Shown here one piece after another: positions 1 through 64,000 of a stretch of 64,000 nucleotides of DNA. The translations under genes and the position numbers were made by a program. The notes under the pieces are model-generated. The model was not told the DNA's origin, did no database searches, and was given only the letters and a program-made list of their open reading frames with translations. The stretch comes from Pseudosulfitobacter pseudonitzschiae (GTDB lineage: Bacteria; Pseudomonadota; Alphaproteobacteria; Rhodobacterales; Rhodobacteraceae). The stretch lies in assembly GCF_900129395.1 (NCBI RefSeq), contig NZ_FQVP01000001.1, positions 1 through 64,000 on the forward strand. The letters run 5' to 3'. The number at the start of each line of letters is the position of its first letter. Within the stretch, counting starts at the first letter, position 1.

Positions 1-25
1 CCTCGGTAAAACGTGTCTTCTTCAT
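1..25 (-). mobile_element. IS3-family transposase OrfA, 5' end only (cut by window edge)
   Basis: Only eight codons are visible, reading MKKTRFTE, preceded by a strong ribosome-binding site (AGGAGATTCC). This N-terminus is the usual opening of OrfA proteins of the IS3 family (IS511-like), which carry the helix-turn-helix half of the frameshift-fused transposase. The rest of the element lies left of the window. The exact IS end cannot be fixed; it should fall in the non-coding stretch just to the right. The identification rests on a very short peptide plus its ribosome-binding site. Confidence 0.55.
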
Positions 26-318
26 CGGAATCTCCTCGTTCATCCTGCCGAGAAAATTCTACTTCCGCATCCCCTTAAGATCGGGGGGGATTACCCCGCT
101 TAGGCTTTCGTTTGATCAACGAACATCGCAGTGCCTTCGACTCGATCTTGCAACTTCGCACGGTTATTATTGATCGATTGCGTTGCGATTCTTTTTGGCC
201 GTCTATGAACTAATTGCAGGCAGCGGTTGAGCCCGCAGATTTTAGCCGGTATCAGTGTTGAAGTTTTGGCAGGTTCTATCCAGCATGGCTGCAGTCAGAT
301 TTTCTCGGAGACATTACT
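26..318. other. Non-coding stretch between IS and GHKL cassette
   Basis: No credible gene. The left part should contain the terminal inverted repeat of the IS3-family element, perhaps around 50-85, where a short G/C-rich hairpin (ccccttaagatcgggggg) is seen. The right part is AT-richer and must hold the promoter of the GHKL cassette. A GGAG motif at 307-310 serves as ribosome-binding site for the TTG start at 319. Confidence 0.5.
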
Positions 319-2232
319 TTGCCCACATCTGTAAATGAAAAGACTCAAGAGCTTGTCGGTAGTATACGCGATAGTCTTTTACACGGGACCGCCGCTGAGG
401 GACGTCTAGAGACAAATGATAGGATCATTGCAAGGGTCACTGATGGGATCTATCGTGAGCCTTGGTCAGCATTTCGAGAGCTTGTGTCGAACGCTTACGA
501 TGCAGATGCGACTTCAGTGTCAATTGACTGCGACTACCCATTTTTCAATGAGGTACGGATCAGTGACGATGGCATAGGCATGGATAGCCAGACTGTTGCC
601 GACTTGCTGACAAACATTGGCGGTAGTTCAAAACGTACATTTCGAGGGAAATCTCTCGGGACGGTCAACACAAGTGATCCTACAAAGAGTCCGTCTGGCA
701 GAAAGTTAATTGGCAAAATCGGGATTGGCCTTTTTGCTGTTGCGCAACTTACAAATCACTTCCAGATCATCACAAAGCGCAAAGGTGATTCAGAGAGAAT
801 CTCAGCCACCGTTAAGATAAACACATATCGGGAAAACGCACACACGGATGAAGGCGACGAGGCCTACGCGAGTGGCACATATAAGGTGGTCGCAGAAAAG
901 ACTTCTGACATCGATGCGCACGGCACAACTATTGTTTTGATGAACATTCAACGGGCGGTACGGGAAAAACTGCAAAGTCGTGAAATATGGGATGCTCTTG
1001 ATGAGCAGGAAAGTGAAGGATCATTTGGTCTATTCGACATCGTTTCAAGGCCGAACTTTCATATAGGTAGAGTGAGTGCGAACGGGGAACTGTCGGTGCC
1101 TTCAAATCTACCGTGGGCCACAACTGATAGTTCGAAAGAGAAGTTCCAAAAACTATTTGACAGAACGATTGAACTGGGACGGAACTCCAGCGACCGAACT
1201 GATTTATCGCACCTCGACAATTACCTGAAGATGGTTTGGAGATTGAGTTTAGGTAGTCCAATCAGATATTTGGAAGTGCATCCTTTTGATTTTACAGGTT
1301 CAGTAGATTTAGATTTCTTTACGCTTTCAAATAAACCTAAAGGTGCGGCTAGCAGCATTTATCTTGATGAAGATCAGAGTATTCGATCGTCAATGGGATT
1401 GGAGGCCGGAACCAAGGATCCTCTTTCAGAGTTTTCGGTGTTTATTGACGGAGTTGAACTTTTCAGACCTGTCAAGCTATCTGACGTGCTGCAAGGGTCA
1501 AAAAACCTTCCTCGTCCGATGTTCTTTGCAGGCAAAGTTGAAACCAATTTTGGGGATGCTTCGGCTGACAGATCTGGAGGAAAGCTTGCCTTTGAAGCGT
1601 ACCTCTATTGGAATTCCAAAATCATTCCAAAAGAAAGCATTGGTGCGCTCATAAGGGTTAACGGCGCGAGCGGAACTTTATTTGATCCAGATTTCCTTGG
1701 CTATCAGATCGCAGAACAAACGCGGAAGAAACAAGTAACTTGCGAGATTTTCGTTCTTGAAGGGTTAGATGGTGCTTTGAATATCGATCGAGAATCGTAC
1801 AATACCAGTCATGCCCATTATCTTTACATTCAGAAGTGGCTTCATAACGCGTTCAGGCAGTTTGCGACCCAACACAAGAAAATCGGTCGCGAGGTTCGCG
1901 AAATAGAAGTCGAGGAAATTAGTTCTGGTGTAAATTCGAAATTAGCTGATATCACCGGCGAAGTTTGGGAGCGAATGCGAGGCGATGACATTGCCCTGCC
2001 AACAATCGAGAAAAGATCAATTTATCAGGGTGAGAGCTTGCCTGTCAAAGTTGGCGGCAACGAGATTTCGTGGGATCAGCCCAGAATCAGCAAAAGCAAA
2101 ATTGGACGATCAGACCGCATCGAAGCGATTTCAATTGTTTTGGATGCTTATGGCATACTTGAACTGCTTGATGATGAGCGCCGTGCCGATCTCCTGTTTG
2201 ATATAGCAACAATTTTTGAAGATGACGCATGA
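319..2232 (+). CDS. GHKL-fold (Hsp90/MutL-like) ATPase, first gene of a two-gene cassette
   Basis: A 637-residue protein with a complete GHKL (Bergerat) ATP-binding fold at its N-terminus: N-box ELVSNAYDADA near residues 54-64, DDGIGM at 83-88 and GKIGIGLFAVAQL at about 132-144. About 450 further residues match no family I recognise; Hsp90-like and MORC-like ATPases of bacterial conflict systems have this layout. Initiation appears to be TTG with GGAG eight bases upstream. The stop overlaps the next start as ATGA, so the two genes are translationally coupled. Base composition is clearly AT-richer than the phage-like module and the chromosome, which suggests separate acquisition. A defence role is inferred from fold, pairing and context only. 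Confidence 0.8.
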   Translation: MPTSVNEKTQELVGSIRDSLLHGTAAEGRLETNDRIIARVTDGIYREPWSAFRELVSNAYDADATSVSIDCDYPFFNEVRISDDGIGMDSQTVADLLTNIGGSSKRTFRGKSLGTVNTSDPTKSPSGRKLIGKIGIGLFAVAQLTNHFQIITKRKGDSERISATVKINTYRENAHTDEGDEAYASGTYKVVAEKTSDIDAHGTTIVLMNIQRAVREKLQSREIWDALDEQESEGSFGLFDIVSRPNFHIGRVSANGELSVPSNLPWATTDSSKEKFQKLFDRTIELGRNSSDRTDLSHLDNYLKMVWRLSLGSPIRYLEVHPFDFTGSVDLDFFTLSNKPKGAASSIYLDEDQSIRSSMGLEAGTKDPLSEFSVFIDGVELFRPVKLSDVLQGSKNLPRPMFFAGKVETNFGDASADRSGGKLAFEAYLYWNSKIIPKESIGALIRVNGASGTLFDPDFLGYQIAEQTRKKQVTCEIFVLEGLDGALNIDRESYNTSHAHYLYIQKWLHNAFRQFATQHKKIGREVREIEVEEISSGVNSKLADITGEVWERMRGDDIALPTIEKRSIYQGESLPVKVGGNEISWDQPRISKSKIGRSDRIEAISIVLDAYGILELLDDERRADLLFDIATIFEDDA

Positions 2233-3470
2233 ATAGTGAGGTCAATTTGTCGGAAGATAGCTTTGATGCCTTTTCTCTTCCAGAAGACATTGGAGAGATT
2301 GCATCTCCTGAGCCTCTAAGTTTTGCTCCTTGGCACAAGCCTAGAAAGCAGTTTGTACGAAAGTACCAGTGGGTTCGTCACGCTAATGCTACTATTAAAA
2401 AATTGAAAGATGCAGGTCATTTAGATGCAAATTCACCGGTCAGATATTTAACTCTTCCCGGTCCAGATTTGCTTGATGTGAAACTTATGGCAGACGTGTG
2501 TGCAGATCAGGAAGTCAGGCTACACTATACTGGTTTCTGCTATGTGCGTGAAACTGAAGCAGTCCGCTTAAGACGCCATACGCAGCAATTCGCACTAGAT
2601 AGAGGCACCCAAGTTTTACCCGGGTCAGGTGTCCATATCTCGCGGCTTGAAGAAATTACTAGGGCCAATTCCGCGGCAAAAACATTGATGGAACGAGGTG
2701 GCCCATACAGCATCGTTAACATCGATGCATGTGAGCCCATAGCCAATGAAGACGGAAACCAAACCGGGAGGCTCGTTGACGCAATACGAACGATTGTGGA
2801 CTATCAACTGAATGCAAGCCGTCAGCCTTGGTTGCTGTATCTTACGACGCCAGTTCAAACCGACAGCGTATCTGAAGGTGCGCAACGAGCGCTCCATGAC
2901 CAAGTGCGAAATAACGTTGCCGCCGATACTGAATTTGCCGAAGAACTAGCTGGGCGATATGCTGATGGTGAGGACGTTGATCAGTATTTGGTGCGTGTAT
3001 CGCAAGAAAACGGACACGAGTTTGTGCGAACTATAACTCTTGCGGTCTCTAAGTGGCTTGTTCACTTAGCTGAACAGGCAAACTTCAATGTCAAAAAGCT
3101 GCCTGCAGTTTGTTATTCAATGTTTAGGAAAGAGCCGTATCTGCCGAACATGGTCTCAACATGTTATCTATTTTTACCAAGGAACATCCCGATTCTTGAT
3201 AACACGGGGCTTACACCGAATGCCCAACCTCATGCAGGCCAAGCCCCGATTTCCGACCACATTCGAGCGCTGCGCCGATCAGTCGAAATCGAGAATATAG
3301 ATGAGACGATTTCAAACAGCCTTGAGTTGAAGAGCGCATTGGTAGCCGAAACCAAAGCCCTTCTTGGTGCTGTTGGCTATGATGTCGATCATCCTGAAAG
3401 GGGCTACGATATTTGGTTGTCAAGTGAACCAATGGAACTGGCCGATGACACCGCGCATATGGAAAGCTAG
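2229..3470 (+). CDS. Unknown protein coupled to the GHKL ATPase
   Basis: A 413-residue protein I cannot assign. A basic segment around residues 36-62 (HKPRKQFVRKYQWVRH) is followed by an alternating hydrophobic/acidic stretch, RYLTLPGPDLLDVKL (about 68-82), that could start a Rossmann-like strand-helix unit. There is no signal peptide or obvious transmembrane helix, so it is probably cytosolic. It begins four bases inside the ATPase gene (ATGA) and shares its low GC, which argues that the two form one functional unit. The protein may be the effector or the sensor partner of the ATPase, but nothing visible identifies catalytic residues. Confidence 0.7.
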   Translation: MNSEVNLSEDSFDAFSLPEDIGEIASPEPLSFAPWHKPRKQFVRKYQWVRHANATIKKLKDAGHLDANSPVRYLTLPGPDLLDVKLMADVCADQEVRLHYTGFCYVRETEAVRLRRHTQQFALDRGTQVLPGSGVHISRLEEITRANSAAKTLMERGGPYSIVNIDACEPIANEDGNQTGRLVDAIRTIVDYQLNASRQPWLLYLTTPVQTDSVSEGAQRALHDQVRNNVAADTEFAEELAGRYADGEDVDQYLVRVSQENGHEFVRTITLAVSKWLVHLAEQANFNVKKLPAVCYSMFRKEPYLPNMVSTCYLFLPRNIPILDNTGLTPNAQPHAGQAPISDHIRALRRSVEIENIDETISNSLELKSALVAETKALLGAVGYDVDHPERGYDIWLSSEPMELADDTAHMES

Positions 3471-3696
3471 GTTTCTAGCCGTTGCGATCGCGCGTATGGT
3501 TCGCGCGACATAGCTGTGTAAAGTTGTCGTCGCATCACAGGCATGGTGGAAAGCCTATATGTCACCAGCACCCCTGATATCGGCGATTTAATCAATTTCT
3601 CGCTTTGGTCTACATACTTGAAGGCACGCAATCTGGACTGAGAGTTCAGCATCGGAATTCCATGCCGAGAGTGCGGTTCGGCGCGGGTGCTGGCCG
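3471..3696. other. Junction between cassette and phage-like module
   Basis: No supported gene. Composition shifts here from the AT-richer cassette to the GC-rich phage-like module. I searched this stretch by eye for a copy of the tRNA-Cys 3' end (a left attachment site) and did not find one. Confidence 0.4.
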
Positions 3697-4224
3697 TCAG
3701 CCGTTCCCCACGATGCGATTGCCCCACAGGGGCACGGCTTCCCGAACGCGTTGGCCGAACCCCGCACGATGCTTGGCGGCATTTTTCTTCCGTTCCAGCA
3801 TGTCGGCGGCTTCCGCCTCTCGAATTTGACCGGCTTTCAACTCGGAAATCTCGGGCATGTCTGCCCCGCGTTTCGGGCCGCGTTCGATCGTGCATTGTCC
3901 GACGACTTCGCCCGCAACATGGACGGTGTTTGACCGTGGCACCGGAGCCGGACGCACGCCCAGCAGGACGGGGGCACCGGCCCGCAGCGGGCGAATGATC
4001 CAGTCACCGGCGGCGTTCTGAACCACGTTTCCCGAGACATAGGCGCGGGCGACTTCGAATGCCTCCTGCGAAAGCGGTTCCTTGTCGGGGTTGCGCTCCC
4101 ATGCGTCGATCGCGGCGGCGGATGCACCGGTGCGGCTGGCCAGCAGGCGAACGGCAAACTGGCGACGATCACCGGACAGGCGGCGGAAAAGCGTGTGGAC
4201 GTCGGCGGGGGTCAGGTGGTTCAT
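3697..4224 (-). CDS. Unknown protein, last gene of leftward phage-like operon
   Basis: A 175-residue protein with no recognised family. The first 65 residues are helical and could form a small helix-turn-helix-like domain (SGDRRQFAVRLLASRTGASAAAIDAWE within about 17-43). The C-terminal third is charged and coiled-coil-like (about 120-160). It overlaps the upstream prohead-protease-like gene by ATGA. In tailed phages the gene after the prohead protease is usually the major capsid protein, but this one is much too short and has no HK97-fold hallmarks. It is the last gene before the GHKL cassette, so a longer ancestral operon could have been interrupted. Confidence 0.65.
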   Translation of the reverse strand: MNHLTPADVHTLFRRLSGDRRQFAVRLLASRTGASAAAIDAWERNPDKEPLSQEAFEVARAYVSGNVVQNAAGDWIIRPLRAGAPVLLGVRPAPVPRSNTVHVAGEVVGQCTIERGPKRGADMPEISELKAGQIREAEAADMLERKKNAAKHRAGFGQRVREAVPLWGNRIVGNG

Positions 4225-4829
4225 GCGAGAATTCCTTTGAATGCTTTCAGCTGGTCGGCCAGCCTCTGTTCGGTGGGGGTCAACGTGCTGGCGGTTCCGG
4301 TCAGTTCGCGGGTGAACTTTGAAAATTCCTTCACGGCGCTTTCTAGATCGCGGCCCAGCAGCTTGGCCATTTCCTTGTCGGTTATCGCGCGGGCGCTGGT
4401 CATGACGGCTTCGTAACAGGCCGGTTCGACCACGATCGAAACTTCCTCAAGTTCGGCCTTTTCGATCACCAGATATTCGCGGTTAGGGTCGCCCGGCCAC
4501 GGTTCGACGCTGACGGTGTCAAGGAACATGCCGACGCTGAACGACAGCAGTTGCACCGCCAACAGTTTCTGCAAGTCGCGGCCCGCTTCGGTATCGACGA
4601 CGATACCTTCGACCCACAGGCCGTATTGGCCCGAACCCCAAAGGCGCGGTTCAGCCTTGATCCAGATGCCCACGGGCACGACGTGGCGGTCGTGGGTCCA
4701 CAGCATCTTGAGGGCGCGCGATGCCCCTGTGCCAAGCGCGGGATGGATCACCAGACCGCGTGCCAGCGTCTTGTGGCCCACACGGTCGATTGTCGGGGCG
4801 CTGGCCCAACCGGAAATGAAAAACGGCAT
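4221..4829 (-). CDS. Prohead (HK97-family) serine protease-like protein
   Basis: A 202-residue protein with the pattern of caudoviral prohead proteases (peptidase family U35). It opens with ISGWAS (typically I.GYAS), has a candidate catalytic His in LWTHD (about residue 48), a candidate catalytic Ser in LSFSVGM (about 96) and the conserved ELEEVSIVVEPA block (about 127-138). Such enzymes process scaffold and capsid during head maturation. The start lies one base after the stop of the upstream 83-residue gene (TGATATG) and the stop overlaps the next ATG, so it sits in a coupled operon. No scaffold or major capsid gene is visible, which makes its substrate unclear. Confidence 0.8.
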   Translation of the reverse strand: MPFFISGWASAPTIDRVGHKTLARGLVIHPALGTGASRALKMLWTHDRHVVPVGIWIKAEPRLWGSGQYGLWVEGIVVDTEAGRDLQKLLAVQLLSFSVGMFLDTVSVEPWPGDPNREYLVIEKAELEEVSIVVEPACYEAVMTSARAITDKEMAKLLGRDLESAVKEFSKFTRELTGTASTLTPTEQRLADQLKAFKGILA

Positions 4830-4830
4830 A

Positions 4831-5082
4831 TCAGCGGCCCAACGTCTTGAGGGCGCGCGACAGGGCGGCGATTGCGTCCGCAGCGGGATCGGTGGTCACG
4901 GTCTTGTTCGTCACGCCACACACGCGGCGGGCTTCCAGCACGGGCGCAAGGTCGCGGTGGGTCAACCGGCCATTTCGGGCCAGCGTGTCGGCCAGCGCCG
5001 ACTTTTGAACGCCGTTCAACAGTTCGGGGCGGATACCGGCGGTCGCGTTGGCCGTCAGGCGGCCATTTTCAAGAATTCGCAT
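4831..5082 (-). CDS. Small unknown phage-like protein (83 aa)
   Basis: An 83-residue protein starting MRILENGRLTAN. The ATG at 5082 was chosen because it lies inside the end of the preceding 43-residue reading frame, like the other coupled starts of this operon; an in-frame start at 5175 would add 31 very arginine-rich residues and overlap that reading frame further. The internal segment ALADTLARNGRLTHRDLAPV is helical. No family recognised. The stop is one base before the prohead-protease-like start. Confidence 0.6.
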   Translation of the reverse strand: MRILENGRLTANATAGIRPELLNGVQKSALADTLARNGRLTHRDLAPVLEARRVCGVTNKTVTTDPAADAIAALSRALKTLGR

Positions 5083-5200
5083 CGGTCTGGCCTTTCGAAT
5101 TGCAGGGGGAAACCGGCGCATCGGTTCCGTACTGGTCCGGCGGCGTCTGCGGTTGCGGGGGATTGCGCCGATCACTCGGGCGGGTGCTGGTCAGTTTCAT
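5069..5200 (-). CDS. Candidate 43-residue proline-rich peptide, coupled
   Basis: The ATG at 5200 overlaps the stop of the upstream 48-residue gene as ATGA, and the frame ends inside the start of the 83-residue gene. The peptide is polar and proline-rich (NPPQPQTPPDQYG). It has no homolog I recognise. The chained overlaps are the main support; it could instead be a leader that only carries ribosomes to the next gene. Confidence 0.4.
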   Translation of the reverse strand: MKLTSTRPSDRRNPPQPQTPPDQYGTDAPVSPCNSKGQTDANS

Positions 5201-5343
5201 GCGGGCACCAGCATGTGTTCGGCCACCATTTCGAACAGCATGGCGGCCTGCGAATGATCGTCGGCCAGACCTTCGTCGACCATGTAGTCGTAAAGATCGG
5301 CCAGACACGCGAACACGGGTTCAGCTTGTGGGGGGTTCATCAT
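5197..5343 (-). CDS. Tiny acidic protein (48 aa), paralog of the preceding gene
   Basis: A 48-residue acidic protein beginning MMNPPQAEP, with the segment LYDYMVDEGLADD followed by AAMLFEMVAEHML. It aligns by eye with the 42-residue gene immediately upstream (LYAYLIDHKLVAD and AALVCHLV), so the two look like a tandem duplication. Its first ATG overlaps the stop of that gene, and its stop overlaps the next ATG. No family recognised. Confidence 0.55.
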   Translation of the reverse strand: MMNPPQAEPVFACLADLYDYMVDEGLADDHSQAAMLFEMVAEHMLVPA

Positions 5344-5468
5344 TGGGGGGCCTGTTGTTGTTGGTGGAATTGCGAAACCAAATGACAGACCAGCGCCGCC
5401 GACGGGATATCGGCGACCAACTTATGGTCGATCAGATAGGCATAAAGCGCGATACGGTCGGCAAACAT
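5340..5468 (-). CDS. Tiny protein (42 aa), first gene of the leftward operon
   Basis: A 42-residue protein (MFADRIALYAYLIDHKL, ending in a glutamine-rich tail) that opens the leftward operon. A purine-rich stretch upstream (reverse complement of ggcgcacctt) provides a weak ribosome-binding site. It is similar in spacing of LY, Y, D, L and AA residues to the next gene, suggesting duplication. It is divergent from the ribbon-helix-helix regulator and probably controlled with it. Confidence 0.5.
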   Translation of the reverse strand: MFADRIALYAYLIDHKLVADIPSAALVCHLVSQFHQQQQAPQ

Positions 5469-5702
5469 GGGCGCACCTTTTGGGGCGGGCCGTAGTCGCC
5501 TGCACGGGCGCATTCCGGTTGGGGGGGTGGAGTTCCGCGCCGCAAGGGCGTGGGGTCATGGTGCTACAGATTTCGGCCGGTGGTCAAGGCTTTTTTCGCG
5601 TAACCTCTTGGTAACAAAGGATAACAAGAACGATTTTCCTTGCGGTGCGGGGTCGTTGGGGTATTAAAACTCCTTTAAGGAGCCTTTAAAGGAGTTTTTA
5701 AA
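5469..5702. promoter_or_regulatory. Divergent control region of the phage-like module
   Basis: The space between the leftward small-gene operon and the rightward regulator/terminase operon. It must contain both promoters. The right end carries the strong palindrome described separately at 5666-5698. A stretch around 5583-5640 is AT-richer (taacaaaggataacaagaacg) and is a plausible promoter core, but I cannot assign -35 and -10 boxes with confidence. Confidence 0.5.
5666..5698 (+). promoter_or_regulatory. 13-bp perfect inverted repeat overlapping the ribosome-binding site of the regulator gene
   Basis: Arms aaaactcctttaa (5666-5678) and ttaaaggagtttt (5686-5698) are perfect complements around a 7-base loop. 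A nested palindrome ctcctttaaggag spans 5670-5682. The right arm contains AAAGGAG, the ribosome-binding site for the ATG at 5703. As DNA this is a good operator for the downstream ribbon-helix-helix protein; as RNA the hairpin would hide the ribosome-binding site. A 12-of-13 match to the left arm recurs at 9001-9013. Confidence 0.6.
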
Positions 5703-5912
5703 ATGGCAGGTCGTCACTCACTGCACACCGAATTTCTGGGCATTTACATCACACCGGAAGCCAAAGCCGATCTTGTCCAAGCGTCGAAAGAAAGTGGCAT
5801 GTCGCTTTCGTGGCACGTCCGCGAGTGTTTGAAGGCCCATTACGGCAAGCGCGACGGTGGGCCAGCGCCGACGAAACCGGTTGCGTTGATGCCGCGACCA
5901 CGGGGGGCTTGA
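5703..5912 (+). CDS. Ribbon-helix-helix (CopG-like) small regulator
   Basis: A 69-residue protein whose residues 10-48 fit the ribbon-helix-helix fold: strand FLGIYIT, helix PEAKADLVQASKESG, then helix MSLSWHVRECLKAHYG; the tail is basic and proline-rich. Such dimers bind short palindromes, and a 13-bp palindrome sits immediately upstream, which suggests autoregulation. It leads the rightward operon with the terminase genes, two bases from the next ATG. It could regulate both divergent operons. Confidence 0.7.
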   Translation: MAGRHSLHTEFLGIYITPEAKADLVQASKESGMSLSWHVRECLKAHYGKRDGGPAPTKPVALMPRPRGA

Positions 5913-5914
5913 TC

Positions 5915-6532
5915 ATGAACCGGATGCCCGCACCAAGAGGTTATACGCCGCCATGGGGTGCCCCGCCGCAAGAGGGATGGCCCGCGCCGCTACCGTCCAG
6001 ATGCGCCGACGCCCGCCGGTTTCAGAACGGCGATGAACTGTGGCAAGAGGCGGCGGCCTATTTCCAGCACTGCAAGGGTACACCGTTTCGGATCAACAAA
6101 CTTTCGAAAGGCAAGGTCGTTCCGGTTGAAACTGAACACCTGCCGACGTGGGAAGGGCTGGCCGCTTGGCTGTCGATACACGTCAATTTGTTTGTGGAAT
6201 GGCGACGCCCCGAGAACAAACGGCCAGACCTGTGCGCGGTGGTTTCGCAGATCGACAACTATATTCGATCTCTGGCCATCTCGGGCGGGATGGCCGGTGT
6301 GTTCAACCCCGGTCTGGTGGCGCGGTACGTCCAGTTGGCCGACCACAGCGTGTCAAACGTCGATGCTACGCTATCGCCCAAGGCACCGGCGATCGACGAC
6401 CGAAATCTGGCGATCCACCAGCACCCCGATATGACCGACGACGAACTGGACGCCATCCTGGCACGCGGTGAACAGCCCCTGTTGTTCAGCCAAGCCCAGA
6501 TCGACGCGGGGGTGAAATACCGTGCGCCTTGA
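5915..6532 (+). CDS. Terminase small subunit-like DNA-packaging protein (gp3 type)
   Basis: A 205-residue protein starting MNRMPAPRGYTPP. It matches the pattern of gp3-type packaging proteins: a short region setting up the substrate (AAYFQHCKGTPFRINK), then a helix-turn-helix-like block LPTWEGLAAWLSIHVNLFVEWRR (quoted in part), then helices ending SGGMAGVFNPGLVARYVQLAD, where the family has a GIFNANLI-type motif. Small terminases recognise the packaging site and recruit the large subunit. The ATG at 5915 was chosen over an upstream in-frame start because the latter would lie inside the regulator gene. The stop overlaps the large-subunit start. Confidence 0.75.
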   Translation: MNRMPAPRGYTPPWGAPPQEGWPAPLPSRCADARRFQNGDELWQEAAAYFQHCKGTPFRINKLSKGKVVPVETEHLPTWEGLAAWLSIHVNLFVEWRRPENKRPDLCAVVSQIDNYIRSLAISGGMAGVFNPGLVARYVQLADHSVSNVDATLSPKAPAIDDRNLAIHQHPDMTDDELDAILARGEQPLLFSQAQIDAGVKYRAP

Positions 6533-8048
6533 ACAGCGGCGATATATCGCCCCGTGGTCTTCGCAACAGTTGGTTTCGGGCTTCCTGATCACCCGTCACC
6601 TTGCGCGCACCCGCGTTCTCAAGATGCCGCCCGAGGCCCAGCCGCGCGACGTTGCGGTTCGGTTGACCATGGCGCCGCAGGCGGTTCGCGATCGTGTGAA
6701 AGCCGCCGAACAGGCCGACGTCGAACTGTTCCCGAAACTGTTCTCATGGAAGCCGCCCGAATACGATCCAGACGACCACAGCGACCCGCTGGCCGACCTG
6801 TTGAACCGGTCGGGCGTCTACCGTCACTTTGCGTTGTGGTCGGGGCGCGGTGCCACGAAATCGCACCGCGCCGCCGCTGCGGTGATCGAACTGGCGTCCA
6901 CCGCTTGCGAACGGGTCGTTTGCCTTCGGATGGTCCAGAACAGCATCAAGGACAGCGCCAAGGAAACGCTGGAAATCAAGATCAAGGCGTCGGAATGGGC
7001 CGACGACTGGACGATCCTTGACCAAGAACTGCGGAACAACAAAACGGGGTCAACCGTGGTGTTCAAGGGGTGCCGCGACCCCGATACGATCAAGTCGCTA
7101 GAGGGCGCGACGCTGACGTGGTTTGAGGAAGCCGGACCGGTCACGCAGACGGTGATTGACGTGCTGTTGCCGACGATCATGCGCCAAGCCACCAGCCGCG
7201 TTTTGTGGACGTGGAACCCCATGCCGGACCCCCAGCCGGTTGACGCCCTGTTCAGGGGCGATACGCCAGCGGAACGGGCGTTGGTGCGCTACATGCCTGT
7301 TGAGGGCAACCGGTGGCTGTTCGTTGGCGACATGATCGGTGACATGCGCCGGTCGTGGCTGGCCGAAAGCGACCCAAAGAAACCGAAATATCTGCACATC
7401 TATTGCGGGGCGTATTTCGACAGTCACGACGCGGTGGTGTTGGACCCGGCGAACATGACCGTGGGGCGGTTCGATTTCACCAAGGTTCTAAATCAGGCCG
7501 CGATTATCGACCGCGCCGGAATGGATTTCAGCCACGGGTCAGGCAGCGGCCAGCACGCGGCGATCGGGCTTTCGATCATTCCGGCGGATCAACTGCCCGG
7601 TTACGATCCAGACGATCCAACGTGCAAAACGGTGATCTATATCCACCGCGAGGACGTCCGCAGTGTGTGCCCCGTCGATCGGCTTTGGGAAATGGCCGTT
7701 GCGGTCGGTGCTGACGGCGGGTCGATCTATTGCGACAGCGCCAACCCGCTGTTGACAGAGGCGGTTGGGGCGAACGGGCGCGTCAGGGCCGAACTGGCGG
7801 TCAAGGGCCAGAACAGCATCAATCAAGGGCTGGCGATGCTGGCCAGCGTCTACCTGGTCTTTTCACCCGACTGCCCGACCAGCTACGCCCAATGCAAGGC
7901 GCTGCGGTGGAAAACCGACAAACACGGCAAGGTCGTGATGCCTCTTGAGGCGGTGGGCGTCGATCATTGCCCAGACGCCATCCGCTACGCTCTTTCCGGT
8001 CTGTCTCTTGCAATTGGCCGCCACGGTGGCGGCGTCGTCTACGTTTGA
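6522..8048 (+). CDS. Phage terminase large subunit
   Basis: A 508-residue packaging motor of the PBSX-like terminase group. Visible motifs: a Walker A variant GRGATKS at 108-114, Walker B and catalytic Glu in TWFEEAG at 199-205, a WTWNP coupling motif near 230, and in the C-terminal nuclease half acidic residues in DRAGMDFSHG and YCDSANP. It starts with GTG at 6522, inside the small-subunit gene, preceded by GGGGGTGA. The length is normal for a complete large subunit, so the gene looks functional. No portal gene follows, although terminase normally docks on a portal. Confidence 0.92.
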   Translation: MRLEQRRYIAPWSSQQLVSGFLITRHLARTRVLKMPPEAQPRDVAVRLTMAPQAVRDRVKAAEQADVELFPKLFSWKPPEYDPDDHSDPLADLLNRSGVYRHFALWSGRGATKSHRAAAAVIELASTACERVVCLRMVQNSIKDSAKETLEIKIKASEWADDWTILDQELRNNKTGSTVVFKGCRDPDTIKSLEGATLTWFEEAGPVTQTVIDVLLPTIMRQATSRVLWTWNPMPDPQPVDALFRGDTPAERALVRYMPVEGNRWLFVGDMIGDMRRSWLAESDPKKPKYLHIYCGAYFDSHDAVVLDPANMTVGRFDFTKVLNQAAIIDRAGMDFSHGSGSGQHAAIGLSIIPADQLPGYDPDDPTCKTVIYIHREDVRSVCPVDRLWEMAVAVGADGGSIYCDSANPLLTEAVGANGRVRAELAVKGQNSINQGLAMLASVYLVFSPDCPTSYAQCKALRWKTDKHGKVVMPLEAVGVDHCPDAIRYALSGLSLAIGRHGGGVVYV

Positions 8049-8059
8049 AAGGATCACCG

Positions 8060-8506
8060 ATGGAACTGTCCAACCTACTGACCACGGCCACCAGCGACGC
8101 CCCACGGCTTGCACGCGGCCACACGCTGGCCTTTGGCCACGTCCCGCTTTGGTTGCCGCAATGGAACGTGGCCGAACGCCGCGACGGCGCGGTGGTCAAG
8201 ATTTCCGGCAACACCAAGGAACTGGTCGTGCTGGACGTGCTGACGATCACACCACAGACGCTACGGGCCGACCTACAGGCGTTTGTCGGGTGGTCGGGCA
8301 CGGTGGTGCTACCGCACGACCACGACCGCACCCTAGCGGCGGAATACGGTGCCTTTGGGCGCGATGCTATCTGCGCGCCCCGTAAGGTGCCCGCGTGGGT
8401 TCATCAGGCGGTGTTGACCGCCGACAGGCCGCTGACGCCCACGGAACGCGCGGCGGTGCATCAGGCGGCGTGTGCATTGGACGGGGGCGGTGTGTCATGG
8501 ATTTGA
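8060..8506 (+). CDS. Unknown protein (148 aa) after terminase
   Basis: A 148-residue protein with ribosome-binding site GAAAGGAT and ATG at 8060, 11 bases after the terminase stop. The composition is globular and soluble with a central beta-rich region (VVKISGNTKELVVLDVLTI). In a standard tailed phage the portal gene would stand here, but this protein is far too small. It could be an adaptor that joins the terminase to a helper portal, but that is speculation. The stop overlaps the next small gene. Confidence 0.6.
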   Translation: MELSNLLTTATSDAPRLARGHTLAFGHVPLWLPQWNVAERRDGAVVKISGNTKELVVLDVLTITPQTLRADLQAFVGWSGTVVLPHDHDRTLAAEYGAFGRDAICAPRKVPAWVHQAVLTADRPLTPTERAAVHQAACALDGGGVSWI

Positions 8507-8610
8507 CCGACGACGACGTGCAAGCCGCAATCGACCTGTTGGAAGCCCCCGACACGCGGGACGGTGACGACGCGGTGCTGGAACTGCTGACCGAACTCGA
8601 AAACGGATAA
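8497..8610 (+). CDS. Tiny acidic protein (37 aa), end of rightward operon
   Basis: A 37-residue very acidic protein (MDLTDDDVQAAIDLLEAPD...), beginning 10 bases inside the preceding gene. Its DDVQAAIDLLE helix resembles the acidic small proteins of the leftward operon. No family recognised. It is the last gene of the rightward operon. Confidence 0.5.
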   Translation: MDLTDDDVQAAIDLLEAPDTRDGDDAVLELLTELENG

Positions 8611-8977
8611 GTTATCCGCGTACAAACGAGCGGAAACCACTTATTTTTATGGCGTACCTTTGGCCTGCGGTTGGCCGTTTTCAGGGTTAGCCACGGCATA
8701 GCCATTTTCGGCCATCGGCTGGGGTATTATGATACCGGTGCGGGTGTTCTGCGGCTGGCCAACTTGCCGACGGGCCAGCCGCATTGCCGACCCCCCGCGT
8801 GCAGGCGTTCGGGGTCAGCGCGCAAACGGGCGGTTGTTGGGGGCACCCGTTGCGGTCAACGTACGTGCGCAGGTGGTGTGTGGTCAAGGGGCCGTGTGGT
8901 GCGTCCGTTGGCCTGCGGATCGGTCAGGGTGGTTTCGTTACTGGATGCCCTAGACTGTGCGAAAAGTCGGACAAAAG

Positions 8978-8995
8978 TGTGCGAAATTTCGCACA
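8978..8995. repeat. 18-bp perfect palindrome tgtgcgaaatttcgcaca
   Basis: A perfect 18-bp palindrome. The half-site tgtgcgaaa also occurs upstream at 8956-8964. The core gcgaaatttcgc is repeated exactly in a second palindrome at 9096-9109. Paired copies suggest binding by one dimeric protein. Confidence 0.7.
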
Positions 8996-9095
8996 ACCAC
9001 AAAACTCTTTTAAAATTCCTTTAAAACTCCCCCCAGCAATCCCCCAGCAGCGTTTCAGTGGCGTTTCGGTGTTTCCGGTTTTGGATCGGGGCATA

Positions 9096-9109
9096 AGCGA
9101 AATTTCGCT
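9096..9109. repeat. 14-bp perfect palindrome agcgaaatttcgct
   Basis: Shares the 12-bp core gcgaaatttcgc with the palindrome at 8978-8995; centre-to-centre distance is about 116 bp, which is close to eleven helical turns, so both sites would face the same side of the DNA. Confidence 0.7.
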
Positions 9110-9149
9110 CATTTCCCCCAGAATGGCAAATTATCGTTTAAAAACAACA

Positions 9150-9242
9150 CAAACCCGCAGTTTGGCCGATGTGGCGGAAAACGGCTAATTATATATCCTA
9201 CATATAGCCAAATTCCGCCACATCGCCAGAAGTGCGGGTTTG
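9150..9242. repeat. 38-bp imperfect inverted repeat with 17-bp AT-rich centre
   Basis: Left arm 9150-9187 and right arm 9205-9242 match at 31 of 38 positions after reverse complementing. Strongest blocks are tagcc, ttccgccacatcg and tgcgggtttg. The centre 9188-9204 is almost purely A/T (attatatatcctacata). It lies just beyond the 3' end of the primase-helicase gene. There is no terminal T-run, so a simple terminator is unlikely; an origin unwinding site is a better fit. Confidence 0.65.
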
Positions 9243-9262
9243 CGTTGATTTCATTGGATAAT

Positions 9263-12200
9263 TTAGGGTTTCGGGCGCATTGTCGGGCGCATTTTGCTGC
9301 CCAAACGCACCCGAACGCCTGCGATCAGCCGCTTTTCAGCCTTCAAACGCTTTACGATTGCCGTTGCGTCCAGATCGGGGAACGCTTGCCGGATGGTGTG
9401 GGCGATTGATCCAGCACCCGTGCCGCGTTCGATCATCTGTTCGGGCGGTTGGGTGCGTAGGTAATCGACCACAGCGTCCAGCACGTCGCCCAGCGGGGCG
9501 AAACCGTCGGCCTGCCCCCCGAACCCGAACAACGGTCTTAGAATGGCGTCTGCGGCGTCCTGTGTGGCCGCATCGACCGTCACCGGCACCCGTTCGCCAC
9601 CCACCGTCACGAAACACCCGCCCTGCGCTTTGAAATCGGGGGCGCACGACGGTATCCCGAGGCGGGGGCGGTACGTGCGCCCGAAATCGCGGGCCATGCG
9701 CTGGCGGTGCGTTTCCAGCCCCCGCACGTCGGTTTCGTATTCTTCGGCGTTCTTGATCTGCTCGGGGGTTTCGAAAATTCCACCCAGCGCAATGCGGATC
9801 AGTTCGCGGCGGTGTCGGACGCCCTTGTCTACGTCCAGCCCGCGCACGTTCAGCATATCGCGCACCGTGGGCTGTAATTCCTGCCACGTTCCCCATTCGT
9901 CATAGAACAGCGGCAACGGTGTATCGGTCAGAATGTCGATGAACAGTTTTTCGTCGGGCCGCCGGTGAGCGCGCAACCGGCCGATGGATTGCATCAGTTC
10001 CCCGCGCACGATCAGGATCAGCAGGCGGTTTGCAATCGTGTTCGGGTGATAGATCACGCCACGGGTGGGGATCGGCCCGCTGTTGGGTAGTGCGCGGGCG
10101 TGGAACCCTTCGATGTATCTTGCGGGGTGGGCGTCCAGGGGCACCCGCTGCGCCTGCGGTATGGCCGTTTGCGTGAGGATTTCGACGATGTGTTCGATTG
10201 CGTCCATGGTGGGCAGGACGCGGCCAATGATCAGCGCATAGGTTGCGTCGGCGGCTTCGTTCTGTCCGGTGGTCGCGTTAAAGTGCATCACGGTCAGCCC
10301 GTCGTCGTTGTCGGCGTCGAACAGGCCGGTGTCGGTGACGGCTTTTTGAGCGACCACCAGCGCGCGTTTTGCGCCAAGCTGTTTCCGCCGGTGCTGGGAA
10401 TATCGTTCAACGTCCATCAGCAGCGGCGACGGCTTCAGTAGGTTGGTCATGGGGTCCGGCGCCACCAGCGACGACCGGCTGAACGATTTATCGGTGACGG
10501 TGCGCAGGGTGGTGTTCTCGGGCAGCGGCGGCATGGCGTGGGTAACGGTCAGGCGGTCCTGCGCGCCCTTGCCGATGGCGTAGCGGAACAGTTCGGGGTC
10601 GATCGTTGCTGACATGACTGCGAATGGTGCGTCTGTCCATGTGTGGTGAATTGGCGTGTGACCCCCGATCCAGACCGCCCGCTTTCCGTTGGCGGCGGCG
10701 GTGTTCAGCTTCAGCGCGGGGATTGTCTGATATTGGGCCATCGCGTCGGTTGACGTGTGTTTGCGCAGGTATCGCAGGACGTGCATCGCGTCGTTGTAGG
10801 GGCCTTTGTCGTTTTTCCAGTCGATCAATTCCTGTTTGCCGGTGTCGCCCACGTCGGAAACCTTGCCGAATTCGCCCCGCCGTTTCCCCAGCGCGTCGAT
10901 CAGTTCGCTGTACTGTTCACGGTTGATTATCCAATGGGCCGGCACACGACCGTCGGGGGTGTTCGCCAGCGTTGTGTGGATCATCGCCAGCCTGTCGCGC
11001 AGTCGCTTTTGATCCGGTCCGAATGCGGGTTGCCCGCCGTCGCACTGGTCCAGCGTGTCGGGGTTCAGGTGGTCCAGCGGGAACGGCTGGTCGCTGCCCA
11101 CGGCGATCAGTGTCGGGTCTTCGTCGACGATCAGACCGGCGATTGCGCCCCGTGGGAACAAGCCGTTTGCGGACTGCCGCAGATATTGGTGCGGCATGAA
11201 CACCACGTCGGCGCTGCGGGCGTCGTCGCGCAGTTCGATGTACTTGCACCCGTCACGCAACGGACAGGCGGCGCACACGGCCCGATCGACACCCAGTCCC
11301 GCGTCGATCGCCAGCGAAACGGGGGTTTTATAAATTTGGGCGTCGGTGGTTTCGCCCTTGGGGGGTCTCAGGCCGCAAAGGTATCGTTTGGGATCGTCAG
11401 GGTGTGGGTGATCACGCCCGCGCAGCACGCCGATTTTCAGCGGTTCGATGTGCGGGTGTTCGGCTTCGATTGCGCGTATGCGATCGACGGTGGCGTCGAT
11501 CAGTTCATGCCGGGGCATGGCGACCACCACCGGCGCGCGCCACAGACCGGCGGCACCCTGGGCGCTGGCCGCGTGTTTTGACATGGCTTGCCAGTTGGCG
11601 GCCAGCGAATGGACGGCGTTTTCAATCCCGTAGGTTTTCCCGACGCCGGTCGCGACCCTGACGACGCGTGCCAGGGCGTCGGCTGGCGGCTCTGGCATGG
11701 GGCGGGCCATCGGGGGGGATGGCGTTTTATCCCGTATCGCTTTCGCTTCCTCTGCGCGCTGTTCGGTCACCATTTGGCGTTCGATCAGGTATTCGGCCCA
11801 CGGTTTGAAGCTGGCGGCCAGTTCGTGGAATGTGTCGGCCACCACGGCCCGCGCGTCGTCCATAGTGCCCGATCCGGCGGGCAACACGTTGTTGGTGAAA
11901 TTGGCGGCTTCACCGTGGCGGGCGAATGTGAACCGTCGGTTCCAGCCGTGGGCGAAACTGAAAATATGCGCATCGACCCCCAGCCGCAGGTGCGCTGTTG
12001 CTGACCCGTAGTCGCGGCCTTCGATCGGGCACGGGATATACTGGCCGTCAGCGAACCGCCCGCTGTCCAGCAGTTCGGCGACGGTTATGTCGGTGCCGTC
12101 GGCCAGTTGCAGAACGAAATCATCGGTCAGGATGCTGAAACGGTCGAATGCGTCCAGATCGGCGTCGATTTCCGCGTCGCTCTTGGTGCTGCCGTGGGCC

Positions 12201-13123
12201 TTGATCCGTTCGCGGCGCCCGACGCGCCAGTGCGTGCGCACCATACCAGCCAGCGCCGCCATGCGTTCACGGTCGGCGATCCGCAGGGCGTCGGCGGTGG
12301 TCCGTTCTGCATCGGTCAGAGGTGCGGGCAGGTCGGCCACCGGTTGACCTGACAGGACCACCGGTGGGGGGGCGTCACGTTCCACACCGGGGTCGATTGT
12401 CGGGGCGGCTTCGTAAATCAGGCGTTCCATGCCGCCGACGGTGGTATCGACGATTGATCGTTCCAGCAGGTGGCCGGATTTGCTGACCATATGCCACGCG
12501 AACCCGTGCAACCACGCCCGCCGCTGAAGGTCTTTTAGCAGTTCGGACAGGTTGGTATCGGCGGGGATGAACCCGAATGTGTGCAGGCTGTTTGCGGTCG
12601 GTATCGGGTGACCGGCCAGACGCACGCCCGCGCTGGATGAAGCGGTTTCGATAGCCTCGGCGCGGGCCAGTTCCGGCCAGATGGTCCGCAACGCGGGGCG
12701 CACACCGCCTGCGACGCCCAGCCGATCGGCCACCGCTGGCGGCATGGCGTCGGGGTCACTGTCCAGCATGAACACGCGGGCGGGTGTTTTCGGTGCGCCC
12801 ATGTGGGCGGCGGTCCGCGTGATGTGTTCGGCGTAAAACTGCGGGTATCGCTGTTTGTTTTCCTTGGTGGTGATGTTGAATGTCTCGGGCAGGTATGGTG
12901 TCAGCGGGACGCCCAACCCGATTGCTTGGTGTGCGGTCAGGGCGTTGCGCACGTTCACCAGATCGGCGGGGCGTTCCAGATTGACGACCTGCCCGACCCC
13001 GTTGACCATTTGGGCGAGTGACGTTTTGCCCAGCGTTCCATCAGGTGCGACAAAGAACCGTTTGTTCAGCGGCTGGCGTGCATCCGTTGAAGTGAAAACC
13101 GTAATTTGCGCGCGGGGTGACAT
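9263..13123 (-). CDS. Primase-like / Fe-S helicase-like fusion replication protein
   Basis: A 1286-residue protein. Residues 1-245 resemble bifunctional primase-polymerase (AEP-type) domains: an acidic DxD-type motif in FMLDSDPDAM (118-127) and SSSAGVRL (162-169) before a GHLLERSIVD block. Residues 485 onward form a helicase: Walker A ATGVGKTYG (491-499) and VDED (666-669). Between them sit four cysteines, C583, C617, C620 and C626, arranged as in XPD/DinG-type helicases with an Fe-S cluster, followed by ADVVFMPHQYL as in those enzymes. It probably primes and unwinds element DNA. It starts at ATG overlapping the upstream stop (TAATG). Confidence 0.75.
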   Translation of the reverse strand: MSPRAQITVFTSTDARQPLNKRFFVAPDGTLGKTSLAQMVNGVGQVVNLERPADLVNVRNALTAHQAIGLGVPLTPYLPETFNITTKENKQRYPQFYAEHITRTAAHMGAPKTPARVFMLDSDPDAMPPAVADRLGVAGGVRPALRTIWPELARAEAIETASSSAGVRLAGHPIPTANSLHTFGFIPADTNLSELLKDLQRRAWLHGFAWHMVSKSGHLLERSIVDTTVGGMERLIYEAAPTIDPGVERDAPPPVVLSGQPVADLPAPLTDAERTTADALRIADRERMAALAGMVRTHWRVGRRERIKAHGSTKSDAEIDADLDAFDRFSILTDDFVLQLADGTDITVAELLDSGRFADGQYIPCPIEGRDYGSATAHLRLGVDAHIFSFAHGWNRRFTFARHGEAANFTNNVLPAGSGTMDDARAVVADTFHELAASFKPWAEYLIERQMVTEQRAEEAKAIRDKTPSPPMARPMPEPPADALARVVRVATGVGKTYGIENAVHSLAANWQAMSKHAASAQGAAGLWRAPVVVAMPRHELIDATVDRIRAIEAEHPHIEPLKIGVLRGRDHPHPDDPKRYLCGLRPPKGETTDAQIYKTPVSLAIDAGLGVDRAVCAACPLRDGCKYIELRDDARSADVVFMPHQYLRQSANGLFPRGAIAGLIVDEDPTLIAVGSDQPFPLDHLNPDTLDQCDGGQPAFGPDQKRLRDRLAMIHTTLANTPDGRVPAHWIINREQYSELIDALGKRRGEFGKVSDVGDTGKQELIDWKNDKGPYNDAMHVLRYLRKHTSTDAMAQYQTIPALKLNTAAANGKRAVWIGGHTPIHHTWTDAPFAVMSATIDPELFRYAIGKGAQDRLTVTHAMPPLPENTTLRTVTDKSFSRSSLVAPDPMTNLLKPSPLLMDVERYSQHRRKQLGAKRALVVAQKAVTDTGLFDADNDDGLTVMHFNATTGQNEAADATYALIIGRVLPTMDAIEHIVEILTQTAIPQAQRVPLDAHPARYIEGFHARALPNSGPIPTRGVIYHPNTIANRLLILIVRGELMQSIGRLRAHRRPDEKLFIDILTDTPLPLFYDEWGTWQELQPTVRDMLNVRGLDVDKGVRHRRELIRIALGGIFETPEQIKNAEEYETDVRGLETHRQRMARDFGRTYRPRLGIPSCAPDFKAQGGCFVTVGGERVPVTVDAATQDAADAILRPLFGFGGQADGFAPLGDVLDAVVDYLRTQPPEQMIERGTGAGSIAHTIRQAFPDLDATAIVKRLKAEKRLIAGVRVRLGSKMRPTMRPKP

Positions 13124-13329
13124 TAGCTGTTGACCAACAACACCGCGTCAGCGGCGATCTTGACGCGCAATCGCAGCGGGCAACCCTGTTCGATTATCTG
13201 TCGGGTTCGACCGTCGTTCAGCAACAGCAACTTTGCGACGCGGTGGCCGTCGGTGTGGTATTCGATGCTGCGAACAACGCTGGGCGTAGCGGTATTGTTC
13301 GCCCGCGCGGGGCGTTGTGGGTGTGTCAT
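13123..13329 (-). CDS. Small protein (68 aa) coupled to primase-helicase
   Basis: A 68-residue protein with a basic N-terminus and a beta-rich middle (VAKLLLLNDGRTRQIIEQG). Its stop overlaps the primase-helicase ATG as TAATG, so translation is coupled. No family recognised. It could be a replication accessory or a leader gene. Confidence 0.55.
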   Translation of the reverse strand: MTHPQRPARANNTATPSVVRSIEYHTDGHRVAKLLLLNDGRTRQIIEQGCPLRLRVKIAADAVLLVNS

Positions 13330-13435
13330 GGGATTGATCCATTCTATGCGCGACCGTGGCAGGCCGATGCAGTCACCGTGTCAAAGTTTCTCGATGCTGT
13401 AAAGGGGCTAAGCCGTTGATATTAAGGGCATAAAA

Positions 13436-13465
13436 GGTCACAACGGGTCACAACGGGGCACAAGG
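13436..13465. repeat. Three tandem 10-11 bp iteron-like repeats
   Basis: Two exact copies of ggtcacaacg begin at 13436 and 13446, and a degenerate copy ggcacaagg begins at 13457. The spacing of 10-11 bp equals one helical turn, as in iterons or phased operator sites. They are upstream of the leftward primase-helicase operon. Confidence 0.55.
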
Positions 13466-13628
13466 CGGGGGCTTAAAGGTTCTTGCATCGTGTGGCGATC
13501 GGCGGTAACAATTAGGCGTTCGCCGTCGCTTGATCCATTGCGACACTGACGGGTGGCGATGTGGCAAGACCCACCCAGCCTTCGGGCACCATGTCAGAGA
13601 ATTCCTTTGAAAACCGTGCGGTTTCGGG

Positions 13629-13662
13629 CCGCCCCTTAATCGGGGCGGTCTTTTTCGTTTTT
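13629..13662 (+). terminator. Intrinsic terminator facing right
   Basis: Stem ccgcccc (13629-13635) pairs with ggggcgg (13642-13648) around a 6-base loop, followed by tctttttcgttttt. No plus-strand gene ends just before it, so it may end an unannotated small RNA or block read-through toward the tRNA. Confidence 0.65.
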
Positions 13663-13776
13663 AGGGGGATGGCCAGCGCCCAAATTGATCGTGGCTATGC
13701 TGTGGCTGTTTATCGCCCACAGCAACCCGAACCGGCGGGGGTGTCTCGCAAAGCGTTGAAATATATAGGAAGTTTG

Positions 13777-13850
13777 TGGAGGCGAGTACCGGAATCGAAC
13801 CGGTGTACACGGATTTGCAATCCGCTGCGTCACCACTCCGCCAACTCGCC
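13777..13850 (-). tRNA. tRNA-Cys (GCA)
   Basis: Reading the minus strand from 13850, the acceptor stem GGCGAGT pairs with ACTCGCC near the 3' end, with U as discriminator and CCA encoded (13779-13777). The anticodon loop TTGCAAA carries GCA, giving cysteine. The T-loop reads GGTTCGATTCC. All 74 positions fit the cloverleaf. Its 3' end faces the phage-like module, so the module probably integrated into the 3' end of this gene. Confidence 0.95.
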
Positions 13851-14139
13851 AGCGCCTTGAAAACAAGGGTTTTCGTGGTTGGCGGGGTGATAGGCCGTTT
13901 TCGGCGAGAGCGCAAGCGCATTCCTGAGGCTTCTCAACACTTCGCAAATGCCAGAGATGCGCGCCGCATGGTCAGGGCTGCGTGCCAGCGAGGTTCGGCG
14001 TTGACCTCCCGGGCAATTGCGACTTGACTGTGCACGGCTGCACATTGGACGGTCCTATTTCGCCCATCGGCCCGTTGCCGTGAGGTTCGGAATGTGGCAC
14101 ATCTGATTTTGACAGATTCCGAACAGATGAGTTCAGTTC
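13851..14139. other. Intergenic region between tRNA-Cys and methyltransferase
   Basis: No gene supported. It should contain the leftward promoter of tRNA-Cys and the rightward promoter of the methyltransferase gene. Composition is that of the chromosome. Confidence 0.4.
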
Positions 14140-14793
14140 ATGACAAACTTTGAAATGCGCCGCACGGTGATGGTTGATACGCAAGTGCGGCCTTCGGATG
14201 TGACGAAGTTTCCGATTATCGAAGCCATGCTTTCCGTCGCCCGTGAAGATTTTGTGCCTGCGGCACAACGCGAAGCGGCCTATATGGGCGAGAACATTGA
14301 TCTGGGGGCAGGGCGCGTGGTTCTTGAGCCGCGGACACTGGCCAAGATGCTGGACGTTCTGGACATCGGCAATGACGAACTGGTTCTGGATGTGGGGGTG
14401 GCCTATGGCTATTCCTCTGCGGTGATTGCGCATATGGCCGAAGCAGTCGTTGCCGTTGAAGAAGACGAGGATCTGGCGCGTGAAGCCCAAGAGGCGCTGA
14501 TGACCGCGGGCGCGGACAATGTTGCCCTGCACACCGGCCCGCTCGCCGAGGGTGCGGCGCAGCATGGTCCGTATGATGTCGTGATCGTTCAGGGTGGCGT
14601 GGCGCGCTTGCCGCAGGCCTTGCTGGACCAGATCAAGGACGGCGGTCGCATCGCCTGCCTGTTCATGGACGGCGCGCTGGGAGAAGTGCGCGTCGGGTAC
14701 AAGATTGATGGGCGGATCTCATGGCGCAACGCGTTTAACGCAGGCGCGCCTGTTCTGCCCGGTTTCGAGGCGCACAGCCAGTTCCAGCTGTAA
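14140..14793 (+). CDS. Protein-L-isoaspartate O-methyltransferase family protein
   Basis: A 217-residue SAM-dependent methyltransferase-like protein. The region RPSDVTKFPIIEAMLSVARE (quoted to 20) matches the PCMT N-terminus, and VLDVGVAYGYSSAVIA (about 86-101) is the SAM-binding motif I in slightly altered form (usually D.G.G.GY). VVAVEEDEDLA follows as motif II. PCMT repairs isoaspartyl residues; alphaproteobacterial members of this length often stand just before tolC-like genes, as here, and their true substrate is uncertain. The altered glycine motif (DVGVAYGY) weakens the assignment of activity. Confidence 0.8.
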   Translation: MTNFEMRRTVMVDTQVRPSDVTKFPIIEAMLSVAREDFVPAAQREAAYMGENIDLGAGRVVLEPRTLAKMLDVLDIGNDELVLDVGVAYGYSSAVIAHMAEAVVAVEEDEDLAREAQEALMTAGADNVALHTGPLAEGAAQHGPYDVVIVQGGVARLPQALLDQIKDGGRIACLFMDGALGEVRVGYKIDGRISWRNAFNAGAPVLPGFEAHSQFQL

Positions 14794-14874
14794 TTGCGTC
14801 TCCGGGCGGACCGAAGACGTTGCAATCAGATCAAGCCGGTGTGGAATGCACCGCATGTTGAGGACGAATTCGAG

Positions 14875-16314
14875 ATGAAAACACCTGTGAGACGCTTTTC
14901 CGGTTCTGTCCTGAGTATTGCGCTCGCTGTCGGTGTCGCCTTCGCCGCGCCTGCGCGTGCGGACACTTTGGCGGATGCCATGGCCGGGGCTTATACAAGG
15001 TCCGGCCTGCTGGACCAGAACCGCGCCTTGCTGCGCGCGGCTGACGAGGATGTCGCCTCGGCTCAGGCATTGCTGCGACCGATCGTGAACTGGTCTGCCA
15101 GCATCGACCACACCTTTGGAAACGCGGGTTCGTCCAACACCAATATTTTCGGCATCACCTCGTTCAACCGCGTCTCGCTTCAGGACACGTCGACGACGAT
15201 GGGCATCGTGGCACAGATGCTGGTCTATGATTTCGGGGCATCCGCGTCGCGCATTGAAGCCGCGAAAGAGGTTGTGCTGGCGACGCGGGCGTCGCTGTTG
15301 TCGATTGAACAACAAGTGCTGTTGCGGGCTGTCTCGGCTTATATGACCGTCCGGCAGTCCTATGAATTCGTCGCCTTGCGCGAGAACAACCAGCGTTTGC
15401 TGACGCAGGAACTGCGTGCTGCTAGAGACCGGTTCGAGGTGGGTGAAGTGACCCGCACCGACGTGTCACTGGCCGAGGCGCAGCTGGCTTCTGCCCGCAG
15501 CGGTGTGGCCGCGGCCAAACGTGATCTGGCCCAGGCCATTGAATTCTATCGCAACGTGGTCGGAAGCGAGCCGGGGCAACTGGCGCCGCCGCCGGGCCTG
15601 CCGCGCACCGAAAGCAATGTGGAAAAGGCCAAGGCCGTTGCGATGCGTCTGCACCCCGATCTGCGGGCCGCGCAGCACCAGGTGGCTGCGAATGACCTGC
15701 TGGTGGTCGCCACCGGCCGCGACATGTACCCCACGGTGACCCTGAACGGCGGGCTGTCGGTGACCGAGAATTTTGACAACGACGATTTCCGCCGGGCCGG
15801 TTCGGTGGGCATCGAAGTGGGTGGCCCGATCTATCAGGGCGGGCGCTTGTCTTCGTCCAACCGCGCGGCGATGGCAAATCGTGACGCCGCCCGCAGCAAC
15901 CTGCACGTCGTGCAGAAGAACCTGGCCGAAGGTGTCGGCAATGCGATTGCGGACTTGCAGGCTTTGATCGCGCAATCCCAGGCCAGCGAACAGCAGGTGC
16001 GTGCGGCAAGTGTCGCTTTCACAGGTGTACGCGAAGAGGCAACCTTGGGCGCGCGGACGACTTTGGATGTGCTTGACGCCGAACAGACGCTTCTGGATGC
16101 CCAGGCACTGCGCATTCAGGCACAGGCGCAGGTCTATGTTGCAGCTTATGCGGTTCTGGCCTCGATGGGGCTGCTCACGGCGCAGCAGTTGGGCCTGAAC
16201 GTGCAGATTTATGACCCGGAGGCCTATTACAATATGGTCAAGACCGGACCTGCCAAGAACACCAAGCAGGGCAAGCAGCTGGACCGCGTGCTTAAGGCGC
16301 TGGGCAAAAACTGA
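14875..16314 (+). CDS. tolC: TolC-family outer membrane channel
   Basis: A 479-residue protein with a signal peptide ending near PARADTL (about residue 30). It has two repeats of the outer membrane efflux domain with long helical stretches, and typical ends such as GQIYDPEAYY-like IYDPEAYYNMV near the C-terminus, seen in Rhodobacterales TolC proteins. It would form the trimeric exit duct for RND or type I secretion systems. The ATG at 14875 was preferred over 14794 because only this start exposes the signal peptide at the N-terminus. It follows the methyltransferase by 81 bases. Confidence 0.92.
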   Translation: MKTPVRRFSGSVLSIALAVGVAFAAPARADTLADAMAGAYTRSGLLDQNRALLRAADEDVASAQALLRPIVNWSASIDHTFGNAGSSNTNIFGITSFNRVSLQDTSTTMGIVAQMLVYDFGASASRIEAAKEVVLATRASLLSIEQQVLLRAVSAYMTVRQSYEFVALRENNQRLLTQELRAARDRFEVGEVTRTDVSLAEAQLASARSGVAAAKRDLAQAIEFYRNVVGSEPGQLAPPPGLPRTESNVEKAKAVAMRLHPDLRAAQHQVAANDLLVVATGRDMYPTVTLNGGLSVTENFDNDDFRRAGSVGIEVGGPIYQGGRLSSSNRAAMANRDAARSNLHVVQKNLAEGVGNAIADLQALIAQSQASEQQVRAASVAFTGVREEATLGARTTLDVLDAEQTLLDAQALRIQAQAQVYVAAYAVLASMGLLTAQQLGLNVQIYDPEAYYNMVKTGPAKNTKQGKQLDRVLKALGKN

Positions 16315-16402
16315 CGGAAAAAGACCGACAATTTTTCACGCCTGTTGTGAGAATCTTTGGTTCGCGGTAGACTGCGGGCTGAGGTGAGAGTGGAAAAACA
16401 AT

Positions 16403-17368
16403 ATGCCTGATGCAGTGACCAATGCCGAGGTCGAGGACGTTCTGTCGTCTATTCGTCGCCTGGTGTCCGAAGACCGACGCGTTCCCGCCGAAGAAAAGCC
16501 CAAGGCCAAGACCGATCGTCTGGTTTTGACCCCAGCCTTGCGCGTGGCTGAAGCGCCCCGGCACAAGGAAAACGAGGGCGGGCCGCGTGCGGCCGATAGC
16601 GCCGAGGATCAGGACGGTTTCGACGATCATCGTTCCCAGGAAGATACTGACGCCGATGCGGTGATCGACGCCTTGATGGCGCAAGAGCACGGCGCGCAAG
16701 AGGACGCTGCCTCTGAGATGGCTGTCAGCGACGAAGTCGACGTTGATCTGGACGGTGAGGCTGACGCGGACCGTGAGGTATCCGAGGAGCACGCTGCCGC
16801 TGCCGCGACTGAGAACAACAAAGAAACTGCGCAGGCCGATCATGACGCTGGCCTGACGGATGGCCGGACCTTGCACGAAGTGTTTCGTGCCGTGGACGCA
16901 CAAGAGGCCGAAGCCGCCGCCCTGCGCGATGTCCCCGAATACCGTGGACCCAGCACCGCAGCGATGAACGCCCAAAGCCTGAGCGCAAAGATTGCCGTTC
17001 TGGAAGAAGTGATTGCGCGCACGGACGACCAGTGGGAGCCAGATGGTGCAGGCCGTGACGATTACGCTGGCACAGAGCCGCCCGCGATGGCGTGGGAAGA
17101 TGCCGCAGAAGATGCCGAATCCGAAGATGCCGCCGATACCGCGCCCGAGGCCACATTGTTTGCAGGGCAAGGAGCGCGTCGCGACACCTCGGCGGACAGT
17201 TTGAACACGGACGAGGACATCCTGGACGAGGACGCCCTGCGCGATCTGGTGTCCGACATCGTGCGGCAAGAGTTGCAAGGTGCTTTGGGTGAACGTATCA
17301 CCCGCAATGTGCGCAAACTGGTGCGCCGCGAGATCCATCGCGCCCTGGCTGCGCAGGAACTGGAATAA
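16403..17368 (+). CDS. PopZ/DUF2497-like acidic protein
   Basis: A 321-residue protein that is mostly acidic and disordered, with conserved ends. The N-terminus AEVEDVLSSIRRLVSED (about 8-24) and the C-terminal helices ALRDLVSDIVRQELQGALG plus RKLVRREIHRAL match the two conserved segments of DUF2497/PopZ-like proteins. In Caulobacter PopZ forms polar condensates that anchor centromeres, through a similar acidic middle and helical C-terminus. A polar-organiser role here is inferred. It stands alone between tolC and the converging cobQ. Confidence 0.65.
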   Translation: MPDAVTNAEVEDVLSSIRRLVSEDRRVPAEEKPKAKTDRLVLTPALRVAEAPRHKENEGGPRAADSAEDQDGFDDHRSQEDTDADAVIDALMAQEHGAQEDAASEMAVSDEVDVDLDGEADADREVSEEHAAAAATENNKETAQADHDAGLTDGRTLHEVFRAVDAQEAEAAALRDVPEYRGPSTAAMNAQSLSAKIAVLEEVIARTDDQWEPDGAGRDDYAGTEPPAMAWEDAAEDAESEDAADTAPEATLFAGQGARRDTSADSLNTDEDILDEDALRDLVSDIVRQELQGALGERITRNVRKLVRREIHRALAAQELE

Positions 17369-17378
17369 CGCAGGGGTC

Positions 17379-18833
17379 CTAGACCTCTGCCGCCAGCCTT
17401 AACAGCAGATCAATATCCATATGCGCCTCAAGGTGCTGTGCCAGCGCGTCCAGCGTGTCATCGACCATCTGGTCGTAGGACAGGTCGCTGCGTTGGCCCA
17501 ATTGGTCCAGAAAGGCGCTGCGATAGGCGTCTGATCCGAAAATACCGTGCAAATAGCACCCTTTGACCCGCCCCGTGGCGTTCGCAGCCCCAGCGGCAAC
17601 TCCGCCCATGTCCAGCCATGCGCGGGCCGTGTCGGGGCCGGTGGTTTCGCCCATGTGAATTTCATAACCCGTAAGCGCCGTGCCGCTGGCTGTATCGACG
17701 CCGGTGCGCAGGGCCAGCGTTTTCAACGGTGCCAGCGTCGTGTGCACGTCCAGCAATCCCAGGCCCGCAACCGTGGCGGCAGGTCCCTCGACGCCAGCGG
17801 GATCGGCAATGGTCTGCCCCAGCATCTGATAGCCCCCGCACAGCCCCATCACGTGGCCGCCGCGCCGGACGTGGGCCGCGATGTCGATGTCCCAGCCTTC
17901 GGCACGCAGACAGGCCAGATCGGAGATTGTGGACTTGCTGCCGGGCAACAGGATCACATCCGCATCGGCGGGCAGGGGCGTGCCGCGCTGGATCAGGCGC
18001 AGGTCCACATGCGGCTCGGCTGCCAGCGGGTCCAGATCGTCAAAGTTCGAGATGCGCGGCAACACCGGCACAGCGACCACCAGTCCCGCGCCGCTGCCAG
18101 CGCGGGCGGGCAGGTCCAGGACATCTTCGGCCGGCAGGCGATGGGCGGCGTCGAACCACGGTAAAACGCCCAGCGACGGCCAGCCTGTGCGGTGCGCAAT
18201 ATCGGTCAGCCCATCGTCGAACAGGCTGGGGTCACCGCGAAATTTGTTAATGGCAAAGCCGCGGATCAATGCGCGGTCGGTGTCATCCAGAACCGCGTGG
18301 CTGCCCACCAGCTGTGCGATCACCCCACCACGGTCGATGTCGCCCATCAGGATCACCGGCACACCTGCGGCCACGGCAAAGCCCATGTTGGCAATGTCAC
18401 CTTTGCGCAGGTTGGTCTCGGCAGGACTGCCCGCACCCTCGACCAAGACCAGATCGGCCTGCGCGGCCAACCGGCGAAAACTGTCCAGAACGGGGGCCAT
18501 CAGGGCACCGCGTTCACGGCCAAAGGCGCGGGCCTCTTGGGTGCCGATGACCTTGCCCTGCACGATCAACTGCGCGCCGGTCTCGCTTTGCGGTTTCAGC
18601 AGCACGGGGTTCATGTCCACATGCGGCGGCACACCCGCCGCGCGGGCCTGAAGCGCCTGCGCGCGGCCAATCTCGCCGCCTTCGGGCGTAACGGCGGCAT
18701 TGTTGGACATGTTCTGTGGCTTGAACGGGCGCACCGCCATGCCGCGTCGCACGCAGGCCCGTACAAGGCCCGCGACGACCATGGATTTGCCGACGTTGCT
18801 GCCGGTGCCCTGGATCATGATTGCACGTGTCAT
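17379..18833 (-). CDS. cobQ: Cobyric acid synthase
   Basis: A 484-residue enzyme of cobalamin synthesis that amidates adenosylcobyrinic a,c-diamide at four positions using glutamine and ATP. The N-terminal P-loop domain has GTGSNVGKS (9-17) and [10 protein letters not shown] (about 39-48). The C-terminal glutamine amidotransferase domain has [10 protein letters not shown] with the nucleophilic Cys, and a late YLHGIF with the His. The start at 18833 gives [11 protein letters not shown]; an upstream in-frame extension is cysteine- and arginine-rich and not conserved in type. Confidence 0.96.
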
Positions 18834-18930
18834 GGCGCACTGCGTCGCATTCGCGCAGGCCCGAGGCAAGAGGGCACGACACCTGCAAGCGGCAAATCTG
18901 CAATTGCGTGGGCTGTGTCCGTCGCACAAC

Positions 18931-18964
18931 AAAAAAACGCGCCCAGCAGAGGGCGCGTTTTTTT
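18931..18964. terminator. Bidirectional intrinsic terminator
   Basis: Stem aaaaaaacgcgccc / gggcgcgttttttt around a six-base loop (agcaga). It has T-runs on both strands, so it ends the leftward DUF6280-like transcript and could also stop any rightward read-through. Confidence 0.85.
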
Positions 18965-18991
18965 AATTTCAGCAGCGGTTGGTCGTATGGA

Positions 18992-19312
18992 TCAGGCGGC
19001 TTCGGCCTGTTGCGCGGCATTGCGACGTTCGCTTTCTTCGCGCGACAGCGCGACCGAGGTGCGAACACCCTTGCCGACAAATTCCATCAGGCCCGACACC
19101 ACACGTTCGTTGGGGTCAATGCCTGCACAGCTCAACACTTCGCGACCGTCGCGCGAACGTGCCCAGCGGGCGATCTGTTCCGGACCATTGCCATACTTCT
19201 TGTCGTCAGCGATGGCGTCGTCCAGAGCAGCCAACACAACGGCTGCAAAGAGTTTACGTGCACGGTTGCCTTGCTCGTTATTGAAGGCTGTGCCGTCAAC
19301 GAAGTCGTTCAT
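18992..19312 (-). CDS. Conserved Rhodobacterales protein (DUF6280-like)
   Basis: A 106-residue soluble protein (MNDFVDGTAFNNEQGN). It is mostly helical with RARKLFAAVVLAALDDAIAD and a charged tail. Similar short proteins annotated as DUF6280 are common in roseobacters; no function is known to me. The start at 19312 follows a GAAGGA-like ribosome-binding site on the minus strand; an in-frame start 20 codons upstream gives a basic extension. It ends at a strong bidirectional terminator. Confidence 0.7.
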   Translation of the reverse strand: MNDFVDGTAFNNEQGNRARKLFAAVVLAALDDAIADDKKYGNGPEQIARWARSRDGREVLSCAGIDPNERVVSGLMEFVGKGVRTSVALSREESERRNAAQQAEAA

Positions 19313-19529
19313 TCTTCGTCCTTCCTTTATTCTTGCTCTTGTCTTTTCGGCGTGAGGCTTCTTATGACCCATCCACGTCGATTCGGATACCCCGATATTG
19401 CATAGCGTCCATGCGTTAGGCGCATATCTGCCGCAGTGCAGCGCAGTAGATAGCCGTGTTGCGCGAGGCAGCGCATCAATATATAGGGTGTTTCACTTCT
19501 TCATCAACCTTTTGCCGTGGTTTACCCTC

Positions 19530-20093
19530 ATGCCTAAAATTAACGGAAACGAAATCCGCCCCGGAAACGTGCTTGAACATAACGGCGGCCTGTGGGCGGC
19601 TGTGAAGGTCGACCACGTAAAGCCCGGAAAAGGCGGCGCTTTTGCACAAGTCGAAATGCGCAACCTGCGCAACGGCACCAAGCTGAACGAACGCTTCCGG
19701 TCTGCGGACAAGGTCGAGCGTGTCCGGCTTGAGCAAAAAGATCAGCAATTCCTCTACGAAGAGAACGGGATGCTGGTCGTTATGGACATCGAAACCTACG
19801 AGCAGGTCCAGCTGCCCGCCGAGCTGCTGGGCGAGCGTCGCCCGTTCCTGCAGGATGGCATGACGATCGTCGTGGAATTCCACGAAGAAGAGGCGTTGAA
19901 CGCGACCCTGCCGCAGAAAGTCACCTGCAAGATCGTCGATACCGAGCCGGTGGTCAAAGGTCAGACGGCTGCCAACAGCTTTAAACCCGCGATTCTGGAC
20001 AATGGCGTCAAAGTCATGGTGCCGCCCTTCGTGGGCAACGACGAAGAGATCATCGTGAACACCGAAACCATGGAATACGCAGAACGCGCGTAA
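19530..20093 (+). CDS. efp: Translation elongation factor P
   Basis: A 187-residue EF-P with the three-domain layout. The conserved loop VKPGKGGAF carries Lys34, the residue modified by EpmA in many bacteria. EF-P relieves ribosome stalling at polyproline. The start [12 protein letters not shown] at 19530 gives the usual length; the upstream in-frame extension is not family-like. It is monocistronic, closed by a terminator at 20118-20151. Confidence 0.97.
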
Positions 20094-20117
20094 GCTTCCG
20101 GTTTCAGGTTTGATTGG

Positions 20118-20151
20118 AAACACCCGTCCTTTGTGGCGGGTGTTTTGTTTT
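20118..20151 (+). terminator. Intrinsic terminator of efp
   Basis: Stem aaacacccg pairs with cgggtgttt around tcctttgtgg, followed by tgttttg. Confidence 0.85.
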
Positions 20152-20198
20152 GGGGGGCTGTTCGGAACCCTTGGGATATTTCAGGCCCAAAGAGGGGA

Positions 20199-20936
20199 TC
20201 AGTCCAGTTTGCGGACCGTTGCGTCACCTGCGTGCATGTCCCCGCCTGCACGGTCAAAGCGCAGGTAGGCCATCGCGCGATCACCTGCGCGGCTGTGCAG
20301 CGTGCCTGCGGGTTTGCCGTTGGCCATGATCTCGGCGCCCGGCTCGGCGGGGCCGTCGATGTGCACCTGTGCCAGACCTTTCCGCAGTTCTGTCTTGTGT
20401 TTCATCCGCGCCGTGACCTCCTGGCCCACGTAGCATCCCTTGCGGAAGTCTACGCCGTTCAGGCGTTCGAAACCGACCTCCAGAATGAACGTGTCGGGGT
20501 GCAGCTCGCGGCCTGCGCCGGGGATCATGTGTTCGACGTACAATGCGGTCCAGTCGGTGGTGTCCTCTGTCTGTGGCACATCCCGGTAGGCGCGCCAGCC
20601 CAGGGCAGGGTGGCGCGGGTCGGGCAGGGCGTCGTCGGGCTGTGCGCTCAGGCCGCGGTGCAGGTGCAGCCCGGTTTCCGCGATCGTCACATCGGCGCGC
20701 AGTTTGTACATCGACAGGCGTTGCATCAACGCAGGCGCCTGTGTCGCATCCGCGTCCAACAGCACGTCATCGCCATCTGCCTTGAGGAAAAAATCGGCGA
20801 TATACTTGCCTTGTGGCGTCAGCAGGGCCGTATAAACCAGCCCTTGATCCAGTTTCCTGACGTCGTTGGTGACCAGCCCTTGTAAAAAGTCGCGGGTGTC
20901 GGCGCCGCTGAGGCGCAGGATCGTGCGGTCGGTCAT
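20199..20936 (-). CDS. ygfZ: tRNA-modifying / Fe-S maintenance protein YgfZ
   Basis: A 245-residue folate-binding aminomethyltransferase-like protein (YgfZ/GcvT family). The hallmark KGCYVGQEVTARM (about residues 160-172) is present, with the Cys shown in Escherichia coli YgfZ to be essential. It supports certain Fe-S enzymes such as MiaB. The ATG at 20936 is preceded by GGGAGCC on the minus strand; the much longer frame upstream is not family-like. Confidence 0.92.
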   Translation of the reverse strand: MTDRTILRLSGADTRDFLQGLVTNDVRKLDQGLVYTALLTPQGKYIADFFLKADGDDVLLDADATQAPALMQRLSMYKLRADVTIAETGLHLHRGLSAQPDDALPDPRHPALGWRAYRDVPQTEDTTDWTALYVEHMIPGAGRELHPDTFILEVGFERLNGVDFRKGCYVGQEVTARMKHKTELRKGLAQVHIDGPAEPGAEIMANGKPAGTLHSRAGDRAMAYLRFDRAGGDMHAGDATVRKLD

Positions 20937-21003
20937 GGGTGGCTCCCTTTGGGTGTCTTGTGACATATAACAGTCGAAACCGCAGGAAAAAGGGGGCAGG
21001 CCC

Positions 21004-21672
21004 ATGCGCGCACCGATATCTGTCGTGATCCCGACGCTGGACGCGGCCCCGCAACTGGCCGCCTGCCTTGCAGCTTTGGTGGAGGGGCTGGAAGCCGGGC
21101 TGATCCGCGAATTGATCGTGTCGGATGGCGGTTCGGGCGATGACACCACTGCGCTGGCCGATGCCTGGGGGGCGCAGGTGGTCAGCGGGCCAGCGTCACG
21201 CGGCGGGCAGTTGCGGCGCGGGGTAGCTGCGGCGCAAGGGCGGTGGGTGCTGGTGCTGCATGCCGACACGGTGTTGCAGGAGGGATGGTCCGGCGTTGTG
21301 GCCGAGCATCTGAACAGCAGCGCGTGCGCCGGTTGGTTTCGCCTGCGCTTTGACCGGGGAGGACGGTTCGTGGCGGGCTGGGCCAACCTGCGCAGCCGTC
21401 TGGGACTGCCCTATGGGGATCAGGGGCTGTTGCTGCCGCGTAGCCTGTACGATGCGGTCGGCGGCTATGCGGATCAGCCGCTGATGGAGGACGTCGCCAT
21501 GGCGCGCAGCCTGCGCGGCAAGCTGGTGCGGCTGGACGCAGTGGCAGTGACCAGTGCAGCGAAGTACCGCCAACAGGGATGGATACGGCGCGGGGCGCGC
21601 AATCTCTGGACGCTGGTCCGCTATGCCTGCGGCGTGTCGCCTGCACGGTTGGCGCAGGCCTATCGCCGTTAG
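21004..21672 (+). CDS. Family 2 glycosyltransferase (TIGR04283 type)
   Basis: A 222-residue protein with the GT-A fold start ISVVIPTLDAAPQL (about 5-18), the nucleotide-binding DGGSGDDT (about 42-49) and the metal-site region VLHADTVL. The short length and DGGSxDxT motif fit the TIGR04283 group of GT2 enzymes, whose acceptor is generally unknown. Its stop overlaps the stop of the converging ABC transporter gene by four bases. Confidence 0.85.
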   Translation: MRAPISVVIPTLDAAPQLAACLAALVEGLEAGLIRELIVSDGGSGDDTTALADAWGAQVVSGPASRGGQLRRGVAAAQGRWVLVLHADTVLQEGWSGVVAEHLNSSACAGWFRLRFDRGGRFVAGWANLRSRLGLPYGDQGLLLPRSLYDAVGGYADQPLMEDVAMARSLRGKLVRLDAVAVTSAAKYRQQGWIRRGARNLWTLVRYACGVSPARLAQAYRR

Positions 21673-23582
21673 CCGAACAGGCGTTCACGCATCCGTGCCA
21701 GAATGCCGGGACGCGGGTCCGAAGGTCCATCAACGCGCGGCGCAGGCCGACGTGACCCGGCCACATCGACCACGGTTTTGCCGTCCTGGAATTGCAGGCG
21801 GTAGAGGTCCGCATAAATGCCGCCGCGCGCAAGCAACTCGTCGTGGGTGCCCTGATCGATGACCTTGCCACGGTCCATGACGATGATCTTGTCAGCCCCG
21901 CGAATGGTGGACAGGCGGTGTGCGATCACGATGGTGGTGCGGCCTGCGGCCAGACGGTCCAACGCTTCTTGCACCACGTGTTCGGATTGCGCATCCAGTG
22001 CCGAGGTGGCCTCGTCCAGAAGCAGGATCGGTGTGTCGCGCAGCAGGGCGCGGGCGATCACGACACGCTGGCGCTGACCGCCCGACAGGGCCGATCCGCG
22101 CGGACCGACGTGGGTGTCTAGCCCATCGGGCAGCTTGCTCAGGAAGTCCGAGACATGGGCTGCGTCCAGCACTTCCTTGAGCCGTGCATCCGACACATCG
22201 GTACGCCCCAGCAGGATATTCTCGCGCAGGGTTTCGTCGAACAACAGGGCTTCTTGGGTGACCACCGAAAACAGGCTGCGCAATTGATGCAGCTTCATTT
22301 CCGCCGCTGGCACGCCCCCGATTTTCACAACGCCTTTTTGTGGATCGACCAGGCGTGTCAGCAAGTTGAAGATGGTGGACTTGCCCGCGCCCGATGCGCC
22401 AACCAGCGCCGTGGTCTTGCCGGGGGCAGCCACTAGGCTGAGATCGTGCAGCACGGTGGTGTTGCCGTAAGCCAGCGTGACGTTTTCCAGCGCAATTTCG
22501 GGCGTGCCAGTGGGCACTGGTTTGGGTGCCTTGGCCGATTTCAGGTTCACCGGCGCGTCCAGCAATTCCTTGATCCGTTCGATGGCGGCGGCGGCGACCT
22601 GCCACAGCCCGCTCATCGCGCCCAGACGGCGCAGGGGGTCAAAGGCAAAGCCCATGGCGGTGAAAAAGGTCATGAATTGGCCAATGGTCTTGTCACCGGC
22701 AATGATCTCGGCCCCGCCATAGAGGATCACGGCCATGAAACCCGCACCCGACATGATGTCGATCATCGCGGGAATGGCAGCGCCGCCAAAGGCGGTGCGC
22801 ACTTCGGTGCGCACGAAACGGTCCGTCAGACCGCGATACTGGGTCGACTGGTAATCCTCGAGCGCGTTCAGCTTGATCTGAACGATGCCGTGAAACACTT
22901 CGTCCAGACGGGTGGACAGGTTGGCCCCCAGATCGCGGGCGTTGCGGGCATGGCGGCGCACATAGCGTTGCGCCATGGCCGCAGGCAGCACCAAAAGCGG
23001 CGTGCCGACGCAGGCCAGCAAGGCCCAGATCGGGTCAACACTGATGGCCACGCCGATCAGAACGATCAGCCCGATGAAATCACGCCCCGCACCTGTGATG
23101 ATGGCGCGCCAGACGTCGCCCACGGCGTTCACGTCCTGCTGGACCCGTTGGATCAGGAAGCCGGGCGGGTGCGACTGGTGGAACGCACCATCCAGCTTCA
23201 TCATGTGATCCAGCAAGTCGATTCGCAGGGCGGCCGCAGTCTTTTGCGCGATCCGCGTCAGCAGCACCTTTTGCACCACCGAGGACACCGCGCGCACCAC
23301 GAAGATGCCGACCAGCAACACTCCGACCCAGATCAGCATGTCGCCGTTGCCCTGCACAAAAACAGTGTCGAACATCGGCTGCATCATCCACGACAGCGCG
23401 CCCAGCATCGACCCTTCGATGATCATGAACATCACCGCCACGATCAAGGTGGGCACATGTCTCTTGAGATAGTTCTGCCACAGCCAGGTCATCAGGTGGC
23501 TTGAAGCATAGTTGACAGGTGCCGTCGCAGGCGCTGCAAGCGGGGTTGCGGTGGCCGGTTTCTTTTCGGGGGGTGTTGTCAC
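21669..23582 (-). CDS. MsbA-like ABC exporter (fused permease and ATPase)
   Basis: A 637-residue half-transporter. About 30 soluble residues precede six transmembrane helices (about 45-330), then an ATPase domain with Walker A GASGAGKST (about 397-405), signature LSGGQRQR, Walker B ILLLDEATSALD and the H-loop IVIAHRLST. Homodimers of this type flip lipids or lipopolysaccharide core (MsbA) or export drugs. No dedicated pathway gene is adjacent, although the converging glycosyltransferase would fit an envelope role. The substrate cannot be named. Confidence 0.9.
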   Translation of the reverse strand: MTTPPEKKPATATPLAAPATAPVNYASSHLMTWLWQNYLKRHVPTLIVAVMFMIIEGSMLGALSWMMQPMFDTVFVQGNGDMLIWVGVLLVGIFVVRAVSSVVQKVLLTRIAQKTAAALRIDLLDHMMKLDGAFHQSHPPGFLIQRVQQDVNAVGDVWRAIITGAGRDFIGLIVLIGVAISVDPIWALLACVGTPLLVLPAAMAQRYVRRHARNARDLGANLSTRLDEVFHGIVQIKLNALEDYQSTQYRGLTDRFVRTEVRTAFGGAAIPAMIDIMSGAGFMAVILYGGAEIIAGDKTIGQFMTFFTAMGFAFDPLRRLGAMSGLWQVAAAAIERIKELLDAPVNLKSAKAPKPVPTGTPEIALENVTLAYGNTTVLHDLSLVAAPGKTTALVGASGAGKSTIFNLLTRLVDPQKGVVKIGGVPAAEMKLHQLRSLFSVVTQEALLFDETLRENILLGRTDVSDARLKEVLDAAHVSDFLSKLPDGLDTHVGPRGSALSGGQRQRVVIARALLRDTPILLLDEATSALDAQSEHVVQEALDRLAAGRTTIVIAHRLSTIRGADKIIVMDRGKVIDQGTHDELLARGGIYADLYRLQFQDGKTVVDVAGSRRPAPRVDGPSDPRPGILARMRERLFG

Positions 23583-23746
23583 GATGTTTGTTTCACACGC
23601 GGCACTGGGCTGCGGTCCTCGTGGTTTTGGTTGACCTTTGGTGTACTTGGCGAACAGGCCCCGTGCAAGCGCACAAGCTGTCCAATGGCGATTGACGCCG
23701 CGCCGCGCTGGCGTAGTGTGCCCACGATAAGTCTCAGGAGCCTCTC

Positions 23747-24955
23747 ATGCCTCAACACCCGCTCGCTGCATTTGGTCGCGATTACCTTGCAATTCCCGGC
23801 CCGTCCGTGATGCCCGACAGGGTGCTGCGGGCCATGCACCGCCCGGCGCCGAACATCTATCATGGCGCGTTGATCGAAATGGTCGAAGGGATGGTGCCCG
23901 ACCTCAAACGGGTGGCGCGGACCAGTCAGCATGTGGCGATGTACATCGGCAACGGCCATGCCACATGGGAGGCCTGCCTGAGCAATACGGTCATGGCGGG
24001 GCAAAAGGTATTGGTGCCTGCAACGGGCCGCTTTGGTCTGGGCTGGGCGGACGTGGCCGTGGGGCTGGGCATTGATGCCGAAGTGATGGATTTCGGAAAA
24101 TCCTCGGCGATTGATCCGGTGCGGGTGGCGGAACGGCTGGCTGCGGACAAGGCGCATGAGATCAAGGCTGTGCTGGCCGTGCATGTGGACACCTCGACCT
24201 CTTATAAAAACGACATTGCTGCCCTGCGCGCGGTGCTGGATGACCTGAACCACCCCGCTTTGCTGATGGCGGACTGCATGGCCTCGCTGGGCTGTGATCC
24301 GTTCGAGATGGACGCCTGGGGCGTGGATGTCGTGATTGCAGGCTCGCAAAAGGGGATGATGGTGCCGCCGGGCATGTGTTTCGTCTTTTTCAGCGACAAG
24401 GCGGCCGAGGCGCGTGCGCGGATGGACCGTGTCAGCCGGTATTGGGACTGGACGCCGCGTGCAAACCCCACGGCGTTTTTCGAATACTGGAACGGCACGG
24501 CACCGACGCATCACCTTTATGGCCTGCGCGCGGCGCTGGACATGATCCACGAGGAGGGTCTGGAAAACGTCTGGCGGCGGCATCACCTGCTGGCCCGTGC
24601 GGTCTGGGCTGCTGTCGACGCGTGGGGGGCGGATGGCCCGATGAAAATGAACGTGCCCGATCCGGCGCAACGCGGCCATTCGGTCACTGCCATCGGTCTT
24701 GGTGCACCCAATGCCACCAAGCTGCGCAACTGGACGGAAGAGAACCTGGGCCTGACGCTGGGCATCGGTCTGGGCATGGCCGAGCCGAACGATCCGGCAT
24801 GGCACGGCTTTTTCCGGCTGGGTCACATGGGCCACGTCAGCGGCCACATGGTCATGGGCATGCTGGGCGGTATCGATTCCGGGCTCAAGGCGCTGGACCT
24901 GCCGCACGGCAGCGGTGCGCTTGAAGCAGCCTCGGGCGTTATCGCTGCGGGGTGA
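23747..24955 (+). CDS. Serine-glyoxylate aminotransferase-like class V aminotransferase
   Basis: A 402-residue PLP enzyme with the class V layout: GNGHATWEA binds the cofactor phosphate (about 66-74), and the Schiff-base lysine lies in AGSQKGMMVPPG. This matches alanine/serine-glyoxylate aminotransferases, which in methylotrophs and roseobacters feed the serine cycle or photorespiratory glycine. It has a good ribosome-binding site (caggagcc) and stands alone. Related purine-metabolism transaminases share the motif, so the exact substrate is open. Confidence 0.88.
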   Translation: MPQHPLAAFGRDYLAIPGPSVMPDRVLRAMHRPAPNIYHGALIEMVEGMVPDLKRVARTSQHVAMYIGNGHATWEACLSNTVMAGQKVLVPATGRFGLGWADVAVGLGIDAEVMDFGKSSAIDPVRVAERLAADKAHEIKAVLAVHVDTSTSYKNDIAALRAVLDDLNHPALLMADCMASLGCDPFEMDAWGVDVVIAGSQKGMMVPPGMCFVFFSDKAAEARARMDRVSRYWDWTPRANPTAFFEYWNGTAPTHHLYGLRAALDMIHEEGLENVWRRHHLLARAVWAAVDAWGADGPMKMNVPDPAQRGHSVTAIGLGAPNATKLRNWTEENLGLTLGIGLGMAEPNDPAWHGFFRLGHMGHVSGHMVMGMLGGIDSGLKALDLPHGSGALEAASGVIAAG

Positions 24956-25148
24956 ACGGCAGGCAGGCCCGCGCCTTGCGGGCCTCAAGCCAAGTCATCC
25001 AGCGGTTCAGTGTCCAGCCGAGGGCGACCACGGCCAGCAGGCCCCATAATGCCCAGAGCACCAGGAACACCCACGACAGATTGACGCCGAACATGACGAT
25101 GCAGGCGTTGGTATAGTTCGGCGCGGACTGCGTTGGGCGGTTGATCAT
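24939..25148 (-). CDS. Small membrane protein (69 aa)
   Basis: A 69-residue protein with one long or two short transmembrane helices (CIVMFGVNLSWVFLVLWALWG and AVVALGWTLNRWM, partly quoted). Similar short proteins next to aminotransferase genes occur in roseobacters; the function is unknown. It overlaps the 3' end of the aminotransferase gene on the opposite strand by 17 bases. Confidence 0.6.
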   Translation of the reverse strand: MINRPTQSAPNYTNACIVMFGVNLSWVFLVLWALWGLLAVVALGWTLNRWMTWLEARKARACLPFTPQR

Positions 25149-25260
25149 GGCAGGCACATCAAAGGGGTGTGCCTGTGAGTATAGCGCTGAATTGGCCGGT
25201 GCGTAGATTTTCTGTCCGACGGGGGTGATTTACACCGAGAAGCGGGGCTTGGTCGCGGTT

Positions 25261-26367
25261 TCAGGCCTTTGTCGCGGCCTCCGCCAATGCCTTGGGCAAG
25301 GCCGCTGCAAAGGCATCCAGATCCTCGGGTGTTCCGCAGCTGACCCGAATGCAGCGGTTTTGCGGCACGGCAAAAGGCATCCGCACAAAGATTCCCCGCG
25401 CGATCAACCCGTCCAGCACCGCCTTGGCAAAGGTTCCGTCGCGCCCGCAATCAATCGCCACGAAATTCGCGGCCGAGGGCAGCGGGGCCAGCCCGTTGTC
25501 GATGGCAATCTCGGCAATCCGTCGGCGCGCGCCGTCGATCTGGTACAGCACATGCGCCAGATGCGCGTCATCCTCCAGTGCCGCCAGCGCGCCTGCCTGT
25601 GCCGCGCGGTTCATGCCAAAGTGATTGCGCACCTTATGAAAGGCGGTGATCAGATCGGGATGGCCCAAAGCATAGCCGACCCGTGCACCTGCCAGGCCGT
25701 AAGCCTTGGAAAACGTGCGCATCCGCACCAGACGCGGATCGTCAAAGGGCAGGTCGGGCGCGGTGCCGGGCGGGGCGCAGTCGATATAAGCCTCGTCCAG
25801 AACCAGCAGACAGCCCTGGGGCAGCGCATCCAATGCACGCACGATGGTGTCACCCTCGTGCCAGCTGCCCATCGGGTTGTCGGGGTTGGCCAGATAGACC
25901 AGCTTGGCGTCCACCTCTGCGGCCTTGGTGAACAGGGCCATCGGATCCTCGTGATCGCCCTTGTAAGGCACTTTGTGCAAAACGCCACCAAAGCCCGCCA
26001 CGTGGTAATTGAACGTCGGATACGCCCCGTCCGAGGTGACCACCGCATCGCCTTCGCCCACGCAAAGCCGCACCAGATAACCCAGCAGGCCGTCTATGCC
26101 TTCGCCCACCATGATATGCGCGGGGTCGGTGCGCAGATGGGCGGCCAGCGCTGCAATCAGGTCGTGCGATTCGGGGTCGCCGTACATCCAGGCGTCTGCC
26201 TCGCTCATCGCGGCGCGGGCATTGGGCGATGCGCCAAACACGTTCTCATTGGCCCCCAGACGCGCATCGAAAGCGCCCCCACGGGCGCGTTCCTGGGTTT
26301 CAGGGCCGACAAAGGGAACCGATGCGGGCAGGGACTGGGCGAGCGGGGTGAGGCGTGCATGTGTCAT
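25261..26367 (-). CDS. hisC: Histidinol-phosphate aminotransferase family enzyme
   Basis: A 368-residue class I/II PLP enzyme. Landmarks: LGANENVFG near the N-terminus, NPDNPMGSW (Asn contacting PLP), LVLDEAYIDC (Asp), and TFSKAYGLAGARVGY with the Schiff-base lysine. It converts imidazole acetol phosphate and glutamate to histidinol phosphate, and such enzymes often also transaminate aromatic amino acids. The ATG at 26367 (MTHARLTPLAQ) gives the family length; a longer frame upstream overlaps the crotonase gene. It is divergent from the crotonase gene with 125 bases between starts. Confidence 0.9.
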   Translation of the reverse strand: MTHARLTPLAQSLPASVPFVGPETQERARGGAFDARLGANENVFGASPNARAAMSEADAWMYGDPESHDLIAALAAHLRTDPAHIMVGEGIDGLLGYLVRLCVGEGDAVVTSDGAYPTFNYHVAGFGGVLHKVPYKGDHEDPMALFTKAAEVDAKLVYLANPDNPMGSWHEGDTIVRALDALPQGCLLVLDEAYIDCAPPGTAPDLPFDDPRLVRMRTFSKAYGLAGARVGYALGHPDLITAFHKVRNHFGMNRAAQAGALAALEDDAHLAHVLYQIDGARRRIAEIAIDNGLAPLPSAANFVAIDCGRDGTFAKAVLDGLIARGIFVRMPFAVPQNRCIRVSCGTPEDLDAFAAALPKALAEAATKA

Positions 26368-26491
26368 GCGCGCAGGAATACTGTGGGACCGTGCCCTTGG
26401 AAAGAGGGCATGGCGCAGGGGCGTGCCCTCACGTCGGGCTGGAATTCGGGGCGGCTTTGCGCTGAGGTGCGCGCAAAGAGGAGTTCTGCCC

Positions 26492-27280
26492 ATGTCGCGC
26501 GTGTCCGTCACCCATGAAAACCACATCGCCCACGTGCGCCTGACCCGCGCGGACAAGATGAATGCCGTGGATCAGGATATGATCGACGCGATTATCGCGG
26601 CAGGGCAGGAGGTTGCAGCCTCGGATGCCCGCGTGGTCGTATTGTCGGGCGAGGGCCGCGCGTTTTGCGCAGGTATCGACATCGGCGGGCTGGGCAAATC
26701 CATGGGCAATGATCCCGAGGCAGCGCTGGTTCCCCGCAGCCACGGGGACGGCACCACGAACCAGTGGCAAGAGGTTGCGATGATCTGGACCCGCGTGCCG
26801 ATGCCGGTGATCGCGGCCCTGCACGGGCCGGTCTTTGGCGCGGGCTGCCAACTGGCGCTGGGGGCGGATATCCGCATTGCGGGGCCGGACCTGCAAATGG
26901 CGGTGATGGAGATGAAATGGGGGTTGGTGCCCGATATGGGCGGTATGGTGCTGTTGCCCCGTCTGGTGCGCGAGGATGTGGCGCGGCGGCTGACCTATAC
27001 CGCGACACCCGTGGGCGCACAGCAGGCGCTGGACTGGGGATTGGTCACAGAACTGGCCGACGACCCGCTGGCGGCGGCGCTGGCGCTGGCGGAAGAGATC
27101 GCAGGCAAAAGCCCCTCGGCCATTCGCGCAGCCAAGGCGTTGATCACGCAAGGCTATGGGGCTTATTCGGATAGGATCCTGATGGCGGAAAGCGTCGAGC
27201 AAGCCAAGCTGATCGGCAAACCGGACCAGATGGAAGTCGTCGCGGCGGCGATGCAAAAGCGCGCGCCTGTGTTCCAGTAA
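26492..27280 (+). CDS. Enoyl-CoA hydratase/isomerase (crotonase) family protein
   Basis: A 262-residue crotonase. The oxyanion-hole motifs are GRAFCAGIDIGG (about 54-65) and GPVFGAGCQLALGADIR (about 112-128). The catalytic-position glutamate of true hydratases near EMKWGLVPDMGG is replaced in part (KWGLVPD), so hydratase, isomerase or another crotonase reaction cannot be decided. Ribosome-binding site AGAGGAG precedes the ATG at 26492. The gene converges on valS. Confidence 0.88.
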   Translation: MSRVSVTHENHIAHVRLTRADKMNAVDQDMIDAIIAAGQEVAASDARVVVLSGEGRAFCAGIDIGGLGKSMGNDPEAALVPRSHGDGTTNQWQEVAMIWTRVPMPVIAALHGPVFGAGCQLALGADIRIAGPDLQMAVMEMKWGLVPDMGGMVLLPRLVREDVARRLTYTATPVGAQQALDWGLVTELADDPLAAALALAEEIAGKSPSAIRAAKALITQGYGAYSDRILMAESVEQAKLIGKPDQMEVVAAAMQKRAPVFQ

Positions 27281-27309
27281 CGCATCGCGCTGTCGGTGGG
27301 GGACGCTGT

Positions 27310-27360
27310 GCCCGGCGCTGCCCTCCCCGTTATCACAAACGGGAAGGGGGCAGGCCGGGG
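27310..27360. terminator. Long GC-rich hairpin between converging genes
   Basis: cccggc-gctgccctccccgtt pairs imperfectly with aacgggaagggggcaggccgggg (read as two blocks) around a short loop. It sits between the converging crotonase and valS genes. It lacks a clear T-run, so terminator activity is uncertain. Confidence 0.4.
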
Positions 27361-27365
27361 CCGGA

Positions 27366-30300
27366 TCAATCCAGTTCGGACAACCGTGCCAGCGCGTCCT
27401 TCAGCTTGGCCTCTTCGGCCTCGCGCAGGGCAAGATTGGCGCGGGTTTCGGTGATGACCTCTTCGGGCGCGCTGTCGACGAACTTGGGGTTGTTCAGACG
27501 GCCGCGCAGGCCACCCAGCTCTTTCGCCAGCTTGCCCAATGTCTTGTCCAGACGCGCCTTTTCTGCGGCCACGTCAATGACGTCGGCCAAGGGCAGGCCA
27601 AAGCTGCCGCCCGAGACCGCCAGCGCCACGGTGCCCTTGGGCATCTCGGTCACCTCGGTCAGCGCCTCGACGCGGGCAAAGCGGGTGATCAACGCCTCGT
27701 TCTCGGTCCAGACGCGTCGCGCTGTGTCGTCCATGTCCTTGACCACCAGCGGCACGAAAGCGCCCGCAGGCACGTTCATCTGCGCACGCGCGGAACGGAT
27801 CGCCTCGATGATGGCCACGGTCCAAGTCAGATCGGCGTCGGCCTTGGGGTCCACCAGTTCGGCGGCGGTGTAGGTTGGCCAATCGGTGTGCACCAGCATC
27901 TTGGGTCGCGCCTTGGCGCTCCACAGCTCTTCGGTGACAAAGGGCATGATCGGGTGCAGCAGGATCAGGATCTGGTCCAGCGCCCAGGCATAGGTGGCCT
28001 TGGTTTCAGCGGCTGCCGCCGCGTCGTCGCCATCCAGAACCGGCTTGGTGAACTCCAGATACTGCGAGCAGAAGGTGCCCCAGACAAAGCTGTACAGCGT
28101 GTTGGCCGCATCGTTGAACCGATAGGTTTCCAGTGCAGCGTTCACGGTTTCCAGTGTCTTGGCAATCTCGCCCTTGATCCATGTGTTCAGGGGCAGTGTG
28201 GTCTGCGGCACCTCATCCGAGTGGGGCAGTTCGAACGTGCCCTTGAATTCGCCGTAGGTCGCGGCATTCCACAGCTTGGTGACGAAGTTCCGATAGCCTT
28301 CGATCCGTTTGGTATCGAGCTTGAGCGCGCCGCCCAGGCTGGCCATCGACGCATTGGTAAAGCGCAGGGCGTCGGCACCGAACTCGTCAATCAGGTCCAG
28401 CGGGTCGATGACGTTGCCGGTCGACTTGGACATCTTCTTGCCCTGCGCATCGCGCACAAGGCCGTGCAGGTAGACGGTCGAAAAGGGCTTCTCGCCCACA
28501 ACCGCCAACTGCATCATCATCATCCGCGCGACCCAGAAGAACAGGATGTCCTGCCCTGTGATCAGGTCCGATGTGGGGAAATAGCGTTGCAGTTCAGGCG
28601 TTTGTTCCGGCCAGCCCAGCGTGCCGATGGGCCACAGGCCCGAGGAAAACCACGTGTCCAGCACGTCGGGGTCACGCCAGACCGGATAGATCAGCGTGGT
28701 GGGGTCCTGCGTGGTGGCATATTCGGCCAGTGCTGCGGTGAACTGGTGCATGGCGGTGTCGCGGTCGGCCACTTCGACCACGCGGGCGTGGCCCAGCGGT
28801 GTCGGCAGTTCGGCCAACGACGCGGTAAAGTCCGCATGAACGCCGTCAAAATCCGCACCGCAGATGTGGCGGTCAGCCCGGTCGCGCAGCGATTGCGCGG
28901 ACAGCAGGCGGCCCACTTCGACCATATCCAACGCGCCGTCGCCCTCGTCGTCGGCAAAGCCAAAGGCGTGCAGGTCAAAGCCGTACCAAACCGGGATCTG
29001 GTGACCCCACCAAAGCTGGCGCGAAATGCACCAGGGTTCGATGTTTTCCAGCCAGTTGTAATAGACCTTTTCGCCGCTTTCGGGGATGATTTTCACATCG
29101 CCATTGCGCACCGCATCCAGCGCGGGGCCGACGATCTTGTCGGTGTCCACGAACCACTGGTCTGTCAGCAGCGGCTCGATCACCACTTTGGATCGGTCGC
29201 CATAGGGCTGCATGATCGGCTTTTGCTCGACATAGGGCACCGCCTCCACGCTTTCGTTGCCTTCGGCGTCGGTCACCGGAACCATGTGCATGACGGCCAG
29301 CCCCTCGCGGGTGATGTCGTCAACAACGCGGGCGCGGGCGTCAAAGCGGTCCAGGCCGCGGTATTCTTCCGGCACAAGGTTCATCGCGGCGATCATCGCC
29401 TCGTCGAACTCCTGTTCACCGTTGGCGATGGCCTGCGCAATCGCGGCCTCTTCGGCATAGGGGCGGCCATCGGTGCGCATGGCACCGCGGGTGTCCATCA
29501 GGTTGTACATCGGGATGCCGCCCCGTTTGGCGACCTGATAGTCGTTGAAGTCATGCGCGCCGGTGATCTTGACCGCACCCGAGCCGAAATCCTTGTCGGG
29601 GTATTCGTCGGTGATGATCGGGATCAAGCGGCGGTGCTCTTTCGGCCCCACCGGAATTTCGCAAAGCTGCCCGACGATGGGCGCGTAACGTTCATCTGAC
29701 GGGTGAACCGCAACCGCACCATCGCCCAGCATGGTTTCGGGGCGCGTGGTGGCGATCGAGATGTAATCGCGCTCTTCTTCGAGCGTGACGTTCCCGTCTT
29801 CGTCCTTCTCAATGTAGGTATAGGTGGCCCCACCGGCCAGCGGGTATTTGAAATGCCACATCTGGCCGGGCGTCTCGATATTCTCGACCTCAAGGTCGGA
29901 AATCGCGGTTTCAAAATGCGGGTCCCAGTTGACCAACCGCTTGCCGCGATAGATCAGACCCTTGTTGAACATGTCAACAAAGACCTTGATCACCGCATCG
30001 TGGAAGTTGCCTTCCTGACCCTCGGGCGCGCCGGGGGCGCCGGACATGGTGAACGCCTCGCGCGACCAGTCACAGGATGCGCCCAGACGGCGCAGCTGGC
30101 TTGCGATGGTGCCACCCGATTCCGCCTTCCATTCCCAGACCTTCTCCAGAAACGCCTCGCGGCCCATTTCGACGCGGCTGGGTTGTTGCGCTGCGGCCAG
30201 ACGGCGTTCCACGACCATTTGCGTAGCAATGCCCGCATGATCCGTTCCGGGCTGCCACAGCGTGTCAAAGCCGCGCATCCGGTGCCAGCGCACGAGGATG

Positions 30301-30491
30301 TCCTGAAGCGTGTTGTTGAACGCATGACCCATGTGCAGCACGCCGGTGACGTTGGGCGGCGGGATCATGATGGAATAGGAGGACGCACCCGGCTTGGCGT
30401 TTGCACCCGCAACGAAACATCCGGCCTCTTCCCAGACGGAATACAGCCGGGGTTCGGCCTCGGCGGCGTTGAATGATTTTTCCAAGGGCAT
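27366..30491 (-). CDS. valS: Valyl-tRNA synthetase
   Basis: A 1041-residue class I synthetase that charges tRNA-Val. The HIGH-type motif is [14 protein letters not shown] (about 47-60) and the KMSKS motif is [10 protein letters not shown]. An editing domain follows, with the [13 protein letters not shown] block and a C-terminal coiled-coil ([20 protein letters not shown]). It is about 90 residues longer than the Escherichia coli enzyme. The extra segment lies between the WYG strand and DPDVLDTW, around [20 protein letters not shown]. The start at 30491 ([14 protein letters not shown]) is family-like. Confidence 0.96.
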
Positions 30492-30757
30492 GGGCTGTCT
30501 CCGGCAGGTGGATGAATGGCCCGCTGGGCTTAGCAAAGCCGCAAAGAAAGGAAAAGCACTCATAGCCCCGCGCGCCACCTGTGCCTCTTTTCCTGATCGG
30601 GAAACCCCGGTGCAGGCGCGCCAGCACCTGGGGCCGTGACCCTTGGATAAGGCAACACCCCGCGCCTCGCGCTGCAATTGCATCCACCCTCTCTGGACAA
30701 TGTGGTCTGCACGGCTAATCTCCGCAGCAACGCAAGTCATGCGAACAGGGGATACTC

Positions 30758-33055
30758 ATGGACAAGTTCGGGAAAAGCCAGTCGACGGTACGGGTCGAGG
30801 ATGTACGCTTTCTCACCGGTGCGGGCCGCTATGTGGACGACATCACGCCAAAGGACGCTTTGCATGCCTTTGTGCTGCGCTCGCCCGTGGCGCACGGGAC
30901 CATCACCGAACTTGACGTTTCCGAGGCCAAGGACGCGCCCGGTGTCCAGCTGGTGCTGACCTATGACGATCTGGAAGCGGCGGGCATGAACACCGGGATG
31001 CAGGGTGCCACCGTCGACAACCGCGACAAGACCAAGGGGGCCGCTCCGAAACGCCCGATCCTTGCCACCGGTAAGCTGCGCTATGTGGGTGAACCTGTCG
31101 CGGTGATCTTTGCCGACAAATACGAACAGGCCCGCGATGCAGCCGAGCTGATCGTGCTGGACTATGACGAGCTGCCCGCCAAGATGGACCTGGCGCCGGG
31201 CGGCGAAACCCTGCACGCCGAGGCCCCCGACAACCGCGCCTTTGACTGGGGCATGGGCGACGAGGATGCGACGCAGGCTGCCTTTGACGCTGCCGCGCAC
31301 ACGGTCAGCCTTGAGATTGGCGACAACCGTATCATCGTCAACTCGATGGAGCCGCGCGGCTGTTACGCCGAGATGGAGGGCGACCGCATCCACGTGGCAA
31401 TCAACGCGCAAGGGGTCTGGGCGCATAAGGACCAACTGGCCGAGGCGTTGCAGGTCGACAAGGAACAAATTCGCGTGACCAACCCCGACGTGGGCGGCGG
31501 TTTCGGGATGAAGGCGATGGGCTATCCCGAACCTTTCGTGCTGGCCCATGCCACCCGCACGCTGAACCGCCCCGTGCGCTGGATGTCCGACCGGGGCGAG
31601 GCGATGATGAGCGACAACGGCGGGCGCGATCTGGTGTCGCTGGCCGAGCTGGCCTTTGACGCCGATCACAAGATCACCGCCTACCGCGTGCGCACCCGCT
31701 GCAACCTTGGGGCCTATAACAGCCAGTTTGGCCAGCCTATCCAGACGCAACTGTTCTCGCGCGTTCTGATGGGCGTTTACGACGTTCAAACCACGTGGCT
31801 GCAGGTCGAAGGCTATTACACCAACACCACGCAGGTGGACGCCTATCGCGGTGCCGGCCGACCCGAAGCGATCTATGTGCTGGAACGCGTCATGGACCGC
31901 GCCGCGCGCGAGTTGGGCATCGACCCGTGGGAGCTGCGTCGGCGGAACTTTATCAAGCCCAGCCAGTTTCCTTACAAGACGGCCACAGGGGAAACCTACG
32001 ACGTGGGTGATTTTAACAAAGTGCTCAATCGCATGGTGACCGAGGCCGACGATGACGGCTTTGCCGCGCGCAAGGCTGCGGATGCCGAGCGCGGTCTGCT
32101 GCGGGGCCGTGGCACCTGTTACTATATCGAAAGTATTTTGGGCGATCCTTCGGAAGGGGCCAAGGTCACTTTCAACGAGGATGGTACGGTGTCGATCTAT
32201 GTTGGGACGCAAAGCAACGGGCAGGGTCACGAAACGGTCTATGCCAAGTTCCTCAGCGACCAGACGGGCATACCCCATGACCTGATCAAGGTGATCCAGG
32301 GTGACAGCGACCTGATCAAACAGGGTGGCGGGACAGGCGGATCGCGGTCGGTGACCACGCAGAACAACGCCACATTGGCGACAGTCGATGTGATCCTGAC
32401 CAGCTTCAAGGAATTCCTGTCCGGTGAAATGGGGGTCGAGCCGTCTGAGATCAAATTTGACGACGAACGCTTCCGCGCCGAGGGCAGCAACCTGACACCC
32501 ACCATGCTGGAGGTTGCCGCACTGGCCCGTGAGGTCGAGCGCGATGACCTGCTGAAACACGAGGCCCGCGCCAGCCTGCCTGCGCGCAGTTTCCCCAACG
32601 GTGCCCATGTGGCCGAGGTTGTGATCGACCCGGAGACCGGTGTGACGACGGTGGACCGTTATACCGTGGTCGATGATTTCGGGAACCTGATCAACCCGAT
32701 GCTGGCCGAGGGTCAGGTGCACGGCGGCGTGGCACAGGGCATCGGTCAGGCGATCACTGAACATGTGGTTTACGACGAAGACGGCCAGCTGCTGTCGGCG
32801 TCCTTCATGGATTACGCGATGCCGCGTGCCTATGACGTGCCCTGGATCGGTTTCACGTCAGAGCCGGTGCCGTCCACGGCCAACATCATGGGCATGAAAG
32901 GCTGCGGCGAGGCGGGGACCGTCGGTGCCCTGGCGGCTGTGGCGAATGCGGTGCAGGACGCACTTTGGGAACGCGGTGTGCGACAGGCGGATATGCCGTT
33001 CACACCGATGCGAGTTTGGGAAATGCTGAAGAATGAGCCTGTCGCGGCTGAATAG
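30758..33055 (+). CDS. Form II CoxL-like molybdenum hydroxylase large subunit
   Basis: A 765-residue large subunit of the xanthine dehydrogenase/CO dehydrogenase family. It carries AYRGAGR (362-368), the signature of form II CoxL, rather than the AYxCSFR of true CO dehydrogenase. The catalytic glutamate is E718 in GCGEAGT. Cofactor-binding stretches include GGGFGMK and GQGHET. Roseobacters commonly carry form II genes whose substrate is unknown and which usually do not oxidise CO. The small (Fe-S) and medium (FAD) subunits are not adjacent. A DUF2235 gene overlaps its 3' end by 23 bases. Confidence 0.9.
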   Translation: MDKFGKSQSTVRVEDVRFLTGAGRYVDDITPKDALHAFVLRSPVAHGTITELDVSEAKDAPGVQLVLTYDDLEAAGMNTGMQGATVDNRDKTKGAAPKRPILATGKLRYVGEPVAVIFADKYEQARDAAELIVLDYDELPAKMDLAPGGETLHAEAPDNRAFDWGMGDEDATQAAFDAAAHTVSLEIGDNRIIVNSMEPRGCYAEMEGDRIHVAINAQGVWAHKDQLAEALQVDKEQIRVTNPDVGGGFGMKAMGYPEPFVLAHATRTLNRPVRWMSDRGEAMMSDNGGRDLVSLAELAFDADHKITAYRVRTRCNLGAYNSQFGQPIQTQLFSRVLMGVYDVQTTWLQVEGYYTNTTQVDAYRGAGRPEAIYVLERVMDRAARELGIDPWELRRRNFIKPSQFPYKTATGETYDVGDFNKVLNRMVTEADDDGFAARKAADAERGLLRGRGTCYYIESILGDPSEGAKVTFNEDGTVSIYVGTQSNGQGHETVYAKFLSDQTGIPHDLIKVIQGDSDLIKQGGGTGGSRSVTTQNNATLATVDVILTSFKEFLSGEMGVEPSEIKFDDERFRAEGSNLTPTMLEVAALAREVERDDLLKHEARASLPARSFPNGAHVAEVVIDPETGVTTVDRYTVVDDFGNLINPMLAEGQVHGGVAQGIGQAITEHVVYDEDGQLLSASFMDYAMPRAYDVPWIGFTSEPVPSTANIMGMKGCGEAGTVGALAAVANAVQDALWERGVRQADMPFTPMRVWEMLKNEPVAAE

Positions 33056-34118
33056 AGCAATTGCCGGTTGGCTGCGCGGACGATTCCGCTCGGGTGCTCC
33101 GACCGGGTCGCCGCGCAGACGCGGGCCAACCACCCATGTCATCATCCTTGATGGCACGATGTCCACGCTCATGCCGGATTTCGAAACGAACGCGGGTCTG
33201 ACCTACAAACTGCTCCATGAGACCGGCTCGGACGTGTCGGTCTATTACGAATCCGGCCTGCAATGGTCGCACTGGCGACGCGCGGGCGATGTCTTGCTGG
33301 GGCGCGGGATCAACCGGCAGATACGGCGCGCCTATGGCTATCTGGCATCGCGCTACCGTCCCGGCGACACGATTTTCCTGATGGGCTATTCGCGCGGTGC
33401 TTATGCGGTGCGTTCCTTGGCGGGTATTGTCGGCTTTTTGGGCTTGCTCAAGGCCGAGAGCGCAACCGAGCGGAACATTCGTGAAGTGTACCGACATTAC
33501 GAGGCGGGGGGCCGCAGCGATGCGGCCCGTGCCTTTGCCCGCATGCACTGTCACGCGGATGTGCCGATCGAGATGATCGGCGTCTGGGACACGGTGAAAT
33601 CGCTGGGACTGAACGCGCCGGTGCTGTGGCGGTTCAGCGCGCCGAACCATTCCTTTCACGACCACCAGCTTGGTCCGCATGTAAAGCACGGCTATCACGC
33701 ACTGGCCCGCAACGAGACACGCATGGCCTATGCGCCTGTCATGTGGGAGACCCGCAACGACTGGCACGGTCATCTGGAACAGATGTGGTTCCGGGGCACG
33801 CACGGGGATGTCGGCGGGCAATTGGGTGGCTTTGATGCGGCGCGGCCCCTGTCCAATATCTCGTTGGTCTGGATGCTGGAAAAGGCAGAGAGCTGTGGCC
33901 TGCCATTGCCCGAAGGATGGGCCGCGCGGTTTCCGCAGGATCCGCTGGCCCCGTCGGTGGGCACATGGCGCGGCTTTGGCGGACTGTTCATCACGCGGCG
34001 CGCCCGCAAGGTCGGGTTGGACCCCTCTGAACGGGTGCATCCCAGCGTCGCCGAAGCGGCCCGCGCGCCCTCGCGGTCGTGGTGGTCAGATTGGTTTCGT
34101 GGCGCGTCAGCGCATTGA
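33033..34118 (+). CDS. DUF2235 alpha/beta hydrolase-like protein
   Basis: A 361-residue protein with the nucleophile elbow GYSRGAYAVRSLAG (about 109-122), preceded by an N-terminal HVIILDGT strand, as in DUF2235 proteins. Type VI secretion lipase effectors (Tle1) share this domain, but here no secretion genes are near. The ATG lies 23 bases inside the CoxL-like gene in another frame, implying co-translation. A cytosolic esterase or phospholipase role is inferred; the substrate is unknown. Confidence 0.82.
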   Translation: MSLSRLNRAIAGWLRGRFRSGAPTGSPRRRGPTTHVIILDGTMSTLMPDFETNAGLTYKLLHETGSDVSVYYESGLQWSHWRRAGDVLLGRGINRQIRRAYGYLASRYRPGDTIFLMGYSRGAYAVRSLAGIVGFLGLLKAESATERNIREVYRHYEAGGRSDAARAFARMHCHADVPIEMIGVWDTVKSLGLNAPVLWRFSAPNHSFHDHQLGPHVKHGYHALARNETRMAYAPVMWETRNDWHGHLEQMWFRGTHGDVGGQLGGFDAARPLSNISLVWMLEKAESCGLPLPEGWAARFPQDPLAPSVGTWRGFGGLFITRRARKVGLDPSERVHPSVAEAARAPSRSWWSDWFRGASAH

Positions 34119-34156
34119 ACGTGCTGACAGGACACGCGCGACCGGACATTGCGGGC

Positions 34157-35443
34157 TCAGGCGACCATCCGTCCGTTGACCCATACCTGCGCCACGGCCC
34201 GGTCGTCTCCCATCATGATCGTGGCAAAGACGGCCTCCCAGATGTCCGACACATTTGCGGCCCGCTGCGCAATCGCCGGGGTCGAGGCCAGATCCAGTAC
34301 GCAGATGTCTGCGTCATAGCCTGCCGCCAGCGTCCCGATCCGGTCGTGCAGCTGCAGGCTGCGCGCCGATCCGGCGGTGGCCAGCCACAGCAGGTGCCGA
34401 GCGTGCAGCGGGGTGCCGCGCAGTTGGCCGATTTCATAAGCCGCCGCCATCGTGCGCAGCATTGAAAACGACGATCCGCCGCCGGTGTCGGTGGCCAGCC
34501 CCACGGATATCCCGCGCGCCGCCAGTCCGGCCAGATCCATCAGGCCCGAGCCGATGAATGTGTTGGACGTCGGGCAATGCACAACGGCCGCCCCGACCTC
34601 GGCCAGCCGGTCCACTTCGCGCGGCTCCATGTGGATGGCGTGGCCGTAGACCCCGCGTGCGCCCAGCAACCCGTGCGCCTCGTATGTGTCGAGATAGTCG
34701 CGGGCATTTGGATAGAGGTCACGGACCCACGCAATCTCATCCACCTGTTCCGAGAGATGCGTCTGCATCAGGCAATCGGGATGCTCGGCCCAAAGCGCGC
34801 CCAATGCCTCCAGCTGGTCCGGTGTCGAAGTGGGCGAGAAACGCGGCGTGATGGCGTAATGCGCGCGTCCCGTGCCGTGCCAGCGGGTCAGCAGCGCCTT
34901 GCTGTCGTCATAGGCACTTTGCGCGGTGTCGCGTAAGCTGTCCGGCGCGTTGCGGTCCATACAGGTCTTGCCGGCAACCACCCGCATGTCCCGCGCCGAC
35001 GCCGCTTGAAAAAACGCGTCGACCGACGCGGGGTGGATGGTGGCAAAGGAACACATCGACGTGGTGCCATGGGCCAGGGCCAGGTCCAGATAGCTGTTCG
35101 CCACCTGTGCCGCATAGTCGGCATCGCCAAAGCGGGATTCTTCGGGAAACGTATAGGTGTTCAGCCAGTCGATCAGCCGCTTGCCCCAGCTCGCGATGAT
35201 CGCTGTCTGTGGATAATGCACGTGGGCGTCGACAAAACCGGGCAGGATCAGACGGTCGCCGTGGTCATGCACCGTGGCATCCGGTGCCTGTGCCCGCAGG
35301 ACGTCAGCGGGGCCTGTGGCGGCAATGCGGCTGCCCTTGATCAGCACGCCGTGACCGGCATGGATCTGCACCGCATCCGGATCGGTGAATGGGTCGCCCG
35401 TGGTCACCAGCACATGGCCGGTCAAAAGGATATCTTTGCTCAT
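34157..35443 (-). CDS. guaD: Guanine deaminase
   Basis: A 428-residue amidohydrolase. Zinc-site motifs are PGFVDAHVHYPQ (about 65-76), QTHLSEQ (about 234) and ATDTGGG (about 319), together matching guanine deaminase (guanine to xanthine). The ATG at 35443 (MSKDILLTGH) gives the usual length. A molybdenum-hydroxylase large subunit lies upstream on the other strand, but there is no evidence that the two form a purine pathway. Confidence 0.92.
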   Translation of the reverse strand: MSKDILLTGHVLVTTGDPFTDPDAVQIHAGHGVLIKGSRIAATGPADVLRAQAPDATVHDHGDRLILPGFVDAHVHYPQTAIIASWGKRLIDWLNTYTFPEESRFGDADYAAQVANSYLDLALAHGTTSMCSFATIHPASVDAFFQAASARDMRVVAGKTCMDRNAPDSLRDTAQSAYDDSKALLTRWHGTGRAHYAITPRFSPTSTPDQLEALGALWAEHPDCLMQTHLSEQVDEIAWVRDLYPNARDYLDTYEAHGLLGARGVYGHAIHMEPREVDRLAEVGAAVVHCPTSNTFIGSGLMDLAGLAARGISVGLATDTGGGSSFSMLRTMAAAYEIGQLRGTPLHARHLLWLATAGSARSLQLHDRIGTLAAGYDADICVLDLASTPAIAQRAANVSDIWEAVFATIMMGDDRAVAQVWVNGRMVA

Positions 35444-35558
35444 GCAGTGCACGTTAAGCGGGCGAAGGACAAAGGTAAATTGACCTTTGTTCCCGTCGCA
35501 CCATTGTGTAGGGAAACCTGCGCCCCTATGGTCGCGGGCGCAACGCGGGGACCGGGCC

Positions 35559-36968
35559 ATGGCTGACGAATTCGATACGATTGAACAAGACGCCAAGGTC
35601 GAGGAAGAACGCCCTGACGAGGCCTATCAGCTGGACCGCAAAGCGGTCAGCGCGATTCTGTATGCGGTCGACATCGAGGATCAGGCCAAGCTGATCGAAC
35701 TGATGGATCCGCTGCACCCGGCGGACATCGCCGACCTTCTGGAACAGATCAACGCCTATGACCGTTCGCGGTTGATCCGGCTCTATGATCGCGAGTTCGA
35801 CGGCGACATCCTGTCGGAACTGGATGAGAGCATCCGCGACGAAGTGATCGCGGTGCTGACACCGCAGGTGCTGACGCAGGCGGTGCGTGACCTCGACAGC
35901 GACGACGTGGTCGATCTGGTCGAGGACATGGACGACAGCCAGCAAGAGGCGATTCTGGACGCCCTTGAGGATGCCGACCGTCTGGCGGTGAAACAGGCGC
36001 TGTCCTACCCCGAGTTTTCCGCCGGCCGTCTGATGCAGCGCGAGGTCGTGATGGCCCCCGAGCATTGGACCGTAGGCGATGCCATCGATCATCTGCGCAG
36101 CTCGTCCGAAGAAGATCTGCCGGATCAGTTCTATCACATCGTCGTGGTCGATCCGCGCCTGCATCCGGTGGGCAATGTTACATTGGGCAAGGTGATGCGT
36201 TCGCGCCGCGATGTGCCGCTGCTGGATATTGTCGAGCCGACGTTTCAGGTGATCCCCGCCACGCAGCCCGAAAGCGACGTGGCCTATGCCTTTAACCAGT
36301 ATCACCTGATCTCGGCCCCGGTGGTCGACGACGAGGGCCGCCTGATCGGTCTGATCACCATCGACGATGCCATGGCCGTGCTGGACGAAGAGCACGAGGA
36401 AGACATCATGCGTCTGGCCGGTGTTGGCGAGGGCTCGCTGTCGGACCGTGTGATCGAGACGACCAAACAGCGGATGCCATGGCTGGCGGTCAACCTGCTG
36501 ACATCGATTGCCGCCTCGCTGGTGATCGCGCAGTTCGAAGTGGCGATTGCGCAGATCGTGGCGCTGGCGGTGCTGATGCCGATCGTGGCGTCCATGGGTG
36601 GCAATGCGGGCACCCAGTCGCTGACCGTCGCCGTGCGCGCCATTGCGACCAAGGACCTTACCGGCAGCAACGTCTGGCGGGTGATCCGACGCGAGGTGCT
36701 GGTGGGACTGTTCAACGGGCTGTTGTTCGCGGTGGTGATGGGCGTGGTTGGTCTGGTCTGGTTTGGCTCGCCTGCGCTGGGATACGTGATTGCCGCCGCG
36801 ATGGTGGTGAACATGGTTGTTGCGGGTTTTGCCGGTACGGTGATCCCGGTGATCCTCGACCGCGTCGGCGTGGACCCTGCGCTGGCTTCGGGGGCCTTTG
36901 TGACGACGGTCACGGACGTGGTCGGCTTTTTTGCCTTTCTCGGACTGGCCGCGGCCGTGCTGCTGTGA
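35559..36968 (+). CDS. mgtE: Magnesium transporter MgtE
   Basis: A 469-residue inner-membrane Mg2+ channel. The soluble N domain is rich in the expected DIADLLEQI helical repeats (to about 140), followed by two CBS domains (about 150-275, with VVVDPRLHPVGNV and DEGRLIGLITIDDA) and five transmembrane helices from about 300, including the selectivity region MPIVASMGGNAGTQSL. The soluble part senses Mg2+ and gates the pore. It overlaps the next gene by GTGA. Confidence 0.95.
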   Translation: MADEFDTIEQDAKVEEERPDEAYQLDRKAVSAILYAVDIEDQAKLIELMDPLHPADIADLLEQINAYDRSRLIRLYDREFDGDILSELDESIRDEVIAVLTPQVLTQAVRDLDSDDVVDLVEDMDDSQQEAILDALEDADRLAVKQALSYPEFSAGRLMQREVVMAPEHWTVGDAIDHLRSSSEEDLPDQFYHIVVVDPRLHPVGNVTLGKVMRSRRDVPLLDIVEPTFQVIPATQPESDVAYAFNQYHLISAPVVDDEGRLIGLITIDDAMAVLDEEHEEDIMRLAGVGEGSLSDRVIETTKQRMPWLAVNLLTSIAASLVIAQFEVAIAQIVALAVLMPIVASMGGNAGTQSLTVAVRAIATKDLTGSNVWRVIRREVLVGLFNGLLFAVVMGVVGLVWFGSPALGYVIAAAMVVNMVVAGFAGTVIPVILDRVGVDPALASGAFVTTVTDVVGFFAFLGLAAAVLL

Positions 36969-37519
36969 CGCTCGAGGCGCAAAAAGCAGCGGCGCGCAAG
37001 GCCGCCTTTGCCCGGCGCAAGGCCGCCTATGAGACCGCTGCGCCCGCTGCCTGTGGCGTGTTGTCGGAACTGTTGGCAGGGCACCGCGGTGTTCCGTTGG
37101 CGGGATATGTGCCCATTCGCACCGAAATTGACCCGTTGGCGGCGATGGCCGAGGCATCGGCCTATGGCCCTGTCGGTGTGCCGGTCATCCAGGGGGCTGG
37201 GCAGCCCCTGCAGTTTTCGCAGTGGGAACCTGACATGCCGCTGCGCGACGGCCCCTTTGGCGCGCGGGTGCCGATGGTCGACGCGTGGATTGTGCCGCAG
37301 ATCGTGATCGTGCCGCTTGTGGCCTTTGACCGGCGCGGCGGGCGGTTGGGCTATGGCGGCGGGTTTTATGACCGCACGCTTCAGGGGTTGCGGGCGCGGG
37401 GGCCGGTGTTGGCCGTGGGCTTTGCCTTTGCCGCGCAGGAGGCCGAGGCGCTGCCGCTGGAAGAGACCGATCAACCGCTGGACATGATCGTGACCGAGGC
37501 GGATGTGATCCAGTTCTGA
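36965..37519 (+). CDS. 5-formyltetrahydrofolate cyclo-ligase
   Basis: A 184-residue enzyme that converts 5-formyl-THF to 5,10-methenyl-THF with ATP. The diagnostic C-terminal motif GGRLGYGGGFYDRTL and the PLVAFD strand before it are present. The GTG at 36965 overlaps the mgtE stop, so translation is coupled. The short frame fits the family (about 180-200 residues). Confidence 0.93.
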   Translation: MTLEAQKAAARKAAFARRKAAYETAAPAACGVLSELLAGHRGVPLAGYVPIRTEIDPLAAMAEASAYGPVGVPVIQGAGQPLQFSQWEPDMPLRDGPFGARVPMVDAWIVPQIVIVPLVAFDRRGGRLGYGGGFYDRTLQGLRARGPVLAVGFAFAAQEAEALPLEETDQPLDMIVTEADVIQF

Positions 37520-37561
37520 TGTCACTGGCTGTGCGCTTTGCCCCCGCGCCTTGCGGTGCTC

Positions 37562-37582
37562 CCCCAGGATATTTTTGGCCAA
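37562..37582. repeat. Rhodobacterales-type short intergenic motif
   Basis: The stretch ccaggatatttttggccaaaa lies after the cyclo-ligase gene. A related version, gggatatttcaggcccaaag, occurs near 20171-20190 after efp. Short motifs of this kind recur after genes in this order of bacteria. Function unknown. Confidence 0.4.
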
Positions 37583-37633
37583 AAGAAGGGCAGGGGCTTG
37601 TTCGGGACCTGCCGGGGCGCATATGAGGGCCGC

Positions 37634-38458
37634 ATGAAAATATTGTTTTTAGGCGATGTGATGGGCCGCGCGGGCCGACAGGCGGTGTCCCAGGGGCTGC
37701 CAAAGCTGCGCGAGGCGTGGAAGCTGGATTTTGTCGTGGTCAACGGCGAGAACGCAACCTCGGGCATGGGGCTGTCGGCAGCACATGCGCGCGGCATTCT
37801 CGACGCGGGCGCGGATTGCGTGACGCTGGGCGATCATGCGTTCGACCAGAAGGATATGTTGCAGTTCTGCGAGGCCGAACCGCGCATCATTCGCCCCCTG
37901 AATTTCTCCAAATCGGCCCCCGGCAAAGGTGCGCGTCTGTTTGATGCGCGGGGCGGGCGCAAGGTTCTGGTCTGTCAGGCGCTGGGGCAGGTGTTCATGA
38001 AGCGCCCCTTTGACGACCCGTTCTCGGCCACGGAACAGGTGTTCCGCACGCATCCGCTGGGTGGCCAGGCGTCGGCGGTGATTGTCGATTTCCACTGCGA
38101 AGCGACCAGCGAGAAAATGGCCATGGGCCATTGGTGCGACGGGCGCGCGTCGCTGGTTGTCGGCACGCACACACACGTGCCGACGGCGGATGCGATGATC
38201 CTGAACAAGGGCACCGCCTATCTGAGCGATGCGGGCATGTGTGGTGACTATGACAGTGTCATCGGGATGCAGCGCGATGAACCGTTGCGCCGGTTCATCA
38301 CCGGCATGCCGAAAGAACGCTTCACCCCCGCGCTGGGCGACGTCACCCTGTCGGGCGTCTATGTCGAGACGGACGACAAGACCGGCAAGGCCACGCGGAT
38401 CGAAATGGTGCGACAGGGCGGGCGTTTGTCGCCTGCGGGGCCGTCGCCGGTTGCCTGA
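37634..38458 (+). CDS. YmdB/TIGR00282-family metallophosphoesterase
   Basis: A 274-residue protein with a dinuclear metal site: FLGDVMGRAG (Asp, about 8), VVNGENATSG (Glu and Asn, about 37-46), LGDHAFD (about 66), FHCEATSEK and GTHTHVPTAD (about 178-187). It matches YmdB-type 2',3'-cyclic nucleotide phosphodiesterases. The ATG at 37634 gives MKILFLGDV, the family start. Confidence 0.93.
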   Translation: MKILFLGDVMGRAGRQAVSQGLPKLREAWKLDFVVVNGENATSGMGLSAAHARGILDAGADCVTLGDHAFDQKDMLQFCEAEPRIIRPLNFSKSAPGKGARLFDARGGRKVLVCQALGQVFMKRPFDDPFSATEQVFRTHPLGGQASAVIVDFHCEATSEKMAMGHWCDGRASLVVGTHTHVPTADAMILNKGTAYLSDAGMCGDYDSVIGMQRDEPLRRFITGMPKERFTPALGDVTLSGVYVETDDKTGKATRIEMVRQGGRLSPAGPSPVA

Positions 38459-38582
38459 AAATGCGGTGTTCGGGTCGAATTGTTGATCTGACAAGCGTGC
38501 GGAAGCACGCATCTGCTTGCGGCCTGTTGCCGGATCGGCAAAAGTGCCCGTCAGGCATTTTCATAAGGTAGAGCCGCCACAT

Positions 38583-40361
38583 ATGGGCATTTTCCAGCTT
38601 TCGCAGACCGGCAGCGCGGTCCTGACACTGACCATCGTCGGGATCATGTTCATCCTGTTCCTGCGCGAGACCTATCCGACCGAGGTTGTGGCGATTGCGG
38701 GGGCCGCGGTGATGCTGGCCACGGGTGTTCTGCCCTACGAATCCGCGCGGCTGGTTCTGTCGAACCCTGCGCCGTGGACCATCGTGGCGATGTTCATCAT
38801 CATGGGCGCATTGGTGCGGACCGGAGCGCTGGACGCGTTCACGGCGCTGGCCAGCCGACAGGCCCGAACAAACCCGGCCCTGGCCATCGGTTTGCTGATG
38901 GCCTTTGTCGTGGGCTCCAGCGCCATCGTCAGCAACACGCCGGTCGTTGTGGTGATGATCCCCGTGTTCATGCAAATCTCCAAAACAATGGGGCTCGCTC
39001 CGTCCAAGTTGTTGATCCCGCTTAGCTATGCCGCGATTCTTGGTGGCACGCTGACGCTGATCGGCACCTCGACCAACCTGCTGGTTGACGGTTCGGCACG
39101 GGCCAACGGGTTGGCGCCGTTCACGATTTTCGAGGTCACACCGCTGGGTGCCATTTTGGTGGTCTGGGGTATGATCTATCTGCGTTTCGTGGCTCCCTGG
39201 CTGCTGCCTGACCGGGACAGCATGGCCAACCTGCTGAGCGACAAACGCAAGATGAAGTTTTTCACCGAGGCCGTTATTCCCCCCGACAGCAACCTGATCG
39301 GGCGCGAGGTTTCGGGCGTGCAACTGTTCAAACGCGAAGGCGTGCGGCTGATCGACGTGGTGCGTGGCGACCAGTCGCTGCGGCGCAATCTGGCCGCGGT
39401 CAGCCTGCAGGTGGGCGACCGTGTGGTATTGCGCACGCAGATGACCGAATTGCTGAGCCTGCAAAGCAACAAGGAGCTCAAGCGCGTCGACCAGGTCTCT
39501 GCGGTGGAAACCCAGACCGTCGAGGTGCTGATCACGCCCGGCTGCAAGATGATCGGCCGGTCGCTGGGATCGATGCGGCTGCGTCGGCGGTACGGGGTCT
39601 ATACGCTGGCGGTGCACCGGCGGAACCAGAATATCGGCCAGCAACTGGACGATCTGGTGGTGCGCGTGGGCGACACGCTGCTGCTGGAAGGCGCGCAGGA
39701 AGACATCGCACGGCTGGCGTCCGACATGGACATGGTTGATGTTTCGCACCCCTCAAGCCGTGCATTCCGGCGTGGGCATGCCCCGATTGCGGTGGGTGCG
39801 CTGTTCGGCATCGTCGGCTTGGCGGCTTTTGGCGTGGCGCCGATCCTGTTGCTGAGCGTGCTGGCGGTGGCGATTGTGCTGATCACCGGTTGTATCGACG
39901 CGGACGAGGCGTTTGAATTCATCGACGGCAGCCTGCTGGCGCTGATCTTTGCGATGCTGGCCATCGGCGCGGCGCTCGAGGCTTCGGGAGCGGTGGCGCT
40001 GATTGCCAATGGCATAGCCCCCCTGATCTCGGACCTGCCGCCGTTCTTTATCATCTGGGCGATCTACCTTTTGACCAGCGTGCTGACGGAACTGGTCAGC
40101 AACAACGCGGTGGCGGTGGTGATGACGCCGATTGCCATCGGTCTGGGCAGCGCACTGGGCATTGACCCGCGCGCGCTGGTGGTGGCGGTGATGGTCGCGG
40201 CCAGCGCGTCCTTTGCCACGCCCATCGGCTATCAGACCAACATGCTGGTCTATGGTCCCGGCGGCTACAAGTTCACCGATTTCATGAAGGTGGGTATTCC
40301 GCTGAACCTGAGCATCGGTTTGCTGGCGTCGGCGGTGATCCCGTTCCTGTGGCCGCTTTAA
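38583..40361 (+). CDS. SLC13-family permease with TrkA-C domains (first of two)
   Basis: A 592-residue membrane protein of the divalent-anion:Na+ symporter (DASS) superfamily. Transmembrane bundles lie at about 10-215 and 400-590, with the conserved SSSATPIGYQTN-type motif near ATPIGYQTNMLVYGPGGYKF. A pair of cytoplasmic TrkA-C/RCK-C-like regulatory domains lie at about 220-390 (VGDRVVLRTQ, VGDTLLLEGA). Substrate could be sulfate, dicarboxylate or another anion. A second gene of this type is at 44523-46295. Confidence 0.85.
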   Translation: MGIFQLSQTGSAVLTLTIVGIMFILFLRETYPTEVVAIAGAAVMLATGVLPYESARLVLSNPAPWTIVAMFIIMGALVRTGALDAFTALASRQARTNPALAIGLLMAFVVGSSAIVSNTPVVVVMIPVFMQISKTMGLAPSKLLIPLSYAAILGGTLTLIGTSTNLLVDGSARANGLAPFTIFEVTPLGAILVVWGMIYLRFVAPWLLPDRDSMANLLSDKRKMKFFTEAVIPPDSNLIGREVSGVQLFKREGVRLIDVVRGDQSLRRNLAAVSLQVGDRVVLRTQMTELLSLQSNKELKRVDQVSAVETQTVEVLITPGCKMIGRSLGSMRLRRRYGVYTLAVHRRNQNIGQQLDDLVVRVGDTLLLEGAQEDIARLASDMDMVDVSHPSSRAFRRGHAPIAVGALFGIVGLAAFGVAPILLLSVLAVAIVLITGCIDADEAFEFIDGSLLALIFAMLAIGAALEASGAVALIANGIAPLISDLPPFFIIWAIYLLTSVLTELVSNNAVAVVMTPIAIGLGSALGIDPRALVVAVMVAASASFATPIGYQTNMLVYGPGGYKFTDFMKVGIPLNLSIGLLASAVIPFLWPL

Positions 40362-40414
40362 CCATGCGGGACGACGCGGGCACGCCGATGGATTTGGGGA
40401 AGGATGGCAAAACC

Positions 40415-41446
40415 ATGCGGAACGCGACCTACGGCATTGCCCTGACGCTGATGATCGGCTGGCTGTTGTGGATCGGCAAACCCGTGTTGCTGCCGGTGCT
40501 GGCGGCGCTGATTTCCGTCTATATCCTGCTGGCTGCTGCCGAAAGCATGCAAAAACTGCCCGTGGTTGGCCGTCTTCCGGATTGGGTGCGTCGTGCGTTG
40601 ATCTTGTTGGTCTTTACGCTTTTTGTGATCCTGCTGTTCATCCTGGTCCTGAACAACCTGTCACAGGTCGCCGCAGTCCTGCCAAGCTATGAGCAGAACC
40701 TGGAAAACCTGATCACGCGCAACGCCAGCCTGCTGGGCATTCAGGACGAACCGACATGGGCCAACGTGCGCGCGGTGACGCTGGACCGGATCGATTTCCG
40801 TTCCTGGATCGCGCCGGCCCTGCTGTCCTTGCGCGGCTTTGGCACCACCCTGTTCCTCGTCGTGCTATACGCCAGCTTTTTCATCGCGGAACGGGGCGCC
40901 ATGACGCGCAAGGTGGTGATGGCCATGGGTGGAGAAGAGGCGGGAGGTCGGGCGATCACGCTGCTGTCGCGGGTGAACGAGCGGATCGGGCAATACCTCT
41001 TTGTCAAAACCACCCTGAACGTGATCCTCGGCGTAGCCTGCTATGTTATCATGCTGCTGCTGGGGATCGAGTTTGCCCTTTTCTGGGCGGTTCTGATCGC
41101 GTTCCTGAACTATATTCCCTACATCGGTTCGCTGATCGGCGTGCTGTTTCCGGTGCTGCTCAGCCTTGCGCAATTCGGCACGCTCAGCATGGCGGGCACC
41201 GTTCTGGTGGCATTGACTACGGCACAGGTGGTGGTGGGCGCCTATCTTGAGCCACGCATGATGGGGCGGGCGTTCAACCTCAGCCCCTTCGTGGTGCTGC
41301 TTGCGCTGGCGTTCTGGAGCACGCTTTGGGGACTTGCCGGTGCGCTGCTGGCGGTGCCGCTGACGGCCAGTCTTGTGATCGTGCTGGCCGAGATCAAATC
41401 CGCGCGGCCCATCGCAATACTGCTATCGGCCAGCGGCAAGATCTGA
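40415..41446 (+). CDS. AI-2E family transporter
   Basis: A 343-residue membrane protein with about seven to eight transmembrane helices, typical of the AI-2E (TqsA/YdiK) superfamily, whose members export small signals or act as Na+/H+ antiporters. The late segment FWAVLIAFLNYIPYIGSLIG is diagnostic. Three ATGs are possible (40364, 40388, 40415); 40415 was chosen because only it has a good ribosome-binding site (GGGGAAGGA). The first would lie three bases after the permease stop. Confidence 0.88.
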   Translation: MRNATYGIALTLMIGWLLWIGKPVLLPVLAALISVYILLAAAESMQKLPVVGRLPDWVRRALILLVFTLFVILLFILVLNNLSQVAAVLPSYEQNLENLITRNASLLGIQDEPTWANVRAVTLDRIDFRSWIAPALLSLRGFGTTLFLVVLYASFFIAERGAMTRKVVMAMGGEEAGGRAITLLSRVNERIGQYLFVKTTLNVILGVACYVIMLLLGIEFALFWAVLIAFLNYIPYIGSLIGVLFPVLLSLAQFGTLSMAGTVLVALTTAQVVVGAYLEPRMMGRAFNLSPFVVLLALAFWSTLWGLAGALLAVPLTASLVIVLAEIKSARPIAILLSASGKI

Positions 41447-41472
41447 GGGCGCAGCGCACGCCCTCGGGGGTT

Positions 41473-41661
41473 TTAAGGTAAGCTGACGGTGAAACCCGCC
41501 CAGTCCCGCCAGAAGCGGGTCAGGCACAGCGGACACCGGCCTGCCGCCGCGCGCGGCACTTGCATGCCGCAGGCAGGGCAGACCGATGGTGCAATCAGGC
41601 ATACCCTCAGAGGATGCCTTGGGGCTTGACCGGCGTCAGTCCAGAGTGGCATTTGCGCCAA
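41473..41661 (-). CDS. Candidate zinc-ribbon small protein
   Basis: A 62-residue frame with two CxxC pairs (CPAC about 28-31 and CPLC about 43-46), typical of a zinc ribbon. It overlaps the 3' end of the Rnk-like gene by 26 bases on the same strand. It may be a real co-transcribed gene, but the start is not well supported by a ribosome-binding site. Confidence 0.4.
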   Translation of the reverse strand: MAQMPLWTDAGQAPRHPLRVCLIAPSVCPACGMQVPRAAAGRCPLCLTRFWRDWAGFTVSLP

Positions 41662-42061
41662 CGCCCAGAACCGTCAACGTGCGCGTGGTGCCGTCGCGCG
41701 TTTCCCAACGAAAGCTTGCGCCCTCGGACAGTCCGATCAGCGCAACACCAATCGGTGTAATCACGGACACTTGCCCCAACGAAATATCAGCGTCCTCGGG
41801 GAACACCAATTGCACTGTTTTCGTCTGGCCCGTGCTCTCGTCGCGGTAGGTGACGTGCCGCCCGATGGCCACGACATCGCTGCGCAGCTTGTCGTTCGCG
41901 ACGACTTTGGCGCGGCTCAGTTCCTCCATCAGACGATCGGCCAACTCTGGGCTGCGGCGCTGCGCGCCTTCGGCCAGTGCATCCATGCGGTCAAAGGTGT
42001 CGCGCGCCAGTACGATCTTGGGGCGGCGGCGCGAGGCGGGGCGGGGTGTTGGTGTGGTCAT
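41636..42061 (-). CDS. Rnk/GreA-like nucleoside diphosphate kinase regulator
   Basis: A 141-residue protein. The helical N-terminal region (KIVLARDTFDRMDALAEGA) precedes a GreA/GreB C-terminal-like domain: VVAIGRHVTYRDESTG and VFPEDADISLGQVSVITPIGVALIGLSEG (quoted partly). Rnk-type proteins bind RNA polymerase secondary-channel partners or alter nucleoside diphosphate kinase activity. The ATG at 42061 gives the family length. A divergent paralog lies directly upstream. Confidence 0.85.
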   Translation of the reverse strand: MTTPTPRPASRRRPKIVLARDTFDRMDALAEGAQRRSPELADRLMEELSRAKVVANDKLRSDVVAIGRHVTYRDESTGQTKTVQLVFPEDADISLGQVSVITPIGVALIGLSEGASFRWETRDGTTRTLTVLGVGANATLD

Positions 42062-42144
42062 GACATAATCCTTTCGAAACCGCCGCAGGGGGCGGGATTG
42101 CAGTGTTGAAGGGGGTAAGAAGAAATCGTGATCGGACGCGACCG

Positions 42145-42576
42145 TCAGGTGTCGGAGACGCCCAGAACAACCAGCGTGGCAACTGTGCCGTCCGCACGGG
42201 GCAAGGGCGCGCGTTGCAGGCGCGTCATGCCCAGAAGCGTCGCCCCAAGCGGGGTCAGCACCGAAACATGACCCGCGACAACGGGCGCGGGAGCCGCACA
42301 CGTCAACCGCACGGTCTGTGCGCCACCACCGCTGACCATATAGACAACGGTCCGGTCGGGCAGGGCAAAACCTGTGTCATGCGGCGGTTCCACACTGCGT
42401 GCGCTGGCCAGTTTGTCCTGCAGAATGGTGGCCACTGGCGGCGCCGGCGAATGTGTTGCGAGCAGATGCGCAACGGCATCTTTTACGTTCGGGGGCAGGA
42501 CACAGTGTTGCGGCGGTGCTGTCGGCTCGGCAGCGGACAGGCCCGCGTGCGGATTGGGGTCTTGATAGGGAAACAT
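42145..42576 (-). CDS. Second GreA/Rnk-C-like protein, divergent paralog
   Basis: A 143-residue protein whose C-terminal half copies the fold of its downstream neighbour: VVYMVSGGGAQTVRL, then VVAGHVSVLTPLGATLLGM. The N-terminal half is different and proline-rich. The acidic residues of the GreA finger are absent. It is probably a duplicated Rnk-like regulator that has changed partner. It lies about 80 bases upstream of the first copy. Confidence 0.7.
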   Translation of the reverse strand: MFPYQDPNPHAGLSAAEPTAPPQHCVLPPNVKDAVAHLLATHSPAPPVATILQDKLASARSVEPPHDTGFALPDRTVVYMVSGGGAQTVRLTCAAPAPVVAGHVSVLTPLGATLLGMTRLQRAPLPRADGTVATLVVLGVSDT

Positions 42577-42801
42577 GATCGCACTCCAAAGATGGGCAGG
42601 GCCCATTTTGTTCGTATTCGGGGATAAGCAAACCTCGGGAGGAGCCGGAAACGCCGGTGTCAGACCGCCCGAGGTTCCGGGCGGTTCAGAAGAAGAAACC
42701 GTGCATATATCTCGCGAATGATCATACCCAGAAGCTGGGCATTGCAGGGTGATAAGTCAAGGCAACGGGGCGCACCCTGTCGGCATCATTCCGCAAGCGC
42801 C

Positions 42802-44457
42802 TCAGGCAATGGCCGTGGAGCGCCCCGCGTTGCGACCCGAGAAGATACAACCGCCCAGAAATGTGCCTTCCAGTGCGTTATAGCCGTGGTATCCGCCGCC
42901 GCCAAAGCCAGCGACCTCTCCGGCGGCGAACAGCCCCGGCACCGGCGCGCCGTCTGCGCCGATCATCTGGCTGTCGAGGTTGGTTTGCAGTCCGCCCAAT
43001 GTCTTGCGCGTGAGGATATGCAGCTTGACTGCGATCAGCGGGCCATTGGCCGGATCAAGGAACCTGTGCGGCTTGGCGGTGCGGATCAGCCGGTCGCCGC
43101 GATAATGGCGCGCGGCGTGTATCGCCATCATCTGCGCATCCTTGCTGAATGGATTGTCCGCCTGCCTGTCACGCGCTTCGATCTGGGCGCGTAGCTTGTG
43201 TGCATCCAACGGCACATCCCCGATCCGGTTCATACCCGCCACAAGCGTGTCCAGATCATCCGCCACGACAAAATCCGCGCCATGCGCCTTGAACGCCTCG
43301 ACCGGCCCCGTGGCGCGTTTGCCCGACAGGATGCGCTGTCGGATCACCTCGCGCCAACTGGCGGAGGTGAAATCGGGGTTCTGCTCGGACCCCGAGAGCG
43401 CAAATTCCTTCTTGATGATCTTCTGGGTCAGCACGAACCAGCTGTAATCATATCCCGTGGCCAGAATGGCCCGCAGCGTACCCATGCTGTCAAAGCCGGG
43501 CAGGGCGGGGGGCGCAAACCGTTTGCCGGTGGCATCGAACCACATCGACGATGGCCCCGGCAGGATGCGGATGCCGTGGGCAGGCCAGATCGGGTCCCAG
43601 TTTTTCACGCCCTCGGTATAGTGCCACATGCGGTCGCCGTTGATCACATGGCCGCCGGCCTGTTCGGAAATCGCGATCATGCGGCCATCCACATGGGCGG
43701 GCACGCCTGCGATCATCTCTTTCGGTGCGGGGCCGAGCCGCGCGGTCGGCCACGCCCTGCGCACCATTTCGAAATTGCCCCCGATGCCGCCCGAGGTGAC
43801 AATGACCGAGGCCGCTTTGAACGCAAAATCCCCTACCGCATCGCGGTTGGTCGAGGCACCGCGCGGTGCCGTGTCATCGGCCAGCACCGCGCCGGACACG
43901 CCGGCCGCGGCTCCGTTGGTCATGTCAATGCGGTCAACGCGGTGGCGGAACTGGAACGAGACCAACCCCGCGCCCTCATGTTCGATGCAGCGGCGGGCAA
44001 AATGTTCCATCGTGCCGGGGCCGGTGCCCCAGGTGATGTGAAACCGCGGCACCGAATTGCCATGCCCGTCGGCAAAGCCGCCGCCCCGCTCGGCCCAGCC
44101 CACCACCGGAAACCAGCGCAGGCCCATCTGGTGCAACCACGGGCGCATCTCGCCTGCGGCAAAGTCGATATAGGCCTCGGCCCATTTGCGCGGCCATGCA
44201 TCCTCGGGCCGGTCGAACTGTGCGCTGCCCATCCAGTCGGAAAGCGCCAGTTCGCGGCTGTCGCGAATGCCCATCCGGCGCTGTTCGGGGGTGTCGACCA
44301 TGAACAGCCCGCCAAGCGACCAGAACGCCTGGCCCCCCAGACCGCTGCGCGGTTCCTGGTCGACGACGATCACCCGCTTGCCCCGGTCCCCCAACTCGGC
44401 CGCAGCGGCCAGTCCGGCAAGCCCTGCGCCCACGATGATGGCGTCTGCCTGTTCCAT
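42802..44457 (-). CDS. FAD-binding dehydrogenase
   Basis: A 551-residue flavoprotein with the dinucleotide motif IIVGAGLAGLAAAAEL (about 7-22) and LGGQAFWSLGG, which places it with the 3-ketosteroid delta-1-dehydrogenase/fumarate reductase group. Late FAD motif: GLFAAGEVAGFGGGGYHGYNALEGTF, partly quoted. Its substrate is unknown; steroid-degradation genes are not adjacent. It is followed by an upstream SLC13 permease gene on the same strand, suggesting a possible transporter-enzyme pair. Confidence 0.85.
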   Translation of the reverse strand: MEQADAIIVGAGLAGLAAAAELGDRGKRVIVVDQEPRSGLGGQAFWSLGGLFMVDTPEQRRMGIRDSRELALSDWMGSAQFDRPEDAWPRKWAEAYIDFAAGEMRPWLHQMGLRWFPVVGWAERGGGFADGHGNSVPRFHITWGTGPGTMEHFARRCIEHEGAGLVSFQFRHRVDRIDMTNGAAAGVSGAVLADDTAPRGASTNRDAVGDFAFKAASVIVTSGGIGGNFEMVRRAWPTARLGPAPKEMIAGVPAHVDGRMIAISEQAGGHVINGDRMWHYTEGVKNWDPIWPAHGIRILPGPSSMWFDATGKRFAPPALPGFDSMGTLRAILATGYDYSWFVLTQKIIKKEFALSGSEQNPDFTSASWREVIRQRILSGKRATGPVEAFKAHGADFVVADDLDTLVAGMNRIGDVPLDAHKLRAQIEARDRQADNPFSKDAQMMAIHAARHYRGDRLIRTAKPHRFLDPANGPLIAVKLHILTRKTLGGLQTNLDSQMIGADGAPVPGLFAAGEVAGFGGGGYHGYNALEGTFLGGCIFSGRNAGRSTAIA

Positions 44458-44522
44458 GATGTCCTCCCTTAACGGGAAGCGTAAACGCGCAGGGGGGCAG
44501 GGGGCTAGGGTTTTGTGACGGG

Positions 44523-46295
44523 CTACAACGGCCAGAAAAACAGGATTGCGGGGATCGACACGCAGATCACGATGATTTCCAGCGGCAGCCCCATCCGCCA
44601 GTAATCGCCAAAGCGATAGCCGCCGGGGCCCAGGATCAGCGTGTTGTTCTTGTGGCCGATGGGCGTCAGGAACGCCGAGGACGCCGCCACAGCCACCGCC
44701 ATCAGGAAGGGATCGGGCGAGACGTTCAGGCTTTGCGCCATCTGGATGCCCACGGGTGCGGCGACAATGGTGGTGGCGGTGTTGTTCAACACGTCCGACA
44801 GGGTCATGGTGACCACCATCAGCACGCTCAGCACCACCCAGGCCGGCATCCCTTCGGTCAGATTGACCAATGCGCCCGAGATCAGCTCGGTCCCGCCCGA
44901 TGTCTCCAACGCCGCCCCCAAGGGGATCATCGACCCCAGCAGGACGACCACGGGCCACTCTATGTGCGTGTAAAGCTCGGACAACGGCACGATGCGCGTC
45001 AGAACATAGGCGACCACCACCAGACCCAGGGCAATGGGCAAATAAATCAAGCCAAAGCTGGCGGCGGCCACAGCGCCGCCAAACAGGCCGATGGCCAGCC
45101 AGACCTTGGAATTCTCGGTCACCGCCAGCCCGCGATCCGCCAGCGGCAGCACCCCCAGCCAATCTGTGACGTGGCCTGCGGTGTCGCGCGGCACCAGCAG
45201 CAACAGGATGTCGCCCGCCTGCAACTGGGTCTTGCGCAGCTGCGAGGTGATCTTGCGGCCTTGCCGGGATATGCCCAGCAGCACGGTGCGCTGACGCCAT
45301 GCCAGTCCCACGGTCTGTGCCGTCCGCCCATCCAGACGCGAGCCTTCGGGAATCACGACCTCGATGATCTCGACGCCTTCGCCATCCGCGTTCAGCCGCT
45401 CTTCGCGCTCGGCGTCCGCCACGCTCAGCTTCAGGGTCGAGCGGAATTCGTCCAGCGCGTCGGGCGTGGCTTCGATCACCAGCGCGTCACCGGCTTGCAG
45501 CGCGATGTTGCGCGCAGAGCCATAGCGCCGCTTGCCATCGCGGATCAGGCCCAGGACCGCGACATCGGCGCTGTCGGCTTCCTCTTGCAGTTCGGCAATG
45601 CGCTGGCCAATCAGCTTGCTGTCTTCGGGGATGATCAGCTCGGCGATATACTGTGAAATATCCTCGTGGTTCAGCGTCGCGTCCTCGCGGCTGGGGATCA
45701 GCCGCCAGCCGATCAGCGCGACAAAGGCCAGACCGGCGATGGCCGCGACGCCGCCCACCGGGGCAAAATCGAACATCCCGAAAGGCGCACCCAGAGATTG
45801 CTGGCGGATCGAGGCGATGATGATGTTGGGCGGCGTGCCGATCAGCGTGACCATGCCGCCCAGAATGGTGGCAAAGCTCAGCGGCATCAGGCTCAGCCCC
45901 GGCTGCCGCCCCGCCTTGCGCGCAGTCTGGATGTCAACGGGCATCAGCAGCGCGAGTGCTGCGACATTGTTCATAAAGGCCGACAGGATGCCACCGACGG
46001 CACCCATGATCGTGATGTGCGCGCCCAGGCTGCGGCTTGCGTCAATCAATGTGCGGGTGATCAGCAACACGGCGCCCGACCGCACCAGCCCCGCCGACAC
46101 CACCAGCACCAGCGCCACGATCAGCGTGGCAGGATGCCCGAACCCGGAAAAAGCGTCTTTTTCCGGCACCACCCCCAACACGACGCCGGTCATCAGCGCG
46201 GCAAAGGCCACAAGGTCATAGCGGAAGCGGCCCCACAGCAGCAGCCCAAAGACGGTGCCGAACAGGGTGAAGAGGATGATTTGATCTGTTGTCAT
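44523..46295 (-). CDS. SLC13-family permease with TrkA-C domains (second of two)
   Basis: A 590-residue relative of the permease at 38583, with transmembrane regions at about 5-200 and 400-590 and two TrkA-C-like domains between (EDSKLIGQRI, LQAGDALVIEA). Conserved motif: TPIGHKNNTLILGPGGYRFGD. The TTG nine bases upstream is a weaker start than the ATG at 46295. Its substrate could be sulfate, thiosulfate or carboxylates. It ends 65 bases before the FAD dehydrogenase gene. Confidence 0.85.
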   Translation of the reverse strand: MTTDQIILFTLFGTVFGLLLWGRFRYDLVAFAALMTGVVLGVVPEKDAFSGFGHPATLIVALVLVVSAGLVRSGAVLLITRTLIDASRSLGAHITIMGAVGGILSAFMNNVAALALLMPVDIQTARKAGRQPGLSLMPLSFATILGGMVTLIGTPPNIIIASIRQQSLGAPFGMFDFAPVGGVAAIAGLAFVALIGWRLIPSREDATLNHEDISQYIAELIIPEDSKLIGQRIAELQEEADSADVAVLGLIRDGKRRYGSARNIALQAGDALVIEATPDALDEFRSTLKLSVADAEREERLNADGEGVEIIEVVIPEGSRLDGRTAQTVGLAWRQRTVLLGISRQGRKITSQLRKTQLQAGDILLLLVPRDTAGHVTDWLGVLPLADRGLAVTENSKVWLAIGLFGGAVAAASFGLIYLPIALGLVVVAYVLTRIVPLSELYTHIEWPVVVLLGSMIPLGAALETSGGTELISGALVNLTEGMPAWVVLSVLMVVTMTLSDVLNNTATTIVAAPVGIQMAQSLNVSPDPFLMAVAVAASSAFLTPIGHKNNTLILGPGGYRFGDYWRMGLPLEIIVICVSIPAILFFWPL

Positions 46296-46534
46296 GCGCG
46301 GCAACGTAGAACGCGGGCACGGGAGCGGCCAGTGCTATTTCGCGGGTTTGTCGGCATGGCGAGGGGGACAGGCGCTTTGCCCCCGGCGCAGAGGCGCGTG
46401 GCCTGGGATTCTCCGAACCACAGTTAAGGCGCGGGCGCACGGCTCTGGACGGGCTTGCGGCCCCCCTGTCCGGTGCACTATAGCAGCCGACAAAGCCGCG
46501 CGGCGGCGCATGTCAGTTGCAAATCGGAGGCGTT

Positions 46535-47284
46535 ATGGCAGGCCACTCAAAATGGGCGAACATCCAGCACCGCAAGGGGCGTCAGGACAAGTTGCGCGCC
46601 AAGGTGTTTTCAAAGATGTCCAAGGAAATCACGGTGGCCGCCAAGATGGGCGACCCCGATCCCGACAAGAACCCGCGTTTGCGTCTGGCGATCAAAGAGG
46701 CCAAGTCGGTCTCGGTCCCCAAGGACGTGATCGACCGCGCGATCAAGAAATCGCAAGGCGGCGAGAGCGAGGATTACGAAGAAATCCGCTATGAGGGCTA
46801 TGGCCCCAACGGTGTCGCGGTGATCGTCGAGGCGATGACCGACAACCGCAACCGCACTGCATCCGTGGTCCGCTCGACGTTTACAAAGAACGGCGGCAAC
46901 CTGGGCGAAACCGGCAGCGTCGGTTTCATGTTCGACCGCAAGGGCGAGGTTGTCTATCCTGCCTCTGTCGGTGACGCCGACACAGTGATGATGGCCGCGA
47001 TCGAAGCGGGTGCCGAGGACGTGGAAAGCACCGAAGACGGGCACGTGATCTGGTGTGCAGACACCGATTTGAACGAAGTGTCGACAGCGCTCGAGGCCGA
47101 ACTGGGTGAAAGCGAGGCCACCCGGCTGGTCTGGAAGCCGACCGTTACCACCGAGATGGACCTGGAAAGCATGCAAAAGCTGATGAAGCTGATTGATGCG
47201 CTGGAAGACGATGACGACGTGCAACGCGTCACCGCCAACTTCGAAGCCTCAGACGAGGTGATGGAACAACTGGGCGACGATTAA
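46535..47284 (+). CDS. YebC/PmpR family protein
   Basis: A 249-residue protein starting [18 protein letters not shown], the conserved YebC opening. It has the family blocks [15 protein letters not shown] and [21 protein letters not shown] (partly quoted). YebC proteins act as DNA-binding regulators in some bacteria and as translation factors relieving stalling at proline-rich stretches in others. A strong ribosome-binding site (GGAGG) precedes the ATG at 46535. Confidence 0.95.
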
Positions 47285-47568
47285 GCCGGGCGGTTGATCA
47301 CTTCGGAACGCTGCCCTGTCTCGGGGGCGGCGTTCTTGTTGCAGAACAGGCCGCGCGCGATGCTGCCCCACCCTTGGGGCGCATCTGCCTGGCGACGCTG
47401 ACGTCGCAAACGCCGCAGGACCGAACGCAGGGCAGTCAGGCGCACTTCGGCAGATTCACCACCAGCGCGCACTTGAACGGACAAGATCTTTTCCTGTGTT
47501 TCCAAAGCACTTTCGATCATCTCGAATTCGGATGCTGAGAGCGTAAGGCTATGGGGCAGGGCGGACAT
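47281..47568 (-). CDS. Small unknown protein (95 aa)
   Basis: A 95-residue soluble protein ([19 protein letters not shown]) with a helical N-terminal half and a basic, arginine-rich middle ([14 protein letters not shown]). Similar small proteins sit beside yebC in roseobacters. It overlaps the yebC stop by four bases. An in-frame ATG 20 codons upstream is possible. Confidence 0.5.
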
Positions 47569-47753
47569 CTTGGCGTTCCTTCTTTGATCAAGTCTTGTGC
47601 ATATGGTGCAAGTTTGGTGCTTCGCCAAGGTCCGTTCGACGTTTTATGACACAAAAATGACAGTTCTCACGGATCGGTGATTGCAAAGTTGGATTTGCGC
47701 AGGGGGCAGCGCTGCCGTAAGCAACCGCGCAGCAGGGTTGAGGCAGGTATTTC

Positions 47754-48350
47754 ATGACATCGTTTTTGCCGGGGTTTTACCTGGGGTTTTCATTGATCTT
47801 GGCGATCGGCGCGCAAAATGCCTTTGTGCTGCGGCAAGGATTGATGCGGTCGCATGTGTTCTGGGTGTGCCTGACCTGCGCGTTGTCCGATGCGCTGCTG
47901 ATCAGCGCAGGCGTCGCGGGCTTTGGCGCGTTGGCCGAGGCGGTGCCATGGCTGGAAACCGTGATGCGCTGGTTCGGGGCGGCGTTCCTGCTGTGGTACG
48001 GCTGGCGCAATGCGGTCAGCGCATGGCGCGGCGGGCAGGCGCTGGATGCGGCCGATGCGCGGGGCGGATCGTTGCGCGCCACGTTGCTGGTCGTGCTGGC
48101 GCTGACCTGGCTGAACCCGCATGTCTATCTGGATACGTTGATGCTGCTGGGTGCGGTGTCGGCGCAGTATCCTGACAAGCTGGCCTTTGGCGTGGGGGCT
48201 GTGACGGCCAGTTTCGTGTTTTTCTTCGGTCTGGGATATGGCGCGCGGCGGCTGCGGCCATTGTTCGCCAATCCGCGCAGCTGGCAGGTGCTGGATGTGC
48301 TGATTGCCCTGACCATGTGGGCGATTGCACTGAAACTGATCTGGATGTGA
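47754..48350 (+). CDS. argO: LysE/ArgO family amino acid exporter
   Basis: A 198-residue membrane protein with six transmembrane helices. Conserved LysE motif: LILAIGAQNAFVLRQG (about 14-29), with LTWLNPHVYLDT near residue 118. It exports basic amino acids, with arginine the usual ArgO substrate. The divergent gene upstream is not an LysG regulator. Confidence 0.9.
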   Translation: MTSFLPGFYLGFSLILAIGAQNAFVLRQGLMRSHVFWVCLTCALSDALLISAGVAGFGALAEAVPWLETVMRWFGAAFLLWYGWRNAVSAWRGGQALDAADARGGSLRATLLVVLALTWLNPHVYLDTLMLLGAVSAQYPDKLAFGVGAVTASFVFFFGLGYGARRLRPLFANPRSWQVLDVLIALTMWAIALKLIWM

Positions 48351-48419
48351 TGCCGGCAGCGCGCCGTTGATTGCAAGCCTGCCGCATGGTAACCGGGCGG
48401 CGTAGCGCGCGGTGATCCC

Positions 48420-48977
48420 ATGGCCCAATCGTCAAGACTGTATATACTCGGCGCGTCCTGTTCCGGCGTATCAACGCTGGGGCAGAGCCTGTCGGCGCAT
48501 CTGGGGGTGCCGCAACTGGATGTGGACAGCTTCTACTGGCTGCCGACCGACCCGCCCTATACCACCAAACGCGCGCCCGAAGACCGTGTCCAGATGATCC
48601 GGGCCGAGCAGGCGCGGACGCAAGGCTGGATTCTGTCCGGCTCTTTCATCGGCTGGGGCGAGACGCTGGTCGAGGATGTTGACATGATCATCTATGTACA
48701 CACGCCCACGCAGGTGCGGATGCAGCGACTGGACGCCAGAGAGGCGCAGCGTCACGGGGCGCGTATCCTGCCGGGCGGAGACATGCATCTGGCCCATCTG
48801 GCCTTTCGCAAGTGGGCCTCGCAGTATGATGATCCTGCCTTTTCCGGCCGCAACCGGGCACAGCATGAGCGTTGGCTGGACACCCTGAGCGTGCCCGTGC
48901 TGCGGCTGGACGGGACCCATGACAAGGCGGCGCTGTTGGATGCAGTCGCCCGAGAGCTGTCCAGCGTCCGGGCCTGA
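48420..48977 (+). CDS. P-loop NTPase-like protein with altered Walker A
   Basis: A 185-residue protein of the adenylate-kinase-like fold. The loop GASCSGVST (11-19) has Val where the P-loop Lys normally sits, as in a group of proteins annotated as adenylate kinase- or FlaR-like. A following acidic strand VPQLDVDSFYWLP, and a late HERWLD helix, match that group. Catalytic activity is doubtful. It probably has no partner among its neighbours. Confidence 0.75.
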   Translation: MAQSSRLYILGASCSGVSTLGQSLSAHLGVPQLDVDSFYWLPTDPPYTTKRAPEDRVQMIRAEQARTQGWILSGSFIGWGETLVEDVDMIIYVHTPTQVRMQRLDAREAQRHGARILPGGDMHLAHLAFRKWASQYDDPAFSGRNRAQHERWLDTLSVPVLRLDGTHDKAALLDAVARELSSVRA

Positions 48978-49085
48978 AATCCTTTGCGTGAAAAACAAGC
49001 GGGTTCAATGTCATAGGCCGCTGTCAGGCAGAAGGTTGCGCGCAGGCTCTTGCACCTCCCTGCGTGCTTGCCCATTGATACGCCC

Positions 49086-49991
49086 ATGATAAATGGACAA
49101 GAACCGCGCCCCATGACGGGCATTTTGTGGATGCTGGTGACGGGGCTGTGTTTTGTCGCAGTGACCGCATTGGTCAAGTGGATGGGGCCGGGGATGCCGC
49201 CCTCGCAGGCGGCGTTCCTGCGGTACATGCTGGGCATGGTGTTCCTGATCCCGATGCTCAAGGATGTGCGCGAGGCCAACCTGACACCACGCCAGTGGAA
49301 GCTGTTCACCCTGCGCGGGTTGCTGCATTCCGTCGGCGTGTCGCTGTGGTTCTTTGCCATGACCCGTATTCCCATCGCTGAACTGACAGCGATCAATTAT
49401 CTTGCGCCGGTCTTTGTCTCGATCGGGGCCGCAATCTTTTTGGGCGAACGGCTGGCGGCGCGGCGTATCTTTGCGGTGGTGGTGGCGCTGGTGGGGACCG
49501 CGATCATCCTGCGCCCCGGTTTCCGCGAGGTCGCCAACGGGCACATCGCCATGCTGGCCGCAGCGGCGGTGTTTTCGGGGTCTTACCTGTTGGCCAAGAT
49601 CCTGTCGGACGAGGCAAAACCCACGGTGGTGGTGTTCATGATGACGGTTTTTGTCAGCCTCGGGCTTGCCCCGCTGGCGGCAATCGTCTGGGTCACGCCC
49701 ACCTGGGAGCAGATCGGTATTCTGGCGCTGGTGGCGGTGTTTGCCCAAGCCGGACATTATACCATGACGCTGGCTTTTGCCGCGGCCCCGGTGACGGTGA
49801 CGCAGCCGATCACATTCCTGCAACTGGTCTGGGCCACGCTGCTGGGCATGTTGGTGTTCGGCGAGCCGGTGGACATCTACGTGGTGCTGGGCGGGGTGCT
49901 GATCCTGGCCTCGGTCACCTTTATTACATGGCGCGAGGCACAGCTGAAACGCCGCCCGATCACGCCCACGATCAACGCCACAAAGGTCTGA
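49086..49991 (+). CDS. EamA/DMT-family transporter
   Basis: A 301-residue protein with about ten transmembrane helices in two EamA repeats (about 10-140 and 155-290). Typical motif in the first repeat: FFAMTRIPIAELTAINYLAPVFVS, partly quoted. The substrate is unknown. The ATG at 49086 was chosen from the family length. It precedes the bet operon, but there is a clear gap and the bet operator in between, so co-regulation is not implied. Confidence 0.85.
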   Translation: MINGQEPRPMTGILWMLVTGLCFVAVTALVKWMGPGMPPSQAAFLRYMLGMVFLIPMLKDVREANLTPRQWKLFTLRGLLHSVGVSLWFFAMTRIPIAELTAINYLAPVFVSIGAAIFLGERLAARRIFAVVVALVGTAIILRPGFREVANGHIAMLAAAAVFSGSYLLAKILSDEAKPTVVVFMMTVFVSLGLAPLAAIVWVTPTWEQIGILALVAVFAQAGHYTMTLAFAAAPVTVTQPITFLQLVWATLLGMLVFGEPVDIYVVLGGVLILASVTFITWREAQLKRRPITPTINATKV

Positions 49992-50000
49992 CGTTTTTTA

Positions 50001-50020
50001 TTGATTGACTAGTCAGTAAA
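50001..50020. promoter_or_regulatory. Candidate BetI operator
   Basis: The palindrome tgactagtca (50006-50015) lies in ttgattgactagtcagtaaa, about 40 bases upstream of betI. BetI is a TetR-family repressor whose gene usually autoregulates through such symmetric AT-rich sites. Choline relieves repression in Escherichia coli. Binding here is inferred. Confidence 0.55.
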
Positions 50021-50057
50021 AACCCCTGATCCTGTGCCCCCATGGAATATGGGGGAT

Positions 50058-50636
50058 ATGGCCGTGCCCAAAGTGGGAATGGAACCGATCAGACGATCCG
50101 CACTGGTGCAGGCGACCATCGCCGAAATCGGAGCCGCGGGGTCGCTGGATGTGACCGTGGGCCAGATCGCGCGTCGTGCGGGCATGTCCACGGCACTGGC
50201 GCATCATTATTTCGGCGGCAAGGACCAGATTTTTCTGGCTGCCATGCGCCACATCCTGACCGAATACGCCACCGAAGTGCGCGCCGCTTTGGCCAAGGCC
50301 ACCAGCCACGCTGACCGGGCCGCAGCCATCGTGCGCGGCAGCTTTGCCCAGTCGTGCTTTGCCCCCGCCACCATCAGCGCGTGGATGACCTTTTACGGGC
50401 GCGCCGCGTCGCATCCTGAAACCCTGCGACTGCTGCATCTGTACCAGCGGCGGTTGCGCTCGAACCTGACCCATGCCCTGCGCGGGGTCAGCGCCGATCC
50501 GGTGAACGACGCCGAAACCATGGCGGCCCTGATCGACGGTCTGTATTTGCGCGCAGCGCTGTCGGGACGCGACGATCACGACGCCTGCGACGCAGCCCTG
50601 CGCACCCTGAACACTTTGATCCAGAGGCAATCATGA
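50058..50636 (+). CDS. betI: Choline-responsive TetR-type repressor BetI
   Basis: A 192-residue TetR-family regulator. VPKVGMEPIRRSALVQATIA and the helix-turn-helix block TVGQIARRAGMSTALAHHYFGGKD (partly quoted) closely follow the Escherichia coli BetI N-terminus. Two ATGs upstream are possible; 50058 was chosen because it matches that N-terminus. Its stop overlaps betC (ATGA), so regulator and sulfatase are made together. Confidence 0.93.
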   Translation: MAVPKVGMEPIRRSALVQATIAEIGAAGSLDVTVGQIARRAGMSTALAHHYFGGKDQIFLAAMRHILTEYATEVRAALAKATSHADRAAAIVRGSFAQSCFAPATISAWMTFYGRAASHPETLRLLHLYQRRLRSNLTHALRGVSADPVNDAETMAALIDGLYLRAALSGRDDHDACDAALRTLNTLIQRQS

Positions 50637-52156
50637 CTGACACTCCGGCCAAACAGCCCAACATCCTGATCTTCATGGTCGACCAGTTGAACGGCACGCT
50701 GTTCCCTGACGGCCCGGCCGACTGGCTGCATGCGCCCAACATCAAGAAGCTGGCCGCCCGCAGCACCCGGTTCCGCAATGCCTATACCGCGTCGCCCTTG
50801 TGCGCGCCGGGTCGGGCGGCGTTCATGTCGGGGCAATTGCCCAGTGCCACGGGTGTCTATGACAATGCGGCTGAATTCGCCTCGTCCATTCCCACCTATG
50901 CGCACCACCTGCGCCGCGCGGGCTATCACACGTGCCTGTCGGGCAAGATGCACTTTGTCGGTCCCGACCAGCTGCACGGCTTCGAGGAGCGTCTGACAAC
51001 CGATGTCTACCCGCCTGATTTCGGCTGGACCCCCGACTATCGCAAGCCGGGCGAGCGGATCGAATGGTGGTATCACAACATGGGCTCGGTCACCGGGTCG
51101 GGCGTGGCCGAGATCACCAACCAGATGGAATATGACGACGAGGTCGCCTATCACGCCACCCGCAAGGTTTATGATCTGGGCCGCCGTCATGACCCGCGCC
51201 CGTGGTGCCTGACCGTCAGCTTTACCCACCCGCACGATCCTTACGTCGCGCGCAAGAAATACTGGGATCTGTACGAAGATTGCGAGCACCTGATGCCGCA
51301 GGTCGCGCCGATCCCTTATGACGATCAAGACCCCCATTCCAAACGCATTTTCGACGCCAACGACTGGCGCAGCTTTGACATCTCGGACGACGACGTGCGC
51401 CGCTCGCGCCGCGCCTATTTCGCCAACATCAGCTATCTGGACGACAAGATCGGCGAAGTGCTGGAAGCGCTGGAAGGCACCCGCCAAGAGGCGATCATCC
51501 TGTTCGTGTCCGATCACGGCGATATGCTGGGCGACCGTGGCCTGTGGTTCAAGATGTCCTTCTATGAAGGGGCGTCGCGCGTGCCGCTGATGATCAGCGC
51601 GCCGCAGATGCAGCCAGGGCTGGTGACCGAACCCGTCAGCAACATCGACGTCTGCCCCACCTTATGCGATCTGGCGGGTGTCAGCATGTCCGAGGTGGCT
51701 CCATGGACCACCGGCAGCAGCCTTGTGCCGCAAGGGCAGGGGACCACGCGCACCGAACCCGTTGCGATGGAATATGCCGCAGAGGCGTCCTATGCGCCGA
51801 TGGTGTCGCTGCGGTCGGGCAAGTGGAAATACAACCGCTGCGCGCTGGACCCCGACCAGCTGTTCGATCTGGATGCCGACCCGCATGAGCTGACCAATCT
51901 GGCCGATGACCCGGCCCATGCCGAAACGCTCGCCGATTTCCGCGCGCAGGCCGACGCGCGCTGGGACCTGGACCGGTTCGACGCCGAAGTGCGCATCAGC
52001 CAGGCCCGCCGCTGGGTGGTCTACGAAGCACTGCGCCAGGGCGGCTATTACCCGTGGGATTACCAACCGCTTCAAAAGGCATCGGAACGCTACATGCGCA
52101 ACCACATGGACCTGAATGTGGTCGAAGAAAACGCAAGATATCCGCGCGGCGAGTGA
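50633..52156 (+). CDS. betC: Choline-sulfatase
   Basis: A 507-residue type I sulfatase. The signature SPLCAPGRAAFMSG has Cys57, converted to formylglycine by a maturase. The metal-binding D17/Q18 pair near MVDQLNG and the late FVSDHGDMLGDRG are intact. The C-terminal tail (YEALRQGGYYPWDYQP) is characteristic of BetC. It releases choline from choline-O-sulfate. It is translationally coupled to betI and followed by a BCCT-like transporter gene. Confidence 0.95.
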   Translation: MTDTPAKQPNILIFMVDQLNGTLFPDGPADWLHAPNIKKLAARSTRFRNAYTASPLCAPGRAAFMSGQLPSATGVYDNAAEFASSIPTYAHHLRRAGYHTCLSGKMHFVGPDQLHGFEERLTTDVYPPDFGWTPDYRKPGERIEWWYHNMGSVTGSGVAEITNQMEYDDEVAYHATRKVYDLGRRHDPRPWCLTVSFTHPHDPYVARKKYWDLYEDCEHLMPQVAPIPYDDQDPHSKRIFDANDWRSFDISDDDVRRSRRAYFANISYLDDKIGEVLEALEGTRQEAIILFVSDHGDMLGDRGLWFKMSFYEGASRVPLMISAPQMQPGLVTEPVSNIDVCPTLCDLAGVSMSEVAPWTTGSSLVPQGQGTTRTEPVAMEYAAEASYAPMVSLRSGKWKYNRCALDPDQLFDLDADPHELTNLADDPAHAETLADFRAQADARWDLDRFDAEVRISQARRWVVYEALRQGGYYPWDYQPLQKASERYMRNHMDLNVVEENARYPRGE

Positions 52157-52243
52157 AACCGCTGCGTTGTAGCGTGAAACGTCGGAAGAGAATAAGCTGA
52201 CGGCACGCACATCAAGGCCCAAAGGGCCAACACGGAGGGACCA

Positions 52244-53425
52244 ATGCTAACCTATATCATCTCATTCGGAGTTCTGCTGGCGTTCGCGCTGGTGATCTTC
52301 TGCACCATCAAATGGTGGAACCTGCGGCTGGTGGGGCCTGACCCCGTCGGCCTGTTCACCTTTATCGCGATCCTGTTTACGTCCGGTCTGGACGTGGGCC
52401 TGATCATGTTCCCCATCGCCTTTGACTTTCCGCTGTATGCGGATGTGGCGACCGAACCGGCTTATGGGTTCACCAACCCGCTGGCGCTGGAATTCGGGTT
52501 CTGGGGTTTTCTGATCTGGGCGTTCTACTTTCTGACAGCCTTCTATTTCTGCGCCATCGAACCGCGCGTGAAATTCTTTGACCATGGCATTGTCAAGCTG
52601 ATCAACAACCTGGTCATCATCACCACCTGTGCATTCACAGGCGCGCTGTTCCTGATCTACATGCCCTATTACATCCCCGAAATGGGCGATGGCGAAACGG
52701 TGATCCCGGCGTTCTACGTGATCTGTTTCCTTGTGATCCTGACGGCGTCCTATTCGTCCACAGACATCAAATACGTCAAGTTCCTGTCGGTCGGCTCCAC
52801 GCTGGTCTTCTTTGCGCTGATCATCGGCATGTGGATCAACGCAGGCATGTCGGGCGGCGAGTTCGTCGATACCGTCAGCCTTGTGGGCGGCTATTTCGGC
52901 AACATCCACAAGTTCGTGATCCCGCTGACCGAATACCACGAGTTCTACCTGTTCTGGTGGTTCGCGTGGTCGATCATGATCGGTCAGTTCACCTCGCGCT
53001 TTGTCGGAGGGCTGAAGACATGGCAACTGCTGGCGTCCTTGCTGGTGTTCCCGTCGATCCCGCTCGTGATCTGGTTCTCGGTTGCCTACTACTACCACCA
53101 GAACGCCATCGACATGACCGGACTGGTCAACTGGTCGATGACCGTGGTGGGCATCCTGTTCGTGATCAACTCGTTTGACTCGTTGATCCGGCTGTACACC
53201 GACAACCTGAACCTGACCACAGACCGCTATGGCAAGGTGCAATATGTGCTGGGCAACGCCGCCCTGCTGTTCGTGCTGACCCTGCTGTTCCAAAGCCAGT
53301 GGCTGCAGATCCAGTGGGTCGGCACCGTGGTGATCTGTCTTTATGTCGCCTGCATTGCCTATGTGATCGGCAAGCGTGAGGCGATTTCGGACATGACCAA
53401 AACCCGGCCGCTTCCGGCTGAATAA
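52244..53425 (+). CDS. Short BCCT-like transporter in the bet operon
   Basis: A 393-residue membrane protein with about ten transmembrane helices. The motif YLFWWFAWSIMIGQFTSRFV (about 227-246) resembles the signature of BCCT choline/betaine transporters ([20 protein letters not shown] type), but the protein is about 100-280 residues shorter than classic members. Trp-rich motifs near the N-terminus (TIKWWNLRL) fit. It stands between betC and betB, so it probably imports choline-O-sulfate, choline or betaine. Preceded by a good ribosome-binding site (GGAGGG). Confidence 0.75.
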   Translation: MLTYIISFGVLLAFALVIFCTIKWWNLRLVGPDPVGLFTFIAILFTSGLDVGLIMFPIAFDFPLYADVATEPAYGFTNPLALEFGFWGFLIWAFYFLTAFYFCAIEPRVKFFDHGIVKLINNLVIITTCAFTGALFLIYMPYYIPEMGDGETVIPAFYVICFLVILTASYSSTDIKYVKFLSVGSTLVFFALIIGMWINAGMSGGEFVDTVSLVGGYFGNIHKFVIPLTEYHEFYLFWWFAWSIMIGQFTSRFVGGLKTWQLLASLLVFPSIPLVIWFSVAYYYHQNAIDMTGLVNWSMTVVGILFVINSFDSLIRLYTDNLNLTTDRYGKVQYVLGNAALLFVLTLLFQSQWLQIQWVGTVVICLYVACIAYVIGKREAISDMTKTRPLPAE

Positions 53426-53494
53426 CCCGAACCCCAACGGTGGTCCGGCCTGCGTGATGCGGGCCGGGCTGCCCATTTTCCCAAGAGGCTCCGA

Positions 53495-54949
53495 ATGCAA
53501 ACCCAACCCGCCGCCAGCCATTTCATCAACGGCCAATACGTCGAAGACACCGGTGGTGAAGCTTTTGACGTGATCTATCCCGCCACTGGCGAGGTAATTG
53601 CAAAAATGCATTCGGCGACCCCCGACATTATCAATCAGGCGCTGGACGCCGCGCGGGCCGCGCAACCCGCATGGGCGGCCATGTCCGGCACCGAACGTGG
53701 CCGCATCCTGCGCCGCGCTGCCGACATGATCCGCGAACGCAACCACGACCTGAGCATTCTGGAAACCTATGACACCGGCAAACCCTATCAGGAAACATCC
53801 GTGGCCGATGCCACCAGCGGAGCCGATGCACTGGAGTATTTCGGCGGTCTGGCCGCCAGCCTGACGGGCGAGCATATCGCACTGGGTGGGGGCAACTGGG
53901 TCTATACCATCCGCGAGGCGCTGGGCGTTTGCGTGGGCATTGGCGCGTGGAACTACCCAACGCAAATCGCCTGCTGGAAGGGCGCACCGGCGCTGGCCTG
54001 CGGCAATGCGATGGTGTTCAAACCGTCCGAAACCACGCCGCTTTCGGCGCTGAAAGTGGCCGAGATATTGCACGAGGCGGGCCTGCCTGCGGGCCTCTAT
54101 AACGTTGTTCAAGGCTTGGGCGATGTGGGGGCCGCACTGGTGGTCGACCCGCGCGTCGACAAGGTGTCGCTGACCGGATCGGTGCCCACGGGCCGCAAGG
54201 TCTATTCCGCCGCTGCCGCTGGCATGAAACATGTGACCATGGAGCTGGGCGGCAAGTCGCCCTTGGTTATCTTTGACGACGCCAACCTTGAAAACGCCGT
54301 CAGCGGCGCGATCATGGCCAACTTCTATTCCACGGGGCAGGTCTGCTCCAACGGCACCCGCGTGTTCGTCCAGAAAGGCATCAAAGAGGCGTTTCTGAAA
54401 CGTCTGGCTGAGCGTCTGGACAACGCGGTGATCGGTGACCCGATGGACCCTGACACCAGCTTTGGTCCGATGGTCAGCCAGCGCCAGATCGACATCGTGG
54501 ACGGCTATATCGCCAAGGGCAAGGCCGAAGGCGCGCGTCTGGCCTATGGCGGCGACCGCATCGACCAGCCCGGTTTCTGGATCCAGCCCACTGTCTTTGC
54601 GGACGTCACCGATGACATGGCCATCGCCCGTGAGGAAATCTTTGGCCCCGTCATGGCGGTGCTGGATTTCGACGACGAGGCCGAAGTGATGGCCCGCGCC
54701 AACGACACCGAATTCGGCCTGGCCGCCGGGGTGTTCACCAACGACCTGACCCGCGCCCACCGCGTCGCCGCCGGGTTCGAGGCAGGCACCTGTTTCATCA
54801 ACACCTACAACGACGCGCCGGTCGAGGCACCCTTTGGCGGGGTCAAGGCGTCGGGTGTGGGCCGCGAAAACTCCAAGGCGGCAATCGAGCATTATTCACA
54901 GGTCAAATCGGTTTTCGTCCGCATGGACGATATGGAGGCTCCCTTCTGA
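53495..54949 (+). CDS. betB: Betaine aldehyde dehydrogenase
   Basis: A 484-residue NAD-dependent aldehyde dehydrogenase. The catalytic Cys284 lies in [12 protein letters not shown], and Glu250 in MELGGKSP. The GAWNYP strand near residue 150 is the cofactor site. It oxidises betaine aldehyde to glycine betaine, an osmoprotectant. The stop overlaps betA as TGATG. Confidence 0.96.
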
Positions 54950-56595
54950 TGACAGCTGATTACATCATCGTCGGGGCAGGCAGCGCAGGTTGTGCTGTCG
55001 CCTACCGTCTGGCCGAGGCGGGCAAATCCGTGCTGGTCATCGAACATGGCGGCACCGATGCGGGGCCGTTCATCCAGATGCCCGCGGCGCTCAGCTATCC
55101 GATGAACATGTCGATGTACGACTGGGGCTTTCAATCCCAGCCCGAACCGCACCTGAACGGTCGCCGTCTGGCAACGCCGCGCGGCAAGGTCATCGGCGGG
55201 TCGTCCAGCATCAACGGCATGGTCTATGTGCGCGGTCACGCGATGGACTATGACCACTGGCGCGACAGCGGGGCCGAGGGCTGGGGCTATGCCGATGTGT
55301 TGCCCTATTTCAAACGCATGGAAAACTGGCATGCCAACGGCCACGGGGGCGACCCCGCATGGCGCGGCAACGACGGCCCGCTGCATGTCGCGCGCGGCCC
55401 GCGTAAGAACCCGCTGTTCCAGGCTTTTGTCGATGCGGGACGGCAGGCAGGCTACGAGGTGACCGACGACTACAACGGCGAGAAACAAGAGGGCTTTGGC
55501 CCCATGGAACAGACCGTGTGGAAGGGCCGCCGCTGGTCCGCCGCCAACGCCTATCTGCGGCCTGCGCTGAAACACGAACATTGCACGCTGCGGCGCGGGC
55601 TGGTGGAAAAGGTGGTGATGGAAGAGGGGCGCGCCGTCGGCCTGCAACTGGCCGGTGGCGAGATCGTGCGCGCAGGCCGCGAGGTGATCATCGCCGCCTC
55701 GTCCATCAACTCGCCCAAGATCCTGATGCTGTCGGGCATCGGCCCCGCCGCCCATCTGGCCGAACACGGCATAGACGTGGTCGCCGACCGCGCGGGCGTG
55801 GGCCAGAACCTGCAAGACCATCTGGAACTGTACCTGCAAGTCGCCTCGCTCAAGAAAATCACGCTGTACCGCTATTGGAACCTGTTCTCCAAGGCGCGGA
55901 TCGGCGCGCAGTGGTTGCTCTCGAAGACCGGGCTGGGCACGTCCAACCAGTTTGAAAGCGCCGCCTTTATCCGCAGCAAGGCGGGCGTGCAATATCCCGA
56001 CATCCAGTATCATTTCCTGCCCATGGCCGTGCGCTATGACGGCAAGGCCGCAGCCGAAGGCCACGGCTATCAGGCCCACGTCGGCCCCATGCGCTCGGCC
56101 TCGCGCGGGGCGGTCACGCTGGCCTCGGCCAATCCGGAAGATGCGCCGAACATCCTGTTCAACTACATGTCCGACCCGCAGGATTGGGAGGATTTCCGCA
56201 CCTGCATCCGCCTGACCCGCGAGATTTTCGCACAGGAGGCGTTCAAGCCCTACTTCAAACACGAGATCCAGCCCGGTGCCGACGTGCAAACCGATGACGA
56301 GCTGGACGATTTCATCCGCGACGAAGTCGAAAGCGCCTATCATCCCTGCGGCACTTGCAAGATGGGCAGTGCCGACGACCCGATGGCCGTGGTTGATCCT
56401 CAGGGCCGCGTGATCGGGGTTGATGGCTTGCGCGTGGTGGACAGCAGCATTTTTCCGCGAATTACCAACGGCAACCTGAATGGTCCGTCCATCATGACCG
56501 GCGAAAAAATGGCTGATCATATCCTTGGCCGCAGCCTGCCTGCGGTGAATGACGCACCCTGGATACATCCCAATTGGGAAACGCAGCAGCGTTAA
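54949..56595 (+). CDS. betA: Choline dehydrogenase
   Basis: A 548-residue GMC-family flavoprotein. The N-terminal [16 protein letters not shown] (about 6-21) is the FAD fold, [14 protein letters not shown] is the GMC signature, and the catalytic His lies in [12 protein letters not shown]. It oxidises choline to betaine aldehyde and feeds electrons to the respiratory chain. Last gene of the bet operon. Confidence 0.96.
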
Positions 56596-56649
56596 CTTTT
56601 AGCGACGAATTCGGTTGAAGCGGGGCACGTGCCCCGACTAATTAACCGA

Positions 56650-57303
56650 ATGTTAAGAATTTGGTCCCTCATTGTTCTTCTGTCCCTGCCTGTCATGGCC
56701 GGGGCAGGGGAATTTTCCGGTCCCGTACGGGTGATCGACGCCGATACAATCGACGTTGGCACGACACGCGTGCGCCTGCATGGCATTGACGCACCCGAGT
56801 TGAATCAGGAATGCCAGACCGCTCAGGGGGTGGCCTTTGAATGCGGGCGGTGGGCGGCGGATCAGGTGCGCTCATTGTTTCAGAACCGTCTGGCCCGCTG
56901 CCAACAGGTAGACATCGACCGCTATGGCCGCACCGTGGCCAGCTGTGTGGTGGGCGACGTGGATATTGGACGGGAGATCGTCAGCTTGGGTCTGGCCTTT
57001 GCCTACACCCGCTATTCCGAGGCCTATGTGCTGGACGAAAAGGGTGCCGCCGTGAACGATCGTGGCCTGCACGCCATGCGCGTGCAATCCCCGGCGCAGT
57101 TCCGCGCCTTGCGCACCAAAGGGCGCAGTGCCCCTGATCCGGCCTGCGTGATCAAAGGCAACATATCGAAGAACGGGCGCATCTTTCACGTGCCGGGGCA
57201 GGAATTCTATGACCGCACCGGCATCGACATTGCACGCGGCGAACGCTGGTTCTGCTCGGCGGCAGCGGCGCGGGTCGCCGGTTGGCGGCCGGCCCAGCGA
57301 TAG
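56650..57303 (+). CDS. Thermonuclease-family secreted nuclease
   Basis: A 217-residue staphylococcal-nuclease-like protein with a hydrophobic signal peptide (MLRIWSLIVLLSLPVMAGAG). The conserved core is VIDADTIDV, then RVRLHGIDAPE (Asp and Arg), then DRYGRTVASCVV and GLAFAYTRY. A nuclease domain of this type in a periplasmic protein could scavenge DNA. The ATG at 56650 was chosen over a GTG at 56629 because it starts the signal peptide cleanly. Confidence 0.85.
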   Translation: MLRIWSLIVLLSLPVMAGAGEFSGPVRVIDADTIDVGTTRVRLHGIDAPELNQECQTAQGVAFECGRWAADQVRSLFQNRLARCQQVDIDRYGRTVASCVVGDVDIGREIVSLGLAFAYTRYSEAYVLDEKGAAVNDRGLHAMRVQSPAQFRALRTKGRSAPDPACVIKGNISKNGRIFHVPGQEFYDRTGIDIARGERWFCSAAAARVAGWRPAQR

Positions 57304-57309
57304 CGTGCA

Positions 57310-58710
57310 CTAGCCCACCTGATAGGGCAGCACATCGCGCGTGTGGGGATCGACGCTGAGCTTGCGTTCAAGCGGGGGAACCGACCGCTGGTGACACTGT
57401 TTGCGCTCGCAGATCCGGCAGGAAATCCCGATGGGTTCAAAAGCATCACCTCGCCCCAGATCCAGCCCGTCGGCATAGACCAGATTGCGCGCATGGCTGA
57501 TCTCGCAGCCGAACGAGATGGCAAAGCGCCGCACGGGTGCGCCGAACCGCCCCGCCGGTTTCGACACGTCGCGGGCGAGACTGAGATAGCGCACGCCGTC
57601 CGGCGTTTCTGCCAGCTGGCGCAGGAACTGTCCGGGCTGTTCGAACGCCCGGTGCACGTTCCACAGCGGACAGGCCCCGCCGAACCGCGCGAATTGCAAC
57701 CGCGTGGCGGAATGGCGTTTGGTGATCGTGCCCGCCTGATCGACGCGCACGAAAAAGAACGGAATGCCTTTCGCGCCGGGCCGCTGCATCGTGGACAGGC
57801 GATGCACCACCTGTTCGATGGATGCGCCAAAGCGGCTGGCCAGAACTTCGACATCGTGGCGACAGTCCTGCGCCGCTTGCAGGAACGGGCCATAGGGCAT
57901 CAGCGTGGCACCGGCGAAATAGTTGGCCAGCCCGATCTTGGCGATGGCCCGCGCCTCGGACGACTGGAACCGCGCCAGATCCAGCGTCGCCTCCAACAGC
58001 GCATCCTGCCGCACCAGCGCCAGTTGCAGCAGCATCTGGAAGGTCTGCGTTTCGGGCGAGAGCCGTGACGAAACGCGCAGGGTCTTGGTATTGGCATCAT
58101 AGGACCGGATCAGGTCCATATCGTCAAAGCGCACCGTTACCCCCGCATGGTCCAGCTCGGCCACGACCGAGACACGGATGTTGCCGGGGCGTCCCTTTGC
58201 GGTGGCGAAATGCTCGGCTGCCCGGTCGACTGCGTCTATGTAGTTGTCACAATAGTGAAAGAAATCGCGCACTTCTTCCCACGGGCTTGGTCGCGCACGG
58301 GCATCCTCGCGGCCCAATGCTTCGTCCAGCGAGGCCAGCCGCTCGTGGGTCTGCCGATAGCTGCGGTGCAATGCGATAAACGCATGGGCCAGCGCGGGCG
58401 CGTTGGATGCGGCCAACCGCAGGTCGGCCAAGGGGGGCATATCGCCGGAAAACACCGGATCGGCCAGCGCCTCGCGCATGTCGGACACCAACCGTTCGCT
58501 GTCGCCTGTGCTCAGTTCGGTGACATCCAGCCCGAATTCCTGTGCCAGCGCCAGAACCACCGTCGTGCTGACGGGGCGGTTGTTGTTCTCCATCTGGTTC
58601 AAATAGGGCAGGGACACGCCCAGTTTGGCGGCAAAGTCCTTTTGCGTCATGCCGATGCGCGTGCGGACTTCGCGCAGCTTGGCACCGGCATAGAGTTTCT
58701 GTTGAGCCAT
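57310..58710 (-). CDS. pccR: PccR/ScfR-type transcriptional regulator
   Basis: A 466-residue regulator: an N-terminal XRE helix-turn-helix (LREVRTRIGMTQKDFAAKLG, about 12-31), then an IrrE/ImmA-like domain (about 150-280) and a cysteine-containing C-terminal domain (CPLWNVHRAFEQPGQF, CRICERKQCHQR). This matches the short-chain fatty acyl-CoA regulators, such as PccR of Rhodobacter sphaeroides, which senses acyl-CoA and controls pccB. Copies of TTTGCAAA, its known binding motif, lie upstream of this gene and before pccB. Confidence 0.88.
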   Translation of the reverse strand: MAQQKLYAGAKLREVRTRIGMTQKDFAAKLGVSLPYLNQMENNNRPVSTTVVLALAQEFGLDVTELSTGDSERLVSDMREALADPVFSGDMPPLADLRLAASNAPALAHAFIALHRSYRQTHERLASLDEALGREDARARPSPWEEVRDFFHYCDNYIDAVDRAAEHFATAKGRPGNIRVSVVAELDHAGVTVRFDDMDLIRSYDANTKTLRVSSRLSPETQTFQMLLQLALVRQDALLEATLDLARFQSSEARAIAKIGLANYFAGATLMPYGPFLQAAQDCRHDVEVLASRFGASIEQVVHRLSTMQRPGAKGIPFFFVRVDQAGTITKRHSATRLQFARFGGACPLWNVHRAFEQPGQFLRQLAETPDGVRYLSLARDVSKPAGRFGAPVRRFAISFGCEISHARNLVYADGLDLGRGDAFEPIGISCRICERKQCHQRSVPPLERKLSVDPHTRDVLPYQVG

Positions 58711-58721
58711 GGACGCGTACC

Positions 58722-58758
58722 TTTGCAAATTTGCACAAAGTTACGTTAGCTTTGCAAA
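58722..58758. promoter_or_regulatory. Putative PccR binding sites upstream of the regulator gene
   Basis: Two exact copies of TTTGCAAA (58722-58729 and 58751-58758), with a partial TTTGCACA immediately after the first. They lie between the regulator gene and the transporter gene on the same strand, suggesting autoregulation. Confidence 0.65.
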
Positions 58759-58759
58759 G

Positions 58760-59989
58760 TCAGTCCGGCAAGACCTGAGGTGCAAGCTGGCGTTCGCGCC
58801 AATAGACCGTGCAAATTGCCGCGAGGGCCAGGACCGACGTGATGCACATCATGTAGAGCAGTGGGAAGGCACCAGACTCGGGCGTCAGCAGCGTGCCCAC
58901 CAACCCTGACAGCATCGCCCCGCCACCGATCTGGATTGCGCCGCCCAGACCGGATGCTGTGCCTGCCAGATGCGGGCGCACCGACAGCATGCCTGCAGTG
59001 GCGTTGGGGATCGTCAGGCCGTTGCCAACACCCACGAACATCATCATGCCAAAGAACGACCACGGGTTGCCATAGCCCATCAGGAACAGCGCAAGAGATC
59101 CGGCAACTCCGAAAAGATTGGACAGGCAGCCGTACAATACCAGCCGGTTCACGCCCAGCCGCGTGGCAAAGGCGCCGGTGATGGCGTTGCCCGTCATATA
59201 GCCGATCGCAGGTGCGCCAAAAACCAGCCCCAACATGGAGGGCGACATATGAAACAACACAGACCCGACAAAGGGCGCGCCGCCCAGATAGGCAAAGAAG
59301 GAGCCCGAGCAGCAGGCAGAGGCCAGCGAATAGCCCCAGAACCGCGGGCTGCGCAGCAGTTCGGGATATTCCCGGAACTGCGCGCCCAGCGATTTGCCCG
59401 TGCTGGTGGCTGTCTCGCCCAGATCGGCCCAGACGACCCACAGCGTGATGCCGCCGATGATGAAAAATGCCCAGAAGTTTGCACGCCAGCCGAACAGTTC
59501 ATCCAACAGGCCACCGATTGCCGGGCTGATCATCGGCACGACCGACATGAACATCGTAACGATGCCGATCATCGATGCGCTTTCGTTCTGGTCGTACAAA
59601 TCGCGGATCACCGCACGGCTTAGCACCATGGCCACTGCGCTGACCGCCTGGCACATGCGAAAGAACAGGAAGACATGGGCGGTGGGGGCAAAGATGCAGC
59701 CCAGCGTCGCCAGCAGGAACAACGACAGCCCGCCCAGCAGCACAGGCCTGCGTCCGATGCTGTCCGAGATCGGTCCGATCAAGATTTGCAGGATGGCGCT
59801 GACCCCCAGGAACAAGGCCACCGAAAGCTGCATCAACCTGTATTCGGTATGAAAATACTCGGTCATGTTCGGCAGCGACGGCAGGAACATGTTCATGACC
59901 ATCGCAGACATGCCCGCAAGCATAATCAAGGTCATAAGGTGGGGCGGGGTAGAGCGATTGAGAAAGCGCACAGATGGTATATGTTGCAT
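58760..59989 (-). CDS. Bcr/CflA-family MFS transporter
   Basis: A 409-residue membrane protein with about 12 transmembrane helices and the MFS motif ISDSIGRRPVLLGG (about 73-86) typical of Bcr/CflA drug exporters. The ATG at 59989 was chosen because the upstream in-frame codons are low-quality; a TTG start at 60085 is possible. It lies between pccB and the regulator, flanked by TTTGCAAA sites, so it may belong to the propionate regulon. Confidence 0.85.
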   Translation of the reverse strand: MQHIPSVRFLNRSTPPHLMTLIMLAGMSAMVMNMFLPSLPNMTEYFHTEYRLMQLSVALFLGVSAILQILIGPISDSIGRRPVLLGGLSLFLLATLGCIFAPTAHVFLFFRMCQAVSAVAMVLSRAVIRDLYDQNESASMIGIVTMFMSVVPMISPAIGGLLDELFGWRANFWAFFIIGGITLWVVWADLGETATSTGKSLGAQFREYPELLRSPRFWGYSLASACCSGSFFAYLGGAPFVGSVLFHMSPSMLGLVFGAPAIGYMTGNAITGAFATRLGVNRLVLYGCLSNLFGVAGSLALFLMGYGNPWSFFGMMMFVGVGNGLTIPNATAGMLSVRPHLAGTASGLGGAIQIGGGAMLSGLVGTLLTPESGAFPLLYMMCITSVLALAAICTVYWRERQLAPQVLPD

Positions 59990-60063
59990 TGGTGGAAGGT
60001 AGATTGAGGCCCTACCGGTGTCCATTGCGTTTGGCGCATAGCTGCCATGCGTTTGCGTATGTT

Positions 60064-60111
60064 TTTGCAGATTTGCAATTAGCAAAGGTCACATCGCAAA
60101 GAATTTGCAAA
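60064..60111. promoter_or_regulatory. Putative PccR operator before pccB
   Basis: TTTGCAGA and TTTGCAAT lie back to back (60064-60079), and TTTGCAAA (60104-60111) is preceded by a CGCAAA half-site. These resemble the tandem TTTGCAAA motif bound by PccR. They lie 70-120 bases upstream of the pccB ATG, a suitable place for activation. Confidence 0.65.
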
Positions 60112-60181
60112 TATTCCACAAGATGCTTTTGCGCGCGTCCTTGGCCTGATACCCTGTGTCAAATCGAAACAGGGGCCTGAC

Positions 60182-61714
60182 ATGAAAGACATTCTGACCG
60201 AACTGGAAGACCGTCGCGCACAGGCGCGGCTGGGCGGCGGGCAAGCCCGCATCGACGCACAGCACGGCCGTGGCAAACTGACCGCCCGCGAGCGCATCGA
60301 ATTGCTGCTGGACGAAGACAGCTTTGAAGAGTTCGACATGTTCGTGGCCCACCGCTGCACCGATTTTGGCATGGAAAAGCAAAAGCCTGCGGGTGACGGT
60401 GTCATCACCGGCTGGGGCACGATCAACGGTCGTATGGTCTATGTGTTCAGTCAGGACTTTACCGTCTTTGGCGGCTCGCTGTCCGAAACCCACGCCCAGA
60501 AGATCTGCAAAATTCAGGACATGGCGATCCAGAACGGCGCGCCGGTCATTGGCATCAACGATTCCGGCGGCGCGCGCATTCAGGAAGGGGTTGCTTCGCT
60601 GGCTGGCTACGCCGAAGTGTTCCAGCGCAACATCATGGCCTCGGGCGTGGTGCCGCAGATCAGTCTGATCATGGGGCCTTGCGCCGGTGGCGCTGTCTAT
60701 TCCCCTGCGATGACCGACTTTATCTTCATGGTGCGCGACACCTCCTATATGTTCGTGACCGGCCCCGACGTGGTGAAAACCGTGACCAACGAACAGGTCA
60801 CCGCCGAGGAACTGGGGGGGGCATCCACCCACACCAAGAAATCCAGCGTTGCGGACGGCGCTTTTGAAAACGACGTCGAGGCGCTGGCCGAAGTTCGCCG
60901 CCTTGTCGATTTCCTGCCCCTGAACAACCGCGAAAAACCGCCCGTGCGCCCCTTCTTTGACGAGCCGGGCCGTGTCGAGGACAGCCTTGATACGCTGATC
61001 CCCGAAAACGCCAACACCCCCTACGACATGAAGGAACTGATCCACAAAGTCGCAGACGAGGGCGACTTTTTCGAGATTCAGGAAGATTTCGCCAAGAACA
61101 TCATCACCGGCTTTATCCGTCTTGAAGGTCAGACTGTAGGCGTGGTCGCCAACCAGCCGATGGTGCTGGCGGGATGTCTGGACATCGACAGCAGCCGCAA
61201 GGCCGCGCGGTTCGTGCGGTTCTGCGATGCGTTCGAAATTCCGATCCTGACGCTGGTTGACGTGCCCGGATTCCTGCCCGGCACCGGCCAGGAATATGGC
61301 GGCGTCATCAAGCACGGCGCGAAACTGTTGTTCGCCTATGGCGAAGCGACCGTGCCCAAGGTTACCGTGATCACCCGCAAGGCCTACGGTGGCGCCTATG
61401 ACGTGATGGCGTCCAAACACCTGCGGGGTGATTTCAACTATGCCTGGCCGACAGCTGAGATTGCGGTGATGGGGGCCAAGGGCGCGACCGAGATCATCCA
61501 CCGCGGCGATCTGGGCAATGCCGAGAAAATCGCGAAACACACCGCCGATTACGAAGAACGCTTTGCCAACCCCTTTGTCGCCGCCGAACGCGGATTCATC
61601 GACGAGGTTATCATGCCTCATTCGACCCGGCGGCGGATCAGCAAGGCGTTCGCGTCGCTGCGCACGAAAAAGCTGACGAACCCGTGGAAGAAACACGACA
61701 ACATTCCGCTATGA
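60182..61714 (+). CDS. pccB: Propionyl-CoA carboxylase beta subunit
   Basis: A 510-residue carboxyltransferase. The N-terminus [20 protein letters not shown] (quoted to 20) is diagnostic; oxyanion motifs [13 protein letters not shown] and [12 protein letters not shown] (about 120-132 and 162-173) and a second [15 protein letters not shown] block are present. With PccA it converts propionyl-CoA to methylmalonyl-CoA. The subunit gene pccA lies about 2.2 kb downstream, separated by small genes. Confidence 0.97.
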
Positions 61715-61768
61715 TCGTCGAGGGAACGCAGATGCACCAGTTCGCGTTGGCTCCGAAAGGAGCAAGCC

Positions 61769-62032
61769 ATGACCAAGGACCACGGGCCGTCCATCAAGGA
61801 CGACGACACCTACGAGGCGCTGCGCGAGGACGGCGCGTCGAAGGAAAAAGCCGCGCGTATTGCAAATGCGCAGGCCAACAGCGAACAGCATCCGTCCGAA
61901 AAGGGGGGCAAGCAGCCACCCTACGAGGACTGGACCAAGGACGATTTGTACGCGCGTGCGCAGGAACTGGAGATCGACGGGCGTTCGGATATGACCAAGG
62001 ACGAGCTGATCAAGGCGCTGCGCCAACACTGA
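61769..62032 (+). CDS. Small charged protein with Rho N-like motif
   Basis: An 87-residue very charged protein. The C-terminal WTKDDLYARAQELEIDGRSD followed by TKDELIKALRQH resembles the Rho N-terminal/SAP-like helix pair, which often binds nucleic acids. The N-terminus resembles DUF7218-type proteins. It has a strong ribosome-binding site (AAAGGAG). Function unknown. Confidence 0.7.
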   Translation: MTKDHGPSIKDDDTYEALREDGASKEKAARIANAQANSEQHPSEKGGKQPPYEDWTKDDLYARAQELEIDGRSDMTKDELIKALRQH

Positions 62033-62048
62033 ACGGACGGGCGGCGTG

Positions 62049-62432
62049 ATGCGGTGTGCCGCCATATTCGCCGCGTTGATGGCCGCCAGCCCCTTGTGGG
62101 CCTTTGACGTGCCGTCCGGGCAAAAGATCGAGCTGCAAGAGGTGTTGATCGACGACACCAGTGGCACGAACATCCTGCGTTTCCGGTTTCTGGCCCCTGC
62201 CATCGCGCGCGAGGGCGGGACCATGACCTATGCGGACAGCGCCTCCGACATCGAGGATCTGTGCGCCAAGACCGCCATTCCTTACATCGCCGAATATGAG
62301 TTGACGCCAGAGATCGTGGTGATCTCGCTGGCCGATCGCGCGGTCGAATTCGGACAGCCCGATCCTGACGCGACCCAGTTCTTTGATGCATTCCGTATCG
62401 AAAATGACACCTGCATCTGGGAGGCTTTTTGA
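62049..62432 (+). CDS. Exported protein, DUF6497-like
   Basis: A 127-residue protein with a signal peptide (CAAIFAALMAASPLWAFDVP, partly quoted) and two cysteines near the middle and end (LCAKTAIPY, DTCIWEAF) that could form a periplasmic disulfide. Such proteins are common in roseobacters as DUF6497, without known role. It follows the small Rho N-like gene by 17 bases. Confidence 0.65.
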   Translation: MRCAAIFAALMAASPLWAFDVPSGQKIELQEVLIDDTSGTNILRFRFLAPAIAREGGTMTYADSASDIEDLCAKTAIPYIAEYELTPEIVVISLADRAVEFGQPDPDATQFFDAFRIENDTCIWEAF

Positions 62433-62646
62433 TGCCTGCACAACATCTTGCGGCGCACCCCTCATGTGAGCGGAAAATTGCGTCTTTGGAGTCACAGCGC
62501 GGCAGCTTGTCGCAGACCGGATATCTTTCACCTGTGGAATCTCATATGATTGCGCCAAGGAAACCCTTTGGGTCCCTTACCTCTATTGAGGCAGGGTCCG
62601 CGCATCCGTGCGGGCAACGCCTTGTGCAACCAAACAGGAGCTACAG

Positions 62647-62793
62647 ATGTCGAAGAACATCATACTTTTGGCAATGTTCGGCCTTACCGCCGTTGTTGCC
62701 GCCTGTGCGCGCGAGCAGCAGGCCGAAGAATTTGTCGTGGTCGATCCCGAGCCCATCTCGGTCGAGCCTACATACACCGGCAAATACAAGTAA
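62647..62793 (+). CDS. Small lipoprotein (48 aa)
   Basis: A 48-residue lipoprotein. The lipobox AVVAAC (Cys about 20) follows a short basic start and hydrophobic segment; the mature part is short and acidic (EEFVVVDPEPISVEP). The ribosome-binding site is AGGAGC. It is reminiscent of entericidin-like or small outer-membrane anchors, but the role is unknown. Too short to be listed by most gene finders. Confidence 0.7.
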   Translation: MSKNIILLAMFGLTAVVAACAREQQAEEFVVVDPEPISVEPTYTGKYK

Positions 62794-62868
62794 TACCAAT
62801 TCAGGGCAGGCCTTTGGGCCTGCTCTGGCCCCTACCTTGGCCACGCAGATGTCACATGGAGGTGTTCC

Positions 62869-63225
62869 ATGCTGAAACATCGCGGTTTCCCCGGTCGTCT
62901 GGCCAGCACCGATTTCCAGTTCACCCTGCGTCGTGCCAACCCAAAGGGGGCCACGCCGCTGATCCGCCGCGAGCGCAAGCGTGACCGCAAGCCTGCGGAC
63001 CGTCGCGCCGACCTGGGCTTTATGAAAGCGCTGTGGGAGCAGTTCGGAAACGACCCGTTCGAACGTGGCAACCTGGACGCGGGGCGGCTGTCGTGGCTGT
63101 TCGGCCGCGAGGTGATCCCGGCGGTCGATGATTTCGACCCTGAATCCTACGAGGCGCTGCTGATCATCGACGAAGCTGTCGCGCGGGCGTCTTTTCCTGA
63201 AGCATTCGACGGGTCTTCGGCATGA
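62869..63225 (+). CDS. Small unknown protein (118 aa)
   Basis: A 118-residue soluble protein with a very basic N-terminal half (RRERKRDRKPADRRADLG) and an acidic C-terminus. The ribosome-binding site is GGAGG. The frame is well isolated and consistent in codon use. I do not recognise a family. Confidence 0.6.
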   Translation: MLKHRGFPGRLASTDFQFTLRRANPKGATPLIRRERKRDRKPADRRADLGFMKALWEQFGNDPFERGNLDAGRLSWLFGREVIPAVDDFDPESYEALLIIDEAVARASFPEAFDGSSA

Positions 63226-63544
63226 TTTTGCTGTCGGTGACCAACTTGCGGCAAGCATTGGCCGACGCGCAAACGTGGCGCTTGGCGACAGTGCGTGCCC
63301 TGTGTCAGGTTCAACCTCAGGGTGCTGCAGCCCGTTCTTTTGCAGCACTTGAACACCATCTCCATACCCCTTCCCCTTACGGGCGGCGGTCTGAACAGTT
63401 TCAGACGCCGCCCGCCTTTTCCGCGGCGCGCCAAAATTGGCGGAAACCGGCGCATGTCGGGGCCTCATGTCTTTTTACATTGCCGGAACCGATCAATCTG
63501 TCATGCGTTGTGTCGGCATATCTGGCAGTAAAAGGACAAAAACC
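63226..63544. other. Intergenic region with hairpin
   Basis: No supported gene. It holds a hairpin at 63381-63413 (gggcggc with gtctga, loop, then tcagac with gccgccc) followed by gccttttcc, consistent with an intrinsic terminator for the small genes upstream. Confidence 0.55.
63381..63420 (+). terminator. Probable intrinsic terminator
   Basis: Two paired stem blocks with a one-base bulge, then a short T-rich tail (cctttt). It would end the transcript of the 62869-63225 gene. Confidence 0.6.
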
Positions 63545-63751
63545 ATGCCCCTTAAATCCATTATCATCGCAGGCATCGCTTGCGCAGGACTGGCCGCTTG
63601 CGGCGATACCCTCGGTGAACAGGCTTTGGTCGGCGGCGCTGTCGGCGCAGGCGCGGCTGCGGTCACATCGGGCAGCGTACTCACGGGTGCCGCTGTCGGC
63701 GTGGCGGGCAACGTCGCATATTGCCAAGTCTACCCGCACAAATGTAACTGA
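63545..63751 (+). CDS. Glycine/alanine-rich small lipoprotein
   Basis: A 68-residue lipoprotein. The signal segment ends in the lipobox GLAACGD (Cys about 19); the body is a glycine-rich GAVGAGAAAVTSG-type stretch that could form a transmembrane hairpin. Outer-membrane lipoproteins with such glycine-zipper-like bodies are common. Tail YCQVYPHKCN has two cysteines. Function unknown. Confidence 0.75.
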   Translation: MPLKSIIIAGIACAGLAACGDTLGEQALVGGAVGAGAAAVTSGSVLTGAAVGVAGNVAYCQVYPHKCN

Positions 63752-63829
63752 TCGGCGCGCGCGGGCAGGGGTTTCCGATGCCTCTGCACGCACACGCCTG
63801 ATCCAATCTGACAATCAAACCAATGCTGC

Positions 63830-63860
63830 AACCGCCCTGCTTTCGCACGGCGGTTTTTTT
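63830..63860 (+). terminator. Intrinsic terminator before pccA
   Basis: aaccgcc pairs with ggcggtt around ctgctttcgcac, followed by a run of T. It lies 33 bases upstream of the pccA ATG, so pccA either has its own promoter in the remaining gap or depends on read-through. Confidence 0.75.
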
Positions 63861-63892
63861 GCGTTCGGCATAAACAACTTAAGGGACCCGCA

Positions 63893-64000
63893 ATGTTCAA
63901 AAAGATCCTGATCGCCAACCGCGGAGAAATCGCCTGTCGCGTCATCAAGACTGCGCGCAAGATGGGTATTCAGACGGTTGCCATCTATTCCGACGCCGAC
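63893..64000 (+). CDS. pccA: Propionyl-CoA carboxylase alpha subunit (5' end only)
   Basis: The first 36 codons read [20 protein letters not shown], the standard N-terminus of biotin carboxylase subunits. Given pccB in the same orientation 2.2 kb upstream, this is most likely PccA, which carries biotin carboxylase and biotin carrier domains. The gene continues beyond the window. AccC cannot be excluded from these codons alone. Confidence 0.85.

Follow-up and report, generated by a model that had tools for sequence, protein, structure and literature searches.

Genes of the packaging and replication module

In the window, by which we mean the whole 64,000-nucleotide stretch of Pseudosulfitobacter pseudonitzschiae DNA analysed here, a group of DNA packaging and replication genes lies beside a tRNA gene. 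The small terminase subunit (TerS; 5810..6532, plus strand) is of the gp3 type, as judged by profile matches to PF16677 (1.3e-13) and phrog_606 (1.8e-15), and its true start is probably further in than position 5810. It is followed by the gene of a 508-residue large subunit (TerL; 6522..8048, plus strand; PF04466, 1e-18; phrog_3717, 8.4e-31), whose product bears an N-terminal extension of about 100 residues, of the type that recurs in the related elements described below. In an alignment of the four TerLs of this kind, residues G108, R109, G110, K113, S114, E203, D335, D405 and D481 are invariant, and we take them to be the motor and nuclease residues. On the opposite strand lies the gene for a 202-residue S78 (HK97-type) prohead protease (4221..4829, minus strand; phrog_80, 9.1e-10). 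Its match to PF04586 is modest though above the cut-off (4.4e-6), as compared to the strong matches of its counterparts in Primorskyibacter flagellatus (4e-18) and in genome G255 (2.1e-15). H46, S98 and E129, presumably the catalytic residues of the S78 family, are invariant in the alignment of all three copies.

The largest gene of the module encodes a protein of 1286 residues (9263..13123, minus strand), which matches the DNA primase family phrog_16593 over residues 6-255 (1.1e-24) and shows SF2-helicase-like motifs in its middle part, the latter found by pattern matching only. Distant relatives of this primase-helicase were found. It is accompanied by a small ORF encoding 68 aa (13123..13329, minus strand) with no family assigned. 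The initial annotation had described TerS, TerL, a protease-like gene and a primase-helicase as intact, and the profile matches confirmed all four at the positions given here.

Several small genes accompany the packaging genes. Protein Y (114 aa; 4831..5175, minus strand) precedes S78, and protein Z (175 aa; 3697..4224, minus strand) follows it, in three of the four elements considered below. By alignment, the Y copies are 32-33% identical, with no family match, and the Z copies are 22-26% identical. Protein X (8060..8506, plus strand) lies after TerL and resembles the post-TerL gene of P. flagellatus (29% identity) and of genome G222, again with no family match. No phage match was found for the Z and X proteins of P. 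flagellatus. Structure prediction gave no confident fold for X or Z; the model of Z contains four N-terminal helices at a mean pLDDT of 58, and a PDB search with Z returned nothing below E 0.9. A structural role may nonetheless be hidden in X, Y or Z. Finally, a 69-residue ribbon-helix-helix (RHH) protein of the Arc/CopG-like type (5703..5912, plus strand; weak match, 0.003-0.014) has a counterpart in P. flagellatus and a weak one in G255.

Closer to the window start, two genes form a putative cargo cassette, namely that of a 637-residue GHKL (HATPase_c_3) ATPase (319..2232, plus strand; PF13589, 3.7e-15) and that of its 413-residue partner of the PP_RS20740 family (2229..3470, plus strand; NF047698, 4.3e-109). 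The GC content of this cassette is 46%, versus 62% around it.

Extent of the island across an assembly break

The window starts at base 1 of its contig (C23), so that on the left it is cut off by a break in the assembly, located at an insertion sequence (IS), which we take to be IS3-family-like from the start of its transposase. The IS end present in the window (1..95, minus strand) is repeated at five other contig ends, and the draft assembly as a whole contains six IS A-ends and six opposite B-ends. When the four bases outside each IS end were compared, four of the six A-ends had a partner, and CCGC, a 4-bp target duplication, paired the start of C23 solely with the end of contig C16.

The other side of the island is formed by the integration target, a tRNA-Cys(gca) gene (13777..13850, minus strand), together with a 50-bp copy of the attachment (att) site (13774..13823). 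It had been proposed in the initial annotation that a repeat of the tRNA-Cys 3' end should be sought leftwards, and an exact 50-bp copy of that end was indeed found on C16 (749060-749109), 2.7 kb from the contig end and oriented as a far att site should be. Between this copy and the IS, C16 carries a 217-aa ORF, a tyrosine integrase gene (profile matches PF00589, 4.6e-12, and phrog_1, 6.6e-50) and a 58-aa gene with a putative helix-turn-helix (HTH), whose placement after the integrase is AlpA/Cox-like and whose matches to HTH and Cox-like profiles are weak (best 0.0024 and 0.0074).

Counterparts of the flanks were compared in two congeners. In G589, a single contig holds both the counterpart of the C16 flank (77% identity) and, about 16.3 kb away, the tRNA-Cys gene together with the C23 flank; the interval is occupied by a different island and contains an imperfect att copy. 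In G590 both flanks are 94-95% identical, on two contigs. Because of this synteny, the tail of C16 and the head of C23 very probably belong to a single tRNA-Cys island as its two sides; their join across the unsequenced IS gap rests on the 4-bp match, the identity of the att copies and the synteny. Among the five congeners (G587-G591), no empty tRNA-Cys site was seen: G589, G590 and G587 have other DNA there, G591 has its two flanks split between contigs, and in G588 the tRNA side was not matched. None of the element's genes was detected at E 0.01 in the stretches searched of G589, G587 and G590.

Without the IS, the island thus delimited measures 16,348 bp (about 16.3 kb) and is bounded on both sides by the 50-bp att copies, the integrase and the AlpA/Cox-like gene occupying one end and the primase-helicase the opposite one. 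The element consequently reaches beyond positions 3697-13329, the approximately 9.6 kb to which it had initially been assigned, and includes the GHKL cassette and the tail of C16. Its description as lacking an integrase has to be abandoned as well, the tyrosine integrase being found beyond the IS at the assembly gap. Nor did the suggestion that capsid genes could lie to the left, behind the GHKL cassette, hold: an IS, the AlpA/Cox-like gene, the integrase and the second att site are what is present there, and the portal-capsid operon that would mark a simple prophage is absent from the C16 tail.

Related elements and the origin of the packaging genes

We searched family, order and class sets of genomes, which overlap, with the TerL sequence. 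Among 295 family genomes, G222 and G255 were found besides the source genome (G000) at E 1e-30; the same three were recovered from 390 order genomes at 1e-60, and the source genome alone from 385 class genomes at 1e-40. A set of 394 family genomes gave five at 1e-30, namely these three together with G981 and G138, whose TerLs belong to ordinary prophages with a portal gene (by profile) directly after TerL. A first scan of genome contigs revealed no relatives, and a profile scan yielded two among 109 stretches, one of them in P. flagellatus (L047) and the other on a contig of Pararhodobacter sp. CCB-MM2 that corresponds to G222. No close relative was obtained when IMG/VR was scanned with TerL; three distant TerLs (28-34%) were found there, one on a Milano-like phage contig (L103) and two on contigs of 35.6 and 35.9 kb (L104 and L105).

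Four elements, including the present one, were recognised in this way, all in one bacterial family (taken as Rhodobacteraceae from the names P. flagellatus and Pararhodobacter) and beside four different tRNA genes, and the suggested comparison with related genomes thus showed similar gene sets in further genera of this family. In P. flagellatus the element is complete, 13.5 kb long and flanked by 19-bp att repeats at tRNA-Arg; it encodes an integrase, a small HTH protein, a primase, TerS, TerL, X, RHH, Y, S78, Z and a Schlafen/AlbA-type cargo. Relative to it, the terminase block of the window element is inverted with respect to Y-S78-Z. In G255, genes for RHH, Y, S78, Z, TerS and TerL are located beside tRNA-Ser; replication-like AAA and DUF927 genes lie beyond them, and no integrase or att repeat was recognised. 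In G222, the fourth element has decayed to a remnant of 4.3 kb, which we place at tRNA-Met on the basis of a 12-bp repeat and which comprises TerS, TerL, X and a TIR-like gene.

One could imagine that such elements are decayed prophages, in which the terminase, protease and replication genes are chance survivors after loss of the portal, capsid and tail genes. The G222 remnant, reduced to TerS, TerL and X of the same lineage, the IS inserted in the window element, and the window S78, which matches its family weakly and forms a long branch, would all fit such a history. On the other hand, the same reduced set occurs with intact frames in different genera and at different tRNA genes, at about 40% TerL identity, which independent decay would not readily give; moreover, the TerLs have conserved a feature that is specific to these elements, and the P. 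flagellatus element keeps its integrase and att repeats on both sides. We therefore regard accidental decay as improbable, and favor the reading of these elements as satellites.

The missing shell genes were sought by tblastn with the portal, capsid, connector, head-completion and sheath proteins of phage Milano and the portal and capsid proteins of phages 7-7-1 and Ssp-JY38, in five stretches (two parts of this island, P. flagellatus, G255 and G222). No match better than E 0.23 was obtained for any of these queries, while each of the four elements was matched by TerLs of the same three phages (E 3e-38 to 6e-61), and three of the four by their proteases (E 1e-6 to 9e-33); in G222, neither tblastn nor PF04586 found a protease in the element. 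As a positive control, the same queries located TerL, portal, protease and capsid in a row on the 5.3-kb contig L103. Likewise, PF05065 capsid genes are present elsewhere in all four host genomes, and none lies within the four elements. Profiles and tblastn together thus recognised no portal, capsid or tail gene in the window element, in agreement with the initial annotation, and the layout of an ordinary prophage, with portal and capsid genes next to TerL, is absent here, in contrast to prophages G981 and G138 and contig L103.

A related question is whether the element is a capsid-forming phage-inducible chromosomal island (cf-PICI) whose capsid genes have been lost or have diverged too far to be recognised. 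It is true that TerS, TerL and a head maturation protease are all encoded by cf-PICIs (PMC10690885). However, neither portal, capsid nor connector was found in any of the four elements, and the genes of the packaging module in the window that have no assigned family are small, at most 175 aa, although no fold was confidently predicted for X and Z. This origin therefore seems to us very unlikely, and less likely than decay of a prophage, so that a satellite without its own shell is again the preferred reading.

With respect to the origin of TerL, a tree of 11 TerL sequences placed the four satellite proteins in one clade (100/100), whether or not the N-terminal extension was included. In all four, 82-100 residues precede the ATPase core. 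This extension is absent from the six full-length comparators, Milano, 7-7-1, Ssp-JY38, Tedan and prophages G981 and G138, as judged by alignment for four of them and by start positions for two, and the first 95 residues of the P. flagellatus TerL gave no phage match at E 0.5. Both TerL and S78 of P. flagellatus find their best phage matches in one group (Milano, 7-7-1, OLIVR4 and two Synechococcus phages), and the window TerL matches the two Synechococcus phages first (3e-47), with several other phages ahead of Milano (1e-32). In Milano, 7-7-1 and Ssp-JY38, the genes are ordered TerL-portal-protease-capsid, the capsid of Ssp-JY38 having been identified by similarity to the corresponding L103 gene. 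TerS, on the other hand, best matches the gp3-type small subunits of IME10-like phages (42%). Since the two subunits point to these different groups, the terminase looks composite, with TerS and TerL derived from different phage lineages, although an older source may be common to both.

The origin of S78 is less sharply drawn. In a tree, the group formed by the satellite and Milano-like S78 proteases is separated from five other S78 copies of the host genomes (99/97, with a long-branch warning). A single clade of satellite S78 proteases was recovered in 6% of bootstrap trees, the window copy being a long branch that carries a warning of false joining. The identity of the window S78 is 27-30% to Milano-like phages versus 29-32% to the other host-genome copies (excluding a 44-residue piece at 36%), so that identity alone cannot separate the two sources. 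The host carries a protease-capsid pair on contig C11, putatively of a gene transfer agent (GTA), which raises the idea that the element exploits the GTA of the cell and not a phage. We find this hardly credible, as the satellite S78 falls with the Milano-like phage proteases and apart from the GTA-like copies in the tree just described (with its long-branch warning), and GTA heads hold far less DNA than the 13-16 kb of these elements. A phage helper of the satellite is accordingly the version we retain.

We also considered the resident prophage of the host as the source of the element, and rejected it, since at E 1e-3 nothing in it resembled the genes of the element. Because it has a TerL of another family and an S49 protease, it is not an obvious helper partner either.

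Relation to known satellites and a proposed mechanism

The element resembles PICIs and SaPIs in its integrase, replication gene, TerS, similar size and absence of capsid and tail genes, and its small AlpA/Cox-like gene is a candidate for their regulatory or excision gene. Like PICIs, it is a chromosomal island with att repeats and its own integrase, and it has its own replication gene (the phrog_16593 primase). It differs from them in having its own TerL and S78 protease: SaPIs and proteobacterial PICIs redirect the terminase of the helper (PMC10690885), whereas here TerL is full-length and has conserved motifs. The presence of TerS, TerL and a head maturation protease is shared with cf-PICIs; these, however, also encode major capsid, portal and head-tail connectors, none of which was found here. 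By the definitions in PMC10690885, the element departs from PICIs in one feature, their reliance on the TerL of the helper, and from cf-PICIs in the central one, a capsid and portal of their own; it resembles PICIs but fits neither class cleanly.

Another comparison is offered by the PISP TG93, a satellite-plasmid of Vibrio crassostreae thought to disturb helper head assembly, which likewise has a head maturation protease and a small terminase subunit without a whole head; it differs in being a plasmid, in encoding Capsid protein E, and in that no integrase is detected and no TerL named in the available part of PMC13230959. Milano and 7-7-1 (Schmittlotzvirus) and Synechococcus phage Ssp-JY38, which provide some of the nearest phage TerL and S78 sequences, are complete phages, 65-69 kb in size, that encode portal and capsid proteins and have a TerL that lacks the extension. 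VEIMEs and tycheposons are marine integrative elements as well, and some of them may have this gene set. The literature searched, as far as its text was available, describes no satellite that combines TerS, TerL and a protease and yet lacks a capsid; the satellites covered there either borrow the motor of the helper or bring a whole head.

Taken on its sequence, the element is in our opinion quite likely an integrated phage satellite that has its own two-subunit terminase and protease and borrows heads and tails. Its own integration and replication genes, terminase and protease, in the absence of a shell, point to a satellite that fills the heads of another phage. The satellite-like layout noticed in the initial annotation is thus supported, and from it we infer the use of a helper's heads.

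We propose the following scenario. When a compatible tailed phage grows in the cell, the element would excise and replicate with its own primase-helicase. The gp3-type TerS and the TerL of the Milano lineage, with its satellite-specific N-terminal domain, would recognise the satellite's own DNA, and this terminase would attach to the portals of the helper's procapsids and thereby load the helper heads with satellite DNA. S78, alone or with Y and Z, could act on helper procapsids, either maturing those taken by the satellite or altering their assembly. The cargo genes, in turn, may protect the cell against other phages.

Somewhat more cautiously, and with only a slight leaning in its favor, we suggest that these elements represent a separate satellite lineage in one marine-type alphaproteobacterial family. 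Such a lineage would seize the heads of its helper during packaging by means of a complete motor of its own, in which a TerL derived from one phage lineage and equipped with a new N-terminal domain is combined with a TerS seemingly from another, and would apply a private S78 protease to the procapsids of another virus. If this is true, the lineage stands midway between PICIs, with their borrowed motor, and cf-PICIs, which come with an entire head. An element that has a motor and a protease yet lacks a shell would demonstrate that hijacking is possible by means of the motor itself, and would offer a testable case of a foreign protease in the capsid maturation of another phage, while the extra domain of TerL would serve as a sequence marker for such satellites.

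Contig junctions and the resident prophage

Pairing of the IS ends at contig ends of the host draft genome (L015-L020 and L037-L042) by their 4-bp target duplications matched four junctions, namely C16/C23, C22/C11, C22/C13 and C8/C20, and left two A-ends and two B-ends (the opposite IS ends) without a partner. Elsewhere on C23, at about 889-910 kb, lies a resident prophage (L101-L102) with TerL, a PF04860 portal, an S49 protease, a PF05065 capsid and a protein that, at 1050 aa, has the size of a tape measure. Comparison of this prophage with the satellite revealed no similarity.

Replication genes and cargo

The satellite's 1286-aa protein (window 9263-13123) has SF2-helicase-like motifs fused to a primase-type N-terminus, and replication genes are not alike between related elements. 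The GHKL ATPase and PP_RS20740-family genes (window 319-3470), with a GC content of 46% versus 62% in their surroundings, are likely to be recently acquired cargo, possibly with a defensive role. The cargo of related elements looks defensive too: Schlafen/AlbA_2 with HATPase_c_4 in the Primorskyibacter flagellatus element (L047:14642-16294) and a TIR-like effector in the G222 element (L043:9484-10419).

The tRNA-Cys integration site

The island targets tRNA-Cys (window 13777-13850), where congeners G589, G587 and G590 carry differing DNA (loci L077, L078, L079 and L080). This tRNA gene is a hotspot for islands in the genus.
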